Below are positions 1 through 64,000 of a stretch of DNA of 64,000 nt, in pieces (position 1 is the first letter of the stretch; every line of letters starts with the position of its first letter). Under the pieces are notes generated by a model. That model was not told the DNA's origin. It ran no database searches and saw only the letters and a list, made by a program, of their open reading frames with translations. The DNA lies in contig JAKACT010000001.1 of assembly GCA_021821195.1 (NCBI GenBank), positions 62,001 through 126,000 of the forward strand, given 5' to 3'. The stretch comes from Pseudomonadota bacterium. GTDB taxonomy: Bacteria > Pseudomonadota > Gammaproteobacteria > Xanthomonadales > Xanthomonadaceae. The translations under genes and the position numbers were made by a program.

Positions 1-18
1 ACCGAACGGCCGCACGTC

Positions 19-282
19 ATGGGCAAGTCCATTCCGCTCGACCTCAATCCCACGCTCGAAATCGAGATCGATGCCGCGCCGATCGCCGCGGCGCTGGGCC
101 TGCAACAGGAGGTATTCCTGCGCCTGCTGGAGCAGCGCAAGATCGACCGGCTGTGCGAACGCGGCACCGGCGAGGACGCCGGCCTGTACCGCGCCACCTT
201 CTATCACGGTGCGAAACGCGCGCGGGTTGTGGTGGACCGGCAGGGGCGCTTCGTTGGCGACGTGGAGCAACGCATGCGCTGA
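19..282 (+). CDS. DUF6522-like small protein
   Basis: An 87-residue protein of unknown function. The pattern of an alpha-helical N-terminal half with a conserved ALGL, a central ERGTGEDAG-type segment, and a C-terminal strand ending in VVVDRQGRFVG matches what I recall of the DUF6522 family of short cytosolic proteins. It has no signal peptide or membrane segment. The gene is the only one before the nuo cluster, runs towards it, and shares a bidirectional terminator with nuoN. The ATG at 19 is the first in frame in the window. An upstream start outside the window cannot be excluded, but family length supports this one. Family assignment is from memory of its pattern; no function is inferred. 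Confidence 0.7.
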   Translation: MGKSIPLDLNPTLEIEIDAAPIAAALGLQQEVFLRLLEQRKIDRLCERGTGEDAGLYRATFYHGAKRARVVVDRQGRFVGDVEQRMR

Positions 283-330
283 CGGGTGTACGGCACTCCC
301 TGCGCAGGCCATTGATCCCCGCCCAAAACA

Positions 331-355
331 AAAGCCCGCCAGATGGCGGGCTTTT
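331..355. terminator. Bidirectional intrinsic terminator between DUF6522 gene and nuoN
   Basis: An inverted repeat AAAGCCCGCC-agat-GGCGGGCTTTT lies between two convergent genes. The GC stem has A and T runs on its two sides, so it reads as a rho-independent terminator on both strands, ending the DUF6522 message and the nuo operon. Confidence 0.85.
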
Positions 356-399
356 GCGCTTCACCGCATGGCGTCGCTGCGACGCCGGCGGCTACTGCA

Positions 400-1863
400 T
401 CAGGCGAACGCCGCCTGACACCACGCCATCAGCGGGTTCCAGAACACCCCCAGCACCAGCAGGGCCAGCGCATTGACGCCGAACACCAGCCGCAGGGTGC
501 GGTCGTCGCGCGGCAGCACCGGCTCGCCCACCGGCTCGTCGAAGTACATGACCTTGATGACGCGCAGGTAGTAGAACGCGCCGATCACCGCGAACACCAC
601 GCCGACGATGGCCAGCCACAGCATGCCGCCGTCGATGGCCGCGCGCAGCACCGCCAGCTTGGCCCAGAAGCCGAGGAACGGCGGGATGCCGGCCAGCGAG
701 GCCATCACGCACAGCACCATGCCGGCGCTCCACGGATCGCGCGCGTTCAGGCCCTTGAAGTCGTCGATGTTGTCCGCCTCGAAACCGCGGCGCGCCAGCA
801 GCACGATCGCGCCGAACGCCGCGGTGGCCATCAGCGCGTAGCTGATCGCGTAGAACATCGCCGCCGCATAGCCTTCCGCGCCACCGCCGGCCAGGCCGAG
901 GAACAGGAAACCGACGTGCGAGATGGTCGAATACGCCAGCATGCGCTTGAGGTTGGTCTGCATCAGCGCGACGACGTTGCCCACCACCAGCGACAGCGCA
1001 GCCAGCACCGCCAGCATCGGCTGCCAGTATTCGGCCAGCGGCGCCGAGCCGAAACCCAGCAGGCGCACCACCATCGCGAACGCGGCCAGCTTGGGCATCG
1101 AGCCGATGAACAGGGTGATCGGGGTCGGCGCGCCGTGGTAGACGTCGGGCAGCCACATGTGGAACGGCGTGGCGCCGAACTTGAACGCGATGCCGGCGAC
1201 CATGAACACCACGCCGGTCAGCAGCAACAGCGGCTGCGCCACGCCCGGCGCGGCTTCGCGGATCGTCGCCAGATCGAGGCTGCCAGTGGCGCCATACACC
1301 AGCGACATGCCGTACAGCAGCAGGCCGGAAGCCAGCGCGCCGAGCACGTAGTACTTCATCGCCGCTTCCGAGGCCAGCTTGCTGTCGCGGTCGACCGCGA
1401 CCAGCGCATAGGAACTCAGCGCCAGCAGCTCCAGGCCGAGGTAGACCATGACCAGGCTGCCGGCCGAGGTCAGCAGCATCATGCCGAGCACCGCGAACAG
1501 CATCAGCACCGCCACCTCGCCCTTGTACAGCCCGCGCTCGCGCAGGTAGGGCCAGACGAACAGCAGCGCGACCGCCGACACCGCGCAGGCGGCGACCTTC
1601 AGCACGTCGGCCATGGTGTCGCGCACGAACATGCCGTTGAGCACGGCGGTGTCGTCGCCAACGCCCGCGCCGGCCATGATCAGCCCCGCCACCAGCACCA
1701 GCGCGGCGACCGACAGCACGTGGGTGACCACGCGCTGGCTGTCCTTCAGGAACAGATCGAGCATCAGCAGCGCGAACGCGGCGCCCACCAGCACCAGTTC
1801 GGGAATCAGCGGCAGCAATTCGGTGGCTGCCGGCATGGCGAGAGTGGCCTGCATCGTCGTCAT
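400..1863 (-). CDS. nuoN: NADH-quinone oxidoreductase subunit N
   Basis: Antiporter-like membrane subunit of complex I, one of three homologous proton-pumping subunits with NuoM and NuoL. The 487-residue protein is hydrophobic throughout with about 14 predicted membrane helices. The conserved helix with the key glutamate is visible as LGLELLALSSY, and the lysine-bearing segment as NLKRMLAYSTISHVGF. It is the last gene of the nuo operon, starting 4 nt after the nuoM stop, and is followed by a terminator. An ATG-rich start (MTTMQATLAM) leaves the exact first residue slightly uncertain. Length is normal for the family. Confidence 0.96.
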   Translation of the reverse strand: MTTMQATLAMPAATELLPLIPELVLVGAAFALLMLDLFLKDSQRVVTHVLSVAALVLVAGLIMAGAGVGDDTAVLNGMFVRDTMADVLKVAACAVSAVALLFVWPYLRERGLYKGEVAVLMLFAVLGMMLLTSAGSLVMVYLGLELLALSSYALVAVDRDSKLASEAAMKYYVLGALASGLLLYGMSLVYGATGSLDLATIREAAPGVAQPLLLLTGVVFMVAGIAFKFGATPFHMWLPDVYHGAPTPITLFIGSMPKLAAFAMVVRLLGFGSAPLAEYWQPMLAVLAALSLVVGNVVALMQTNLKRMLAYSTISHVGFLFLGLAGGGAEGYAAAMFYAISYALMATAAFGAIVLLARRGFEADNIDDFKGLNARDPWSAGMVLCVMASLAGIPPFLGFWAKLAVLRAAIDGGMLWLAIVGVVFAVIGAFYYLRVIKVMYFDEPVGEPVLPRDDRTLRLVFGVNALALLVLGVFWNPLMAWCQAAFA

Positions 1864-1867
1864 GTCC

Positions 1868-3394
1868 TCAGAGCTTGGTCGCGGCGAGCTGGGCCGCCAG
1901 TTGCGCGATGGAGGGTTCCATCAGGTCGGTCAGCGGCTTGGGATAGATGCCCAGCGCCAGCGTGAAGGCGGCGAACACGCCCAGCACGATCCATTCGCGC
2001 AGGTTGATGTCCTTCAGTTCGGCCACGTGCGCATTGCCCACGTCGCCCCAGATGATCCGCTTGGTCAGCCACAGCGAATAGCCGGCGCCGATGATCAGGG
2101 TCAGCGCAGCGCCCAGGCCGATCAGCGGATTGACCTGGAACGATGCCAGCACCACCACGAATTCGCCGATGAAGCCGCTGGTGCCCGGCAGGCCGGCATT
2201 GGCCATCGCGAACAGCACCCAGAACAACGCGAACCACGGCATCACCTTCGCCACGCCGCCGTAGTCCTTGATCATGCGGGTGTGCATGCGGTCGTACAGC
2301 ACGCCGACGCAGGAGAAGAACGCGGCGGAGATGAAACCGTGCGACACCATCTGCACCATCGCGCCCTGCAGGCCGAAGCGGGCGGTATCGGCCAGCCCCT
2401 GGTCGCGCACCAGCGCGAACGCGATGAAGATGCCGAGGGTCACGAAGCCCATGTGCGCGACCGACGAATACGCGATCAGCTTCTTCATGTCGTCCTGCAC
2501 CAGCGCCACCATGCCGACGTAGATGATGGCGATCAGGCTGAACGCGATCATCAGCCAGGCGAACTCGTGGCCGGCATCGGGCACGATCGGCAGGGTGAAA
2601 CGCAGGAAGCCGTAGCCGCCGATCTTCAGCATGATCGCGGCCAGCACCACCGAACCGCCGGTGGGCGCCTCGACGTGCGCGTCCGGCAGCCAGGTGTGGA
2701 CCGGGAACATCGGCACCTTGATCGCGAACGCGCCGAAGAAGGCGAAGAACAGCCAGGTCTGCTCGGTCATGGTCAGCGGCAGCGCGGCCATGTCGGCGAT
2801 CTGCCAGCTGCCGCCCTTCAGGTACAGGTACACCAGACCGATCAGCATGAACACCGAGCCGAGGAAGGTGTACAGGAAGAACTTCAGCGCGGCGTAGATG
2901 CGGCGCGGGCCGCCCCACACGCCGATCACGATGAACATCGGGATCAGCATGGCCTCGAAGAACACGTAGAACAGCATCGAGTCCAGCGCGCAGAACGCGC
3001 CGATCATCACGCCTTCCAGGATCATCAGGCTGGCGAAGTACTGCGCCACGCGCTTGTTCACCGAACCCCACGCGCCGACCAGCACCAGCACGCCGACCAG
3101 CGCGGTCAGGCCGATCAGCGGCACCGACAGGCCGTCCACGCCGAGGTGGTACTGGATGTCGTAGGCCGGGATCCACGCGCGCTGCTCCTCGAACTGCATC
3201 GACGCGGTGGTCATGTCGAAGCCGGTGAACAGCGGCACGCACAGGGCGAGCGTCAGCAACGCGAAGCCGAGCGCGAGCCAGCGCGCCAGCTCCGGCCGCT
3301 TGTTGCCGGCCAGCAGGGAGAACACGCCGCCGAGGATCGGCAGCCAGATCAGAAGACTAAGCAGGGGCCAGTGGGTCACGCTTGCGGTTTCCAT
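1868..3394 (-). CDS. nuoM: NADH-quinone oxidoreductase subunit M
   Basis: Second antiporter-like proton-pumping subunit of complex I (508 residues, about 14 membrane helices). The conserved glutamate segment FEAMLIPMF and the lysine segment KKLIAYSSVAHMGF are present, as is the PGTSGFIGEF segment of the second half typical of NuoM. It lies between nuoL (16 nt upstream) and nuoN (4 nt downstream) in the same operon. I see no truncation or unusual insertion. Confidence 0.97.
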   Translation of the reverse strand: METASVTHWPLLSLLIWLPILGGVFSLLAGNKRPELARWLALGFALLTLALCVPLFTGFDMTTASMQFEEQRAWIPAYDIQYHLGVDGLSVPLIGLTALVGVLVLVGAWGSVNKRVAQYFASLMILEGVMIGAFCALDSMLFYVFFEAMLIPMFIVIGVWGGPRRIYAALKFFLYTFLGSVFMLIGLVYLYLKGGSWQIADMAALPLTMTEQTWLFFAFFGAFAIKVPMFPVHTWLPDAHVEAPTGGSVVLAAIMLKIGGYGFLRFTLPIVPDAGHEFAWLMIAFSLIAIIYVGMVALVQDDMKKLIAYSSVAHMGFVTLGIFIAFALVRDQGLADTARFGLQGAMVQMVSHGFISAAFFSCVGVLYDRMHTRMIKDYGGVAKVMPWFALFWVLFAMANAGLPGTSGFIGEFVVVLASFQVNPLIGLGAALTLIIGAGYSLWLTKRIIWGDVGNAHVAELKDINLREWIVLGVFAAFTLALGIYPKPLTDLMEPSIAQLAAQLAATKL

Positions 3395-3410
3395 CTCGTC
3401 GGTTGCCGGC

Positions 3411-5483
3411 TTACTGCCAGTAGTACCGGGCCATCGCCAGCAGCGCGACCAGGCCCAGGATCATTGCGAACGCGTAGTGGTAGAGGTAACCGGTCTGCAC
3501 CTTGCGCAGCGCCGCAGCCACCGTTCCCACCAGGCTGACGGCGCCATTCACCGCGCCATCCACCACCCTGTTGTCGATCAGGCCGGACAGCTTGCCCAGC
3601 TTGACGCTGCCGCCGGCCAGGCCGCCGATCCACAGGTCGTCCATGTAGTACTTGCGCTCCAGCAGCCGGATCGGCGCGGCGAGCGCACGGGTGATGTCCG
3701 TGCGCAACTCCGGCTTGACCAGGTACAGCAGCGTGGCCAGCGCGAAGCCCGCCAGCGCCAGCCAGAACGCCGGGGTCATGAAGCCGTGCAGCGCGAACGC
3801 CACCGGGCCGTGCCAGTCCGCCGCGGCGATCTTCGCCATCACGTCGCGCACAGGCGTGACGAAGATCGCGCCGTCGAAGAAGCCTGTCCCCTTCTCGTGG
3901 CCCGACCAGTCGGTGCCGAACAGCATCGGGCCGGCGGTGAAGAAGCCGATCACCACTGACGGGATCGCCAGCAGCACCAGCGGCAGGGTCACCACCCACG
4001 GCGACTCGTGCGGTTCGTGCGCGCCGTGGTGGCCGTGGCTATCGTCGTGATGGGCATCGTGGTGCGCATCATGGCCATGTCCGTGGGCGTCCCTGAAGCG
4101 CTCCTTGCCGAAGAAGGTCAGGTACAGCAGTCGGAAGCTGTAGAAGCTGGTCACGAAGGCGCCCAGCAGCACGGCCCAGTAGGCGTACTGCGCGATGAAG
4201 CCGCCCTCGCCCGCGTGCTCGCCGGCAGCAACGATGATCGCGTCCTTCGAGTAGTAGCCGCTGAAGAACGGCGTGGCCACCAGCGCCAGCGTGCCCATCC
4301 ACATGGTGATGTGGGTGATCGGCATGTACTTGCGCAGGCCGCCCATCTTGCGCATGTCCTGCTCGTGGTGCATGCCGATGATGACCGAGCCGGCGCCGAG
4401 GAACAGCAGCGCCTTGAAGAAGGCATGGGTCATCAGGTGGTAGACCGCCGCAGAGTATGCGGACACGCCCAGCGCCACCGTCATGTAGCCCAGCTGCGAC
4501 AGCGTGGAATACGCCACCACGCGCTTGATGTCGTTCTGCACCATGCCGATCAGGCCGGTCCAGAACGCGGTGGTCGCGCCGATGAAGAGGACGAAATTGA
4601 GCGCGGTCTCGGACAGCTCGAACAGCGGCGACATGCGCGCCACCATGAAGATGCCGGCGGTCACCATGGTCGCTGCGTGGATCAGCGCCGAGATCGGGGT
4701 CGGGCCTTCCATCGAATCCGGCAGCCACACGTGCAGCGGCACCTGCGCCGACTTGCCCATCGCGCCGATGAACAGGCAGATGCAGATCACCGTCGGGATC
4801 GCCCAGGCATGGCCGGGCAGGATCTGCACGGTCGCATCCTTGATCGCATCGGTATTGGCGAACGCCGTGGCGTAGTCCAGCGTACCGACCCAATACAGCA
4901 CGCCGGCGATGCCCAGCAGGAAGCCGAAGTCGCCGACGCGGTTGACCAGGAACGCCTTGAGGTTGGCGAACACCGCGGTCGGCTTCTTGTACCAGAAGCC
5001 GATCAGCAGGTAGGACACCAGGCCCACCGCTTCCCAGCCGAAGAACAGCTGCATGAAGTTGTTGCTCATCACCAGCATCAGCATGCTGAAGGTGAACAGC
5101 GAGATGTAGCTGAAGAAGCGCTGGTAGCCGTCGTCATCGGCCATGTAGCCGATGGTGTAGATGTGCACCAGCAGCGACACGAAGGTGACCACCACCATCA
5201 TCATCGCGGTCAGCTTGTCCACCATGAAGCCGACGTTGATGGAGATGTCGCCCGCCTGCAGCCAAGTGTAGAGATTCTCGTTGAAGGTGGCCGCGCCCTG
5301 CAGCAACTGCCACAGCACGTGCACCGACAGCGCGCAGCTGGCCGCCACGCCGAGGATGGTGGCGGTATGCGCGCCGGCGCGGCCGATCTGGCGGCCGAAC
5401 AGGCCGGCCAGCAGGCTGCCGATCAGCGGCAGCAGCACGACCAGCACCAGCTGGGTCTTGGAGATGAGGATTGCCGAATCCAT
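3411..5483 (-). CDS. nuoL: NADH-quinone oxidoreductase subunit L
   Basis: Largest antiporter-like subunit (690 residues), which carries the long lateral helix along the membrane arm of complex I. Typical segments are GWEAVGLVSYLLIGFW (conserved glutamate) and KRVVAYSTLSQLGYM (conserved lysine). The C-terminal part after about residue 600 fits the lateral helix and final anchor. A histidine-rich stretch at about residues 464-492 (12 His in 29 residues) lies in a loop before PWVVTLPLVLLA. The gene starts 4 nt after nuoK ends. Confidence 0.97.
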   Translation of the reverse strand: MDSAILISKTQLVLVVLLPLIGSLLAGLFGRQIGRAGAHTATILGVAASCALSVHVLWQLLQGAATFNENLYTWLQAGDISINVGFMVDKLTAMMMVVVTFVSLLVHIYTIGYMADDDGYQRFFSYISLFTFSMLMLVMSNNFMQLFFGWEAVGLVSYLLIGFWYKKPTAVFANLKAFLVNRVGDFGFLLGIAGVLYWVGTLDYATAFANTDAIKDATVQILPGHAWAIPTVICICLFIGAMGKSAQVPLHVWLPDSMEGPTPISALIHAATMVTAGIFMVARMSPLFELSETALNFVLFIGATTAFWTGLIGMVQNDIKRVVAYSTLSQLGYMTVALGVSAYSAAVYHLMTHAFFKALLFLGAGSVIIGMHHEQDMRKMGGLRKYMPITHITMWMGTLALVATPFFSGYYSKDAIIVAAGEHAGEGGFIAQYAYWAVLLGAFVTSFYSFRLLYLTFFGKERFRDAHGHGHDAHHDAHHDDSHGHHGAHEPHESPWVVTLPLVLLAIPSVVIGFFTAGPMLFGTDWSGHEKGTGFFDGAIFVTPVRDVMAKIAAADWHGPVAFALHGFMTPAFWLALAGFALATLLYLVKPELRTDITRALAAPIRLLERKYYMDDLWIGGLAGGSVKLGKLSGLIDNRVVDGAVNGAVSLVGTVAAALRKVQTGYLYHYAFAMILGLVALLAMARYYWQ

Positions 5484-5487
5484 CAGG

Positions 5488-5811
5488 TCAGCCCTTCAAC
5501 GTATCGATGTCCGCCACGTCGATGCTGCGGCGGTTGCGGAACAGGGTCACCAGGATCGCCAGGCCGATCGCGGCCTCGGCAGCGGCAACGGTGAGGATGA
5601 AGAACACGAACACCTGCCCGGCGGCGTCGCCCAGCGAGCGCGAGAAGGCGACGAAATTGATGTTCACCGAGAGCAGCATCAGCTCCAGCGAGATCAGCAG
5701 CATGATCACGTTCTTGCGGTTCAGGAAGATGCCGGCGACGCTGATGCAGAAGATCACCGCGCCCAGCGTCAGGTAGTGGCCCAGGGTCAGGGCGGACATC
5801 AGGTTGCTCAT
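5488..5811 (-). CDS. nuoK: NADH-quinone oxidoreductase subunit K
   Basis: Small three-helix membrane subunit of complex I, related to MrpC. The two conserved membrane glutamates appear at residues 43 and 79 ([11 protein letters not shown] and [11 protein letters not shown]), 36 residues apart as in other NuoK proteins. The ATG at 5811 overlaps the nuoJ stop by 4 nt and gives 107 residues. A second in-frame ATG four codons later would give 103 and is also possible. Part of the nuo operon. Confidence 0.96.
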
Positions 5812-6449
5812 TGCGCGCCCTCCTCCGGCTTGGCATCCGCGGCCGGTACTTCCGCCTGCATCTTCACCATCCGCACGCGGTCGGCGACGCGCACGCGCAC
5901 CTGCTCGGACGGATTCTGGTGGCGGGCGCCCGGGCGCCTGCGCAGGGTCAGCATCACCGCCGCCACCACCGCAACGGTCAGGATCACCGCCGCCACTTCG
6001 AACGGCAGCATGAATTCGGTGAACAACGCACGCGCCAGCCAGGTGGTATTGGGCACGTCCGCAGCCACCGCGGCATTGTCCGCCAGCGGCGTCTCGGCGG
6101 CGCTGCGCACGCCGATCAGGGCGAGCATCTGCAACAGCATGACCACCGCCACCACCAGGCCGATCGGCAGGTAACGGACGTAGCCCTGGCGGGCCGGCGC
6201 TTTGTCCATGTCCAGCATCATCACCACGAACAGGAACAGCACCATCACCGCGCCGACGTACACCAGCACCAGCGCGATGCCGAGGAACTCGGCGCCGCCG
6301 ATGATCCAGGTACAGGCCACCGAGAAGAACGTCAGCACCAGCCACAGCACGGCGTGGACCGGGTTGCGCGCGGTGATCGCGGCCAGCGCAGCGGCTGCGG
6401 CGACCGCCGCGAAGCCGAGGAAGGCAAGGGTTTGCAGATCGAAGTCCAT
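5808..6449 (-). CDS. nuoJ: NADH-quinone oxidoreductase subunit J
   Basis: Membrane subunit J of complex I, five predicted helices, needed for coupling between the quinone site and the pumping subunits. It starts [14 protein letters not shown] and includes the conserved [18 protein letters not shown] helix. I chose the ATG at 6449 (213 residues), 13 nt after the nuoI stop, because family members begin close to this point. An upstream ATG at 6479 overlapping nuoI would add ten residues. The C-terminal tail after the last helix (residues about 160-213) is charged and longer than in some relatives. Confidence 0.95.
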
Positions 6450-6462
6450 GCTCGGGTCGGCC

Positions 6463-6954
6463 TCAACGGTACGGGGCATCGGCGCCACGGCGCTCGGCGA
6501 TTTCCGCCTCCAGGCGGTCGCCGATGGCCAGCAGCTTGGGCTTGGTCAGGATGTTCTGGCCGCGCTGGTCGAAGTGGTATTCGTGCACGTGCGTCTCGAC
6601 GATGGAGTCGGTCGGGCAGGACTCCTCGCAGAAACCGCAGAAGATGCACTTGAACAGGTCGATCTCGTAGCGTGTGGTACGGCGGGTGCCGTCGTCCGCG
6701 CGCGGGCCGGCCTCGATGGTGATCGCCAGCGCCGGGCACACCGCCTCGCACAGCTTGCAGGCGATGCAGCGCTCTTCGCCGTTGGCGTAGCGGCGCAGCG
6801 CGTGCACGCCGCGGAAGCGCGGCGACTGCGGGGTCTTTTCCATCGGGTACATCAGCGTGTACTTGGGACGGAACAGGTATTTCAGGGTCAGCCACATGCC
6901 GCTGGCCAGTTCCAGCAGCAGCAGGCTCTTGAAGTAGGAAACCACCTTGCTCAT
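6463..6954 (-). CDS. nuoI: NADH-quinone oxidoreductase subunit I
   Basis: Ferredoxin-like subunit (163 residues) of the complex I connecting arm, carrying two [4Fe-4S] clusters (N6a and N6b). Both motifs are complete: [12 protein letters not shown] at residues 63-74 and [12 protein letters not shown] at 103-114. The N-terminal amphipathic stretch contacts the membrane arm. The start overlaps the nuoH stop by 4 nt (ATGA), which fixes the start codon. Confidence 0.97.
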
Positions 6955-8045
6955 GCCGCCGCTCCCGTCATGCCGCCGCCAATCACGCCGAAGTACACCA
7001 GCAGCGCGGTCACGAAGATCCAGGCGATGGTGATCGGGATGAACACCTTCCAACCCAGCCGCATGATCTGGTCGTAGCGGTAGCGCGGGAACGTGGCGCG
7101 GAACCAGATGAAGCAGCTGGCGAAGAACAGCACCTTGGCGATCAGCCACCACCAGCCATCCGCCGACAGCAGCGGGATGCCCCAGCCACTGAACGGGCTC
7201 AGCCAGCCGCCGAGGAAGAAGATCGAGGTCAGGAAGCTGATCAGGATCATGTTCGCGTATTCGGCCAGGAAGAACAGCGCGAACTGCGAACCGGAGTACT
7301 CCACCATGTGGCCGGCGACGATCTCCGATTCGCCTTCCACCACGTCGAACGGCGAACGGTTGGTTTCGGCCACGCCGGAGACGAAATACACCACGAACAG
7401 CGGCGCCAGCGGGATCCAGAACCAGCCCAGGAAGCCCTTGCCGGCCTGCGCCATCACGATGTCGGACAGGTTCAGGCTGCCGGCCGCGATCAGCACGCCG
7501 ACCAGCGAGAAGCCCATCGCGATCTCGTAGCTGATCATCTGGGCCGAGGCGCGCATGGCGCCGAGGAAGGCGTACTTCGAGTTCGAGGCCCAGCCGGCGA
7601 TGATCACGCCGTAGATGCCCAGCGAGGTCATCGCCAGCAGGTACAGCAGGCCGGCGTTGGCGTTGGACAGCACCACCTGCGCATCGAACGGCACGATCGC
7701 CCACGCCGCACAGGCCGGCACCAATGCCAGCAGCGGCGCCAGCCGATACAACACCGGGTGCGCCACCGTGGGCTGCACGACTTCCTTGAACAACAGCTTG
7801 AACACGTCGGCGAACGCCTGCAGCACGCCCCAGCCCACGTACATGGGCCCGTGGCGGACGTGCATCCAGCCGATCAGCTTGCGCTCCCACACCACGTAGA
7901 AGGCGACCGCGATGATCACCGGCATCAGGATGACGAGGATCTTCAGCACGATCCACGCCAGCATGCCGACGGTGCCGAACGACAGCAGCAACTCGCGCAG
8001 GGGGTCGATGGCGTATTGCATCAGGGGATTGCTCGCGATGTTCAT
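6951..8045 (-). CDS. nuoH: NADH-quinone oxidoreductase subunit H
   Basis: Membrane subunit (364 residues, about eight helices) that forms much of the quinone-binding chamber of complex I at the junction with NuoB and NuoD. Recognisable segments are [18 protein letters not shown] near the N-terminus and the [19 protein letters not shown] loop, which is the strongest signature of this family. The ATG at 8045 overlaps the end of nuoG by 4 nt; a longer upstream reading frame inside nuoG is rejected. Confidence 0.97.
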
Positions 8046-10276
8046 GCGCGTGCGACCTCCAGCTTGGCGGCGGCCAGCAGCGGCGCGGTGGCGCCGTAAC
8101 CGGATTCCACCCACACGCTGCCGGGCGCTACGCGCGGATCGATCGCCACCTGCAGCGTTGCCGTGCCTGCGCCGGTGGCGCACTTGGCCATGACGCCTTC
8201 GGCCAACCCCAACGCGGAGGCATCGGCCGGGTTCAGCGCGGCACGCGGGCCGGCGGTGAGCGGATGCGCCTGCAGCGCGTCGCAGCGGCGGATCACCGCG
8301 TCGACGCGGTAGATCGCGGCCGAGCCCGCCACTTCCAGGCCATTGCCGACCACGGACGCGGGCGCGCCCTTGGCCACCGGCACCGCCTTCGGCGCCAGCC
8401 CTGCGCGCAGGCCGGCCAGGTCGGTGAATTCGAAGCCCGGCAGCGCCAGATCCCCACCTAGTGCACGCAGCACGCGCCAGCCGGAATGCGCCAGACCGGG
8501 CAGCTTGCCGGCGGCGACCGCCTGCTGCTCGATGCCGTCGAGGTTGGTCAGGGTGGCGTCGACTTCCGGCAGCGCCCCGATCGGCAGGATCACGTCGGCG
8601 ACGGCACGGGTCGACTGGCAGGCGAACTGGCTGAACGCCACCACCTGCGCGCCACCCAGCGCCTTCAGCGCGAGCTGCTGGTCGGCGAAGTCGAGGCCCG
8701 GCTCGATGCCGTAGATCACATAGGCCTTGCGCGGCTCACGCAGCATCGACTGCGCATCGCGCGCGGTCGGCAGCACGCCGAGGCGCGACAGCCCCAGCGC
8801 ATTGGCGCCCTGCGGGATGCGGCACAGCTTGGCGTTCCTGGCCGCGGCGAAGTCGGCGGCGGCCTTGCGAATGGCGGCGGCATGCGGGCCGTTCTCGGCC
8901 ACGCCGCCCACGATCACCGCGATGTTGCCGGCATCGCCGACATCCACGCCGGCCAGCGCCGCGGCCAGCTGCGACGGCGGCACGATGGCCTTGGACGCGA
9001 TGCTGAAGGTGAAATCGAAATCCACCGGGTTGACCACGTGGATCTTCGCGCCCTTCTTGAAGGCCTTGCGGATGCGCTGGTGCAGCAGCGGCACTTCATG
9101 GCGGACGTTGGAGCCGACGATGACGATGGCGTCGGCCGATTCGATCTCCGCCACCGGCATGCCGAACGCTTCCGCGGCGGCGCCGTCGGACAGGTCGAGC
9201 TGAGCGATGCGGTGGTCGATGTTGCCACTGCCCAGCCCGGAGGCGAGGCGCGCCAGCAGCGCACCCTCCTCGTTCGAGGTTGCCGGGTGGGCCAGCACGC
9301 CAAGCGCGTCGCCGGCGCTGTCGCGCAGGATCTGCGAGGCCATCGCCAGCGCTTCTTCCCAGCTGGCTTCGCGGAAGCCTTCGCCGTCGCGGATCAGCGG
9401 CACGCTGGCACGGTCGGCGGCGGACAGGCCTTCATGCGCATAGCGGTCGCGGTCGGACAGCCAGCACTCGTTCACCGCCTCGTTGTCGCGCGGCACGCTG
9501 CGCAGCAGGTCGCCGCGGCGGACGTGGTGGAACAGGTTGCTGCCCAGCGCGTCGTGGTAGCCCAGCGACGGCCGCGCGGTCAGCTCCCACGGGCGCGCCT
9601 TGAAGCGGAACACCTTGTTGGTCAGCGCGCCCACCGGGCAGACGTCGATGACGTTGCCGGACAGCTCGGTGGTCAGCGGCTTGCCGTCGTAGGTACCGAT
9701 CTGCAGGTTCTCGCCGCGGTACATGCCGCCCAGCTCGTAGGTGCCGGCGATTTCCGCGGTCACCCGGATGCAGCGCGTGCAGTGGATGCAGCGGGTCATC
9801 TCGCTGGCGACCAGCGGGCCGAGGTCTTCGTCCGCCACCGCGCGCTTGCGCTCGACGAAGCGGTTGACCGAACGGCCGTAGCCCAGCGACAGGTCCTGCA
9901 GCTCGCATTCGCCGCCCTGGTCGCAGACCGGGCAGTCCAGCGGGTGGTTGATCAGCAGGAACTCCATCACGTTGCGCTGCGCCTTCAGCGCCTTGTCGTT
10001 GCGCGTGAAGACCTTCATGCCGTCCATCACCGGCGTGGCGCAGGCCGGCGACGGCTTGGGCGCAGCGCGACCGCCGACCTCGGTATCCACCAGGCACATG
10101 CGGCAGTTGGCGGCGATCGGCAGCTTCTCGTGGTAGCAGAAACGCGGGATCGGGACGCCGGCCTTGTCGGCGGCCTGGATGATCATCGAGCCCTTGGGCG
10201 CAGCCATCTCGACGCCGTCGATGAAGACGGTGACGTGGTCCGGCGGCAGGTTCGGATTGACGGGTTGTGCGCTCAC
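8042..10276 (-). CDS. nuoG: NADH-quinone oxidoreductase subunit G
   Basis: Peripheral-arm subunit (744 residues) that carries the chain of Fe-S clusters near the NADH site. The first 240 residues hold the [2Fe-2S] ligands ([15 protein letters not shown]), the [14 protein letters not shown] motif, and [10 protein letters not shown] for the [4Fe-4S] clusters. The rest is a molybdopterin-oxidoreductase-like fold that has lost the cofactor role in complex I. It overlaps nuoF and nuoH by 4 nt at either end. The length is at the short end for the family. Confidence 0.97.
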
Positions 10277-11640
10277 GCAACCACCTTTTCAGCCTTGACC
10301 AGCGTGCCAGCGCGTTCGTCGTCGACGTAGAAGCGCTTGTTCACGATGGCGTATTCGAATTCGTGCCAGAAATGACGCAGGAAGCCCTGCACCGGCCACG
10401 CCGCGGCCTCTCCGAAGGCGCAGATGGTGTGACCTTCGATCTGCCCTGCGGCGGCGCGCAGCATGTGCAGGTCGTCCATCGTGGCGTCGAGGTTGGCGAT
10501 GCGGGTCAGCATCCGGTGCATCCAGCCGGTGCCTTCGCGGCACGGGGTGCACTGGCCGCAGCTCTCGGCCTTGTAGAACTGGCTGATCCGCTGGCAGGCG
10601 CGCACCATGCAGGTGGTCTCGTCCATCACGATGACCGCGCCGGAGCCCAGGCCGGAGCCGGCCTTCTGGATCGCGTCGTAGTCCATGGTCAGCTGCATCA
10701 TCGTCTCGCCCGGCAGCACCGGCATCGACGAACCGCCCGGGATCACCGCCTTGATGCGGTGTCCGGCGCGTATGCCGCCGCACATTTCCAGCAGCTCGGA
10801 GAAGGGGGTGCCCAGGCGGATTTCGTGATTGCCCGGGTTGGCCACGTGGCCGGAAACCGAGAAGATCTTGCAGCCGCCGTTGTTCGGCTTGCCCAGCGAC
10901 ATGAACCATTCGGCGCCATTGCGCACGATCGCCGGCACCGAGGCGTAAGTCTCGGTGTTGTTGATCGTGGTCGGCTTGCCGTACAGGCCGAAGTTGGCCG
11001 GGAACGGCGGCTTGTAGCGCGGCTGGCCCTTCTTGCCTTCCAGCGATTCCATCAGCGCGGTTTCTTCGCCGCAGATGTAGGCGCCCGCGCCCAGCGCGTT
11101 GTGGATGTCGATATCGATGCCGGAGCCGAGGATGTCCTTGCCCAGCCAGCCGTGCTTGTAGGCTTCCGCCAGCGCCTCTTCGATGTGCTCGAAGGGCTCG
11201 TGGTGGAACTCGCCACGCATGTAGTTGTAGGCGACCTTGGTGTTGGTGGCGTAGCAGGCGATGGCCAGGCCTTCCAGCACCGAATGCGGGTTGTAGCGCA
11301 GGATGTCACGGTCCTTGCAGGTGCCCGGCTCGGATTCGTCCGAGTTGCACAGGATGTACTTCTCGCCGTCGTGCTTGGGCATGAAGCTCCACTTCAGCCC
11401 GGTCGGGAAGCCCGCGCCGCCGCGGCCACGCAGACCGGAGGCCTTGATCATCTCGATGATGTCGGCCGGCGGGATCTTCTCGGTCAGCACCTTGCGCAGC
11501 GCCTGGTAGCCGCCGGTCTTGAGGTAGTTCTCGTACGACCACGGCTTGTCGAAATGCAGCGTGGTGTAGACGGCCTGATGTTCCTTCGGCGCCGGACCGA
11601 CCGGGCCGTAACCTTCCGAGTAGTGCGAATGTCCGCCCAT
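10273..11640 (-). CDS. nuoF: NADH-quinone oxidoreductase subunit F (NADH/FMN-binding)
   Basis: Catalytic flavoprotein subunit (455 residues) that oxidises NADH using FMN and passes electrons to cluster N3. The glycine-rich NADH loop RGRGGAGFPTGLKW, the FMN-site segment GAYICGEETALMESLEG, and the [4Fe-4S] motif ESCGQCTPCREG are all intact. The ATG at 11640 shares one base with the stop of nuoE (TAATG). The longer reading frame continuing upstream through nuoE in another frame is a shadow. Confidence 0.97.
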   Translation of the reverse strand: MGGHSHYSEGYGPVGPAPKEHQAVYTTLHFDKPWSYENYLKTGGYQALRKVLTEKIPPADIIEMIKASGLRGRGGAGFPTGLKWSFMPKHDGEKYILCNSDESEPGTCKDRDILRYNPHSVLEGLAIACYATNTKVAYNYMRGEFHHEPFEHIEEALAEAYKHGWLGKDILGSGIDIDIHNALGAGAYICGEETALMESLEGKKGQPRYKPPFPANFGLYGKPTTINNTETYASVPAIVRNGAEWFMSLGKPNNGGCKIFSVSGHVANPGNHEIRLGTPFSELLEMCGGIRAGHRIKAVIPGGSSMPVLPGETMMQLTMDYDAIQKAGSGLGSGAVIVMDETTCMVRACQRISQFYKAESCGQCTPCREGTGWMHRMLTRIANLDATMDDLHMLRAAAGQIEGHTICAFGEAAAWPVQGFLRHFWHEFEYAIVNKRFYVDDERAGTLVKAEKVVA

Positions 11641-12167
11641 TACTTCAGCCCGTCCAGCAGCTCGTCCACCTGCGCGAGGTCGAGCTTCTCGTGGTAATGC
11701 CCGTTGATGACCACCACCGGCGCGCCGCAGCATGCGGCCACGCATTCTTCCTCGCGCTTGAGGTAGACGCGGCCGTCGGCGGAGGATTCGCCCAGCTTGC
11801 AGCCCAGCTTCTGCTCGGCATGCGCCACCAGCGCTTCGGCGCCGTTGAGCCAGCAGCTGATGTTGGTGCAGAACGCCACGTTGTTGCGGGCGACCGGCTT
11901 GGTCTCGAACATCGAATAGAAGGTGGCGACCTCGTAGGCCCACACCGGCGGCAGGTCCAGATACTTGGCCACGGCCGCGATCAGCTCGTCGGTCAGCCAG
12001 CCACCGTTCTGCTCCTGCGCGGCGAACAGGCCCTGCAGCACCGCGGAGCGCTTGCGCTCCGGCGGGAACTTGGTCAACCAGTGGTCGATATGCGCGCGCG
12101 TCGCGTCCGACAGTGCCACCATCGGATCGACGTTGCGGCAGGCTTCGAAATTGCCCGTCGCTTTCAT
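11640..12167 (-). CDS. nuoE: NADH-quinone oxidoreductase subunit E
   Basis: Thioredoxin-fold subunit (175 residues) holding the [2Fe-2S] cluster N1a next to NuoF. The four ligands are visible as C100 and C105 (CTNISC) and C142 and C146 (ECVAACCG). The N-terminal helical bundle includes [20 protein letters not shown], typical of the family. Its start overlaps the nuoD stop by 4 nt and its stop overlaps the nuoF start. Confidence 0.96.
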
Positions 12168-13474
12168 CGGTCAACCTCACCAAACACGATGTCATAGGTG
12201 CCGATCATCGCCACCACGTCGGACAACATGTGCCCCTTCGTGATTTCGTCCATCGACGAGAGATGGGCAAAGCCCGGTGCGCGCAGGTGCACGCGGAACG
12301 GCTTGTTGGCGCCATCGCTGACCAGGTAGCAGCCGAACTCGCCCTTCGGCGCTTCCACCGCGGCGTAAGTCTCGCCGGCCGGCACGCAATAGCCCTCGGT
12401 GAACAGCTTGAAGTGGTGGATCAGCGCTTCCATGCTCTGCTTCATGTCCGTACGCGACGGCGGCGCCACCTTGTAGTTGTCCAGCATCACCGGGCCCGGG
12501 TTGGTCCGCAGCCACGCGACGCACTGGGCGATGATCCGGTTGGACTGGCGCATTTCCGCCATCCGCACCAGATAACGGTCGTAGCAGTCGCCGTTGACGC
12601 CGACCGGGATGTCGAAATCCACTTCCGCGTATCTGGCGTAGGGCTGCTTCTTGCGCAGGTCCCACTCGATGCCGGAGCCGCGCAGCATCGCGCCGCTCAT
12701 GCCCCAGGCCTTGGCCTGTTCCGGGGTGACCACGCCGATGCCGACGGTGCGCTGCTTCCAGATGCGGTTGTCGGTGAGCAGCGTCTCGTATTCGTCCATC
12801 CGCGCCGGGAAGTCGCGGGTGAACTGCTCGATGAAGTCGAGCATCGAACCTTCACGCGCCTCGTTGAAACGCTTGAGCTTCGCGCCCTTGCGCCACGGCG
12901 ACTCCTTGTACTTCGGCATCCTGTCCGGCAGATCGCGGTAGACGCCGCCGGGACGGTAGTAGGCCGCGTGCATGCGCGCACCGGAGACCGCTTCGTAGCA
13001 GTCCATCAGTTCTTCGCGCTCGCGGAAGGCGTACAGGAACACCGCCATCGCGCCGAGGTCGAGCCCGTTCGATCCTAGCCACATCAGGTGGTTGAGGATG
13101 CGGGTGATCTCGTCGAACATCGTGCGGATCCACTGCGCGCGTTCCGGCGCCTCGATCCCCATCAGGTTCTCGATGGCACGCACGTAGGCGTGTTCGTTGC
13201 ACATCATCGACACGTAGTCCAGCCGGTCCATGTACGGGATCGACTGGTTGAACGGCTTGGATTCGGCAAGCTTCTCGGTGCCGCGATGCAGCAGCCCGAC
13301 GTGCGGGTCGCAGCGGCGCACCACCTCGCCGTCCATTTCCAGGATCAGGCGCAGCACGCCGTGCGCGGCCGGGTGCTGCGGGCCGAAGTTCAGCGTGTAG
13401 TTGCGGATTTCCTGCGCCGCTTCCGCCGGATTGCTGGCGAAAGTGTCGCTGCCGGGATGCAGGGTGGCGCTCAT
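12164..13474 (-). CDS. nuoD: NADH-quinone oxidoreductase subunit D
   Basis: The 49-kDa-type subunit (436 residues), related to the large subunit of NiFe hydrogenases, which builds the quinone pocket with NuoB and NuoH. It shows the conserved [13 protein letters not shown] segment near the N-terminus, [12 protein letters not shown], and [16 protein letters not shown] and D are separate genes here, unlike in E. coli where they are fused. It overlaps nuoC and nuoE by 4 nt each. Confidence 0.97.
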
Positions 13475-14226
13475 CGGCGGGCCTCCCGCTGCAGGATGCG
13501 GTTGTCGCGTTCGGCCTCGGCGGTCGCGAAACGGGCGTCGTCGCGGATCACGCGGGCCACGCCCACGCGCGGCTCGACGCTGGTGACGGGCTCATACACC
13601 ACGCGCTTCTTCTCCTCGTCGTAGCGCACTTCCACGTTGCCGATCAGCGGGAAGTCCTTGCGGAACGGATGGCCCACGAAACCGTAGTCGGTGAGGATCC
13701 GGCGCAGGTCGGGATGGCCGTCGAACACCACGCCGAACAGGTCGAACGCCTCGCGCTCGAACCAGTTGGCGCCCGGCCACAGGCCAGTCACCGACGCGAC
13801 CACCGGCACGCCGTCGTCCGGCGCGAAGCAGCGCACGCGCAGGCGCAGGTTGCGGGTGATCGACAGCAGGTGCAGCACCACGCCGAAACGGCGTTCGCCG
13901 CGCTCATCGGCGGCCGCGGTGGTGCCCGCCTCGTGGCTGGGCGCCTCGCCCCAGTTGAAACGGCCCGGGCCCTGCCCTTCCACGCCGCGGCTGAAGCCTT
14001 CCGAGGACACGCCCACGGTGTCCCACTCGTCGCTGCCGTAGCCGAGGTAGTCGATGCCGCAAAGATCGATGAACGTATCGAAGCCGAACTCGTCGCGCAG
14101 CGCCTTGCAGGCGGCGGGATAGTCGGCCGCGGCGACCTCGAGGGTGACCTCGCCGCGCGGTAGCGCGACCTGGACGGCCTGCGCGCCGAAACGCGCGGCC
14201 AGCTGTTCGGACAGTTGCGTGCTCAT
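13471..14226 (-). CDS. nuoC: NADH-quinone oxidoreductase subunit C
   Basis: The 30-kDa-type peripheral-arm subunit (251 residues). The family signature is seen in [19 protein letters not shown] and [20 protein letters not shown]. Between residues about 75 and 110 there is a polar, glycine-rich insert ([11 protein letters not shown] through [12 protein letters not shown]) that lengthens the protein relative to minimal NuoC. The ATG at 14226 overlaps the nuoB stop by 4 nt. Confidence 0.96.
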
Positions 14227-14813
14227 GCGCGCGCGCCCTCCGGCTTGGGCGTCCGCGAGTACGGGTTCTGTTCCATCCGGCGGATTTTCTTCTGCAGCTG
14301 CAGGATGCCGTACACCAGCGCCTCGGCGGTCGGCGGGCAACCCGGCACGTACACGTCGACCGGCACCACGCGGTCGCAGCCGCGCACCACCGAGTAGGAG
14401 TAGTGGTAGTAACCGCCGCCGTTGGCGCAGCTGCCCATCGAGATCACCCACTTGGGGTCGGGCATCTGGTCATAGACCTTGCGCAGCGCCGGCGCCATCT
14501 TGTTGACCAGGGTGCCGGCCACGATCATCACGTCGGACTGGCGCGGCGACGGGCGGAACACCACGCCGTAGCGGTCCATGTCCAGGCGCGCCGCGCCCGC
14601 CTGCATCATCTCCACCGCGCAGCAGGCCAGGCCGAAGGTCATCGGCCACATCGAGCCGGTGCGTGCCCAATTCCACAGTGCGTCGAGGCTGGTGGTGACG
14701 TAGCCGTTCTGCAGCAGCGGGTTGTCGCCCTCGGGACGCAGGATGTCATCCAGCCGCCCTTCCGGCAGCGGGTTGCTGGCGGCTTCCAGAACTGATTGGA
14801 CGATATTGCTCAT
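14223..14813 (-). CDS. nuoB: NADH-quinone oxidoreductase subunit B
   Basis: PSST-type subunit (196 residues) holding the terminal [4Fe-4S] cluster N2, which donates electrons to quinone. The tandem cysteine motif [10 protein letters not shown] and the downstream ligands in [11 protein letters not shown] and [13 protein letters not shown] are present. The ATG at 14813 overlaps the nuoA stop by 4 nt. Confidence 0.97.
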
Positions 14814-15166
14814 TCCCACTCCAGCGCGCCGCGCTTCCACACGTACACGAAGCCGATCACCAGCAGCGTGAGGAACACGCCCATCTCGATCAGGCCGAAA
14901 ACCCCCAGCTCGCGGAACACCACGGCCCAGGGGAAGACGAAGGCGATTTCCAGGTCGAACACGATGAACAGGATCGCGACCAGGTAGTAGCGCACGTCGA
15001 ACGGCATGCGCGCGTTCTCGAAGGCGCCGAAGCCGCACTCGTACGGCGAGAGCTTTTCGCTGGACGGACGCTTGGGGCCAAGGACGTTGCCGACGATGAT
15101 CAGGGCGATGCCGATCCCGGTGGCAACGATCAAAAACAGCAGGATGGGCAGGTATTGGGCCAGCAC
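14810..15166 (-). CDS. nuoA: NADH-quinone oxidoreductase subunit A
   Basis: First gene of the nuo operon; a three-helix membrane subunit of 118 residues. The conserved loop [22 protein letters not shown]'s core ([14 protein letters not shown]) and the [11 protein letters not shown] helix identify it. I use the GTG at 15166 as the start: it begins the family-typical (V/M)[11 protein letters not shown] helix and has AAGAGG five nt upstream. An ATG further out would add 18 polar residues unlike the family. Confidence 0.95.
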
Positions 15167-15229
15167 GCTTGCCTCTTCTCGTTGTTCATGGGCTTGCCGG
15201 CCACGATGGCCGCTCACCAACAGCCGCGC

Positions 15230-15235
15230 ATTCTA
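15230..15235 (-). promoter_or_regulatory. nuoA: Probable -10 box of the nuo operon promoter
   Basis: The minus strand reads TAGAAT here, five of six matches to TATAAT, about 64 nt upstream of the nuoA GTG. No convincing -35 box stands 16-18 nt further upstream, so this is a candidate only. Confidence 0.4.
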
Positions 15236-15451
15236 CCCGCCGGCGCATGATCGCGGCCAGACCTGCGCAACGAAATACGTGCGAAATGCGCACGATTTTG
15301 CATTCAGGCGCACCGCGGCGACGATTGCCAAGAATCGTTCGCATCCCGATGCCGGGAAATAATCCGGGTTGAATTCCGCCAGCGCTTGCATGCGGCACGG
15401 GCCCAGCCCGGCGGTCGCGCGGATTGGAGCCCGTACTCGCCATGCGACGCG

Positions 15452-15457
15452 TACAAT
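15452..15457 (+). promoter_or_regulatory. Probable -10 box of the deaD-type helicase promoter
   Basis: TACAAT (five of six to TATAAT) about 41 nt before the ATG at 15499. A -35 box at normal distance is weak. The box sits in the small palindrome CGTA-CAA-TACG. Confidence 0.4.
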
Positions 15458-15498
15458 ACGTGCCCCCTTTCCCTTCGGCGATCCCGCCCCAAGGCACC

Positions 15499-17310
15499 AT
15501 GAGCGCCGATAACGCGACCCCGCTATTCACCGACCTCGGCCTGCCCGAGACCCTGCTGGCCGCTTTGCGCGATGTCGGCTACGAGTCGCCCTCGCCCATC
15601 CAGGCCGCGACCATCCCGCCCCTGCTGGAAGGCCGCGACGTGCTCGGCCAGGCCCAGACCGGCACCGGCAAGACCGCCGCGTTCGCCCTGCCCGCGCTGT
15701 CGCGGCTGGACGCCACGCCCGGCAAGCCGCAGGTGCTGGTGCTGGCGCCGACCCGCGAGTTGGCCATCCAGGTCGCCGAAGCCTTCCAGACCTATGCCAA
15801 GCACATCCCCGGCTTCCAGATCCTGCCGATCTACGGCGGCCAGGGCTATGGCCCGCAGCTGCAGGCGCTGCGCCGCGGCGTGCACGTGGTGGTGGGTACC
15901 CCCGGCCGGGTGATCGACCACCTGGAGCGCGGCACGCTGGACCTGTCCTCGCTGCGCCTGTTGGTGCTGGACGAGGCCGACGAAATGCTGCGGATGGGCT
16001 TCATCGACGACGTCGAAGCCATCCTCAAGAAGACGCCTGAGACCCGCCAGGTGGCGCTGTTCTCGGCCACCATGCCGGCGCAGATCAAGCGCATCGCCCA
16101 GACCTACCTGAAGGACCCGGTGGAAATCGCCATCAAGGCGCAGACCACCACCGCCGCCAGCATCCGCCAGCGCTACTGGATGGTCAGCGGCGTCAACAAG
16201 CTGGACGCGCTGACCCGGATCATGGAGGCCGAGCCGTTCGACGCCATGATCATCTTCGCGCGCACCAAGCTGGGCACCGACGAACTGGCCGAAAAGCTGG
16301 CGGCACGCGGCTTCCGTGCGGCGGCGATCAACGGCGACGTGGAGCAGAAGACCCGCGAGCGCACCATCCAGCGCCTCAAGGAGGGCCAGATCGACGTGCT
16401 GGTGGCCACCGACGTGGCCGCGCGCGGGCTGGACGTGGAGCGCATCAGCCACGTGCTGAACTACGACATCCCCTACGACACTGAGAGCTACGTCCACCGC
16501 ATCGGCCGCACCGGCCGCGCCGGCCGCAGCGGCGAGGCGATCTTGTTCGTGGCGCCGCGCGAGCGCGGCATGCTGGGGGCGATCGAACGCGCGACCCGGC
16601 AGAAGATCGAGCAGATGAACCTGCCCAGCGTGGACGCGGTGAATGAGCGCCGCATGGCCAAGTTCCTCGACAAGATCGACGGCGCACTGCAGGGCGACGA
16701 CCTGTCGGTGTTCCGCGACCTGGTGGAACGCTTCGAGCAGGAAAAGAACGTGCCGGCGGTGGAAATCGCCGCCGCGCTGGCCAAGCTGGTGCAGGGCAAA
16801 ACCCCCCTGCTGCTACCCAAGCCGGCGGCGCCGGAGAAACCCTTCACCGCTGGCGATGGCCGCCCGCAGCGGACCGAGCGCCCGGCGCGCGAACCGCGCG
16901 AACGCACCCCGCGCGAGCCGCTGCCGGCCGACGTGGGCATGCGTACCTACCGCATCGAGGTGGGCTACCAGCACGGCGCGCAGCCGGGGCATATCGTCGG
17001 CGCGATCGCCAACGAAGCCGATCTGGAATCCCGCTACATCGGCCGCATCGACATTCGCGACGACTACACGTTGGTCGACCTGCCCGACGGCATGCCGAAA
17101 GAGCTGCTGGAGCATCTCCAGCAGGTGCGCGTGGCCAGCAAGCCGCTACGAATGAAGCTGGCCAGCGACGCCGATATCGACGCCCCCAAGCGCAAGCGCA
17201 GCTTCGGCCCGCCGCGCGATGGCGATCGCCCGGGTGGGCCGCGCAAACCGGGCGGCTTCAAGCCCGGCGGCCACAAGCCGGGCGGATTCAAGCCGCGCGG
17301 GCCGCGCTGA
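15499..17310 (+). CDS. deaD: ATP-dependent DEAD-box RNA helicase (CsdA/DeaD type)
   Basis: A 603-residue cytosolic RNA helicase likely acting in ribosome assembly, mRNA decay and cold adaptation. Helicase motifs appear in order: Q motif (ESPSPIQ), AQTGTGKT, PTRELA, TPGR, DEAD, SAT, ATDVAARGLD and HRIGRTGRAG. Residues about 470-560 form a DbpA-like RNA-binding domain (RTYRIEVGYQHGA through VRVASKPLRM), and the tail after 560 is basic and rich in repeated GGFKPGG, as in CsdA. The ATG at 15499 begins the family-like MSADNATPLFTDLGL; an upstream in-frame ATG lies in the promoter region. It is transcribed away from nuo and followed 30 nt later by the flavoprotein gene. Confidence 0.93.
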   Translation: MSADNATPLFTDLGLPETLLAALRDVGYESPSPIQAATIPPLLEGRDVLGQAQTGTGKTAAFALPALSRLDATPGKPQVLVLAPTRELAIQVAEAFQTYAKHIPGFQILPIYGGQGYGPQLQALRRGVHVVVGTPGRVIDHLERGTLDLSSLRLLVLDEADEMLRMGFIDDVEAILKKTPETRQVALFSATMPAQIKRIAQTYLKDPVEIAIKAQTTTAASIRQRYWMVSGVNKLDALTRIMEAEPFDAMIIFARTKLGTDELAEKLAARGFRAAAINGDVEQKTRERTIQRLKEGQIDVLVATDVAARGLDVERISHVLNYDIPYDTESYVHRIGRTGRAGRSGEAILFVAPRERGMLGAIERATRQKIEQMNLPSVDAVNERRMAKFLDKIDGALQGDDLSVFRDLVERFEQEKNVPAVEIAAALAKLVQGKTPLLLPKPAAPEKPFTAGDGRPQRTERPAREPRERTPREPLPADVGMRTYRIEVGYQHGAQPGHIVGAIANEADLESRYIGRIDIRDDYTLVDLPDGMPKELLEHLQQVRVASKPLRMKLASDADIDAPKRKRSFGPPRDGDRPGGPRKPGGFKPGGHKPGGFKPRGPR

Positions 17311-17340
17311 TCGCCCACTTGCAGCCCTGATCGTCCGCGG

Positions 17341-18540
17341 ATGACGCCTGCATCCCACCACGATGCCGTCGTCATCGGTGCCGGCGCCGCCGGCCTGATG
17401 TGCGCGCTGGCGGCAGGCCGGCGCGGGCTGCGCGTGCTCGTCGTCGACCACGCCAACAAGGTCGGCAAGAAGATCCTGATGTCCGGCGGCGGACGCTGCA
17501 ATTTCACCAATACCGGCACCACGCCCGCCAACTACCTGTCGGCCAACCCGCACTTCTGCAAGTCGGCGCTGGCCCGCTACACGCCCTGGCATTTCATCGA
17601 GCTGGTGGAGCGGCACCGCATCGCCTACCACGAGAAAGAGCTGGGCCAGCTGTTCTGCGACGAATCCTCCAAGCAGATCGTGGCGATGCTGCTGGCCGAA
17701 TGCGCCGACGCGGGGGTGGAGATCCGCACCCATTGCGCCATCGAGCAGGTGGAACGCACCGACGCCGGCCGCTTCCGCCTGGATACCGCGCAGGGGCGCT
17801 GCGAGGCCGCCTCGCTGGTGGTGGCCAGCGGTGGCCTGTCGATCCCAAGCATGGGCGCCAGCGGCTTCGGCTATCAGCTGGCACAGCAGTTCGGCCACGC
17901 GGTGCTGCCGACGCGTGCCGGACTCGTGCCCCTGACCCTGAGCGGCAAGCATGCGGAGCGGCTGCACGACCTGGCCGGCGTGGCGCTGCCGGTGGAAGCC
18001 CGCTGCAATGGCGCCAGCTTCCGCAACTTCATGCTGGTCACCCACCGCGGCATCAGCGGCCCTGCAATCCTGCAGATCTCCAACTACTGGCAGCCCGGCG
18101 ACGATCTGCGCCTGGACCTGCTGCCCGGCACCGACATCGATGCACTGCTGCGCGACTGGCAGCGGCAACGCCGCGATTCGGAGCTGAAGACGCTGCTGGC
18201 CGAGGTGCTGCCCAAGCGCTTCGCCCAGCGGCTGTGCGAGCACTGGGTCAGCAGCAAACCGCTGCGCCAGTACACCCCGCGCGAACTGGACGGCATCGCC
18301 GCACTGCTGCGCGACTGGCCGCTGGTGGCCAGCGGTAGCGAAGGCTATCGGACTGCCGAGGTGACCTTGGGCGGCGTGGACACCGACGGGATTTCCTCCA
18401 CCACGATGATGTCGAGGACCGTGCCGGGACTGTATTTCATCGGCGAAGTGGTGGATGTCACCGGCTGGCTGGGCGGATACAACTTCCAGTGGGCCTGGGC
18501 CTCCGGCCACGCGGCCGGACAGGCGCTGGGCGGGTCCTGA
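17341..18540 (+). CDS. HI0933/YhiN-type FAD-dependent oxidoreductase
   Basis: A 399-residue flavoprotein of the HI0933-like family (YhiN/BaiN group), cytosolic, reaction not established. The FAD-binding Rossmann motif is at residues 11-25 (VIGAGAAGLM), followed by the family signature KKILMSGGGRCNFTN. A second FAD-contact region at the C-terminus reads GLYFIGEVVDVTGWLGGYN. It is one of two members of this family within 2.2 kb; the second begins at 19543. It may share a transcript with deaD, 30 nt upstream. No substrate can be inferred. Confidence 0.88.
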   Translation: MTPASHHDAVVIGAGAAGLMCALAAGRRGLRVLVVDHANKVGKKILMSGGGRCNFTNTGTTPANYLSANPHFCKSALARYTPWHFIELVERHRIAYHEKELGQLFCDESSKQIVAMLLAECADAGVEIRTHCAIEQVERTDAGRFRLDTAQGRCEAASLVVASGGLSIPSMGASGFGYQLAQQFGHAVLPTRAGLVPLTLSGKHAERLHDLAGVALPVEARCNGASFRNFMLVTHRGISGPAILQISNYWQPGDDLRLDLLPGTDIDALLRDWQRQRRDSELKTLLAEVLPKRFAQRLCEHWVSSKPLRQYTPRELDGIAALLRDWPLVASGSEGYRTAEVTLGGVDTDGISSTTMMSRTVPGLYFIGEVVDVTGWLGGYNFQWAWASGHAAGQALGGS

Positions 18541-18562
18541 GGCGGACGCGGCGCCGCCCGAA

Positions 18563-18721
18563 TCAGATGAAGGGCACCAGCGGCAGCCCCAGCCAAGGAT
18601 GCACCAGCCACCACAGGCCCACCACCGCGGCCAACCACAGCAGCAGTTTGACCAGCGCGCCGGCGACCTTCAGCGCCAGCCATACGCCCAGCACCACCAG
18701 CACGATCGCGATCCAGTTCAT
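18563..18721 (-). CDS. Small 52-residue membrane protein
   Basis: An unrecognised short protein made almost wholly of two hydrophobic stretches (MNWIAIVLVVLGVWLAL and LVKLLLWLAAVVGLWWLV), ending VPFI. The start overlaps the stop of the upstream tRNA hydroxylase gene by 4 nt (ATGA), so it is very likely translated by coupling. Similar one- or two-helix proteins are common as uncharacterised genes in this order. No function inferred. Confidence 0.65.
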   Translation of the reverse strand: MNWIAIVLVVLGVWLALKVAGALVKLLLWLAAVVGLWWLVHPWLGLPLVPFI

Positions 18722-19473
18722 GCGGCTTCTCCCGCCGCCGACATCGGCCGCAGCTGCGGGTCCAGCGCCACCCGCTCGTCGAACACGAAACAGCCGCCCG
18801 CATAGCCCATGCCGCCCACCTGCTCGAAATACCCAAGGATGCCGTCGTCCAACTGCAGCACGTTGTCCATGCCGTCGGCGCGCAGCCACAGCGCGGCCTT
18901 CTCGCAGCGGATCCCGCCGGTGCAGAAGCTGACCACCGCCGCATCGCGCAACGCCTCGCGATGCGGAGCCAGCGCCGCCGGCAGGTCGGTGAAGCGGTCG
19001 ATGGGCAGGGTCAACGCGCCGTCGAAGGTGCCGTATGCGACCTCCTGCTGGTTGCGCGTGTCCAGCAGGACGAGCCGGCGCCCGGCATCATCGCGGCCGC
19101 CCTGCGCAATCCAGCGCGCCAGCGTGGCCGGGGCCACCGTCGGTGCGCGCTCGCCAACTTGCAGCGGCGAGGCCACCTCGCGCCGGAACGTGATGATTTC
19201 GGCCTTGCGCTTCACCTTCAATCGCGCGAACGGCACCGTCTCGCTCCAGCTTTCCTTGGCATGCAGCGCGGCGAAGCGCGGGTCCTGGCGCAGTCCCGCA
19301 AGGAAACCGCACAACGGCGCTTCGGCGCCGGCCAGGAACAGGTTCAGGCCTTCCGGCGTCACCAGCATGGTGCCCCGCAGCCCTGCTGCCTCGGCCTGCG
19401 CGCGCAGGCGCGCGGCGAGCGCATCGGCATCGTCGATGGCCACGAACAGATAGGCGGCAATGTTGAGGATCAT
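18718..19473 (-). CDS. trhO: Rhodanese-domain tRNA uridine(34) hydroxylase (TrhO/YceA type)
   Basis: A 251-residue member of the TrhO family, which hydroxylates U34 of certain tRNAs with oxygen (established for E. coli YceA and B. subtilis YbfQ). The N-terminal ferredoxin-like domain includes RGTMLVTPEGLNLFLAG. The central rhodanese domain has the active loop CTGGIRCEKAA, with its catalytic cysteine at about residue 184. It is shorter than E. coli YceA (about 350) because the C-terminal cysteine-rich extension is nearly absent. The gene is coupled to the 52-residue membrane protein. Confidence 0.88.
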   Translation of the reverse strand: MILNIAAYLFVAIDDADALAARLRAQAEAAGLRGTMLVTPEGLNLFLAGAEAPLCGFLAGLRQDPRFAALHAKESWSETVPFARLKVKRKAEIITFRREVASPLQVGERAPTVAPATLARWIAQGGRDDAGRRLVLLDTRNQQEVAYGTFDGALTLPIDRFTDLPAALAPHREALRDAAVVSFCTGGIRCEKAALWLRADGMDNVLQLDDGILGYFEQVGGMGYAGGCFVFDERVALDPQLRPMSAAGEAA

Positions 19474-19500
19474 GCGAAGTCCGGCAGGCGCAAACCGCTC

Positions 19501-19506
19501 ATTCTA
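19501..19506 (-). promoter_or_regulatory. trhO: Probable -10 box for trhO
   Basis: Minus-strand TAGAAT, 27 nt upstream of the trhO ATG. Same hexamer as at the nuo and tyrA promoters. No strong -35 box. Confidence 0.4.
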
Positions 19507-19542
19507 GTCGCCCGGCGGCGCTGCCCATGGAATCATGTGTGG

Positions 19543-20790
19543 ATGTCCGAGATCCGACCTCCCCGCCGCCTTGCCGTGATTGGCGGCGGCCCCGCCGGCC
19601 TGATGGCTGCCGAAGCCGCGCGCGCCGGCGGCGCCGAGGTGCATCTGTTCGAGGCCAAGGGCTCGGTGGGCCGCAAGTTCCTGATCGCCGGCAAGGGCGG
19701 ATTGAACCTGACCCACGGCGAAGCCCGCCCCGACTTCGACATGCGTTACCGCGAGCGGGCCGGCGAAATCGGCCGCTGGCTGGACGCCTTCGACGCCGAC
19801 GCGCTGCGCGGGTGGGCGCGCGGGCTGGGCGTGGAGACCTACGTCGGCAGTTCCGGGCGGGTGTTCCCGCTGGACCGCAAGGCCGCGCCGCTGCTGCGCG
19901 CGTGGGTACGGCGACTGAAGGAGTCCGGCGTGCAGATACACGTCCAGCACCGATGGCAGGGCTGGGACGAGGCCGGCGCGCTGCGCTTCGACACGCCCAG
20001 CGGTGCCACCACGTTCGCCGCGGATGCGCTGGTGCTGGCACTCGGCGGCGGCAGCTGGCCGCAGTTGGGATCGGACGGCGGCTGGGTGGCCCTGCTGGCC
20101 GCGCAAGGCATCGACATCGCGCCGCTGGCGCCCGCCAACTGCGGGTTCGACGTGGGCTGGAGCGCGCTGCTGGCCGGCAAATTCGCCGGCGCACCGCTGA
20201 AGCCGGTGGTGGCGCACTGGCAGGACGCCGTCGGTACCGCGCACGCCCTGCAGGGCGAATGCGTGCTGACCGAAACCGGCATCGAAGGCAGCCTGGTCTA
20301 TGCCATCGCCGCCGACCTGCGCACCACCATCGCCCGCGACGGCAGCGCGGTGCTGCAACTGGACCTTGCGCCCGGCCGCGAGCTGGAACGCCTGCAAGCC
20401 GACCTATCGAAGCCGCGCAATGGCCGCAGCTTGGGCGAGCACCTGCGCCGGCAGGCGGGGCTGGATGCGGCCAAGTGTGCGCTGGTGTTCGAAGTGTTGG
20501 ACAAAGCCGCGCTGCAGGACATGGCCACCGTCGCCGCGGCCATCAAGCGCCTGCCGCTGCGCCTGCTGCGCCCGCGGCCGCTGGCGGAAACGATCTCCAC
20601 GGCCGGGGGGATAAGGCTGGAGTCGCTCGGCGACTCGCTGATGCTGCGCGGGCGGCCCGGCCTCTTCTGCGCGGGCGAGATGCTGGATTGGGAAGCCCCC
20701 ACCGGCGGCTACCTGCTGACCGCCTGCTTCGCCAGCGGGCTGGTGGCCGGCCGGGGCGCCGCGGCCTGGCTGGCGCGGCCCGCGGGCTAG
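19543..20790 (+). CDS. HI0933-type flavoprotein (TIGR03862 group)
   Basis: A 415-residue flavoprotein, paralogous to the one at 17341 but in a distinct subgroup. Signature segments are AVIGGGPAGLMAAEAA at residues 10-25 and GRKFLIAGKGGLNLTH at about 43. The C-terminal GLFCAGEMLDWEAPTGGYLL replaces the GEVVDVTGWLGGYN of its neighbour. The ATG at 19543 starts directly before the Rossmann strand; the longer open frame upstream is antisense to trhO and rejected. It is transcribed divergently from trhO. No reaction is known. Confidence 0.87.
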   Translation: MSEIRPPRRLAVIGGGPAGLMAAEAARAGGAEVHLFEAKGSVGRKFLIAGKGGLNLTHGEARPDFDMRYRERAGEIGRWLDAFDADALRGWARGLGVETYVGSSGRVFPLDRKAAPLLRAWVRRLKESGVQIHVQHRWQGWDEAGALRFDTPSGATTFAADALVLALGGGSWPQLGSDGGWVALLAAQGIDIAPLAPANCGFDVGWSALLAGKFAGAPLKPVVAHWQDAVGTAHALQGECVLTETGIEGSLVYAIAADLRTTIARDGSAVLQLDLAPGRELERLQADLSKPRNGRSLGEHLRRQAGLDAAKCALVFEVLDKAALQDMATVAAAIKRLPLRLLRPRPLAETISTAGGIRLESLGDSLMLRGRPGLFCAGEMLDWEAPTGGYLLTACFASGLVAGRGAAAWLARPAG

Positions 20791-20814
20791 GCCCGGAACC
20801 TGGGCGCGAACGAC

Positions 20815-21930
20815 TCAGTCGACGTCCGGCACGGCCGTCGGCACTGCGGCGGTCGAAGCGGCACGACGGAGCCTGCGGAAAAACGCCACCGCGCGCGCGC
20901 GCTTGCGGCTCAACAGGTACCAGCCAGCGCACAAGGCGCCGAAGGCCAGCAGCAGCAGCAGGTTGGGCACGTCCATGCGCATCGCCTGTCCGGCCACCAG
21001 TCCGCACAGCAGGCTGAACCAAGCCAGGTGCAGGGCCGCGCGGGTCGGTCCGAAGCCGGCATCCTGCATGATGTGGTGGATATGGTCGCGCCCGGCCGAG
21101 AACGGCGAGCGCCCTTCCTGCAGGCGGCGCAGGATCAACACCAGGCAGTCCATCACCGGTACCGGCAGCAGCCACAGCGCCAGCACCGGATTCACCGGAT
21201 GGCCCGGGTTCTGGGTCAGCCGGAAGCTAACCCATGCGATCAGTAGGCCCAGCAGGGCGCTACCGGCATTGCCGAGGAACACCTTGGCACGCGGCCGCCA
21301 CGGCAGGCGCATGTTCCAGGCCAGGAAGCCCGCGAGCGCGCCGCACAGCACCGACAACCGCCCCGCCAGCACCTCGTTGCCGGCATACATCGCGGCGAAC
21401 GCCAGCATGGCCAGGGCGGCCAGCCCCAGCAGGCCGGCCAACCCGTCGGCACCGTCGATCATGTTGACCGCATTGATGATGCCGACGGTAGCGAACACCG
21501 TGAACGGCACCGACAGCCAGCCCAGCGACATCTCGCCAAGGCCGAATACCGGGCCGATCTGCTCCACCCGCACGCCGCCCCAGTAGATGACCAGCAGTGC
21601 GGCTACCGTCTGGCCCAGCACGCGCGTATACCAACGCATGTCGCGCAGGTCGTCGTAGATGCCCATCACCACCAGCAGGAACGAGGCGGCCAGCAGCGAA
21701 TGCACGGCGTGGCTGCTCGACTGGAACCACAGCAGCACCATCGCGCTGCCGACGAAGATCGCCAAGCCGCCGGTGACCGGGGTGGGCGCGTGGTGGTCCT
21801 TGCGCCCGCCGGGCTTATCCAACAGCCCAAGCCTGCCCGCCAGCGGCTGGATCAGCCACAGCACGCCGGCGGTGACCACGAACGCGAGCAGGGTCGCCAA
21901 CGGATCGAAACCAAAGAACTTTTGCAACAT
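20815..21930 (-). CDS. wecA: MraY/WecA-family undecaprenyl-phosphate sugar-phosphate transferase
   Basis: A 371-residue integral membrane enzyme (about 10-11 helices) that transfers a sugar 1-phosphate from a UDP-sugar to undecaprenyl phosphate, the first step of many surface polysaccharides. The family motifs are present: GIYDDLRDM (catalytic aspartates), NMIDGADGLAG, VFLGNAGSALLG and SAGRDHIHH. The WecA subgroup, probably using UDP-GlcNAc, is more likely than MraY, which sits in the dcw cluster, but sugar specificity is not readable. The start MLQKFFGF at 21930 has GGAG and AGG upstream. The gene stands alone, following lysS on the same strand. Confidence 0.85.
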   Translation of the reverse strand: MLQKFFGFDPLATLLAFVVTAGVLWLIQPLAGRLGLLDKPGGRKDHHAPTPVTGGLAIFVGSAMVLLWFQSSSHAVHSLLAASFLLVVMGIYDDLRDMRWYTRVLGQTVAALLVIYWGGVRVEQIGPVFGLGEMSLGWLSVPFTVFATVGIINAVNMIDGADGLAGLLGLAALAMLAFAAMYAGNEVLAGRLSVLCGALAGFLAWNMRLPWRPRAKVFLGNAGSALLGLLIAWVSFRLTQNPGHPVNPVLALWLLPVPVMDCLVLILRRLQEGRSPFSAGRDHIHHIMQDAGFGPTRAALHLAWFSLLCGLVAGQAMRMDVPNLLLLLAFGALCAGWYLLSRKRARAVAFFRRLRRAASTAAVPTAVPDVD

Positions 21931-22064
21931 CCTGTTGCTCCGGACGGGCCATTCCCTTGATTTTACGGCGTGGCAAGTGAATCGGCCAGCTTCGGTACAG
22001 CCGGCGTTCAACCATCCGCGCGATCGCCGCGCCGCGGAACCGGGCGCACGACGCCCATTGGCGC

Positions 22065-23579
22065 TTACGCGTGCCCGGGCCGCATGTACGGGAACAGCAG
22101 CACGTCGCGGATCGAGCTGGAGCCGGTCAGCAGCATCACGAAGCGGTCGATGCCCACGCCCAGCCCACCGGTGGGCGCCAGGCCCACCTCCAGCGCGCGG
22201 ATGTAGTCGGCATCGAAATGCATGGCCTCGTCGTCGCCGGCATCCTTCGCCTCGACCTGCGCGCGGAAGCGCGCGGCCTGGTCTTCCGGGTCATTCAGCT
22301 CCGAGAACCCGTTGGCCAGCTCCTTGCCGCCGACGAACAGCTCGAAGCGGTCGGTGATGCCGGGCTCGCTATCGGATTCGCGCGCCAGCGGGCTGACTTC
22401 CACCGGGTAATGGGTGATGAAGGTCGGCTGGATCAGGCCGGTTTCGACGGTCTTTTCGAAGATCTCCAGCAGCAGCTTGCCCCAGCCGTAGCCGGGCTTG
22501 ACCGGGATCCCCAGGCGCGCGCAGTGCGCGGCCAGCGCGTCGCGGTCGCGGCAGTCAGCCGGCGAAATCCCCGGATTAAGCTCGCGCACCGCCTCCTCCA
22601 GCTTCCAGCGGCGGAAGGCTGGCGCCAGGTCGATGCCGTGGCCGTCCCACTCGAACACCGTGGTGCCCATCGCCTCCAGCGCAACGTCGCGCATCATCGC
22701 CTCGGTCAGGTCCATCACCTCGGTGTACGTGGCGTAGGCCTCGTACAGTTCCAGCATGGTGAACTCCGGGTTGTGGCGGGTGGACACGCCTTCGTTACGG
22801 AAGTTGCGGTTGATCTCGTAGACACGCTCCAGGCCGCCAACGACCAGCCGCTTGAGGTACAGCTCCGGCGCGACGCGCAGGAACAGCTGCAGGTCCAGCG
22901 CGTTGTGGTGGGTCACGAACGGGCGCGCGGTGGCGCCGCCGGCGATGTACTGCATCATCGGCGTTTCCACTTCGAGGAAGCGGCGCGCGTCCAGCCAGTG
23001 GCGGATCGCGCGGACGATGCGCGAGCGGGCGATGAAGACTTCGCGTGCCTCCGGGGTGACGATCAGGTCGACATAGCGCTGGCGGTAGCGCTGCTCGACG
23101 TCGCTCAGGCCGTGGAACTTGTCCGGCAGCGGCCGCAGGGACTTCACCAGCAGGCGCAACGAGGCGGCCTTGACCGACAGCTCGCCGGTCTTGGTGCGCA
23201 TCAGGCTGCCCTCGGCGGCCACGATGTCGCCGATGTCCCAGCCCTTGAACGCCTCGTACGCCTCGCCCAGCACGTTGGCCTGCAGGAACAGCTGGATCCT
23301 GCCGCTCATGTCCTGCACGGTGGCGAACGCGGCCTTGCCCATGACCCGCTTGGCGAGGACGCGGCCGGCGATGGCGATGCTGCGGCCACTGGCTTCCAGC
23401 GCTTCGCCGGTCCACTGCCCGGCATCGGCGTATTCGTCCTGCAGGTCGCCGGCGAAATCGATGCGGCGGAAGTCGTTGGGGAACGCAACGCCCTGCTCGC
23501 GCAGCGCGGCCAGCTTGGCGCGGCGCTCGGCAATCAGGTGGTTTTCGTCGACGGGCTGGGGGGCGGTGGCTTCGTTCAT
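22065..23579 (-). CDS. lysS: Lysyl-tRNA synthetase, class II
   Basis: Charges tRNA-Lys with lysine (504 residues, cytosolic). Residues about 60-160 form the OB-fold anticodon-binding domain, followed by the class II catalytic core with motif 2 ([18 protein letters not shown]) and motif 3 ([12 protein letters not shown]) near the C-terminus. The ATG at 23579 gives the usual family length; the longer upstream frame lies in a non-coding gap antisense to the next gene. In many bacteria lysS directly follows prfB. Here they share strand and order, but a diguanylate cyclase gene lies between them on the other strand. Confidence 0.97.
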
Positions 23580-23749
23580 CGGGAATCCGTCACGCGCGCG
23601 TACGGCAGCGGCGTGCCACAGGGGGGAATGGGGGTCGTGCAGGCAAGAAAGAATACCAGAGCGACCGCCGCAGCCCGCGATGCAGCGGCATTGGCAGCGC
23701 CCCGGCACGCATCCTGCATGGAGCCGATCAACGCCACGATTCCGACACC

Positions 23750-24787
23750 ATGCGCATCTTCGCCCCCCTCTTCCTGCTGTTGTTGGCGTCCTTGCCGCTG
23801 GCGGCCGCGCCGGGCACCGCCGCCGCGCCGACACCGCCACGCCCGGAAGGCGAAAGCCAGCTCGCCCAGTGCATGACCCTGCAGGGCAGCCTATCCCGTC
23901 AGACCACCGCGCTGGCGGAACTGCAGGCGCACAGCCAGGCGCTGTCGTCCCAGCGCGAGCTGGAGCGGATGCGCAACGAGAGCCGCATCCAGGCACTGGA
24001 GAACGAAAAGGCAAGGCTGCTGTCGGCCGCGGTGATCGCCGTGCTGGTCCTGCTGCTGGCGGCGGCGACCGGTTTCGGGCTGCTGCTGCGCAAGCGGCAC
24101 CGGCAGCTGCGCCGGCTCAGCGAAGTCGACGTACTCACCGGGCTTGGCAACCGCCGTGCAGCCGCACGCAAGCTCGATGCGATGGCGATCCAGCGCGGCC
24201 CGGGGGGCACCCGCCACGTGCTGTTCCTGATCGATGTCGATCATTTCAAGCAGATCAACGACAGCCATGGCCACCACGTCGGCGACGAGGTGCTGGTCGC
24301 CTTGGCGGCGAGGCTGAAGGCGGCTTGCCGTCCCACCGACCTGGTGGCGCGCTGGGGCGGCGAGGAATTCCTGGTCGCCTGCACCAACCTGACCCGGGAG
24401 CAGGCCGAACAGGTCGCCGCGCGGCTGCGCCGGGCGATGGCCTACACGCTGGAAACCACCCACGCCGCGCGGCTGGTCACGGTGTCGCTGGGGCTGGCGC
24501 CGATCCCGTTCTTCGACAGCGGCGACGGGCCGTCGCCGGCCAACTGCTGGGATTACGCGCTGCGCATGGCCGACCGCGCCCTCTACGCCGCCAAGCGCCA
24601 TCGCGACGCCTGGGTGGGCTACTGGGGCGCGCAGCTGCCCGACAACGCCACCGCCGAGGCGGTGCTGGAACAGCCGGAGGCGGCCGATGGCATCGTCACC
24701 GTGATGTCCAGCGTGCCGCGGATCGTCGCAACCTCACTGACGGCCGCCCGCGCGCGCAGCCTCAGGGCGCTGCGCGCGCAGGGGTGA
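23750..24787 (+). CDS. Membrane-bound diguanylate cyclase (GGDEF domain)
   Basis: A 345-residue enzyme predicted to make c-di-GMP from two GTP. It has an N-terminal signal sequence (residues 1-20), a short periplasmic segment ending in a coiled coil (residues about 55-90), one membrane helix (91-113), then a GGDEF domain. The domain is complete: VLTGLGNRR, the metal-binding DVDHFKQIN and GGEEF at 203-207. An RxxD inhibitory site (RPTD, 194-197) lies exactly five residues before it, so product inhibition is expected. The coiled coil resembles the linker that follows periplasmic TPR domains in related cyclases, but no TPR is left here. It lies between prfB and lysS on the opposite strand. Confidence 0.92.
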
Positions 24788-24793
24788 GTGCGC

Positions 24794-25922
24794 TCAGACC
24801 GCGTCGTTGCGCTTGGCGCCGGCCTCCAGGCCCGATTTGAGGCTGGCTTCGACGAATTCGTCGAGGTCGCCGTCCAACACCTTCTGGGTATCGCTGCGCT
24901 CGATGCCGGTGCGCAGGTCCTTGATCCGGCTCTGGTCCAGCACATAGTTGCGGATCTGACTGCCCCAGCCCACATCGGACTTGGTCGCCTCCAGTGCGTC
25001 CTTCTCGGCGTTGCGCTTCTGCACTTCCAGCTCGTAGAGCTTGGCCGCCAGCATCTTCATCGCGCGATCGCGGTTGGCATGCTGGCTGCGCTCGGTCTGG
25101 CAGGCCACCACCGTGTTGGTGGGCACGTGGGTAATACGCACCGCCGACTCGGTCTTGTTGACGTGCTGGCCGCCGGCGCCGCTGGAGCGATAGACGTCGG
25201 TGCGCAGGTCGGCCGGGTTGATCTCGATGTCGATGTCGTCGTCCACTTCCGGCGACACGAACACGCTGGTGAAGCTGGTGTGGCGGCGGTTGTCGGAGTC
25301 GAACGGCGACTTGCGCACGAGGCGGTGCACGCCGATCTCGGTCTTCAGCCAGCCATAGGCGTATTCGCCCTCCACCCGGAAGGTAGCGGACTTGATGCCG
25401 GCCACGTCGCCGCCGGAGGCTTCCAGCAGCTCGGTTTTCCAGCCGCGCGACTCGCACCAGCGCAGGTACATGCGCAGCAGCATTTCCGCCCAGTCCTGCG
25501 CTTCGGTGCCACCGGCGCCGGCCTGGATGTCGACGAAGGCGTTGCAGCTGTCCATCTGCCCCGAGAACATGCGCTGGAACTCGATCGCCTCCACGCCCTT
25601 TTCGTACTGGTCGACGTCGGCCACCACCGCCTGCGCGGTGTCCTCGTCGTCTTCCATCTCGGCCAGTTCCAGCAGCTCGCCGGCGCCGACCAGGCCATCA
25701 GTCAGGTTGCGGATGCCGTTGACGGTCTTGTCCAGCAGCGAACGCTCGCGCCCCAGCGCCTGCGCACGTGCCGGGTCGTTCCAGACGTCCGGATGTTCCA
25801 GTTCGCGTTCTACTTCTTCCAGGCGTTCGCGCTTGGCGTCGTAGTCAAAGATACCCCCGGAGCGCATCGAGCCGACCGGTCAGGTCGGCGATGCGGGCTC
25901 GGATGGGATTGAGCTCGATCAT
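24794..25922 (-). CDS. prfB: Peptide chain release factor 2, with programmed +1 frameshift
   Basis: RF2 (375 residues after frameshifting) terminates translation at UGA and UAA. The zero frame starts at the ATG at 25922 and encodes [16 protein letters not shown] up to codon 25, followed by an in-frame UGA (25845-25847). Ribosomes must shift +1 at CUU-UGA to read GAC and continue to the stop at 24794. The stop-codon recognition tripeptide SPF (RKSPFDS) and the hydrolysis motif [10 protein letters not shown] are intact. Annotation from the downstream ATG alone would lose the true N-terminus. The gene ends 6 nt from the convergent diguanylate cyclase gene. Confidence 0.96.
25845..25860 (-). other. 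prfB: RF2 autoregulatory frameshift site
   Basis: The minus strand reads GGGGGTATCTTTGAC, nearly identical to the E. coli prfB site. It has an internal Shine-Dalgarno-like G run, a 3-nt spacer, the slippery CTT and the stop TGA followed by C. When RF2 is scarce, ribosomes pause at UGA and slip +1, raising RF2 synthesis. Confidence 0.95.
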
Positions 25923-25953
25923 GGGGAAAACCGCGTATTCGGGTGAATCGGCC

Positions 25954-25959
25954 ATTTTA
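25954..25959 (-). promoter_or_regulatory. prfB: Probable -10 box for prfB
   Basis: Minus-strand TAAAAT (five of six to TATAAT), 31 nt upstream of the prfB ATG. The -35 region is weak. Confidence 0.4.
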
Positions 25960-26054
25960 GCAGCGCACGGCGGTCGTCATGGCGGATCGCGGCGCTCACG
26001 CAGGCTTTCGCGCCGCTGGGCGAAAGTAGGCGCGAGCCCGCTTGGAGGATGGCA

Positions 26055-26276
26055 ATGAACGACGCGCAGCGCTTCAAGGTCGGCGACCACGTGCGTTGGA
26101 ACTCCGAGGCCGGCCAAGCCAGCGGCCATGTCGTGAAGGTGCATACGGCCGATTTCGACTACAAGGGACACCGGCACCACGCCTCTGCGGACAAGCCGCA
26201 GTACGAAATCAGGAGCGACAAGACCGAGCATGTCGCCGCGCACTACGGAGCGGCGCTGGCCAAGATCGACGGGTAA
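26055..26276 (+). CDS. DUF2945 (Tudor-like, hypervirulence-associated family) protein
   Basis: A 73-residue cytosolic protein. The pattern KVGDHVRWNSEAGQASGHV, followed by a tyrosine and aspartate-rich middle and PQYEIRSDKTEHVAAH, matches the DUF2945/HVA1 family, a small SH3/Tudor-like barrel of unknown role in bacteria. A strong GGAGG at 26044-26048 lies 6 nt before the ATG at 26055 but abuts the alternative ATG at 26049, so the inner start is preferred. A hairpin (CTTTCGC-N8-GCGAAAG, 26005-26026) lies in the leader. Confidence 0.75.
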   Translation: MNDAQRFKVGDHVRWNSEAGQASGHVVKVHTADFDYKGHRHHASADKPQYEIRSDKTEHVAAHYGAALAKIDG

Positions 26277-26288
26277 GCCCGGCTGGCC

Positions 26289-27167
26289 TCAACCCTCCAG
26301 CCCGGCTCGCTGCCGCAGGTCGGCGCGGTAGGTGCGGCTGCACGGCAGCTTCGCGCCATCGTGCATGTGCACGCGCGCATCGCCGGTTTCCAGCGGTTCG
26401 ATGGAGGCGATGTGGTCGAGGTTGACCATGTAGCTGCGATGCACGCGGGCGAAGCGGGCCGGATCGAGCCGCCCCTCGATGCCGCCCAGTGTGCTGCGCA
26501 GCGGGTAGTCGTGGCCGCGCACCCGCAAGTTGACGTAGTTACCAGAGGCCTGCAGCCACTCGATGTCGTTGGCCGCCACCAGGAATTCGCGGCCCAGCTT
26601 GCGCACCAGGAATCGCTCGGGCCGGTCCACCGGCTCGACCGGCGGGCCTTCGTCCGGCAGTGCGAGCAGCATGGCCTCGCCCTGCAGGCGGCGCAGCAGC
26701 AAACGATAGCCCTCGATGGTCAGGACCACCCCGGCATAGGAGCGGACGTCTTTCAGGTATTCGTAGCCGAACTCCCACCACCAGGGGGTGAAGTCATAGC
26801 TGTCGCCGACGCTGGCGTAGGCCGCCTTGCGCAGGGCCACCATCCCGGCCACGTGCAGGATCGACCACACCAGGCTACCTAGCACGTGCAGCGCCAGCAC
26901 CCGCCGCCAGTCGTCGAGCCGCAGCGGGAACCGGCGTGTGAACCAGGCCACCGCCGGCACCAGCGCCAGCGCGACCAGCGCCGAACTGGTTTCCCAGACC
27001 GCCGGCTGCCAGGCGCTGAATCCCAGGTGCAGCCGGCGCACATCCATGTTCACGGTGATGCTGTTGGCCAGCGCCGATACCAGGTATTGGACGACCCAGA
27101 ACCCGGCCTCGACGCCGCGGCGCCACGGCTGGTAACGCTGGTAGAGAGTCGGGGTGGCTGGTTGCAT
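26289..27167 (-). CDS. Membrane-anchored LytTR-domain transcriptional regulator (RpfD-like)
   Basis: A 292-residue regulator. The N-terminal half has four predicted membrane helices (roughly residues 15-40, 50-70, 82-105 and 125-150). The C-terminal part, from RFLVRKLGREFLVAANDIEW to the end, is a LytTR DNA-binding domain with the typical ASGNYVNLRVRG, FARVHRSYMVNLDHI and SRTYR segments. There is no receiver domain. The architecture and position near recJ, prfB and lysS match RpfD of the Xanthomonas rpf locus, as I recall it. It is divergent from an acyltransferase gene with direct repeats between them, so that gene is a plausible target. Confidence 0.85.
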   Translation of the reverse strand: MQPATPTLYQRYQPWRRGVEAGFWVVQYLVSALANSITVNMDVRRLHLGFSAWQPAVWETSSALVALALVPAVAWFTRRFPLRLDDWRRVLALHVLGSLVWSILHVAGMVALRKAAYASVGDSYDFTPWWWEFGYEYLKDVRSYAGVVLTIEGYRLLLRRLQGEAMLLALPDEGPPVEPVDRPERFLVRKLGREFLVAANDIEWLQASGNYVNLRVRGHDYPLRSTLGGIEGRLDPARFARVHRSYMVNLDHIASIEPLETGDARVHMHDGAKLPCSRTYRADLRQRAGLEG

Positions 27168-27173
27168 CCGCGC

Positions 27174-27179
27174 ATTGTA
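27174..27179 (-). promoter_or_regulatory. Probable -10 box, leaderless promoter of the LytTR gene
   Basis: Minus-strand TACAAT ends 6 nt before the ATG at 27167, so transcription would begin at or next to the start codon. No Shine-Dalgarno is present, consistent with a leaderless message. Confidence 0.4.
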
Positions 27180-27199
27180 GGGGGCGGGCCGGGCGCCCC

Positions 27200-27222
27200 G
27201 TCCCCGGTTCGTCCCCGGGTTC
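27200..27222. repeat. Direct repeats in the LytTR-acyltransferase divergent region
   Basis: GTCCCCGG occurs at 27200 and again at 27211, each followed by a TTC, with a third partial copy GTCCC at 27231. LytTR proteins bind pairs of short direct repeats about one helical turn apart, so this is a possible operator. The match to known LytTR consensus sequences is poor. Confidence 0.35.
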
Positions 27223-27319
27223 CGCGGCCCGTCCCAAACCCGCGTCGCACGGTCACTCCGGGGTGGCGGGCCCGCTTGCGGGACAGGACGCTGGCGGCTC
27301 CTTCGCAACGGCCATTCCC

Positions 27320-28519
27320 ATGCAACGCCGCCTCGACATCGACCGGGTTCGCGTCCTCGCCTTCGGCCTGCTGGTCCTCTACCACGTGGGCATGTACTAC
27401 GTGGGCTGGGACTGGCACGTCAAAAGCCCACACGCCGGCCCTGCGCTGGAACCGCTGATGTTGCTGACCAGCCCGTGGCGGATGTCGCTGCTGTTCGTGG
27501 TCTCGGGCGTGGCCACCGCCTTCCTGCTGGCCAAGGCGAACCGGGGCGATGGGCGCTTCCTCGGTCCGCGCTCGTGGCGGCTGCTGCTGCCGCTGCTGTT
27601 CGGCATGTACGTGGTGGTACCGCCGCAGGTCTATTACGAACTGGTTGAAAAGGTGCCCGGCGGCTTCCACGCCGGCTACGCCGCGTTCATGGGCACCTAC
27701 CTGCGCGGCGGCGACTTCTACTGCGCGGCCCCCGGCGACTGCGTGGACGCCCCGACCTGGAACCACCTGTGGTTCCTCGCCTACCTGTTGGCCTATACCG
27801 TCGTCCTCTGGCTGCTGTTGAAACTGGCGCCGGCGGCGATGCAATCGGTTGGTGGCTGGCTCGGGCGACGGCTGTCGGGCCCGGGCGCGCTGTTGTGGCC
27901 GATGGCGTGGCTGGCGCTGGCGCGGCTGGCGTTGGCGGGGCGCTTCGAGTCCACCCATGACCTGGTGGACGATTGGTACAACCACGCCCAATACCTGCCC
28001 ATGTTCCTGCTGGGCTACCTGCTGGCGTTCTCGGCCGGGTTCTGGGAAGCGCTGCAGCGCCATCGCAAAGTTGCGCTGGGCATCGCCCTCGCCGGCTACG
28101 CCGTGATCACCGGCGCCTGGTATTTCTCCGGCTACAGCGATGAAGTGCCGCCGCCCGAGGTCCTGCGCATGCTGTTGCGGCTGGTGTGGGGCATCAACCA
28201 GTGGTGCGCGATCGCGGCCATGTTCGGCTACGCCTACCGCCTGCGTGATGTCGACAGCCCCGCCCTGCGCTACCTCACCCCGGCGGTATTCCCGGTCTAC
28301 ATCCTGCACCAGACCGTCATCGTCGCACTGGCGCACGGCGCCAAACCGCTGGCCCTGCCGCCCCTGCTGGAAGGCCCGCTACTGGTGGTGTTGACCCTCG
28401 TTGCGTGCTTCGGCGGCTACGAGCTGATCCGCAGGGTGCCGGTGTTGCGGCCGCTTTTCGGCCTCAGGCGGGAACCGAGGCGGCCGCCGCTTCCCGATGC
28501 ACCACCACAAGCTGGATAG
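27320..28519 (+). CDS. Acyltransferase 3 family membrane protein
   Basis: A 399-residue integral membrane protein with about ten helices and an N-terminal DIDRVRVLAFGLLVLYHVGMYY segment typical of the Acyl_transf_3 family (O-acetylation of surface glycans and similar targets). The conserved histidine in LLVLYHVG and the arginine of TSPWRMSLLFVVSG are visible. A later KAFPG-like region is replaced here by GYSDEVPPPEVL. The ATG at 27320 begins MQRRLDIDRV. The gene is divergent from the LytTR regulator, and its last 56 nt overlap the end of recJ on the other strand. The acceptor molecule is unknown. Confidence 0.86.
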   Translation: MQRRLDIDRVRVLAFGLLVLYHVGMYYVGWDWHVKSPHAGPALEPLMLLTSPWRMSLLFVVSGVATAFLLAKANRGDGRFLGPRSWRLLLPLLFGMYVVVPPQVYYELVEKVPGGFHAGYAAFMGTYLRGGDFYCAAPGDCVDAPTWNHLWFLAYLLAYTVVLWLLLKLAPAAMQSVGGWLGRRLSGPGALLWPMAWLALARLALAGRFESTHDLVDDWYNHAQYLPMFLLGYLLAFSAGFWEALQRHRKVALGIALAGYAVITGAWYFSGYSDEVPPPEVLRMLLRLVWGINQWCAIAAMFGYAYRLRDVDSPALRYLTPAVFPVYILHQTVIVALAHGAKPLALPPLLEGPLLVVLTLVACFGGYELIRRVPVLRPLFGLRREPRRPPLPDAPPQAG

Positions 28520-30161
28520 CATCGCCGCCGCGATAATCGTCGGGCGCGAGCCGGTAGGCGACATGGATGCGCCGGCCCGGCTCCTCGCCATTCCAGCCGT
28601 TGAAATGGATGGCGTTACAGCGGCGCCCGCCGAGGCCGAGTTCCAGCTTGAGGTGGCGTTCCTTCAGCACGCGGAAGCCCAGCACCTCGAACTCGCCGTC
28701 GAACAACGGCTCGGGGTAGCCCTGCCCCCAATGCCCACCGTCGCGCAGCGCCAGCGCGACATCCGCCCGCAATTCGTCCGCACGCAGCTCGCCGTCGCTG
28801 TGCAGCTCCTCGGTCAGCAGCGCAGGATCCAGCCACTCGCGCGCGACCTGCACGAACGCCTCGCGGAACGTCGGGAACGCGTCGCGCGGCAGGCTCAGGC
28901 CCGCCGCCATCGCGTGGCCGCCGAAGCGCGGCACCAGCCCGGGGTGGCGCGCATCCACCAGCGCCAGCGCGTCGCGGACGTGGAAGCCGGGAATCGAACG
29001 CGCCGAGCCGCGCAGCATGTCGCCGTCCGGCTCCGCCGGGGCGAAAGCGATGGCGGGACGGTGCAGGCGTTCCTTCAGCTTGGACGCCACCAACCCGACC
29101 ACGCCGGGATGCCAGTCGGGGTCGAACAGGCAGGCCGCGTGGCTGGCATCGATGCCGTCCAGCCGGGTATCGGCCACGTCCTGCATGTCGGCCTGCAGCG
29201 CACGGCGCTCGTCGTTGATGCCGTGCAGGGTGGCCGACAGTTCGCGCGCCTGCGTCGCGTGGTCGGTGAGCAGGCATTCGATGCCGATGCCCATGTCCTC
29301 CAACCGCCCCGCCGCGTTGATGCGTGGGCCGATGGCAAAGCCGATGTCGGCGGTGGACAGGGTGGCGTCGCGCCGGCCCGAGACCTCGATCAGTGCGCGC
29401 AGCCCGGCGCTGCCCTGCCCGGCCCGCAGCCGCCGCAGCCCGGCCCCGACCAGCGCGCGGTTGTTGGCGTCCAGCGGCACCATGTCGGCCACCGTGCCCA
29501 CCGCGACCAGATCCAGCAGCACGGACAGATCGACCTTCGCTTCCAGCGCGGCGCGCAGCGCCAGCAGCACGTAGAACATCACCCCGACGCCGGCCAGCGC
29601 CTTGCTGGGGAAGCTGCAGCCGGGCTGGTTGGGATTGACGATGGCATCGGCCGGCGGCAGCGTTGGCCCCGGCAGATGGTGGTCGGTGACCAGCACCTGC
29701 CAGCCCCGCGCCTTGGCCGCCCGGATGCCGGCATGGCAGGCGATGCCGTGGTCCACCGTGACCACCAGATCGGGCTGCAGCGCCGCGAGCTCTTCCACCA
29801 GTCCGGGGGTCAGGCCGTAGCCATGGACGATGCGGTTGGGCACCGCATGGGAGACCCGGCGCGCGCCCAGCAGGCGCAGCCCGCGGACACCCACCGCGCA
29901 GGCGGTGGCGCCATCGCAGTCGAAATCGCCGACAACAAGGATGTGCGCGTCCGCATCGATCGCAGCGCGCAGCAGCCGCACCGCCGCGTCGATGCCCAGC
30001 AGGTCCGAGGGCGGCAGCAGGTCGGCCAACCGCGGCATCGCAGCGCGCGCATCGCTGCCGCGCGCGGCGTGCACGCGGCGCAGCAGTTCCGGCCAGTGCG
30101 CGGGCCAGTCGCCGACCGGCTCGGAAGCCGGCCGGCGGACGATGCGGCGGACCGCACTCAT
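28464..30161 (-). CDS. recJ: Single-stranded-DNA-specific exonuclease RecJ
   Basis: A 5'-3' single-strand exonuclease of recombination and mismatch repair (565 residues, close to E. coli RecJ). DHH-family motifs are present: GDFDCDGATA with the metal-binding aspartates, VTVDHGI, and VTDHHLPG followed by IVNPNQPGC. The DHHA1 domain lies at about residues 350-450 and the C-terminal OB-fold after 460. The start overlaps the rpfE stop by 4 nt, placing it at the end of the carA-carB-greA-rpfE-recJ transcript unit. Its 3' end overlaps the convergent acyltransferase gene. Confidence 0.96.
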   Translation of the reverse strand: MSAVRRIVRRPASEPVGDWPAHWPELLRRVHAARGSDARAAMPRLADLLPPSDLLGIDAAVRLLRAAIDADAHILVVGDFDCDGATACAVGVRGLRLLGARRVSHAVPNRIVHGYGLTPGLVEELAALQPDLVVTVDHGIACHAGIRAAKARGWQVLVTDHHLPGPTLPPADAIVNPNQPGCSFPSKALAGVGVMFYVLLALRAALEAKVDLSVLLDLVAVGTVADMVPLDANNRALVGAGLRRLRAGQGSAGLRALIEVSGRRDATLSTADIGFAIGPRINAAGRLEDMGIGIECLLTDHATQARELSATLHGINDERRALQADMQDVADTRLDGIDASHAACLFDPDWHPGVVGLVASKLKERLHRPAIAFAPAEPDGDMLRGSARSIPGFHVRDALALVDARHPGLVPRFGGHAMAAGLSLPRDAFPTFREAFVQVAREWLDPALLTEELHSDGELRADELRADVALALRDGGHWGQGYPEPLFDGEFEVLGFRVLKERHLKLELGLGGRRCNAIHFNGWNGEEPGRRIHVAYRLAPDDYRGGDAIQLVVVHREAAAASVPA

Positions 30162-31081
30162 GCCGACAGCGCCGGCAGCGGCCGGCGCCAGATCCGCCAG
30201 CGCTGGCTGGAGCTCAGTGCGAACGACACACCATCGGCAAAATCGAAGGCCGCCTCGCCGCGCGCGGCAGCCGGCGCCAGCCAGCGTTCCAAGAGCGCGC
30301 GCGCGTCGCGCTGGCCGCGCAGGTCGACCAGCGCATCACTTTCGATCTGATCGAACACGGGTAGCGGCATGCCCTGCAGCTTGCCCAACCGGGCCGCGCC
30401 CAGTACCGCCGGATCGTCGGAATACACGGTCGGGGCAGTGGCCGATACCGCGTCGGGCAGGTTCCCGCCGCCCCAGAACCACAGCGCATTCACCGGCACC
30501 CGGCCCGAAGCCAGCCGCGCGGCGTTGTGCGGATGGTTGTGCAGGGTGATCTGCAGCTCGCTTTCCAGCGCCCGCCAGCGGCGCGCCGCGTCGCCACGCG
30601 GTGCGTGGTCGAAGACGTCGTCGCCCAGCGCCTGGTCGGGCGAGGCGAAGGCCGGCAGCGGCGTGCCGGCCTGCAGGCGCAGGTACCAGCGGGTCGGATG
30701 CGGCGCATCCAGCGCGAAGCCGGCATCACCGAACAGCGGCCGCAGCGCCGGCAGCAGCGCGTCCACGTCGGCCTGGTCCATGCCCAGGTTGGCGCCGATA
30801 CCGAGCAGGCGCGCGCCGTTGATGTCGGGACGGATGTGGGCGGGATCGGCGCGCAGCCAGGTCGCGCCACGCGCCTCGCCCTCGCCCGCGTCCAGCAGCC
30901 GCGTCATTGCGGCCGCAGGCCAGCCGCGCGGGCGCAGGTCGAAGTGGCGGGCCAGCAACTCCGGCTCGCCGGGATCCGCCTGCCTGCGGTCGGCGCGACC
31001 CAGCGCCTTCGCCAATGCGGGAGGCAGGGCGATGCCGGCGAACCGCGAGGCCACCGGCAGCAGCAGCGTCAGCCGCGCCAC
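30158..31081 (-). CDS. rpfE: RpfE-type regulatory protein (phosphoglycerate-mutase-like, COG4255)
   Basis: A 307-residue protein without signal peptide. It matches the family I know as RpfE in Xanthomonas, where it lies between greA and recJ as here. Recognisable segments are GATWLRADPAHIRPDINGARLL, LHNHPHNAARLASGRVPVNALWFWGGG and ADGVSFALSSSQRWRIWRRPLP. It is often labelled as a phosphoglycerate-mutase-like or AlkP-superfamily relative, but I see no clear metal-site motif, so an enzymatic role is unproven. Xanthomonas RpfE is named from the pathogenicity-factor regulation cluster. Overlaps recJ by 4 nt and follows greA by 3 nt. Confidence 0.75.
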   Translation of the reverse strand: MARLTLLLPVASRFAGIALPPALAKALGRADRRQADPGEPELLARHFDLRPRGWPAAAMTRLLDAGEGEARGATWLRADPAHIRPDINGARLLGIGANLGMDQADVDALLPALRPLFGDAGFALDAPHPTRWYLRLQAGTPLPAFASPDQALGDDVFDHAPRGDAARRWRALESELQITLHNHPHNAARLASGRVPVNALWFWGGGNLPDAVSATAPTVYSDDPAVLGAARLGKLQGMPLPVFDQIESDALVDLRGQRDARALLERWLAPAAARGEAAFDFADGVSFALSSSQRWRIWRRPLPALSA

Positions 31082-31084
31082 GGC

Positions 31085-31560
31085 TCAGCCCTTGTAGGCG
31101 ACCGAAACGATCTCGTACTCGCGGGTGCCGCCCGGCGCTTCGATGGTGATGGCGTCGCCCTCGTTCTTGCCGATCAGCGCGCGCGCCACCGGCGAGGAAA
31201 TCGCGATCAGCCCCTGCTTGATGTCAGCCTCGAGGTCGCCGACGATCTGGTAGGTCTTCTCCTCGTCGGTATCGCAGTCCACCACGACCACGGTCGCGCC
31301 GAACACCACCTTGTCGCCGGCATCCAGCTTCGACACGTCGATGACCTGGGCGTGCGACAGCTCCGCCTCCAGCTGTTTGATGCGGCCTTCGATGAAGCCC
31401 TGCTGCTCGCGCGCGGCGTGGTACTCGGCGTTCTCCTTGAGATCGCCATGGGCGCGGGCCTCGGCGATCGCCTCGATCACCGCGGGACGCTTGACCGACT
31501 TCAGTTCTTCCAGTTCCGCGCGCAGGCGCTGCGCGCCCTTGGCGGTGATGGGTGCACGGC

Positions 31561-31564
<4 letters not shown>
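31085..31564 (-). CDS. greA: Transcription elongation factor GreA
   Basis: Rescues backtracked RNA polymerase by stimulating transcript cleavage (159 residues). The N-terminal coiled coil carries the conserved acidic tip [16 protein letters not shown] (aspartate 41 and glutamate 44), and the C-terminal domain shows [16 protein letters not shown]. The start overlaps the carB stop by 4 nt, so greA is translationally coupled to pyrimidine and arginine synthesis, as in related genera. Confidence 0.97.
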
Positions 31565-34809
<3,245 letters not shown>

Positions 34810-34823
34810 TGGCGTCTCTATGC

Positions 34824-36728
34824 TCAGGGGGTGCCGGCGGCGGCCTGCGCGCCGGTGCCGATGTATTTATCGAAGAAAGCCAGCATCTTCGTGTACAGGT
34901 TGACGTTGTTCTTCAGGTCGCGGAACCCGTGGGCTTCCTTCGGCTCGATCACGACCACCTCGGGCTTCTTGCCCACTGCGGCCATCTTCTCGACCAGGAA
35001 ATGCAGGTTCTTGATCGGCACGCGCACGTCCTTCTCGCCGTGCACCAGCATCACCGGGGCCTTCAACCTGGCGACGCCGTAGGCCGGCGAGTGTTCCATG
35101 CGCTCGGCCTTGGATTCGGGGTACACGTCCTTGAGGTAGGACTGGCCGAATTTCTGGCCGGCGAAGTCAGCGTCGTACTGCGCGTCCAGGTCATACACAC
35201 CCACGTAGCCCACCGTGCAGCGGTACAAATCCGGCTCGCGCACCGCGCTCATCAGCGCGGCATAGCCGCCATAGGACGCACCGTAGATGCAAACCCGGTT
35301 GGGATCGGCATGGCCCTGCGCAACCACGTACCTGACTGCGTCGGTCAGGTCGTCCTGCATGGCGGTGCCCCACTTGCGGTAACCCTTGCCCTCGAACGCA
35401 TTGCCATACCCGCCGGAACCGCGGAAGTTCACCTGCAACACGGCAAAACCGCGGTTGGCCAGCAGCTGCACTTCCGGGTTGAAGCCCCATTCGTCGCGCG
35501 GGCCGTGCGGGCCGCCATGCGGATTGACGATCATCGGCAGGTTCTTGCCGTCGCTGCCGGCCGGGATGGTCAGGTAGCCATGCAGCTCGAGGCCGTCGCG
35601 CGCCTTGAAGCTGATCGGCTTCATCGGCGACATTTCCCCTGGCTTGATCCAGTCCATGCTGCCGGCCAAGTACGTGGCCTGGTTGGCCTGGCGGTCGAAC
35701 AGGAAAGCTTCCGACGGCTGCTTGTCGGAATAGACGCGCATGGCCAGGTAGCGCCCATCCGAGGACGGACGCAGGAAGTTGATCGCCTTGCCCGGGAACG
35801 CCTTCACCAGGCCGGCATAGACCAGCGTCTCCGGGTGCTGGAGATCGATCCAGTCCCAATACGGGATGCCGTCCTCGTACTGCACGCCCAGCAGGGTCTT
35901 GCGGTCGCTGCTCCAGAGGTAGGCCGACGGGCTGACCGTTCCGTTGCTGGAAAGCTGCTCCTCCTCGCGGGTCTGCATGTCGAGCAGCACCACCGTTTCC
36001 GGCCGGCCCTGTTCACCCTTGGCCATGTAGACGTGCTGGTTGTCGGCGGCGAAACCGAGCGGCCTGTAAGTGGCGCCATTGCGTTCGCTTTCGTGGACCA
36101 GGGTCCACTTGTCCCCATCGCGGCGATAGGTGACGTTGCGGCCGTCGTTCATCTCGCCATAGGCGAAGCGCGGCTTGTATTCGTGGTCCACCAGGAACGT
36201 ACCGCGCTCTACAGGTGCGGTGGCAACGGTCGTGACCTTGCCGGTATAGACATCAAGGGTGGACAGATAGGCATTGGCCAGCGAACGCTCGACAAGGATC
36301 GTACGCGGGTCCTCCGGGGTCAGGCTGACCACCCGGTAGTATTCGCCATTGGGAATATCGATGCGCTTGGAGCCATCGATGTTCGAGGCGTACATGTTGC
36401 CGCGCGCGGTTTCGAAGTCGTAGCGACCGGTCTTGAACGTGATGTTGAACAGCAGGCGATCATTATTGGCCCAGAGCACCTGGCGAAAATGGCGGTTTTC
36501 GCCGAAATCCCATTTGCCCACGATGCCCTTGTCGGAAACGCGGAGCACGGCCAATACCGTGCGGTCGGACTGCGGCACGGTCACCGCCATGTGCTTGCCG
36601 TCCGGGGACAGGCTGATGGACGTGAACTCCGCGTCCTTGAAGAAATCATCGATCGGGACCTGGCGCGCGGCGGCTTGCGCACCCAGCAGCAGTGACGCCA
36701 ACAGCAGCAAGCCTTTCAGGAAGCTCAT
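34824..36728 (-). CDS. Secreted S9-family (prolyl oligopeptidase/acylaminoacyl) peptidase
   Basis: A 634-residue exported serine peptidase. Residues 1-21 are a signal peptide ([20 protein letters not shown]). Residues about 30-370 form a beta-propeller-like domain, and 385-625 an alpha/beta hydrolase domain. The catalytic triad can be placed at S485 ([10 protein letters not shown]), D567 (GEKDVRVP) and H600 (EAHGF). The oxyanion region [18 protein letters not shown] is also typical. It likely cleaves oligopeptides in the periplasm. It sits inside the car operon, 33 nt after carA and 14 nt before carB, with the same orientation. Its function has no obvious link to carbamoyl phosphate. Confidence 0.93.
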
Positions 36729-36761
36729 GGGTAACTCCGATTACAGTTCAAGGGGGACGCG

Positions 36762-37901
36762 TCAGCGGCGCATCGACGCAACGAAACGATCGAACAGCGG
36801 CGACACGTCCTGCGGGCCGGGGCTGGCTTCCGGGTGTCCCTGGAAGCTGAACGCCGGCGCGTCGGTCAACTCGATGCCCTGGTTGGTGCCGTCGAACAGC
36901 GAGCGATGGGTGACCCGCGCGTTCGCCGGCAGGGTGGCCTCGTCGATGCAGAAGCCGTGGTTTTGCGAGGTGATCAGCACCCGGCCGCTATCGAGGTCCT
37001 GCACCGGGTGGTTGGCGCCGTGGTGGCCGTGCGGCATCTTCATGGTGCGCGCACCGACCGCCAGGCCCAGCAGCTGGTGGCCGAGGCAGATGCCGTACAG
37101 CGGGATCTTCGCCTCGAGGAATTCGCGGATCGCCTTGATCGCGTAGTCGCAGGGCGCGGGGTCGCCGGGGCCGTTGGACAGGAACACCCCGTCCGGCCGC
37201 ATCGCCAGCACTTCGGATGCAGGCGTCTGCGCCGGCACCACGTGCACGTCGCAGCCGCGCTCGGCCAGCATGCGCAGGATGTTGCGCTTGGCACCGAAGT
37301 CGTAGGCAACGACCTTGAACTTCGGCTCCGCGCGCACGAACGTGTTGCTGTCGAGGTCCAGCTGGCCTTCGCCCCAGCGGTAGGGTTCGGTGGTGCTGAC
37401 CACCTTGGCCAGGTCCATGTCCTTCAGGCCGGGGAACTTGCGCGCCGCTTCGATGGCGCGCTCGACGTCCAGCACCTCGTCGTGGCTGGCCGCCGCCAGC
37501 AGTGCCGCGTTCTGCGAACCACGCTCGCGCAGGATGCGGGTGAGCTTGCGGGTATCGACGCCGGCGATCGCGCGGATGCCGCGCGCCTGCAGCCATTCCG
37601 GCAGCGCCACCTGGCTGCGCCAGTTGCTGGGCCGGCGCGGCACGTCGCGCACGATCAGCCCGGCCGCCCAGGCCTGCGCGGCCTCGTCGTCCTGGTCAGT
37701 GCACCCGGTGTTGCCGATGTGCGGATAGGTCAGCAGGACCAGCTGGCGGGCGTAGGAAGGATCGGTGAGGATCTCCTGGTAGCCGGTCATCGCGGTGTTG
37801 AACACCGCTTCGCCCACGGACAGGCCGGGCGCGCCCACGGAAATGCCCTCGAAGACTGTTCCGTCTTCAAGCGCGAGGATGGCGGGATTATTCAAGTGCA
37901 T
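36762..37901 (-). CDS. carA: Carbamoyl-phosphate synthase small subunit
   Basis: Glutamine amidotransferase subunit (379 residues) that supplies ammonia to CarB. The class I triad is C272 ([11 protein letters not shown]), H356 and E358 ([11 protein letters not shown]). The N-terminal domain begins [20 protein letters not shown]. The gene opens the unit carA-S9 peptidase-carB-greA-rpfE-recJ. A 185-bp gap separates it from dapB. Confidence 0.97.
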
Positions 37902-37976
37902 CGCCTTGCGTCAGGTTGCAAGAAAGCGCCGAAGCGGGGCTGCCGGTTCGGAGCTGGGGGGGTTAGGCGAGCGGGA

Positions 37977-37982
37977 ATTGTA
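37977..37982 (-). promoter_or_regulatory. carA: Probable -10 box for carA
   Basis: Minus-strand TACAAT, about 75 nt upstream of the carA ATG, in the 185-bp gap after dapB. The -35 box is weak. The leader between them is GC-rich with a C7 run. No ArgR or pyrimidine-attenuator structure was identified by eye. Confidence 0.45.
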
Positions 37983-38086
37983 CCGATGCGACCCGGCGGA
38001 CGCCAGCCTCGCCGCACCGATTGCGCCATGCCCGATGCGGGAAAGCGCGCCGCACGCAGCCTCGACGAGCCGTCGCAGGCCGCCTG

Positions 38087-38800
38087 CTACAGCAGTTCGG
38101 CCACGCGATAACGTCCTGGCGCGCGGCCACGCAGGCGTGCCGCCACATGCAGCGCACCGCGGGCGAAGATGTCGCGGTTGCTGGCGCGATGCACCAGCTC
38201 GATGCGCTCGCCGGCGGCGGCGAACTGCACCAGATGCTCGCCGACGATGTCGCCGGCGCGGATCGAGGCGTAATGCGGCTCGGCGCCGCCGACCTGCGCC
38301 GCCGCGCCGAGCGTCAGCGCGGTGCCCGAGGGCGCATCCAACTTGCGGGTGTGGTGGGCCTCCACGATGTCGCAGTCCCAGCCCGGCAACAATTCCGCGG
38401 CGCGCGCCACCAACTCGTGCAGCACCGCCACGCCGAGGCTGAAATTGCTGGCCCACGCCAGCGGAATGGTGGCCGCTGCCGCGTCCAACTGCACCTTCTG
38501 CGCATCGGACAGGCCGGTGGTGCCGGACACCAGCGCCGCGCCGCGCGCAACGCACAGCGACAGGATCGCGTCAAAACCCTCCGGCAGGCTGAAATCGATG
38601 GCCACGTCGAACGCCGGCACGCCGGCCAGCTCCGTAGCGGCGAACTGCGGTACGCCGTCGACCACCCGCACGTCGACCCGGCGCGCCACCGCGGCCACCA
38701 CTTCGCAACCCGCGTCCGGCTCGCGGCTCAGGCGCAGCAGGGCCTGCCCCATCCGGCCCGTGGCCCCGTGGATCAACAGTCGAAGCGGCGTCGTCGTCAT
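38087..38800 (-). CDS. dapB: 4-hydroxy-tetrahydrodipicolinate reductase
   Basis: NAD(P)H-dependent enzyme of lysine and diaminopimelate synthesis (237 residues). The nucleotide-binding motif is IHGATGRMGQAL at about residues 10-21, and the catalytic/substrate segment is EAHHTRKLDAPSGTAL. It is shorter than E. coli DapB (273), which is usual in this order. The ATG is preceded by one base and then a perfect 20-bp palindrome, so there is no free Shine-Dalgarno sequence. Confidence 0.95.
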   Translation of the reverse strand: MTTTPLRLLIHGATGRMGQALLRLSREPDAGCEVVAAVARRVDVRVVDGVPQFAATELAGVPAFDVAIDFSLPEGFDAILSLCVARGAALVSGTTGLSDAQKVQLDAAAATIPLAWASNFSLGVAVLHELVARAAELLPGWDCDIVEAHHTRKLDAPSGTALTLGAAAQVGGAEPHYASIRAGDIVGEHLVQFAAAGERIELVHRASNRDIFARGALHVAARLRGRAPGRYRVAELL

Positions 38801-38801
38801 C

Positions 38802-38821
38802 CGCGCAGGCTAGCCTGCGCG
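38802..38821. promoter_or_regulatory. dapB: Perfect 20-bp palindrome abutting the dapB start codon
   Basis: CGCGCAGGCTAGCCTGCGCG is self-complementary over all 20 bases and ends one base before the dapB ATG. It could be a protein operator, an RNA hairpin covering the ribosome entry site, or part of a termination signal after the upstream DUF1631 gene. It also contains TAGCCT six nt before the ATG, a loose TAnnnT -10 match. Confidence 0.55.
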
Positions 38822-38865
38822 CATGGCAGCGGCAAGCCAGGACCGGGCGCGGTGCCGCGCGTGGC

Positions 38866-41061
38866 TCAGGCCCGCCCGGAAACGCTCTGCAGGCGCCCGA
38901 CGACCTGGTGCATGGCGTCCTCGAAGGCGGTTTCGCCGTCGCGCACGATCACCCGATCGAGCTTGGCCATGACCGCCAGCTCTTCTACCGACGCAACCAG
39001 CACGCGGATGCCGCGGCGATTCACCAACAGCAAGCGTGCCGAGATCGGGCTGATCCACGACACCTTGGCCGGGGCGAAATGACCGTCGGCCGCGGCAAGC
39101 TGGATCCAGTCGCCGATCTCCAGGCTGCGAATGCGCTCCAGCATGGCCGCGTCATAGTCGAGGCCTGCGGTGCCAGGCACGACTTCCAGCTGCGGCTCCG
39201 GATCTGGCGTCGGTTCGGCCACCGCCACCTGCAGCGGCATGCGCGCATCGTCCTCCAGCGCCGCTTGCCCGGCCAACAGCCGGGACAGCGAATCGCGCAG
39301 TGCAGCCACCGCCGCCTGCGCGGCTTCGCCGGTGCAGCCTGCGCTGGCCAGGATGGCGCGCAGGCCATCATCCGGCTGCAGCGCGGCCAAGGCGGACTCC
39401 ACGCCCGCCTCCGCCTGGTCGAACGCGGTCAACAGCTGTCCCACCGCGTGCAGCCCTTCCTCGTAGCGAGGCGCGCCGCGGCCATCGCGCAGCGCCACCT
39501 GCGTCAGGTGGTGGCTGGCGTGCCGGCCAAGGAACTCGGCGATCACCGGCGGCAGCGACCGTTCGCCGCGCTGCCGATCCAAGTCTTCGGCCACCACCTT
39601 GCGCGCGTGCTCCAAGCGCTCGCGCCCGCGCTGCGCTTCGGCGGTGCGTTTTTCGGCCAGTTCGAAGCGCTTGCGGTGCTGCGCCATGTAACCGCGCAAC
39701 TCCTGCTCCAGCGTCTCGAAGATCGCCACGTCTTCGTTGAACTCGGCAACCAACCGATCGATGGTGTGGTCAACGCGGGTAAGTAGCTCGCGCTCCTGCG
39801 GCGCCTCGCCGCGGTTGCCTTCGCAGGCTTCGGCCACGGTGTTCAGCAGCTTGCGCGCCGGGTGTTCCTTGAACATGAACATCCGCCGGTCCTTCACCGC
39901 CACCTTCACGTACGGCACCAGCATGCGGCCGATCTTCTGGCGGATCTGGGTGTCGTACTGCGGGCCATCCAGCAGCACGTCGAACAGCAGCGCGACGAGG
40001 TCGACGGCATCGCCGTCCAGCCCGTCCAGGTTGATGTTGTCACCGCGCACGCCCAGCTTGCGCGCGCTCTGGATCATCTGCTGGCGCAACTGGCCGGCCA
40101 GCGACTGCTCGGCCTCGCCGGCGGGGGTGAAGCGCGCGCTGCCGTCATGCTGCATCAGCGACAGGATCGACATCAGGTCGTTGGTGGGCAGCGCAGGACC
40201 CGCCCCCGGCTGCCCGCCGGGGGCGGCCAAACCCATTGCCGAGCGCCACCCCTGCAGCATGCCGAGCATGTTGGCGAAGGCGGCTTGGTCGACGGGGCTG
40301 ATCTGCGCCGCGGCGCCGTCATCGAGCGCGCCTTGCCCCCGCGCGGCCTCGCTGCCGTGCGGGTCGGCTTGGTTTGGCGATGCCGGCTTCTGCACCCGCG
40401 CGGCGGCACCGTTGACCCGCAACTGGGGCAGGATGCCGGCGGTGGCCATCAGGGTATTGCAGCGGTCGTAGATCTCACCGAGGGCGCTGGTCAGCTCGCG
40501 CTCGAAGAACTTGAACACCACGATCCGTAGCTCGGCGCTGATGTCCAGCAGGCCCATGGCCTTGCCCAGCGCGCCGGCCAGGAACACCGGATCCAGCGGG
40601 TTCTCCTGCGGCGACAGCTCGGTTAGCCCGACCACGACAAGGAAGCGCTTGCGCACGGCATCGAAGGCCGAGGCGTGCGTGCGCAGCACCGAGGCGGACA
40701 GCTGCTCGATCGCCAGCTGCTCCTCCAAGTCTTCCTCGGCGACGAGGCTGAGGCTGCCGCCCTCGTCTTCAACCGACGCGGCGTAGTGGCCGTGCAGGGC
40801 GCGGAAGCGGTTATGGACGATGCCGCTGAAGCGCTGGGAAAGGTCACTGCGCGCGCGACGCATGTCGCGCAGCGCCATCAGCCCCAGCGATTCCTCGCCG
40901 GACTGGCTGCGGTCGAACAGGTAATCGTCGAGATCGGCCAATGCGCGGTCGAGCGCCGGCACGGCGCGATCGAGCACGTGCTTCTGCAGCGCGTCGAGCA
41001 GCGGGCCGTTGGCACGCGAAGGCATCGAGGTCGGGGATTCCGCGGGGGAACGGAAATTCAT
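38866..41061 (-). CDS. DUF1631 family protein
   Basis: A 731-residue cytosolic protein of unknown function. The DUF1631 pattern is clear in LLDALQKHVLDRAVPALDRALADLD near the N-terminus, FKFFERELTSALGEIYDRCN, VKDRRMFMFKEHPARKLLNTVAEACEGN and ISARLLLVNRRGIRVLVAS at the C-terminus. A low-complexity proline/glycine-rich stretch links two helical halves (about residues 220-285). No enzymatic motif is seen. The family is found mainly in beta- and gammaproteobacteria. It is followed 65 nt later by dapB and may share its transcript. Confidence 0.85.
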   Translation of the reverse strand: MNFRSPAESPTSMPSRANGPLLDALQKHVLDRAVPALDRALADLDDYLFDRSQSGEESLGLMALRDMRRARSDLSQRFSGIVHNRFRALHGHYAASVEDEGGSLSLVAEEDLEEQLAIEQLSASVLRTHASAFDAVRKRFLVVVGLTELSPQENPLDPVFLAGALGKAMGLLDISAELRIVVFKFFERELTSALGEIYDRCNTLMATAGILPQLRVNGAAARVQKPASPNQADPHGSEAARGQGALDDGAAAQISPVDQAAFANMLGMLQGWRSAMGLAAPGGQPGAGPALPTNDLMSILSLMQHDGSARFTPAGEAEQSLAGQLRQQMIQSARKLGVRGDNINLDGLDGDAVDLVALLFDVLLDGPQYDTQIRQKIGRMLVPYVKVAVKDRRMFMFKEHPARKLLNTVAEACEGNRGEAPQERELLTRVDHTIDRLVAEFNEDVAIFETLEQELRGYMAQHRKRFELAEKRTAEAQRGRERLEHARKVVAEDLDRQRGERSLPPVIAEFLGRHASHHLTQVALRDGRGAPRYEEGLHAVGQLLTAFDQAEAGVESALAALQPDDGLRAILASAGCTGEAAQAAVAALRDSLSRLLAGQAALEDDARMPLQVAVAEPTPDPEPQLEVVPGTAGLDYDAAMLERIRSLEIGDWIQLAAADGHFAPAKVSWISPISARLLLVNRRGIRVLVASVEELAVMAKLDRVIVRDGETAFEDAMHQVVGRLQSVSGRA

Positions 41062-41161
41062 GGCTTGGCCTGCCGGGAGTGGCCCAAATGGAACCTTACG
41101 TCAATTCAGGAACGTGATGGGTGACCGCCGTCATGGATCCACGCAAGCGCCGCCACGCCGT

Positions 41162-42283
41162 TCAATCGGGCACTACCCGGCCGATCCCGCTCCGTGCCAG
41201 CTCGGCCACCGCATCCGCCAGCCGCGCGGCTGGGGTACCGCCACTGAACCCCAGCCGGAAGTGCAGTTCGCCCGCCTGGGTGCGCGACGAATGCAGCGAG
41301 GCGATGTTGACCCCGTGCCGCTCGAACACATGCAGCAGGCTACGCAGCGAGCCGGGCCGGTCCTCGGGCAAGTGGATGCCAAGGGTGTGCGTATCGGCCA
41401 GGTCGGCCAGTAGGTAGCCCAGCCGTTCGTAAGTGTAATTGCCAGCCGCCAACACCGACCCACCGAAGGCGTCCCGGTTGGCATCCAGGAACTCGGCGCG
41501 GAACCCAGCGCGGGCGGCCTCGTCGCCCTGCCCCACCAGCGCCGCCATCCGCACCAGCTGCGCAGCCAGCGCGCGCAGCACCTCCGGCGCATGCGGGTTG
41601 CCGAACTGGATGTCCTCGTAGATCGCGGGATTCAGCGACAGGATGCGCGCGGCGACGGCGGCATCCATCTCGAACGAGACCGAGCGCAGCGGCAGCAGCT
41701 CGGCCAGGGTACCGGCCAACCCAGCCTGTTCGCGCAGCACGCCGGCCTGTGCCAAGTGCGAGGCATGCACCATCGCCTGCACCAGCGCCATAACGCGGTC
41801 GTGGCGCTCGGGCGTGGCCCGCACGCATTCGGCTTCCAGCGCCGCCAGCAGCGATTCCAGCCACGGCCGCCACGACGACAGGCGCGCTTCGCAGACCACC
41901 AGCACCCGGCCCTTGAGGGTTGGCGACTTGGGCGGTGCGGTCATCGGGTGCAGCCCCACCACTTCCGCCTTCGAGCCCAGCATCGCCGCCACCGGCGCGG
42001 CCTTGACCGAGGTGACATCCAGCCACAGCCGGCCTGCCTCGCGGCCGGCGGACTGCTGGGCATAGCGTTCGATCAGTGCTGGCGTGCGCCGGATCGGCGC
42101 CGAGAACAGCAGCACGTCGGCCTGTTCCAGCAGGCCGTCCTCGCCGGCGGACGCCGGATCGGCGGGGTCGTGGCCGATTACTTCCAAGCCCATCCGGGTT
42201 TCGAAGAACGTGCGCAGCCAGCGCCCGTAGGCGCCGGCGCTGCCGACGATGCCGATGCGTGGACGCTGCGTGGGTTCGGACAA
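41162..42283 (-). CDS. tyrA: Prephenate dehydrogenase with C-terminal ACT domain
   Basis: Converts prephenate to 4-hydroxyphenylpyruvate in tyrosine synthesis (373 residues). The NAD-binding motif is IGIVGSAGAYGRWL at about residues 11-24, the dehydrogenase domain continues to about 290 (VVGLHPMTAPPKSP, SLNPAIYEDIQ), and an ACT regulatory domain follows (HLPEDRPGSLRSLLHVFERHGVNIASLHSS). There is no ATG before the Rossmann strand. I propose the TTG at 42283, which has GGAG eight nt upstream and puts LSEPTQRPRIGIVGS at the N-terminus. Confidence 0.85.
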   Translation of the reverse strand: MSEPTQRPRIGIVGSAGAYGRWLRTFFETRMGLEVIGHDPADPASAGEDGLLEQADVLLFSAPIRRTPALIERYAQQSAGREAGRLWLDVTSVKAAPVAAMLGSKAEVVGLHPMTAPPKSPTLKGRVLVVCEARLSSWRPWLESLLAALEAECVRATPERHDRVMALVQAMVHASHLAQAGVLREQAGLAGTLAELLPLRSVSFEMDAAVAARILSLNPAIYEDIQFGNPHAPEVLRALAAQLVRMAALVGQGDEAARAGFRAEFLDANRDAFGGSVLAAGNYTYERLGYLLADLADTHTLGIHLPEDRPGSLRSLLHVFERHGVNIASLHSSRTQAGELHFRLGFSGGTPAARLADAVAELARSGIGRVVPD

Positions 42284-42287
42284 GGAA

Positions 42288-42315
42288 CGGGCTCCGCGAG
42301 GGAGCCCGGATTCTA
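42288..42315 (-). promoter_or_regulatory. tyrA: tyrA -10 box with overlapping 8-bp inverted repeat covering the ribosome-binding site
   Basis: Minus strand: TAGAAT (42310-42315) is followed by CGGGCTCC-CTCGC-GGAGCCCG (42288-42308). The second arm contains the GGAG that should serve the TTG start. The repeat can act as a DNA operator around the transcription start or, if transcribed in full, as an RBS-hiding hairpin. Confidence 0.45.
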
Positions 42316-42366
42316 CGCAAGCGCCCGCTGGCGCAGGGCGTTGGTTGCTGGCGACACCATCATCGC

Positions 42367-42398
42367 AGCCCCGCCGCGGCCAGTCCCGCGTCGGGGCT
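42367..42398 (-). terminator. Hairpin after dnaJ, probable terminator without a T run
   Basis: AGCCCCG and CGGGGCT (7 bp) enclose a mismatch and then CGCGG/CCGCG (5 bp) with a 6-nt loop, starting 15 nt past the dnaJ stop. There is no T run on the minus strand, so this may be an RNA-stabilising or rho-assisted end. Confidence 0.45.
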
Positions 42399-42413
42399 CG
42401 GCCTGCGCCGGGT

Positions 42414-43556
42414 TCAGGACACCATGCGGTCCCAGAACCCCTTGACGCCATCGAGGAAGGTGCTCGACTTCGGCGAATGACGGCGCGCGCCCTCGCCAAC
42501 GAAGGTGGCTTCGAACTGCTCCAGCAGCTGGCGCTGCTCGGGAGTGAGGTTGACCGGGGTTTCCACCGCGACCCGGCAATACAGGTCGCCCGGCTGGCGG
42601 CTGCGGACGGACTTCACCCCGCGGTCGCGCAGGCGGAATACCTTGCCGCTCTGGGTTTCGGCGGGGATGCGCAGCTCCAGTTCGCCGCCCAGCGTGGGCA
42701 CCCGCACGGTATCGCCCAGCGCCGCCTGCGAGATGCGGATGGGCACTTCGCAGTGCAGGTCGTCGCCGTCGCGCTCGAAGATCTCGTGCGGGCGCACCCG
42801 CACTTCCACGTACAGGTCCCCGGGCGGCGCGCCCGCGGGGCCGGCTTCGCCCTCGCCGGCCAGGCGGATGCGGTCGCCGCTATCGACGCCGGCCGGGATC
42901 TTCACCGACAGGGTCTTTTCCTGCTCGATCCGGCCGTTGCCGTTGCAGTGCTTGCAGGGATTGGCGATGGTCTTGCCGGCACCGTCGCAGTGCGGGCAAG
43001 GCGCCTGCATCATGAACGGGCCGCGTTGCATGCGGACCTGGCCGCGCCCCTGGCAGGTGCCGCAGGTTTCCACCTTGCCGTCTTCCGAGCCGCTGCCCTT
43101 GCAGGGCTCGCAGTTGGCCATGGTGGGGATGTGGATGGTCTTCTCGATCCCGGCGACCGCCTCTTCCAGGTCCAACTCCATCATGTAGCCGACGTCGGCG
43201 CCGCGGCGCGGCCCCTGCTGGCGGCCACCACCGCCGAAGATGTTGCCGAAGATGTCGCCGAAGATGTCGCCCATGTCGGCGCCACCGAAGCCACCGAAGC
43301 CGGGGCCGGCGTTGCCGCCGCCCATGCCGTGTTCGAACGCGGCATGGCCGTGCTGGTCGTACATGCGGCGCTTGCCGCCGTCGCTCAGCACTTCGTAGGC
43401 TTCCTTGCACTCCTTGAACGCGGCCTCGGCGTCCTTGTCGCCGGGGTTGCGGTCCGGGTGGTGCTTCATCGCGCAGCGGCGGTAGGCCTTCTTCAGGTCC
43501 TCCTCGCTGGCGTTGCGGGCCACGCCCAGGACTTCGTAGTAATCGCGCTTGCTCAT
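42414..43556 (-). CDS. dnaJ: Chaperone protein DnaJ
   Basis: Co-chaperone (380 residues) that delivers substrates to DnaK and stimulates its ATPase. The J domain with the HPD motif ([14 protein letters not shown]) is followed by a glycine-rich linker containing a short repeated [11 protein letters not shown] segment. Next come four CxxCxGxG zinc motifs ([32 protein letters not shown]) and the C-terminal substrate domain. It is the last gene of the hrcA-grpE-dnaK-dnaJ cluster. A 71-bp gap with a strong hairpin separates it from dnaK. Confidence 0.97.
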
Positions 43557-43580
43557 CGGGCTGAACCTGTTCCCTTCACG

Positions 43581-43611
43581 GCGACGGGCAGACCACCGGC
43601 CTGCCCGTCGC
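43581..43611 (-). other. 11-bp intergenic hairpin between dnaK and dnaJ
   Basis: A perfect 11-bp stem (GCGACGGGCAG / CTGCCCGTCGC) with a 9-nt loop lies 16 nt after the dnaK stop and 24 nt before the dnaJ start. It has no T run. It probably limits readthrough or protects the dnaK message end, giving more DnaK than DnaJ. Confidence 0.6.
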
Positions 43612-43627
43612 ATTGCCTGCCTGGCGA

Positions 43628-45547
43628 TCAGGCCTTCTTGTCGTCGTCCTTGACCTCGGTGAACTCGGCGTCCACCACGTCGTCGGCCGGCTTGCCGGCA
43701 TCACCGGCGTCGCCCTGCGGCTGGCCCGCCGCCGCTGCGGCGGCGAACAGCGCCTGGCTGGCTTCTTCCAGCGCCTTGGCCTTGGCTTCGATCTGGCCCT
43801 TGTCGTCACCCTTCATCGCCGTCTCCAGCTCGGCGATGGCGCCCTCGGCGCGGCCGATGGCGTCGCCCGGCAGCTTGTCGCCGTTGTCCTTGATGGCGCT
43901 ACGGGTGGCGTGGACCAGGGCGTCGGCCTGGTTGCGCGCGGTGACCAGCTCGTGGAACTTGCGGTCCTCGTCGCGGTTGGCTTCGGCGTCCTGCACCATC
44001 CGCTGGATCTCGTCGTCCGACAGGCCCGAGCCGGCCTTGATCTCGACCTTCTGTTCCTTGCCGGTCTTCTTGTCCTTGGCGGTGACATGGACGATGCCGT
44101 TGGCATCGATGTCGAAGCTCACTTCCACCTGCGGCATGCCGCGCGGGGCCGCGTCGATGCCGGTGAGGTCGAACTTGGCCAGCGACTTGTTGTAGCGGGC
44201 CTGCTCGCGCTCACCCTGCAGCACGTGCACGGTGACGGCGCTCTGGTTGTCCTCGGCGGTGCTGAAGGTCTGCGAAGCCTTGGTCGGGATGGTGGTGTTC
44301 TTCTCGATGATCTTGGTGAACACGCCGCCCAGCGTTTCGATGCCCAGCGACAGCGGGGTCACGTCGAGCAGCAGCACGTCCTTGACGTCGCCGGCCAGCA
44401 CGCCGCCCTGCACCGCCGCGCCGATGGCCACGGCTTCGTCCGGGTTGACGTCCTTGCGTGGCTCCTTGCCGAAGAACTCGGCCACCGCCGCCTGCACCTT
44501 CGGCATGCGGGTCTGGCCGCCGACCAGGATCACCTCGGTGACGTCGGAGGCGCGCAGGCCGGCGTCGTTCAGGGCGACGCGGCAAGGCTCGATGGTGCGC
44601 TTGACCAGGTCATCGACCAGCGCTTCCAGCTTGGCGCGGGTCAGCTTGATGTTCAGGTGCTTCGGGCCCGACGCATCGGCGGTCACGTACGGCAGGTTGA
44701 CGTCGGTCTGCTGGTTGGAAGACAGCTCGATCTTGGCGCGCTCGGCAGCGTCCTTCAGGCGCTGCAGGGCCAGCGGGTCCTTGCGCAGGTCCACGCCGTC
44801 GGACTTCTGGAACTCCTCCACCAGGTAGTCGATGACGCGGTTGTCGAAGTCCTCGCCGCCCAGGAAGGTGTCGCCGTTGGTGGCAAGCACCTCGAACTGC
44901 TTCTCGCCGTCGACGTTGGCGATCTCGATGATCGACACGTCGAAGGTGCCGCCGCCGAGGTCGTACACGGCGATCTTGCGGTCCTTGGAATCGCCCTTGT
45001 CGAGGCCATAGGCCAGCGCGGCCGCGGTGGGCTCGTTGATGATGCGCTTGACGTCCAGGCCGGCGATGCGGCCGGCATCCTTGGTCGCCTGGCGCTGGCT
45101 GTCGTTGAAGTAGGCCGGAACGGTGATCACCGCCTCGGTGACGGTTTCGCCGAGGAAAGCTTCGGCGGTCTTCTTCATCTTCTCCAGCACCTTGGCGGAG
45201 ACTTCCTGCGGGGCCAGCTTCTTGCCGTCCGCCAGTGCCACCCAAGCGTCGCCGTTGTCGTGCTGGGTGATGGTGTACGGCACCACGCCGATATCCTTCT
45301 GCACCTCGGCGTCGGTGAACTTGCGGCCGATCAGGCGCTTCACCGCGTAGAAGGTGTTCTTCGGGTTGGTGACCGCCTGGCGCTTGGCCGAGGCGCCCAC
45401 CAGGACTTCGCCGTCCTTGGTCCAGGCGACGATGGACGGGGTGGTGCGGTCGCCCTCGCTGTTTTCGATGACGCGGGCCTTGCCGCCTTCCATGATGGCG
45501 ACGCAGGAATTGGTGGTACCCAGGTCGATGCCGATGATCTTGCCCAT
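43628..45547 (-). CDS. dnaK: Molecular chaperone DnaK (Hsp70)
   Basis: ATP-driven chaperone (639 residues). The nucleotide-binding domain begins [20 protein letters not shown] and contains [18 protein letters not shown] and [14 protein letters not shown]. The substrate-binding domain starts after the [14 protein letters not shown] linker region at about residue 390. The tail is alanine- and glycine-rich and ends [15 protein letters not shown] sigma-32 promoter lies in the 108-bp gap between grpE and dnaK, so dnaK-dnaJ can be transcribed separately from hrcA-grpE. Confidence 0.98.
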
Positions 45548-45597
45548 GACGATGTCCTCAATCCGATGTCTGGTGGCGCCGCGCGCCGATGGTTGCT

Positions 45598-45625
45598 ATC
45601 TGGGGATGCCGCGCCCGCCTTCAAG
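45598..45625 (-). promoter_or_regulatory. dnaK: Sigma-32 heat-shock promoter of dnaK
   Basis: Minus strand CTTGAA-N14-CCCCAGAT, a near-perfect match to the sigma-32 consensus (CTTGAAA, 13-15 nt, CCCCATnT). It lies about 50 nt upstream of the dnaK ATG, giving a leader of roughly 45 nt. Confidence 0.85.
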
Positions 45626-45655
45626 ACCCGCGGGGCGGGGCGAACGCAGGTCGTT

Positions 45656-46159
45656 TCAGTCGTGCTTGGCCACGATGACCAGCGCCGGGCGCAGCAGCCG
45701 CCCGTTGAGCAGGTAACCCTTCTGGAACACGGTGATGACATGGCCCGGGGCCACGCCCTCGGATTCGCCCTGGCTGATCGCCTGGTGGTGTTCCGGGTTG
45801 AAGGCCTGGCCGGCCGGATCCAGCACCTCCATGCCATTCTCCGCGGCCACCTTGAGCAGCTGCTTGTAGGTCAGCTCCAGGCCCTGGCGCAGCGCGCCGG
45901 CATCCTCGCCGGCGGCGGCAAGGCCCGCGTCCAGGCTGTCGAACACCGGCAGCAGGTCGGACAGCAGGCGCTCGTTGGCGAACTTGCGGGCACTGTCGAT
46001 GTCGCGGGCCAGCCGCTTGCGCTGGTTCTCTAGGTCGGCGCGTTCCAGCAGCGATTGCGCCCGGAGCTGCTCCACCTCGGCGCGCAGCGCCTCCAGCTCG
46101 TCGTCCTGCGCCATCTCGTCGGCGCCTTCGTTCACTTCCTGCGTCGGGTCGTTGCTCAT
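45656..46159 (-). CDS. grpE: Nucleotide exchange factor GrpE
   Basis: Dimeric exchange factor that releases ADP from DnaK (167 residues from the ATG at 46159; a GTG two codons earlier is possible). The N-terminal half is a long coiled coil ([18 protein letters not shown]). The C-terminal beta domain shows [21 protein letters not shown] and [21 protein letters not shown]. It follows hrcA by 81 nt with its own sigma-32 promoter. Confidence 0.96.
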
Positions 46160-46202
46160 GTCCACGGATCGATTGGCGGCGGGATGCCGCTTCCGACTCC
46201 GG

Positions 46203-46231
46203 CTATGGGGCCGCGGCCTGCGCGATTCAAG
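46203..46231 (-). promoter_or_regulatory. grpE: Sigma-32 heat-shock promoter of grpE
   Basis: Minus strand CTTGAA-N15-CCCCATAG between the hrcA stop and the grpE start. The -10 element matches the consensus CCCCATnT in seven of eight positions. It allows heat induction of grpE independent of the hrcA promoter. Confidence 0.8.
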
Positions 46232-46240
46232 GCAGGGCGT

Positions 46241-47293
46241 TCAGGAGGCGGCGTCCAGCGCCGCCCCCAGCACCGCCGCGGTGGCCTCCACCACCGGGAT
46301 CACCCGCTCATAGGCCATCCGGCTGGGGCCGATGACGCCCAGCACGCCCAGCACCTGGCCGTCCCGGCCGTAAGGCGCGCTCACCAGCGACATGCCTTCC
46401 AGCGGCGCCAACCCGGTTTCCTCGCCGATGAACACGCGCAGGCCCGGCGCCTTGGCGGTGCGTTCCAGCAGCTGCAGCAGCTCGCGCTTCTCGGCGAACG
46501 CCTCGAACAGCGCGCGCAGACGGTCCAGGTCGCCCAGTTCCTGCAGCCCCAGCAGGCGGGTCTGCCCGGCCACCAGCATGTCGTCTTCGCGCGCCGGCGC
46601 GAACGCCTGTTCGGCCAGCGCCAGCGAGCTGGCCAACAACCGCTCCATCTCGCTGCGCGCATCGCGCAGTTCGCGCAGCAGCGCGGCGCGGATCACGGTC
46701 AACGACTGCCCGGCGAAATGGGCGTTCAGGTAGTTCGCCGCCTGCTCCAGTTCGGAGGGCGAAAACGCCCGCCGCACCTGCACCACCCGGTTCTGCACCT
46801 CGCCATCGGCGAACACCAGGATCGCCAGCACCCGCCGCGGGTCCAGCATCACGAAATCAATCTGCCGGAACGCGAAGCTCTCGCGGCTGGGCACGCTGAC
46901 CATGCCGGCGAAGTGGGTCATCGCCGAGAGCAGTTCCGAGGTGCTACCCAGCAGCGCCTGCGTGCCGGCGCCCGCCGGCAGGCCGCTGCGCAGGCGGTCC
47001 ACGTCCTGCGCCCCCAGCGGCTTGACCTGCAGCAGGGAATCCACGAACAGCCGATAACCCTGCGCCGTGGGCACGCGCCCGGCCGAACTGTGCGGTGCGG
47101 CCAGCAGGCCGGCATCCTCCAGCGAGGCCAGGATGTTGCGGATGGTGGCCGGACTGACGTCCAGCCCTGAATGCTTGGCCAGGGTCTGCGACCCGACCGG
47201 CCCGCCATCGCGGATGTGCCGCGACACCAGCGTGCGCAGCAGCTGCCGCGCGCGCGGGTCGAGGGCGATGTCGGGGGGCGGGCGGCGGGCCAT
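46241..47293 (-). CDS. hrcA: Heat-inducible transcription repressor HrcA
   Basis: Repressor (350 residues) that normally binds CIRCE elements, mainly at groESL in this order. The N-terminal winged helix shows DPRARQLLRTLVSRHIRDGGPVGSQ and SPATIRNILASLEDAGLL. The middle and C-terminal domain includes APYGRDGQVLGVLGVIGPSRMAYERVIPVV. The ATG at 47293 gives the family length; the long open frame upstream is antisense to recN. It is divergent from recN with only 76 bp between them. No CIRCE lies near it, so groESL elsewhere is its probable target. Confidence 0.96.
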   Translation of the reverse strand: MARRPPPDIALDPRARQLLRTLVSRHIRDGGPVGSQTLAKHSGLDVSPATIRNILASLEDAGLLAAPHSSAGRVPTAQGYRLFVDSLLQVKPLGAQDVDRLRSGLPAGAGTQALLGSTSELLSAMTHFAGMVSVPSRESFAFRQIDFVMLDPRRVLAILVFADGEVQNRVVQVRRAFSPSELEQAANYLNAHFAGQSLTVIRAALLRELRDARSEMERLLASSLALAEQAFAPAREDDMLVAGQTRLLGLQELGDLDRLRALFEAFAEKRELLQLLERTAKAPGLRVFIGEETGLAPLEGMSLVSAPYGRDGQVLGVLGVIGPSRMAYERVIPVVEATAAVLGAALDAAS

Positions 47294-47299
47294 GCGCAG

Positions 47300-47328
47300 G
47301 TTGTAAGCGCTGCCCGCCACGCATGCAA
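47300..47328 (-). promoter_or_regulatory. hrcA: Candidate hrcA promoter, close to leaderless
   Basis: Minus strand TTGCAT-N17-TACAAC. The -10 box ends 6 nt before the hrcA ATG, as at the LytTR gene. The -35 match is only three of six. No sigma-32 motif is found here. Confidence 0.35.
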
Positions 47329-47369
47329 CCGCTTCCGGGCCATCGCCCGCGCAGGCACAATGCGCAGCC

Positions 47370-49028
47370 ATGCTGACCCGCCTTTCAATCCGTGATTTCG
47401 CCGTCGTCGCCCATGCCGAACTGGACTTCGGCGCGGGCCTGACCGTCGTGTCGGGCGAAACCGGCGCCGGCAAATCGCTGCTGGTGGATGCGCTGGGCTT
47501 CTTGTCCGGCGCCCGCGGCGATGCCGGGGCGGTCCGCCACGGCGCGCAGCGTGCGGAACTGTCCGCCGAGTTCGCGCTGGACGACTGCCCTGCCGCCACC
47601 TGCTGGCTCGCCGAGGCCGAACTGGACGACGACGGCGCCTGCCAGCTGCGCCGCACCCTGCGCGCCGACGGCGGCTCCAAGGCCTGGATCAACGGGCGCA
47701 GCGTCACCATCGCCCAGCTGGCCGAACTGGCCGCGCTGCTGGTGGAAATCCACGGCCAGCACGCCCAGCAGGCGCTGCTGGTGCGCCCGCAGCAGACCCG
47801 CCTGCTGGATGATTTCGCCCGCCATCCGGACCTGCTGGCCGCCACCGGCGAATCGGCGCGACGCTGGAAAGCATTGCAGCAGGAACGCGACGCCCTGCTC
47901 GCTCGCGGCGACGTGGCCGAGCGCCAGGGCTGGCTGCAGCACCAGCTGGAGGAACTGCAGGCGCAGCCGCTGGAACCCGCGGTGCTGGCCGAACTCGACG
48001 CGAGCCATCGCCGCCATGCCCACGCCGCCTCGCTGATCGCCGCCTGCGATGCGGCGCTGGAGGCACTGGGGGGCGATGACGCGCTCACCGGCCGCCTGCA
48101 GCAGCTGCGCAATGGCCTGCAGCGCGAAACCGCGCACGAGCCGCGCCTGTCGGAGGTCGATGCGATGCTCGACTCCGCCGCCATCCAGCTCGACGAAGCA
48201 CTGGCCCTGATGCAGCGCATCCGCGACGACCTCGAGCTGGATCCCGACGCGCTGGCCGAGATCGAGCGCCAGCTCGTCCGCGTGCAGGACCTGGCGCGCA
48301 AGCATCGCGTCACCCCGGACAAACTGGCCGCGCACCGCGACGCGATGGCCGCGGAACTGGAGTCGCTGGCCGATGCCGACGCGCGCCTGCAGCGCCTCGA
48401 CCGCGACATCGCCGCCGCGTTGGCGCAGTGGCGCACTGCCGCCACCGCCCTCGCCGCCTCGCGCCGAAAGGCGGGCGACGCGCTGGGCGTGGCCATCAGC
48501 GCGCTGATCGGCGAGCTGGGCATGCAGGGCGGCTGCTTCGAAGTGGCACTGGAAGCCAACGCCAGCGACAGCCCCGACCCGAGCGGCAGCGAGCGCGCGG
48601 AATTCCTCGTCTCGGCCAATCCAGGCCAGCCGCCGCGCCCGCTGCGCAAAGTCGCCTCCGGCGGCGAGCTCTCGCGGGTGTCGCTGGCGATCGAAGTGGC
48701 CACGCAGGGCCAGGATGCCGCGGCGACACTGGTGTTCGACGAAGTCGATGCCGGCATTGGTGGCGCGGTGGCCGCCGCGGTCGGCGCCAAGCTGCGCCAG
48801 CTTGGCGCATCGAAGCAGGTGCTGTGCGTGACCCACCAGCCGCAGGTCGCCGCCGCCGGCCACGCCCAATACCGCGTCAGCAAGGCCGCGCAGGACGGCA
48901 TCACCCAGTCCTCGGTGGCCGCGCTGGACGCAGCCGGCCGCGTGGACGAGATCGCCCGCATGGTCGGCGGTGCAGATGTCAGCAAGGAAGCCCGCGCCGC
49001 GGCGAAGAAGCTGCTGGAAACCCCCTGA
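47370..49028 (+). CDS. recN: DNA repair protein RecN
   Basis: SMC-like ATPase (552 residues) of double-strand break repair, cytosolic. Walker A is GETGAGKS at about residues 30-37. The coiled-coil middle is long and arginine-rich, the family hinge segment LLVEIHGQHAQQ is present, and the C-terminal signature and Walker B are SGGELSRVSLAIE and LVFDEVDAGIGG. It is divergent from hrcA and read towards the accessory block. A CACAAT box lies eight nt before the ATG, again suggesting a very short leader. No LexA box was recognised. Confidence 0.95.
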   Translation: MLTRLSIRDFAVVAHAELDFGAGLTVVSGETGAGKSLLVDALGFLSGARGDAGAVRHGAQRAELSAEFALDDCPAATCWLAEAELDDDGACQLRRTLRADGGSKAWINGRSVTIAQLAELAALLVEIHGQHAQQALLVRPQQTRLLDDFARHPDLLAATGESARRWKALQQERDALLARGDVAERQGWLQHQLEELQAQPLEPAVLAELDASHRRHAHAASLIAACDAALEALGGDDALTGRLQQLRNGLQRETAHEPRLSEVDAMLDSAAIQLDEALALMQRIRDDLELDPDALAEIERQLVRVQDLARKHRVTPDKLAAHRDAMAAELESLADADARLQRLDRDIAAALAQWRTAATALAASRRKAGDALGVAISALIGELGMQGGCFEVALEANASDSPDPSGSERAEFLVSANPGQPPRPLRKVASGGELSRVSLAIEVATQGQDAAATLVFDEVDAGIGGAVAAAVGAKLRQLGASKQVLCVTHQPQVAAAGHAQYRVSKAAQDGITQSSVAALDAAGRVDEIARMVGGADVSKEARAAAKKLLETP

Positions 49029-49046
49029 CGCCCGGCCGCTTGCCTT

Positions 49047-49082
49047 TGCCCGATTTGGGCATTACCTTGCCCGTTATGGGCA
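49047..49082. promoter_or_regulatory. Double palindromic operator of the wHTH-nucleotidyltransferase gene
   Basis: Two 15-bp inverted repeats, TGCCCGATTTGGGCA (49047-49061) and TGCCCGTTATGGGCA (49068-49082), share identical arms. Their centres are 21 bp apart, two helical turns, so both face the same side of the DNA. The second repeat contains the ATG start codon of the downstream gene. This is the layout expected for cooperative autorepression by a dimeric winged-helix protein, which that gene encodes. Confidence 0.75.
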
Positions 49083-49792
49083 CGACCCCACGCCATCGCG
49101 TCAGTGAAGCCGCAGCGCTTTACGCCAGCACCAATCTGGCGGATGCCCTGTTCACCGCCACCCAGCAGCGCGTGCTGGGCTGCCTGTTCGGCGACCCCGG
49201 CCGCACCTGGTCCATCAGCGAACTGATCCAGACCACCGGCGCCGGCAGTGGCGCAGTGCAGCGCGAAGTGGCCCGCCTGTCCGGCAGCGGCCTGCTGCTG
49301 ATGGAACCGCTGGGCAACCAGAAACGCTACCGCACCAATCCGGACGCCCCGATCCACGACGAGCTGACTGCCATCGTGCGCAAGACCTTCGGCCTGGCCG
49401 GCCCGCTGCGCGAAGCGCTGGCGCCGCTGGCGGACCGGCTTCGCATGGCCTTCGTCTACGGCTCGGTTGCCAAGGGCAGCGACACCGCCCGCAGCGATAT
49501 CGACCTGATGCTGGTGACCGATGACCTGACCTATCCCGAGGTCATGGCCGCACTGCATCCGCTGATGGAACGCCTGGGCCGCGAGATCAACCCCACCCTC
49601 TACACCCCCGCCGACCTGCGCAAACGCATCGCCGCTGGCAACAGCTTCGTCACCCGCGTACTGGCCCAGCCACGCATCTGGCTGATCGGAAATGAACGTG
49701 GCATGGCGGCGTGCAAGGGGAACGCAGGGACAACGCAGCACCCGGGGTCACTACAATCGCGTGCAGCGACCGCCAAAGGACAGCCCACATGA
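49076..49792 (+). CDS. Winged-helix / minimal nucleotidyltransferase (MNT) domain protein
   Basis: A 238-residue cytosolic protein. Residues about 22-90 form a winged helix (ATQQRVLGCLFGDPGRTWSISELI through NQKRYRTNPD), and residues 100-200 an MNT-type nucleotidyltransferase domain. The active motif is complete: GS at 129-130 with the aspartates D141 and D143 (VYGSVAKGSDTARSDIDLMLV). Stand-alone MNT domains are usually antitoxins paired with HEPN toxins, but no HEPN gene is adjacent. The last 30 residues after IWLIGNE look like non-family extension. The start codon lies inside the second operator palindrome. The stop overlaps the next ATG by 4 nt. Confidence 0.85.
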   Translation: MGTTPRHRVSEAAALYASTNLADALFTATQQRVLGCLFGDPGRTWSISELIQTTGAGSGAVQREVARLSGSGLLLMEPLGNQKRYRTNPDAPIHDELTAIVRKTFGLAGPLREALAPLADRLRMAFVYGSVAKGSDTARSDIDLMLVTDDLTYPEVMAALHPLMERLGREINPTLYTPADLRKRIAAGNSFVTRVLAQPRIWLIGNERGMAACKGNAGTTQHPGSLQSRAATAKGQPT

Positions 49793-49998
49793 TGAATACC
49801 CAAGACATCGTCAGACAGGCGCTGGCCCTGGACCCCTCCAAGCGTTTCGAGGTGGTGGAGGAAATCCTGCATAGCCTTGATCAGCCCGATCCCGCAATCG
49901 ATGCCGTCTGGCTGCAGGAGGCAGAAAGGCGACTGGCCGCCTATCGCAACGGACAGGCACAGGGAATTCCCGCTGAAGACATCTTCGGTACGTTTTGA
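49789..49998 (+). CDS. Addiction-module antitoxin (Unstable_antitox family)
   Basis: A 69-residue antitoxin. The pattern ALALDPSKRFEVVEEILHSLD followed by IDAVWLQEAERRLAAYRNGQ and IPAEDIFG is typical of the PF09720 family, which pairs with ParE/RelE toxins. AAAGGA lies 8 nt before the ATG at 49789; a second ATG follows directly. The gene overlaps the upstream nucleotidyltransferase stop (ATGA) and its own stop overlaps the toxin start (TGATG), so all three genes are translationally coupled. No DNA-binding domain is apparent in the antitoxin itself, so control may rest with the upstream protein. Confidence 0.88.
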   Translation: MMNTQDIVRQALALDPSKRFEVVEEILHSLDQPDPAIDAVWLQEAERRLAAYRNGQAQGIPAEDIFGTF

Positions 49999-50324
49999 TG
50001 CCCGCACCTGGCATGCGGCTGGTCTTCGCGCCGGAGGCGCGCCAGGAATTCCTTGCCGCCGAGCTTTACTACAACCAGCAAGTTGCCGGCCTGGGCGCGG
50101 CATGGCGCGAGGAAGTCATGGCCGCCTTGCGGCGCATCCGTCGCTGGCCGCTGGCCTGCCCGGTGGAGCACGCGGAGATCCGCCGGCTGACCTTGAGCCG
50201 GTTCCCGCACAAGTTGCTTTATGCCGTGGAGGCCGATCACCTCTACATCATCGCCATCGCGCATCAGCACCGACAACCGGACTATTGGACACGCCGCGTT
50301 GTGCGCGTGCAGGACGGGGATTGA
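49998..50324 (+). CDS. ParE/RelE-family toxin
   Basis: A 108-residue toxin. The ParE core is clear: RLVFAPEARQEFLAAELYYN, GLGAAWREEVMAALRRIRRWP, and RRLTLSRFPHKLLYAVEADHLYIIAIAHQHRQPDYW, with the conserved C-terminal strand and basic residues. ParE members poison gyrase while RelE members cleave mRNA; sequence alone leans to ParE. The ATG at 49998 overlaps the antitoxin stop. A start at 50013 (MRLVFAPEA) would fit the family length better and is possible. Confidence 0.88.
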   Translation: MPAPGMRLVFAPEARQEFLAAELYYNQQVAGLGAAWREEVMAALRRIRRWPLACPVEHAEIRRLTLSRFPHKLLYAVEADHLYIIAIAHQHRQPDYWTRRVVRVQDGD

Positions 50325-50435
50325 CCGTGCCGGACGCGCATGCAGTATTGAATGCGAAGCTGCTTCTGGATGTGGTCGCAGCCTGCGCGACGGCGGCGGC
50401 CACCATTGGAAATTGACGCAAAGGGATTCAAACGC

Positions 50436-52337
50436 ATGAGCAACCCGGCTACCACCGGCACTTCCCCCAGCCTGCTGGCGCGCCTTGAGGCCATGACCGC
50501 GCCGGAGCTGCGCCGCCTGCTGGTGGAACATCTGGGCAAGCGCAAGCTGGGCCTGTACTGGGAGAGCGACGCGATCGCCCGCGATGCCGCGCTCAATGCC
50601 GACATCGTGCTGCCCCGCCAGCACCCGGAACTGGGCCATCGCGCCGCCGACATGGCAGCCGACGCGCCGCATCGCAACCTGATCATCGAGGGCGACAACT
50701 TCGATGCGCTGCGCCTGCTGCGCACCACCCACGCCGGCCGCATCCGGGTGATCTACATCGACCCGCCCTACAACACCGGCAACAAGGACTGGGTCTACAA
50801 CGACCGCTACGTGGGCGCCAACGACCGTTGGCGGCATTCGCAATGGCTGGAGTTCCTGTATCGACGACTGACGCTGGCGCGCGATCTGCTGGCACCCGAT
50901 GGCGTGCTGCTGGTGTCGATCAACGACGAAAACCGGGCGAAGCTGGAACTGCTACTGGATGAGGTGTTGCCGGGAAGGCGAATTGGGTCGCTGGTGTGGC
51001 GGACGCGCGATACGACAAGCGCGAAAGATCGCAACTTCAGCGATGTGCATGAGCATGTGCTTGTGTACGGAAACGAAGGTTTTTCGTTCAATGGCAGCGA
51101 GAAGACGCAACGCAAATACAAAAATCCGGACAGGGATCCGCACGGGCCATGGAACGGCGATCCGCTTACGTTGGCTTTTGATCGCTTTGATCGGCCGAAC
51201 TTGTACTACCCGCTTCATGACCCAAAGAAAAATCGCTGGTATCCGTGCGATTCGAACCGCGTGTGGGCCTATGCAACGGAGGATCGCGTAACCGACTCCA
51301 GTTCTTTGCAATCGGAAACCATGGAGGAATGGATCAGGAGAGAGAAAATCATCTTCCCCGATGAGGAAGAAACCAGAACTTGGAACACTCTGGACGAGCT
51401 GCTTGCTGCTATTGATGCAGGCGATGTCCCCGTGACTCCGAAGCGAAAGCGGCCATTGCTTACGCGCGACACACCAGACTTAGATTTTTGGGTTGGAAAG
51501 ACCATTGGATTCGGAAGGCCGCTTTTCAAGAAGCACTGGAAAGACCTGCGGAGCCACACCAACCCTTTGGGGTCGTGGATCGCCCGCTTGACCGAAACCC
51601 ACGACGACGAAGACTTCACATCTCTGCGCTCACCGCAAGCAGGTGAAGGAACTGAAGTGATCCAAGAGGTACTCGGCTCAAAGGTATTCCAGTACCCGAA
51701 GCCGCCGACGCTTATTCGAAATCTATTGCGGCAGGCCACTACACCCAACGACATCATCCTCGACTTCTTCGCCGGCTCCGGCACCACCGGCCAGGCCGTG
51801 CTGGAACTGAATGCCGAAGACGACGGCGCACGCCGCTACATCCTCTGCTCCAGCACCGAAGCCACCGCAAAAGAACCCGACAAGAACCTCTGCCGCGACG
51901 TCTGCGCCGAGCGCATGCGCCGCGTCAGCGCCGGCTATGCCGGCAAACCCGGCTACAGCGCGGCACAAGGCGGCGAATTCGCCTACCTCACCCTGGACAG
52001 GTTCAGCCCGGCCGATTTGCCGTTCGAGGCCAGCACCGAACATGCCCTGCCCCTGCTGGGCCTGCGCCTTGCGCAGGCGCTGCCGGCCCGCGCATCCGGC
52101 GATGTGCAGCACATCGCCCGCGCCGGCGATTGCGACATCCTGCTGTGCACGCAGGTGAACGCCGACAGCATCGACACCCTGGCCCAGTGGGCCGCCGCGC
52201 ACGACGTGGTCCGCATCGCGGTGTATAGCGAGCGGCCGGAATCGCTGACGGAAGCACTGGCCGCGCGCAGCGTGGAGGCTGCCTGCTACGGCCTGCTGGA
52301 CGTGCTGCGCCAAGGGCAGGCCGGGGGGCGCGCATGA
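50436..52337 (+). CDS. mod: Type III restriction-modification methyltransferase (Mod), beta class
   Basis: A 633-residue adenine-N6 DNA methyltransferase that also supplies sequence recognition for the restriction complex. Catalytic motif IV is DPPYNTG (109-115) and the S-adenosylmethionine motif I is FAGSGTT (445-451). The order IV, target-recognition region, I marks the beta class. Residues about 180-435 between the motifs are encoded by DNA of much lower GC than either flank. The start has AAGGGA upstream and yields MSNPATTGTSPSLLARLEA. It overlaps res by 4 nt and follows the toxin gene by 111 bp. Close relatives in type I-like or orphan systems exist, but the adjacent helicase-nuclease supports type III. 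Confidence 0.9.
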   Translation: MSNPATTGTSPSLLARLEAMTAPELRRLLVEHLGKRKLGLYWESDAIARDAALNADIVLPRQHPELGHRAADMAADAPHRNLIIEGDNFDALRLLRTTHAGRIRVIYIDPPYNTGNKDWVYNDRYVGANDRWRHSQWLEFLYRRLTLARDLLAPDGVLLVSINDENRAKLELLLDEVLPGRRIGSLVWRTRDTTSAKDRNFSDVHEHVLVYGNEGFSFNGSEKTQRKYKNPDRDPHGPWNGDPLTLAFDRFDRPNLYYPLHDPKKNRWYPCDSNRVWAYATEDRVTDSSSLQSETMEEWIRREKIIFPDEEETRTWNTLDELLAAIDAGDVPVTPKRKRPLLTRDTPDLDFWVGKTIGFGRPLFKKHWKDLRSHTNPLGSWIARLTETHDDEDFTSLRSPQAGEGTEVIQEVLGSKVFQYPKPPTLIRNLLRQATTPNDIILDFFAGSGTTGQAVLELNAEDDGARRYILCSSTEATAKEPDKNLCRDVCAERMRRVSAGYAGKPGYSAAQGGEFAYLTLDRFSPADLPFEASTEHALPLLGLRLAQALPARASGDVQHIARAGDCDILLCTQVNADSIDTLAQWAAAHDVVRIAVYSERPESLTEALAARSVEAACYGLLDVLRQGQAGGRA

Positions 52338-54991
52338 GCTCGCTGCAGCTGACCGCCGCGCAATCCGCCGGGCTGGTGCCGGTAGGCTTCCAGAGCGAGA
52401 TCATCGACAACATGGCCGCCGCCCTGCTGCGGCAGCCCTCGCCGCCCTGCCTGTTGCGCGCGCCCACCGGCTCCGGCAAGACCTTCATGCTGGCGGGCGT
52501 GCTGGCCAAGGTGTCGGCGGCCCAGCCCACGGTGTGGCTGTGGTTCGTGCCCTTCGTCAACCTGACCCAGCAAACCGAAGACTCGCTGCTGGCCAACGCA
52601 CCGGGCCTGACGCCGGTGATGCTGGCCCGCGGCCGCAACCAGGACCCCACCGCCGGCACCGTACTGCTGTCCACCGCCCAGGCCGTGGCCCGCGCCAAGG
52701 ATCGCAAGGCCGGCTACGCCGCCGACGGCGACGATGAGCGCACCACGCTGGACGAATTCGTGGCGATGGCACGGGTGCGCGGCCTGAAGATCGGGCTGGT
52801 GGTGGACGAGGCCCATATCGGCCTGGACCACGGCACCGAGTTCGGCCAGTTCGCCCATTGGCTGGCACCGGACTATCTGGTGATGGCCTCGGCCACGCCC
52901 AAGGACACCCGGCTGGACGAGTTCTTGGCCCATTCCGGCAAGGGCGCGCGCGAAGTCTTCACGGTCAGCCGGGCGGCAGCGGTGGAAGCGCGGCTGAACA
53001 AGCGTTACGTGGAAGCGGTTGTGTACGACCTTCGCCACGGCGTATCCACCATTGCCGACCTGGAGCGCACCGTGTTGCGGCAGGCGTGGCTGCAACACGT
53101 CTGGCTGAAACAGCAGCTGCAGGCCGCCGGTATCGACCTGATGCCCTTGCTGCTGGTGCAGGTAGGCAACGGCGAGAAAACGGTCGAAAACGCCCAGCGC
53201 GAACTGGTGCGGTTGTGCAAGGTGCCGCCTGCGGCCATCGGCACCCATTCCGCCGATGCGCCGGACCCGGTGCTGATGGCTGCGATCGCCAATGACCACA
53301 GCAAGCAGGTGCTGATCTTCAAGCAGTCGGCAGGCACCGGCTTCGATGCCCCGCGCGCGTTCGTGCTGGCGTCCACCAAGCCGGTCAACGACCCCGACTT
53401 CGCCATGCAGTTCATCGGCCGGGTGATGCGGGTGGCGCAGGCACTGCGCAAGGCATTCCCCAAGCCGCAGCCCATTCCATCGGAGCTGGACACCGCCTAC
53501 ATCTATCTGGCCGACGCGCAGGCGCAGCAGGGCTTCCAGTCGGCGGTGAACACCGCCGGCGCCGTACAGAGCCAGCTGGAAGGCCAGACCGAACGCATGG
53601 TGGCGAGGCAAACACCCTCGGGGGCGACTGTCTTCAGCAATCGGATCACGCCGCAGCTGCCGGTCACCTATGCGGCGAATCCGCCAGATTGGGAGCCGTC
53701 TGAGGTGACTGTCCACGTGCCCGATGCCAGCGTGGAAGGGCGGCAATCCGGACTGTTCGCAGCGGTCGCGGGCGACGATCCTGCGGTGGACGCCGGCAGC
53801 ACCCTGATGGGCTGGGACCGGATGCCGGCCAAGCCCGCCGCGCCCCACGCACTGCCAGCCGACGCATCCGCATTGGAGGAGGCGTTGCAGCAGCAAGGCT
53901 TGAAGGTGTATCGGCGGCAGCAGCTGCATGGCGCACCCGCAGCGTTGAAGCAGGAAACCCGCCCCATGCTGGCGCAGATGGCCGACGTCTCGCGTCGGGC
54001 GGCAAGCGACCTGCCCTTGGGCGAAGCGTTGATCGCCAATGCTGTACGCGCAGCCTGCAATGCCCTGCGCGAGAAGGAAATCCACACCGAACTGACCGCC
54101 AACACGCGCCGCGAGCAGGACGTGGACATCATCACCGACCGCGCCGCCTTGCTGCGTGAGGCGGAAAGCGCCTTGCGCCGCATTCCGCAGGTGGAGGACG
54201 AAGATATCCGCATCATCGTGGCGACGCTGGCGCAACGCCTGATGCCCCATGTGGCGGCTGCTGCAGCGGCAGCGCCTGCAGATGAAAAACAACTGGAGCG
54301 ACTGGCGCGCGATGCCGCCTGCTGGGTCATCCGCAGGCAGGCGCAGGCACTGGGCGAAGCGGTGCTGGATGCCATCGCGGCCTGCTCCGAGGTGAACGAT
54401 GCCGGCCCGCTGCCCGACGCCATGCTGTATCCGCTGCAACACGCGCTGCTGCCTTCGCGCAAGAACCTGTACGGCGTGGTGCCACCACTGCTGGACGAAA
54501 TCGAAGCCCAGCGCGCCGAGCTTTCCATCGACGCGCAAACCACGTTGGCGGCGTCCATGCAGGAGTTCGCAAACGGTCGCTGGCTCACCGCCGGCTTCGA
54601 CGGCGCGTCTGCCGTCAATCTGGAGGAACGCGAGTTCATCGCCGCGCTGGACCGGGACGATGCCGTGCTCTGGTGGCACCGCAACCCGGATCGGAAACCG
54701 TGGTCGGTCAGGCTGGTTCGCAGCGAGCACGGCAACTACTTCTATCCGGACTTCGTGGTCTGCCTGCAGCGTGCCGGTGATTCCGCCGCAATGACCCGCC
54801 TGATCGAGACCAAGGAAAGCACCAAGGACGCCTCACGCAAGGCGAGGCGCGTACCGAAGATCTATGGCAAGGTCATGTTCGTCACCAAGGACAACCAGCA
54901 ACTGCGCATCGTCAACGACGATGGCAGCCTTGGAACTAGTTTCGACTGGAATGACCTGACGCCCGCATGGGACTGGCTGGAGGCGCATTGA
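52334..54991 (+). CDS. res: Type III restriction enzyme Res subunit (helicase-nuclease)
   Basis: An 885-residue ATP-dependent restriction subunit. Superfamily 2 helicase motifs: Walker A APTGSGKT (43-50), DEAH box (158-161), SAT (186-188), and [13 protein letters not shown] as motif VI. The C-terminus carries a PD-(D/E)xK nuclease: D806 in YFYPDFVV, and E825 with K827 in RLIETKES. All key residues are present, so the enzyme should be active. It overlaps mod by 4 nt. It ends only 2 nt before the ACMSD gene, whose ribosome-binding site therefore lies within res. Confidence 0.88.
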
Positions 54992-54993
54992 GC

Positions 54994-56004
54994 ATGCTCA
55001 AGATCGACACCCACGCCCACTACCTGCCGCGCGACTGGCCGGACCTTGCCGCCAAGTACGGCGACAACCGCTTCCCGGTGATCCACCACGGCGATGACGG
55101 CCGCCACCGGATCTACAAGGACGGCAAGTTCTTCCGCGAGATCTGGCCGAAGACGTGGGACCCGCAGATCCGCATCGACGACTACGCCGGCTTTGGCGTG
55201 CAGGTGCAGGTGCTGTCCACGGTGCCGGTGATGTTCAGCTACTGGGCGAAGGCGCACCAGGCGCTGGAGCTGCACAAGTCGCTCAACGACCACATGGCGC
55301 AGACCTGCCGCGACTTCCCGCGCCATTACGCCGGCATCGGCACGGTGCCGATGCAGTCGCCGCAGCTGGCCGTGCGCGAGCTGGAGCGTTGCATGGACGA
55401 GCTGGGCCTGCAGGGCGTGCAGATCGGCTCGCACATCGGCGACTGGAACCTGGATGCACCGGAGCTGTTCGAGTTCTTCGAGGCCGCCGCCGATCTGGGC
55501 GCGGCCATCCTCGTGCACCCCTGGGACATGATGGGCGCCGAGTCGATGCCGAAATACTGGCTGCCGTGGCTGGTCGGCATGCCCGCCGAGCAGTCGCGCG
55601 CCGCCTGCTGCCTGGTGTTCGGCGGCGTGCTGGAACGCCTGCCGAAACTGCGCATCGCGCTGGCCCACGGCGGCGGCAGCTTCCCCTACACCATCGGCCG
55701 GATCGAGCACGGGTTCAACATGCGCCCCGACCTCGTCGCCACCGACAATTTCCGCAATCCGCGCGAGTATCTGAAGCGCCTGTACTTCGATTCCTGGGTG
55801 GCCGATGACGCCGCGCTGCGCTACCTGCTCGAAGCCTGCGGCAGCGACCGGGTGATGCTGGGCACCGACTATCCGTTCCCGCTGGGCGAGCAGGTGCCGG
55901 GCGAAGGCATCGAACGGCTCGGCCTGGCCGACGCGCAGCGCGCACGGCTTTACCACGGCACCGCGCTGGAATGGCTGGGCCTGTCCGCATCGAGGTTTGC
56001 ATGA
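54994..56004 (+). CDS. 2-amino-3-carboxymuconate-6-semialdehyde decarboxylase (ACMSD)
   Basis: A 336-residue metal-dependent amidohydrolase-fold decarboxylase of the kynurenine pathway. It removes CO2 from the ring-opened product of 3-hydroxyanthranilate, diverting carbon to catabolism instead of quinolinate and NAD. The zinc ligands H7 and H9 (DTHAHYLP), the histidine of VHPWDMMG and the aspartate of LGTDYPFP are present. GGAGG lies within the last codons of res before the ATG at 54994. It overlaps kynU by 4 nt (ATGA). The dioxygenase gene that makes its substrate is not in this window. Confidence 0.92.
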
Positions 56005-57275
56005 CCGAACTTTTCACCGACCACCACGCGTCAGCCCTCGACGCCGCCGACCCGCTGCGCGCCTTCCGCGACGAATTCCACCTGCCGCTGCACGACGGCG
56101 CGCCGCAGGCCTACTTCGTCGGCAACTCGCTGGGCCTGCAGCCGAAGGGCGCCCGCGCGCACGTCGAGGAGGTGCTGGACAAATGGGCGCGCGAGGCGGT
56201 GGAAGGCCACTTCACCGGCAGCGCACAGTGGATGCCCTACCACGAGCTGGTGCGCGATCCGCTGGCCCGCGTGGTCGGCGCGCAGCCGCAGGAAGTGGTG
56301 GCGATGAACTCGCTGACCGCCAACCTGCATTTCATGCTGGTCAGCTTCTACCGCCCGACCCGCGAACGCCCGGTGTTGCTGATGGAGACCGGCGCGTTCC
56401 CGTCCGACCGCTACGCGCTGGAATCGCAGGTGCGCTTCCACGGCTTCGATCCCGCCGAGGCGCTGGTCGAAGTGGCGCCGGACAACGCCGACGGCACCTT
56501 CTCGATGGCCGCCATCGAGCGCGCCATCGCCGAGCATGGCCCGCGGCTGGCCACCATCGTGTGGCCGGGCGTGCAGTACCGCACCGGGCAGGCCTTCGAC
56601 CTCAAGGAAATCGCGCGGCTGGGGCATGCGGCCGGCGCGGTGGTGGGCTTCGACCTCGCCCACGGCGTCGGCAACCTGCCACTGCAACTGCACGACGCCG
56701 ACGCCGATTTCGCGGTCTGGTGTCACTACAAATACATGAACGCCGGGCCCGGCGCGGTGGCCGGCTGCTTCGTCCACGCGCGCCATGCCCGTACCGACCG
56801 CCCGCGCTTCGCCGGCTGGTGGGGCAACGATGCGTCGGTGCGCTTCAAGATGGGCCCGCAGTTCTCGCCGACGCCCGGCGCCGACGGCTGGCAGCTGTCC
56901 AACCCGCCGATCCTGGGCCTGACGCCGCTGCGCGCCTCGCTGGAGCAGTTCGACCGCGCCACATTGCCGGCGCTGCGGGCGAAGTCGGAACGGCTGACCG
57001 GCTATCTCGAGGCGCTGATCGACGCCGGCCTGCGCGACGTGCTGCAGGTGGCGACGCCGCGAGACCCCGCGCAGCGCGGCTGCCAACTTTCCATCCGCGT
57101 GATCGGCGGCCGTGAACGCGGTCGCGACCTGTTCGATTTCCTCGCCGCGCGCGGCGTGCTGGGGGACTGGCGCGAGCCGGACGTGATCCGCATCTCGCCG
57201 GTGCCGCTGTACAACAGCTTTGCGGACGTGCTGCGCTTCGCCCGTACCGTCAAGGAGTGGCGCGATGGGCGCTGA
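56001..57275 (+). CDS. kynU: Kynureninase
   Basis: A pyridoxal-phosphate enzyme (424 residues) that cleaves kynurenine or 3-hydroxykynurenine to anthranilate or 3-hydroxyanthranilate and alanine. The PLP lysine is K244 in [11 protein letters not shown], and the phosphate-charge partner is D218 in [14 protein letters not shown]. Substrate segment [14 protein letters not shown] is near the N-terminus. The ATG at 56001 overlaps the ACMSD stop; kmo begins 11 nt before its end. Confidence 0.96.
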
Positions 57276-58611
57276 GCGCGATATCACCATCATCGGTGGC
57301 GGCCTGGCCGGCGCCCTGCTCGCCATCCTGCTGGCCCGGCGCGGCTGGTCGGTGGACGTGTTCGAGCGGCGCGGCGACCCGCGCGTGGACGGCTATGCGG
57401 GCGGTCGCTCGATCAACCTCGCCCTGGCCGAACGCGGGCTGCACGCACTGCGCCAGGCCGGTGCCGACGACGCGGTCCTGCAGCAGGCGGTGATGATGCG
57501 TGGCCGCTACGTGCATCCGCTGCACGGCGAGCCCGGCCTGCAGCGCTACGGCCGCGACGATTCGGAAGTGATCTGGTCGATCAACCGCGGCGAGCTGAAC
57601 ATCGTGCTGCTGACCATCGCCGAATCCCACGGCGCGCGCGTGCACTTCGACCACGCACTGGAGCGTGTGGACTTCATCGACCGCATCGCCACCTTCCGCC
57701 ACCACGAGCAGCAGGTGAAGCGGCCGTTCCATGCGCTGGTCGGCGCGGACGGCGCCGGCTCCACCCTGCGCGCGGAAATGGCGAAGGTGCAGCCGCTGGG
57801 CGAGCGCACCGAATGGCTGGACCACGGCTACAAGGAGCTGGAGATCCCGCCGGCCGCCGACGGCGGCTTCCGCATCGAGCCCAACGCGCTGCATATCTGG
57901 CCGCGCGGCCACTACATGTGCATCGCCCTGCCCAACGACGAGCGCACCTTCACGGTGACGCTGTTCATGCCGCATGCGGGCAGCTACCCCAGCTTCGAGC
58001 AGGTCCAGGCCGGCGACGACGCACTGGCGCTCTTCCAGCGCGACTTCCCCGACACCCTGCCGCTGATCCCGGCGCTGCGCCACGATTACGACGCCAACCC
58101 GGTCGGCAGCCTGGCCACGCTCTACCTCGACCATTGGCACGTGGGCGGCCACGCGGTGCTGCTGGGCGATGCCGCGCATGCGATGGTGCCCTTCCACGGC
58201 CAGGGCATGAACTGCGCGTTCGAAGACTGCGTGGCGCTGGCCGAACACCTGGAACGCGCGCCGGCGCTGGGCGATGCATTCGCCGCATTCGAGAGCGAGC
58301 GCAAGCCGAATGCCGAGGCGATCCAGCAGATGGCGCTGGAGAACTACATCGAGATGCGCGACAAGGTGGACGATGCGGACTTCCTGCTCCAGCGCGAGCT
58401 GGAGCTGGCGCTGCAGGAACGCCACCCCGGCCGTTTCGTGCCGCACTACGCCATGGTCACCTTCATGCGCATCCCCTATGCCACCGCCCTGCATCGCAGC
58501 GAAGTGCAGCGCGGGATCCTGGTCAACGCCACGCGCGGCCTGGCATCCCTGGACGGCGTGGACTGGGCGGCAACGGATGCGGCGGTCGTGGCGCAACTCG
58601 ACCCGCTGTAG
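57265..58611 (+). CDS. kmo: Kynurenine 3-monooxygenase
   Basis: FAD and NADPH-dependent hydroxylase (448 residues) converting kynurenine to 3-hydroxykynurenine. The FAD motif is TIIGGGLAGALLAILLARRG near residue 8, the second FAD segment is LGDAAHAMVPFHGQGMNCAFED, and the family signature GRSINLALAERG is present. The ATG at 57265 is inside the end of kynU with AAGGAG close upstream. The stop codon TAG is supplied by the GTAG end of a REP-type repeat. Confidence 0.96.
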   Translation: MGAERDITIIGGGLAGALLAILLARRGWSVDVFERRGDPRVDGYAGGRSINLALAERGLHALRQAGADDAVLQQAVMMRGRYVHPLHGEPGLQRYGRDDSEVIWSINRGELNIVLLTIAESHGARVHFDHALERVDFIDRIATFRHHEQQVKRPFHALVGADGAGSTLRAEMAKVQPLGERTEWLDHGYKELEIPPAADGGFRIEPNALHIWPRGHYMCIALPNDERTFTVTLFMPHAGSYPSFEQVQAGDDALALFQRDFPDTLPLIPALRHDYDANPVGSLATLYLDHWHVGGHAVLLGDAAHAMVPFHGQGMNCAFEDCVALAEHLERAPALGDAFAAFESERKPNAEAIQQMALENYIEMRDKVDDADFLLQRELELALQERHPGRFVPHYAMVTFMRIPYATALHRSEVQRGILVNATRGLASLDGVDWAATDAAVVAQLDPL

Positions 58612-58675
58612 GGGCGCCCCAAGGCGCGACCGACACGGCATGAACCCCCATGGTCGCGGCTGAAGCCGCGCCTAC
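58608..58675. repeat. Inverted pair of GTAG-type REP elements (SMAG-like)
   Basis: Copy 1 (58608-58631) begins GTAGGGGCGCCCC and ends GCGCGACC. Copy 2 (58652-58675) is in reverse orientation, beginning GGTCGCGG and ending GCGCCTAC, with a CGCGGC-TGAA-GCCGCG hairpin. A 20-bp spacer separates them. REP elements with a GTAG end are known from Stenotrophomonas (SMAG) and are mobilised by RAYT transposases. Paired copies often sit between genes, as here between kmo and sbcB. Confidence 0.75.
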
Positions 58676-58686
58676 AGTAGACCCAC

Positions 58687-60135
58687 ATGTCCGCCAGCTT
58701 CCTGTTCTACGACCTCGAAACCTTCGGCACCGACCCGCGCCGCAGCCGCATCGCGCAGTTCGCCGCGATCCGCACCGACCTCGACCTGAACGAGATCGAT
58801 GCGCCGGTTGACGTGCTGGTGCGGCCCGCCGATGACCTGCTGCCCTCGCCCGGCGCCAGCATGGTCACCGGGCTGACACCGCAGGCCTTGCTCCGCGATG
58901 GCGTCAACGAAGCCGCCGCATTCGCCCGCATCGCCGACGAAATGGGCCAGCCCGGCACCTGCAGCGTGGGCTACAACTCGCTGCGCTTCGATGATGAATT
59001 CGTCCGCTACGGCCTGTACCGCAATTTCTTTGATCCCTACGAACGCGAATGGCGCGGCGGCAATTCGCGCTGGGACCTGCTCGACGCCCTGCGGCTGATG
59101 CATGCGCTGCGCCCCGACGGCCTGGTCTGGCGCCAGCGCGAGGACGGCAAGGGCACCAGCTTCCGACTGGAACACCTTGCAGAGGACAACGGCTTGCGCG
59201 AAGGGATGGCGCACGAAGCCCTGAGCGACGTGCGCGCGCTGATCGGCGTGGCGCGTCGTTTCAAACAGGCCCAGCCGCGCCTGTGGGACTACGCCCTGCG
59301 CCTGCGCGACAAGCGCTTCGCCGCCTCGCTGCTGGACACGGTGGCGATGACGCCGCTGCTGCATGTCTCGCAGCGCTACCCCGCCGCGCGCCTGTGCGCC
59401 GCACCGGTGCTGCCGCTGGCGCGGCATCCGCAGATCGATTCGCGGGTGGTGGTGTTCGACCTCGACGCCGATCCGGAGCCGCTGCTGGCGCTGGACGCCG
59501 ACGCCATCGCCGCGCGCCTGTACGTTCGCCAGGAAGATCTTCCCGAAGGCGAACTGCGCATCCCGCTGAAGGAAGTGCATACCAACAAATGCCCGGCGCT
59601 GGTCCGCTGGGATCATCTGCGCCCGGACGATTTCGCCCGCCTCGGCGTCGATGTCGCTGTGGTTGAAGCGCGCGCGCAGCGCCTGCGCGCAGCGGGGCCG
59701 GCGCTGGCGGAAAAAATCCGCCGCGTGTTCGCGCGCGAACGCCCTGCCACGCCGGTGGATCCGGATGCCGCGCTGTACGACGGTTTCCTCGGCGAGGGCG
59801 ACAAGCGGCTGTTCGCCCAGCTGCGTGGGACCCCGCCGCAGCTGCTAGGGCGCGCAAGCTTCGCCTTCCGTGACCCGCGCCTGCCCGAACTGCTGTTCCG
59901 CTACCGCGCACGCAACTGGCCGGAAACCCTGCTGCCGGAAGAGCGCAAGGACTGGGACGCATATCGCCGCCGCCGGCTGCTGACCGACGCGGGCCTGTCG
60001 GAGCTGACGCTGGCGCAGTACCGGGAGGAAATCGCCCGCCTGCGCGAAGCACACGCCAATGCACCCGACCGGCTCGCCCTGCTCGACCAGCTCTCGGCCT
60101 GGGGTGACCAGCTCGCCGCCGGGCTGGGCGGCTGA
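58687..60135 (+). CDS. sbcB: Exodeoxyribonuclease I
   Basis: A 3'-5' single-strand DNA exonuclease (482 residues) of recombination and mismatch repair. DEDD motifs are seen: D9 and E11 in FYDLETFG, the second aspartate region in SVGYNSLRFDDEFVRYGLYRN, and the HEALSDVRA segment with the last catalytic residues near 178-183. The C-terminal helical SH3-like and helical-bundle domains follow. It starts 11 nt after the REP pair and is followed 35 nt later by the DUF2939 gene. Confidence 0.95.
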   Translation: MSASFLFYDLETFGTDPRRSRIAQFAAIRTDLDLNEIDAPVDVLVRPADDLLPSPGASMVTGLTPQALLRDGVNEAAAFARIADEMGQPGTCSVGYNSLRFDDEFVRYGLYRNFFDPYEREWRGGNSRWDLLDALRLMHALRPDGLVWRQREDGKGTSFRLEHLAEDNGLREGMAHEALSDVRALIGVARRFKQAQPRLWDYALRLRDKRFAASLLDTVAMTPLLHVSQRYPAARLCAAPVLPLARHPQIDSRVVVFDLDADPEPLLALDADAIAARLYVRQEDLPEGELRIPLKEVHTNKCPALVRWDHLRPDDFARLGVDVAVVEARAQRLRAAGPALAEKIRRVFARERPATPVDPDAALYDGFLGEGDKRLFAQLRGTPPQLLGRASFAFRDPRLPELLFRYRARNWPETLLPEERKDWDAYRRRRLLTDAGLSELTLAQYREEIARLREAHANAPDRLALLDQLSAWGDQLAAGLGG

Positions 60136-60170
60136 CCGCTACACTGAGACAGGACTTCCGGAGCCGCGCC

Positions 60171-60710
60171 GTGTCGAAGAAGCTGAAGTGGATCCTGATG
60201 ATCGTGATCGGCCTGCTGCTGGCCCTGTTCGCGTATGCGGCGGCCGGCCCCTATCTGGCCGTCAACGGCATCCGCAACCTCGTCGCCAGCAACCGGTACG
60301 ACGAGCTGTGGCGCTTCGTCGACTTCGACCGCCTGCGCGAGGACCTGCGTCCGCAGGTGCAGGAACGGATCGCCCGCGGCATCATCGGGCGCGTCAGTCC
60401 TGGCCAGGCCGGCAAGGCGGTTGGCGAGCTCACTGCGATGGTCGCGAAGCCTGCGGTCGATGCGATGGTGTCGCCGCAGGGCATCAGCACCCTGCTCACC
60501 GGCAGCGCCTTGGCCCGGCAGGTGGCGGGCAAGGTGGAAGCCGACGGCAAGGCGCGCGCCGCGGACCCGCTGGAGGGCGCGAAAACCCGGTTCGAGTCGC
60601 CCTCGCTGTTCACCGCAACCGTGCCGAACGCCGAAGGCAAGCCGGTGGTATTCGAATTCCACCGTGATGGACTGTCGTGGAAGCTGGCCGGGCTGCGCCT
60701 GCCCGAATAA
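60171..60710 (+). CDS. DUF2939 family membrane-anchored protein
   Basis: A 179-residue protein starting with GTG at 60171 (GGAG upstream). Residues 5-27 are one membrane helix (WILMIVIGLLLALFAYAAAG), followed by the DUF2939 pattern PYLAVNGIRNLVASNRYDELWRFVDFDRLREDLRPQVQ. The remainder is likely periplasmic and ends in a small beta region (VFEFHRDGLSWKLAGLRLPE). The function is unknown. It is convergent with the O-antigen ligase-type gene, 57 bp apart; that gap shows no terminator. Confidence 0.8.
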   Translation: MSKKLKWILMIVIGLLLALFAYAAAGPYLAVNGIRNLVASNRYDELWRFVDFDRLREDLRPQVQERIARGIIGRVSPGQAGKAVGELTAMVAKPAVDAMVSPQGISTLLTGSALARQVAGKVEADGKARAADPLEGAKTRFESPSLFTATVPNAEGKPVVFEFHRDGLSWKLAGLRLPE

Positions 60711-60767
60711 CCAATGATCAAAGCGGCACGAGGCTTCCCGCTTCGCCAACCGCAGGCAAGGGGTGCC

Positions 60768-62129
60768 TCAAGCGTCGCCAAGCCCCGCGTCATGGCCGCG
60801 ACGGGCAGTGCGCGGGCGGACGTCCGCGAGGCTAGCCAGCATCAATCCTGCCAGCGCGCCGGTCGTCGACATCAGCGCCAGCGTGCGCAAGGGGTAATCC
60901 GCCCAGGAATGCGCCAGCACCGCGCAGATGGCTGCGAAACACCCAGCCGCCAACGCGGCGCTGCGCCCTTCGCTGCGCATCAGGCGCCAGCCGCATAGCG
61001 CCAGCAGCCCCAGCACCAGCGCCAGCACCGCCATCCCCGCCCAGCCGGTGGCCAGCCACCACTGCGCATATTCGTTATGCGCGTGGTTGACGTAGTTGGC
61101 CAGCTGCAGCTGCGGCGGCGCCGCCTGCGCGAATACCGGCACGAACGCGCCGATGCCGGCGCCCAGCGGCGCCTGGGCCTGGCCCGCCTTGAACGTGGCC
61201 GCCGCCATGACGTGGCGCAGTTCCTCGGCTTGATCCACCGCCATCCACCCCATCGCCGCTTGCACCCCCACCACGGCAAGCACCGCCACTGCCATCGCCA
61301 GCACCGTGGAACGCCGGCTGCGACCGATCTCACGCAGTCGCAGCGTACCGGTCAGCAGCAGCGCGATCGCCAACGCCGGCAGCGCGATCGCCATGCCGGC
61401 CCGCGAAGTAGACAGCGGCACCATCAATAGGAAGAACCCCGCCAGCCCCAGGTACCACCAGCGGCGGTGCGGGTGGGCCTGGCCGCGGCGCGCGCGCAGG
61501 CGGGCTTCCGCGGCCATGCCCACCGCCAGCACCATGCCGATGATGCAGGCGGTCGCCTGGTGGTTGGTATTGGCCAGCAGGCCGCCGAAACCGGCATCGA
61601 AGTCCTGGTACAGGCGCAGCGCGCTGTCGCGCGGCAGGCCGGCCTGGAAGAACGCGAATACCACGTTGATCGCCAGTAGCACCAATACCGCCTGCAGCAG
61701 CCGGCGTCGTTGGGAGCCGGTCAGTGCCGCCGCGGCGAGGAAAGCCGCCAGCGCAGGCAATAGCGCCCACAGGCCCTGTTCGGTGGCGAACGGCGCCAGG
61801 CTCCAGTGCGGCGCTGCTTCGACGCCGGCACTGGCCAAGTCCGCCCGCAGCAGCTGCCGGGCCGGGACAGCGTTCCCGCCATCCATCGGTAACAGCTGCA
61901 GGATCGGCAGTAGCAGGACCAGGGCGGCCACCACGAGGCCCCAACCCACCGGCCGCGACACGCCGTCGCCAACCAGCACGGCGACCGCTAGCAGCAATAC
62001 GGGCAGCGCCAGCAGTTGCAGCCATTCGTCGATGGCGGTGTCGTCGGCAGTCACGCCGCCGCCCAGCCAGCAAGCGGTCAGCAGGATGATGGTGGCGGGC
62101 AGCAACAGGCGACGGACGGACTCTGGCAT
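60768..62129 (-). CDS. O-antigen ligase / Wzy-like polymerase family membrane protein
   Basis: A 453-residue integral membrane protein with about 12 helices. The Wzy_C-type periplasmic loop is visible: GFFLLMVPLSTSRAGMAIALP, then the large loop containing PLGAGIGAFVPVF and NYVNHAHNEYAQW with the conserved histidine pair and glutamate. These proteins join or polymerise undecaprenyl-linked glycans, and ligase and polymerase cannot be told apart by sequence. The ATG at 62129 lies after a C-rich tract and a terminator. The neighbouring small secreted and TPR proteins suggest a dedicated surface-polysaccharide locus continuing beyond the window. Confidence 0.86.
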   Translation of the reverse strand: MPESVRRLLLPATIILLTACWLGGGVTADDTAIDEWLQLLALPVLLLAVAVLVGDGVSRPVGWGLVVAALVLLLPILQLLPMDGGNAVPARQLLRADLASAGVEAAPHWSLAPFATEQGLWALLPALAAFLAAAALTGSQRRRLLQAVLVLLAINVVFAFFQAGLPRDSALRLYQDFDAGFGGLLANTNHQATACIIGMVLAVGMAAEARLRARRGQAHPHRRWWYLGLAGFFLLMVPLSTSRAGMAIALPALAIALLLTGTLRLREIGRSRRSTVLAMAVAVLAVVGVQAAMGWMAVDQAEELRHVMAAATFKAGQAQAPLGAGIGAFVPVFAQAAPPQLQLANYVNHAHNEYAQWWLATGWAGMAVLALVLGLLALCGWRLMRSEGRSAALAAGCFAAICAVLAHSWADYPLRTLALMSTTGALAGLMLASLADVRPRTARRGHDAGLGDA

Positions 62130-62155
62130 CGTTGAACGGATTCCGGGGGCGGGGG

Positions 62156-62192
62156 GGGAAAAGAAACAGGGCAGGTCTTTCGACCTGCCCTG
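62156..62192 (-). terminator. Intrinsic terminator after the FecR-like gene
   Basis: Minus strand: CAGGGCAGGTC-GAAA-GACCTGCCCTG, an 11-bp stem with GAAA loop, followed by TTTCTTTT. It ends the secreted-protein message 35 nt after its stop. Transcription of the ligase gene must read through it or start within the next 30 nt. Confidence 0.88.
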
Positions 62193-62227
62193 CCTTGTCC
62201 TACGAATGGCGCGCGAACGCGCCGGCA

Positions 62228-62644
62228 TCAGAAGTGGCGGATGCCGGTGCTGAGCGGACCGTTCGGGGTCTTGTCTTCGTTCTCGATCAGGCCAGCCGCG
62301 ACCAGCGCGGAAATGGTGATGATGCCGGCGTTCATGGCCGAGCTACCACCGGTCTTGCCCCCAACTGCATTGCACTCGCTCGGGACGGTGTAGATGCCCG
62401 GCTGGTCGAGCTTGATCTTGCAGCCATTGCCATAGGCCAGGAAGCCGGTGGAATCGGCATTCACCATGACCTTCTGACCCGCAGCCAACGACTGGCCGCT
62501 GTTCGCGGAAGCGTATTCACCACCGGTGCTGGTCATGATCGAACCGCTCTCGACCTGCAGGGTCGCGCTGACGGTATCTTGGGCAAACGCCGGGGTGGCG
62601 AATGCAGCGGCGGCGGCAAGCAGTACAGCGGCGATCTTGGTCAT
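62228..62644 (-). CDS. Small secreted FecR-like protein
   Basis: A 138-residue exported protein. Residues 1-21 are a signal peptide cleaved after AFA. Residues 25-90 follow a FecR-like pattern: a leading strand, GSIMTSTGGEY, SGQSLAAGQKVMVNADSTGFLAYGNG and CKIKLDQPGIYTV, with two cysteines (C75 and C91) that could pair. A short hydrophobic stretch follows (AMNAGIITISALVAAGLI), then a polar tail. There is no sigma-factor or FecA-like partner nearby, so this is a FecR-fold relative and not a regulator. AAGGATG lies before the ATG. It has its own promoter and terminator and lies between a TPR protein and an O-antigen ligase family gene. Confidence 0.7.
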   Translation of the reverse strand: MTKIAAVLLAAAAAFATPAFAQDTVSATLQVESGSIMTSTGGEYASANSGQSLAAGQKVMVNADSTGFLAYGNGCKIKLDQPGIYTVPSECNAVGGKTGGSSAMNAGIITISALVAAGLIENEDKTPNGPLSTGIRHF

Positions 62645-62697
62645 GGCTTCATCCTTGTGGCAATGGGGTCTAGGGAGGTAAGCCTCCCACCTCGCCG

Positions 62698-62726
62698 ATG
62701 GTACTGAAATCAAGAAATCCTTGCAA
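62698..62726 (-). promoter_or_regulatory. Promoter of the FecR-like secreted protein gene
   Basis: Minus strand TTGCAA-N17-TACCAT, with four of six matches in each box and ideal spacing. The predicted leader (about 46 nt) holds a GGGAGG-CTTA-CCTCCC hairpin. Confidence 0.5.
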
Positions 62727-62734
62727 TACCCGGT

Positions 62735-63964
62735 TTAGTCGCGTTCAGGCAGGCGCTCCAGCTTGAATCCGGACATCCACAGTTCGCCAGCCACCTGCTG
62801 CCCCGCACCCGATGGCACCGGATTCACCAGGCGCAACCATTGCCCCGGGCAGCCTTTCGCCGGGACGACGACTTCCGTTTCGACCTCGCGCCAGTCGAAA
62901 CTACCTTGGAGCGATTCGCTACGCGCCACCACGCCGGCCGGCCCTGCGCAGGCGATCCACCATTGCAGGCCCAACTCGCTGCGGAGGGCATGGGCGCGGG
63001 CGCGCAGCAGCAATCGGTAGCGCCCGGGCTCCAGCATCAGCGCTTGCTCCAACCCGGCGCCCGGCACACGCCGGCCGAGGAACTGCAGATGGGCGACCCG
63101 TGCATTCCCCTTGCCCGAGGCCTCGACTTCCAGCAGCACGCCGGCGACGCGCCGGCGACGCCAGTCGAATCCCGCTTCCGACGGCTCCAGCACGAAGTCG
63201 CCGTTGTAGAGCAGCGGCAACCGGCCATCCAGCTTGGCCGCACTGCCCGCCCAGCGCGCATAGGCCTCGCCCCACTGGCCCTGGGCGATCAGGCTGTCCA
63301 ACCAGCGGGAATATTCATCCGCCGACAGCCCACCTTTGTCCTGCAAGGCCTGCATCACCTGTCCAGCGGCAAGCGAATTGCCGGTCTTGGGGTGGCGCAG
63401 CGCGGCCAGCACGCCCGCGCGCCAAGGCGGATCCCCGCGCAGCGATTGCGCCAGCGCCCGTGCGAACGCCGCGTCCTGCGCCAGCTGCACCAGCGCCGGG
63501 TGAACCCTGTCGGCCCGCCTCGGCGCCACCCGCAGCAACGCATCGATCTGCACCAGCGCTTGCGGGTAATCGCCCCGCTGCAGGAAATACCTGGCCAGCC
63601 AAGCGCGGGTCGCCTGGTCGCGCGGCGCGCGGCGCGCGGCGATACGGTAAAGCCGCAGGGCGCGGGCCTGGTCGCCGTCGTGTTCGCTGGCCGCGGCCAG
63701 GATCCGGAACGCCTGCCCCTGCAGCGGCTCGCGCTCCAGCAGGCGCGTTGCGATCGCCCGCGCGGCGGCGGCATCGCCTCCGGCCAACTGTCGCTCGGCC
63801 AACGCCAGCAGCGCAGCGGGATCCGCGGGGCGCCAGCGCAATGCCCGCACCGGGTCGCTGGATGCATAACGTTCCGCCTGCATCTGCCCCACCACGCGCC
63901 AACCGGCGAACAGCGCCGCCATCGCCACCGCGGCCAACACCAGATAGCGCAGCGACTGCTTCAT
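62735..63964 (-). CDS. TPR protein with C-terminal carbohydrate-binding-like domain
   Basis: A 409-residue protein. Residues 5-23 are a membrane anchor (LRYLVLAAVAMAALFAGW). Residues about 30-175 are tetratricopeptide-like helical repeats (PAALLALAERQLAGGDAAAA, ILAAASEHDGDQARALRLY, RYFLQRGDYPQALVQID). Residues about 250-405 form a beta-rich region resembling a galactose-binding jelly roll (LLYNGDFVLEPSEAGFDWR, LEPGRYRLLLRARA, FDWREVETEVVV, ELWMSGFKLERL). It was probably periplasmic and linked to surface-polysaccharide assembly. The ATG at 63964 overlaps the stop of an upstream gene (ATGA). Confidence 0.78.
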   Translation of the reverse strand: MKQSLRYLVLAAVAMAALFAGWRVVGQMQAERYASSDPVRALRWRPADPAALLALAERQLAGGDAAAARAIATRLLEREPLQGQAFRILAAASEHDGDQARALRLYRIAARRAPRDQATRAWLARYFLQRGDYPQALVQIDALLRVAPRRADRVHPALVQLAQDAAFARALAQSLRGDPPWRAGVLAALRHPKTGNSLAAGQVMQALQDKGGLSADEYSRWLDSLIAQGQWGEAYARWAGSAAKLDGRLPLLYNGDFVLEPSEAGFDWRRRRVAGVLLEVEASGKGNARVAHLQFLGRRVPGAGLEQALMLEPGRYRLLLRARAHALRSELGLQWWIACAGPAGVVARSESLQGSFDWREVETEVVVPAKGCPGQWLRLVNPVPSGAGQQVAGELWMSGFKLERLPERD

Positions 63965-64000
63965 CGAATCGACTCCATTTCCACCCCGGTCACCAGCCAA
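63961..64000 (-). CDS. 3' end of an upstream gene, partial
   Basis: Only the last 12 codons are inside the window, ending WLVTGVEMESIR and a TGA that overlaps the TPR gene's ATG by 4 nt. The overlap follows the coupling pattern seen throughout the window. Nothing about function can be said. Confidence 0.4.
   Translation of the reverse strand, partial: WLVTGVEMESIR

Follow-up and report, generated by a model that had tools for sequence, protein, structure and literature searches.

A twin palindrome over the predicted promoter and start codon of a winged helix-nucleotidyltransferase gene is a probable autorepression operator

Autorepression via paired palindromes is already known from a controller (C) protein restriction-modification (R-M) system, AbiE and HEPN-MNT. 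In the HEPN-MNT module MntA-HepT (SO_3165/SO_3166), SO_3165 binds and represses its own promoter, which contains two palindromes near the -10 and -35 elements; the protein has no predicted DNA-binding domain, and the two palindromes are dissimilar (PMC4621449). A survey of MNT-HEPN pairs published in 2009 wondered about a DNA-binding component acting in trans (PMC2701414). In AbiE (AbiEi/AbiEii), a winged helix (wHTH) autorepressor controls the nucleotidyltransferase operon from two 23-bp elements that are spaced by 3 bp and lie over -35, -10 and +1, with the wHTH antitoxin and the nucleotidyltransferase being separate proteins (PMC3985639). The R-M controller C.Csp231I has palindromes with 18 nt between them, which serve for activation as well as for repression (PMC4824078). 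RptR, which is encoded by the first gene of type I R-M islands, represses its own promoter; it is a small helical dimer that reads the 6-bp sequence TAGCTA, and this motif is conserved together with the protein (the main text of the report does not contain the word nucleotidyltransferase; PMC12255303). Finally, the candidate defence system PDC-M05 has been described by its gene content and archaeal enrichment, with an unconfirmed antiviral role (PMC12988326), and the accessible parts of its descriptions in PMC12988326 and PMC12584637 do not mention an operator.

We analyzed a stretch of 64,000 nt, referred to as the window, in which an earlier note had pointed out two TGCCC-N5-GGGCA palindromes with identical arms, the second of which encloses the start codon of the following gene. 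Re-checking of the coordinates (Table 1) confirmed both statements: the centres are 21 bp apart, and the ATG is located at positions 49076-49078, within the second palindrome.

Table 1. Features of the window around the twin palindrome
Feature	Position	Strand	Remarks
recN (RecN by NCBIfam)	47370-49028		Upstream gene; site 1 begins 19 bp past its end
Predicted -35 element, TTGCCT	49040-49045	+	4/6 to consensus
Putative operator site 1, TGCCCGATTTGGGCA	49047-49061	.	Within the 17-bp spacer of the predicted promoter; centre 49054
Predicted -10 element, TACCTT	49063-49068	+	3/6 to consensus
Putative operator site 2, TGCCCGTTATGGGCA	49068-49082	.	Covers the predicted +1 and the start codon; centre 49075
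wHTH-nucleotidyltransferase, 238 aa, proposed autorepressor (PADLOC PDC-M05A)	49076-49792	+	Profile match, structure model
PF09720 antitoxin-like gene	49789-49998	+	ATGA overlap with the regulator stop
Small gene at the toxin position	49998-50324	+	No Pfam, NCBIfam or PADLOC match
Type III methyltransferase (Mod)	50436-52337	+	
Type III restriction subunit (Res)-like	52334-54991	+	

Single TGCCC-N5-GGGCA sites occur twice in the window where 0.20 are expected, and two or more were present in 5 of 100 shuffles. The exact pair is found once in the window and once in the whole 2.92-Mb genome. When up to three mismatches are allowed, 0.01 pairs are expected in the window; its sole further match has three mismatches. 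Genome-wide, three places besides the exact pair match with three mismatches. Genome-wide, there are 11 single sites (two at the window pair and nine elsewhere), versus three for a reversed-pattern control. These counts point to a local operator. A wider regulon is unlikely, given that the exact pair occurs only once and that the three inspected sites out of the nine elsewhere all lie within predicted ORFs. A scan of the window with Rfam yielded nothing reaching the gathering threshold, and a tRNA scan detected none.

The product of the gene starting in site 2 (P0001) matches the PDC-M05A profile PDLC04368 with 271.5 bits (1.1e-81), in a library that has no cut-off. According to a structure model (mean pLDDT 87.7), residues 28-87 would form a winged helix, in which helix 58-70 occupies the recognition position, and residues ~106-205 a nucleotidyltransferase domain. 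The modelled wHTH half resembles ArsR/MarR-type repressors (3pqk_A, Z 10.9, rmsd 1.8, 76 aligned), and the modelled nucleotidyltransferase half resembles MntA (7bxo_E, Z 10.2, rmsd 2.4, 100 aligned), with the protein scoring 29.7 bits against the NCBIfam MntA_antitoxin cut-off of 60. The motif GSx10DxD is kept in 62 of the 63 aligned proteins, including that of the window; the exception is the protein of locus L122. The final ~30 residues of the window protein form an unrelated tail that is absent from the relatives compared; the nucleotidyltransferase domain is intact.

The distribution of this regulator family is patchy: the profile has matches in 44 of 296 genomes of the same family, 15 of 398 of the phylum, 57 of 369 of the class and 4 of 385 of another class. 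Among 14 control genomes, the archaeon Methanosarcina acetivorans alone gave a match. At 1e-5, no regulator homologue was found in phages; viral contigs, covered by one pattern scan, likewise had no match. For the analysis of upstream regions we assembled the window and 120 homologue loci, of which 55 came from one genome scan, 57 from family and phylum searches and the remaining eight from 13 plasmid matches; removal of 10 near-identical loci left 111. The region 30-130 bp ahead of a conserved anchor codon was scanned for palindrome pairs, requiring palindromic arms but ignoring base identity, with spacings of 16 to 31 bp as controls. At a spacing of 21 bp, at least 8 of the 10 arm pairs were formed in 91 of 111 loci, compared with 12-41 loci at other spacings and a mean of 5.15 (maximum 12) in shuffles. 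At least nine pairs were formed in 62 loci (other spacings 0-7; shuffles 0.4), and all 10 in 32 (0 at other spacings and in shuffles). A hold-out set of 70 new loci from further genomes, 69 after removal of one near-identical locus, gave 33 loci with at least eight pairs (other spacings 3-14; shuffles mean 3.4, maximum 8), 13 with at least nine (other spacings 0-3) and six with 10 (others 0-1). Conservation of the layout among homologues is far above chance, with the threshold of eight arm pairs being missed by 20 of 111 loci in the first set and by 36 of 69 in the hold-out set.

The literal TGCCC pair is present in 23 of the 111 loci. Judged from this comparison, the conserved element is a pair of 15-bp palindromes at 21 bp rather than the TGCCC pair as such. 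The earlier note had suggested examining the DNA upstream of homologues and giving up the operator if the TGCCC pair were lacking there; the twin layout bears the idea out, while the literal form of that condition would wrongly reject the operator. A chance origin of the inverted repeats, like a role as the recN terminator, has next to no probability. Site 1 does begin 19 bp past the end of recN, but the pair also precedes the regulator behind other upstream genes (as far as the crude gene calls tell), and a terminator scan did not report the element. Chance origin is at odds with the expected number in the window given above and is contradicted by the conservation in both the 111-locus and the hold-out sets.

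Two loci (L026:5878-5913 and L028:5878-5913) contain an extra twin palindrome pair with a like arm type, located 61 bp ahead of the pair at the regulator itself. We considered that this pair serves a divergent gene and rejected it, as both reading directions run into a stop after 4-14 codons. One genome (G921:C2, loci L174 and L175) has two regulator copies ~6.4 kb apart, both with an operator of the TTCAT type.

The relatives also help to place the promoter. Among the 91 twin-site loci, a TTG is located 7 bp ahead of palindrome 1 in 60, whereas no other offset between -30 and -1 exceeds 13. A TA....T of which the last base is the first of palindrome 2 is present in 66, and both are so placed in 58. 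With this placement, palindrome 1 would fill the 17-bp spacer between the -35 and -10 elements. The predicted window promoter is weak with respect to the consensus (7/12 by hand count), and its hexamers are absent from the calls of a consensus promoter scan of the window.

The start codon lies within palindrome 2 in most of these 91 loci: there is an in-frame ATG at offset 8 in 54, a TTG in 17 and a GTG in two; of the others, six have an ATG at offset 7, four an ATG at further offsets and eight none. A Shine-Dalgarno-like 4-mer is present in the 20 nt upstream in only 2 of the 55 loci with an ATG at offset 8. In the window, the A of the ATG is the eighth base past the predicted -10 element. 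Since the predicted +1 thus nearly coincides with the start codon, the regulator mRNA is probably leaderless. The idea that a TTG in palindrome 2 is a universal leaderless start in the group with GTCCC arms was discarded, because three of the 21 members cannot use it: a stop separates the TTG from the ATG in L028, and L046 and L090 lack an in-frame start there. In locus L118, the database gene start (4986) is 6 bp past an in-frame ATG (4980) in palindrome 2; annotation may miss starts inside such operators.

A pair of bound dimers had been proposed to block either transcription or translation. A transcription block is the more likely of the two on the evidence of the promoter prediction, because palindrome 1 lies between the predicted -35 and -10 elements and palindrome 2 on the predicted +1; translation is the less likely target. 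A different role, in RNA, would be that pairing among the four arms conceals the start codon in a transcript reading through from recN, providing translational control or insulation. The + strand of 49040-49090 indeed gives a fold of -20.2 kcal/mol (z -3.9) in which the ATG is part of a stem, and the stretches of L026 and L104 fold with z-scores of -5.0 and -5.7. Such folding is, however, expected of any four like arms, and site 1 would be outside the normal mRNA given that the predicted +1 is in palindrome 2. This role would also leave unexplained the fixed 21-bp spacing, the position on the promoter and the fact that the arms track a DNA-reading helix (see below), and we regard it as very improbable.

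The arms differ among lineages, with TGCCC, TACCC, GTCCC, TTCCC and TTGCY being found. Sites 1 and 2 are matched to each other, as the arm match is 0.89 within a locus and 0.68 between loci (0 of 5000 permutations). For the 79 loci that have at least eight arm pairs and in which site 2 contains an in-frame start (effective number 25), the majority half-sites are TGCCC (36), TACCC (15), GTCCC (13), TTCCC (7), TTGCC (4), TTGCT (2), AACCC (1) and AACCA (1). A blind mutual-information scan of the alignment columns of these loci against the whole half-site ranked Q62 (0.72), S58 (0.67) and S46 (0.65) above the best nucleotidyltransferase column (0.57); these values are inflated by sequence kinship, and nucleotidyltransferase columns score high too. 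Q62 and S58 are located at the start of the modelled helix 58-70. Per base, the same 79 loci gave R208 followed by Q62 for base 1, S46 followed by S58 and Q62 for base 2, and Q30 and G39 for base 3. When the scan was applied to the hold-out set (33 loci, 192 columns), columns 62 and 58 ranked first and second for the whole half-site, by a small margin (0.71 versus 0.69 for D136, a nucleotidyltransferase column); for bases 1-2, S58 came 7th and Q62 8th, and for bases 3-5 they came 3rd and 6th, respectively. That the same two DNA-facing positions are on top in both sets is what a cognate repressor predicts, though phylogeny contributes.

A rule relating helix to arms, fixed before the new genomes were viewed, was applicable to 39 hold-out loci. 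It was correct for 18 of these, and for 17 of the 21 with a clear twin site. Its Q62 clause held in 18 of 30 loci (17 of 20 if the twin site is clear), the clause assigning TTCCC to H62 was wrong in all nine of its loci and was dropped, and the two remaining clauses had no hold-out cases. A finer rule assigning TGCCC to S58 was also abandoned: hold-out loci with S58/Q62 carry TACCC in six cases and TGCCC in four. In the resulting pattern, Q62 goes with TRCCC, R58/Q62 always with TACCC (6/6 and 3/3) and K58/M62 with GTCCC or TTCCC (18/18). Two classes were noticed after the rule had been fixed, namely V58/K62 with TTCAY (8/8, two of them of one genome) and R58/R62 with GACCC (5/6); R58/S62 is mixed (TCCCC in three, TACCC and GACCC in one each). 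Operator and putative recognition helix change together, so that lock and key would differ by lineage. The proposal that the downstream winged-helix protein is the reader of the site is thus favoured by comparison, as the layout follows the gene and the arms track the helix, but the literal motif it was tied to is not conserved. In the literature searched, which consisted mainly of open-access articles, we found no published description of this operator or of such a helix code for PDC-M05A.

In the relatives, the usual second gene encodes a HEPN-type partner. Such a partner is located within 3 kb downstream in 92 of the 111 loci and in most of them its ORF begins ahead of the regulator stop. 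The gene calls around the loci are crude, and these counts rest on searches with a profile made from 29 of the partners found; three of the 92 matches are weak (L017, L043 and L117, with E above 1e-4). The four partners that were scanned gave PDC-M05B matches of 4.7e-50 or better. A model of one partner is similar to HEPN proteins, though with a weak E-value (2hsb, 2.6e-03, TM 0.69), and a sequence search for a solved relative found none. The aligned partners (alignment A1, n = 29) contain a literal Rx4-6H in the C-terminal part in 25 cases and RNxxxY in 28. The usual HEPN pattern is RNxxxH, with a histidine at the place of the partners' tyrosine; the residue AMPylated in MntA-HepT is a tyrosine close to this motif.

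No HEPN partner was found downstream in the window or anywhere in its genome (PDLC04373, E <= 1), and the window is therefore a solitary M05A rather than a PDC-M05 two-gene system. It is one of 18 loci for which no partner was found, several of which are gene fragments or have short downstream DNA. In toxin-antitoxin operons, the complex is often the better repressor, and with a partner in 92 of 111 loci one could suppose that another protein reads the operator, or that the wHTH-nucleotidyltransferase does so only together with its HEPN partner. Against this, 14 of these 18 loci, the window included, keep the palindrome pair at the threshold of at least eight, and the best-associated residues sit in the regulator's own helix; this supposition has a very small probability in our estimation. 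The near relative L011, in which the regulator likewise follows a recN-like sequence, retains the partner. The comparison of the window with L011 gave a dN/dS of 0.05/0.41 (NG86, 170 codons), which fits a functional gene, but most of the divergence may predate the loss of the partner. The L011 regulator (L011:6001-6612) ends early in a frameshift-like manner, with the BLAST match stopping at window residue 178; this may be an assembly error.

Downstream of the window regulator are instead the antitoxin-like gene, a small gene that by eye we take to be ParE/RelE-like, and the type III R-M pair. With the regulator and antitoxin genes overlapping by ATGA, it is plausible that they are transcribed together. 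The earlier note's view that the operator controls this whole coupled cassette is weak, given that the usual second gene is the HEPN-type one, which the window genome lacks. The antitoxin and toxin have no match at 1e-6 among the 120 other homologue loci, whose flank lengths differ. Relatives of Mod at E <= 1e-150 occur in 5 of the 296 family genomes, the other four being outside the 44 with a PDC-M05A match, and tblastn with the regulator, antitoxin and toxin in the stretches around those four gave no match. Methyltransferase genes do recur near the regulator in relatives, and distant Mod-like matches are present in three distinct ones, downstream in L012 (L012:6460-7610, plus its twin L061) and L116 (L116:662-1714) and upstream in L038 (L038:5200-5493). 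On this evidence, both the R-M pair and the toxin-antitoxin genes are probably passengers downstream of the promoter, and Mod probably lies outside the conserved regulatory unit.

The R-M pair also brings to mind a timed switch like that of a C-box, with activation from one site at a low protein level and repression from the other at a high level. For C.Csp231I, tandem palindromes having n5 loops have been described together with autoregulation and a seemingly leaderless mRNA (PMC4824078), and the type III genes downstream together with the Mod-like matches near the regulator in L012, L116 and L038 would suit such a switch. However, palindrome 1 in the predicted -35/-10 spacer (58 of 91 loci with both elements) occupies a position expected to repress, and Mod-like matches in three distinct loci of 120 compare with a HEPN-type partner in 92 of 111. 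We consider the switch improbable.

In L011, the partner is followed by a methyltransferase-like remnant (by eye) and then by an MntA-like gene (39.1 bits, cut-off 60). The stretch L011:6625-8150 and the window stretch 49028-54991 have different defence-type contents between recN and kynurenine-pathway genes, which in the window are a kynureninase by NCBIfam and an ACMSD by eye (54967-56004). The interval between recN and the kynurenine genes looks like a defence-gene hot spot.

Taken as a whole, the sequence comparisons make it highly probable that the twin palindrome serves as the operator through which the wHTH-nucleotidyltransferase gene behind it is autorepressed. Because 21 bp corresponds to about two helical turns, two winged-helix protein dimers would sit side by side on the same DNA face, one over the -35/-10 spacer and the other over the transcription start, and would thereby exclude RNA polymerase. 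The sites with their spacing and position, their conservation and the association of helix and arms are seen directly in the sequences, while binding, dimer pairing, repression, the leaderless start and an inducing signal are inferred parts of this autorepression model. PDC-M05A is reported to rise in phage-infected Burkholderia (PMC12584637), and this rise fits derepression. We also entertain, as a rather doubtful extension, that repression by the fused protein is gated by a nucleotide or by the partner and that the window exemplifies promoter capture from one defence module to another. The nucleotidyltransferase domain, with the HEPN partner if present, would sense or perform nucleotidyl transfer and so set operator affinity, and infection or a nucleotide change would lift repression of a leaderless, quickly translated transcript. 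The window would have kept operator and regulator, with the HEPN gene having been replaced by the toxin-antitoxin and type III R-M cassette. PDC-M05 is a candidate defence module. The helix-to-operator pattern makes DNA binding testable per variant and provides a DNA handle on what induces these modules, and the variants may offer orthogonal repressor-operator pairs.

The genetic organization of the locus combines features of the systems described above. With HEPN-MNT it shares the MntA-like nucleotidyltransferase half and, in the relatives, the order nucleotidyltransferase followed by HEPN; it differs in that the window protein is a wHTH fused to a nucleotidyltransferase, in having like sites 21 bp apart and in the absence of a HEPN gene. 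The DNA-binding component that the 2009 survey considered in trans would here be fused in cis and accompanied by a conserved operator. Of the PADLOC candidate PDC-M05, which consists of the M05A nucleotidyltransferase and the M05B HEPN protein, P0001 matches the former and the relatives' partners the latter. With R-M controller proteins such as C.Csp231I, the locus has in common twin palindromes, 5-nt loops and location at the regulator's own (here predicted) promoter. C proteins are small stand-alone HTH proteins, whereas the window wHTH is, in the structure model, fused to a nucleotidyltransferase fold as an enzyme domain, and its sites cover the -35/-10 spacer and the +1 as predicted here. 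In contrast to AbiE, in which two proteins share these tasks, the window has both domains in one polypeptide.
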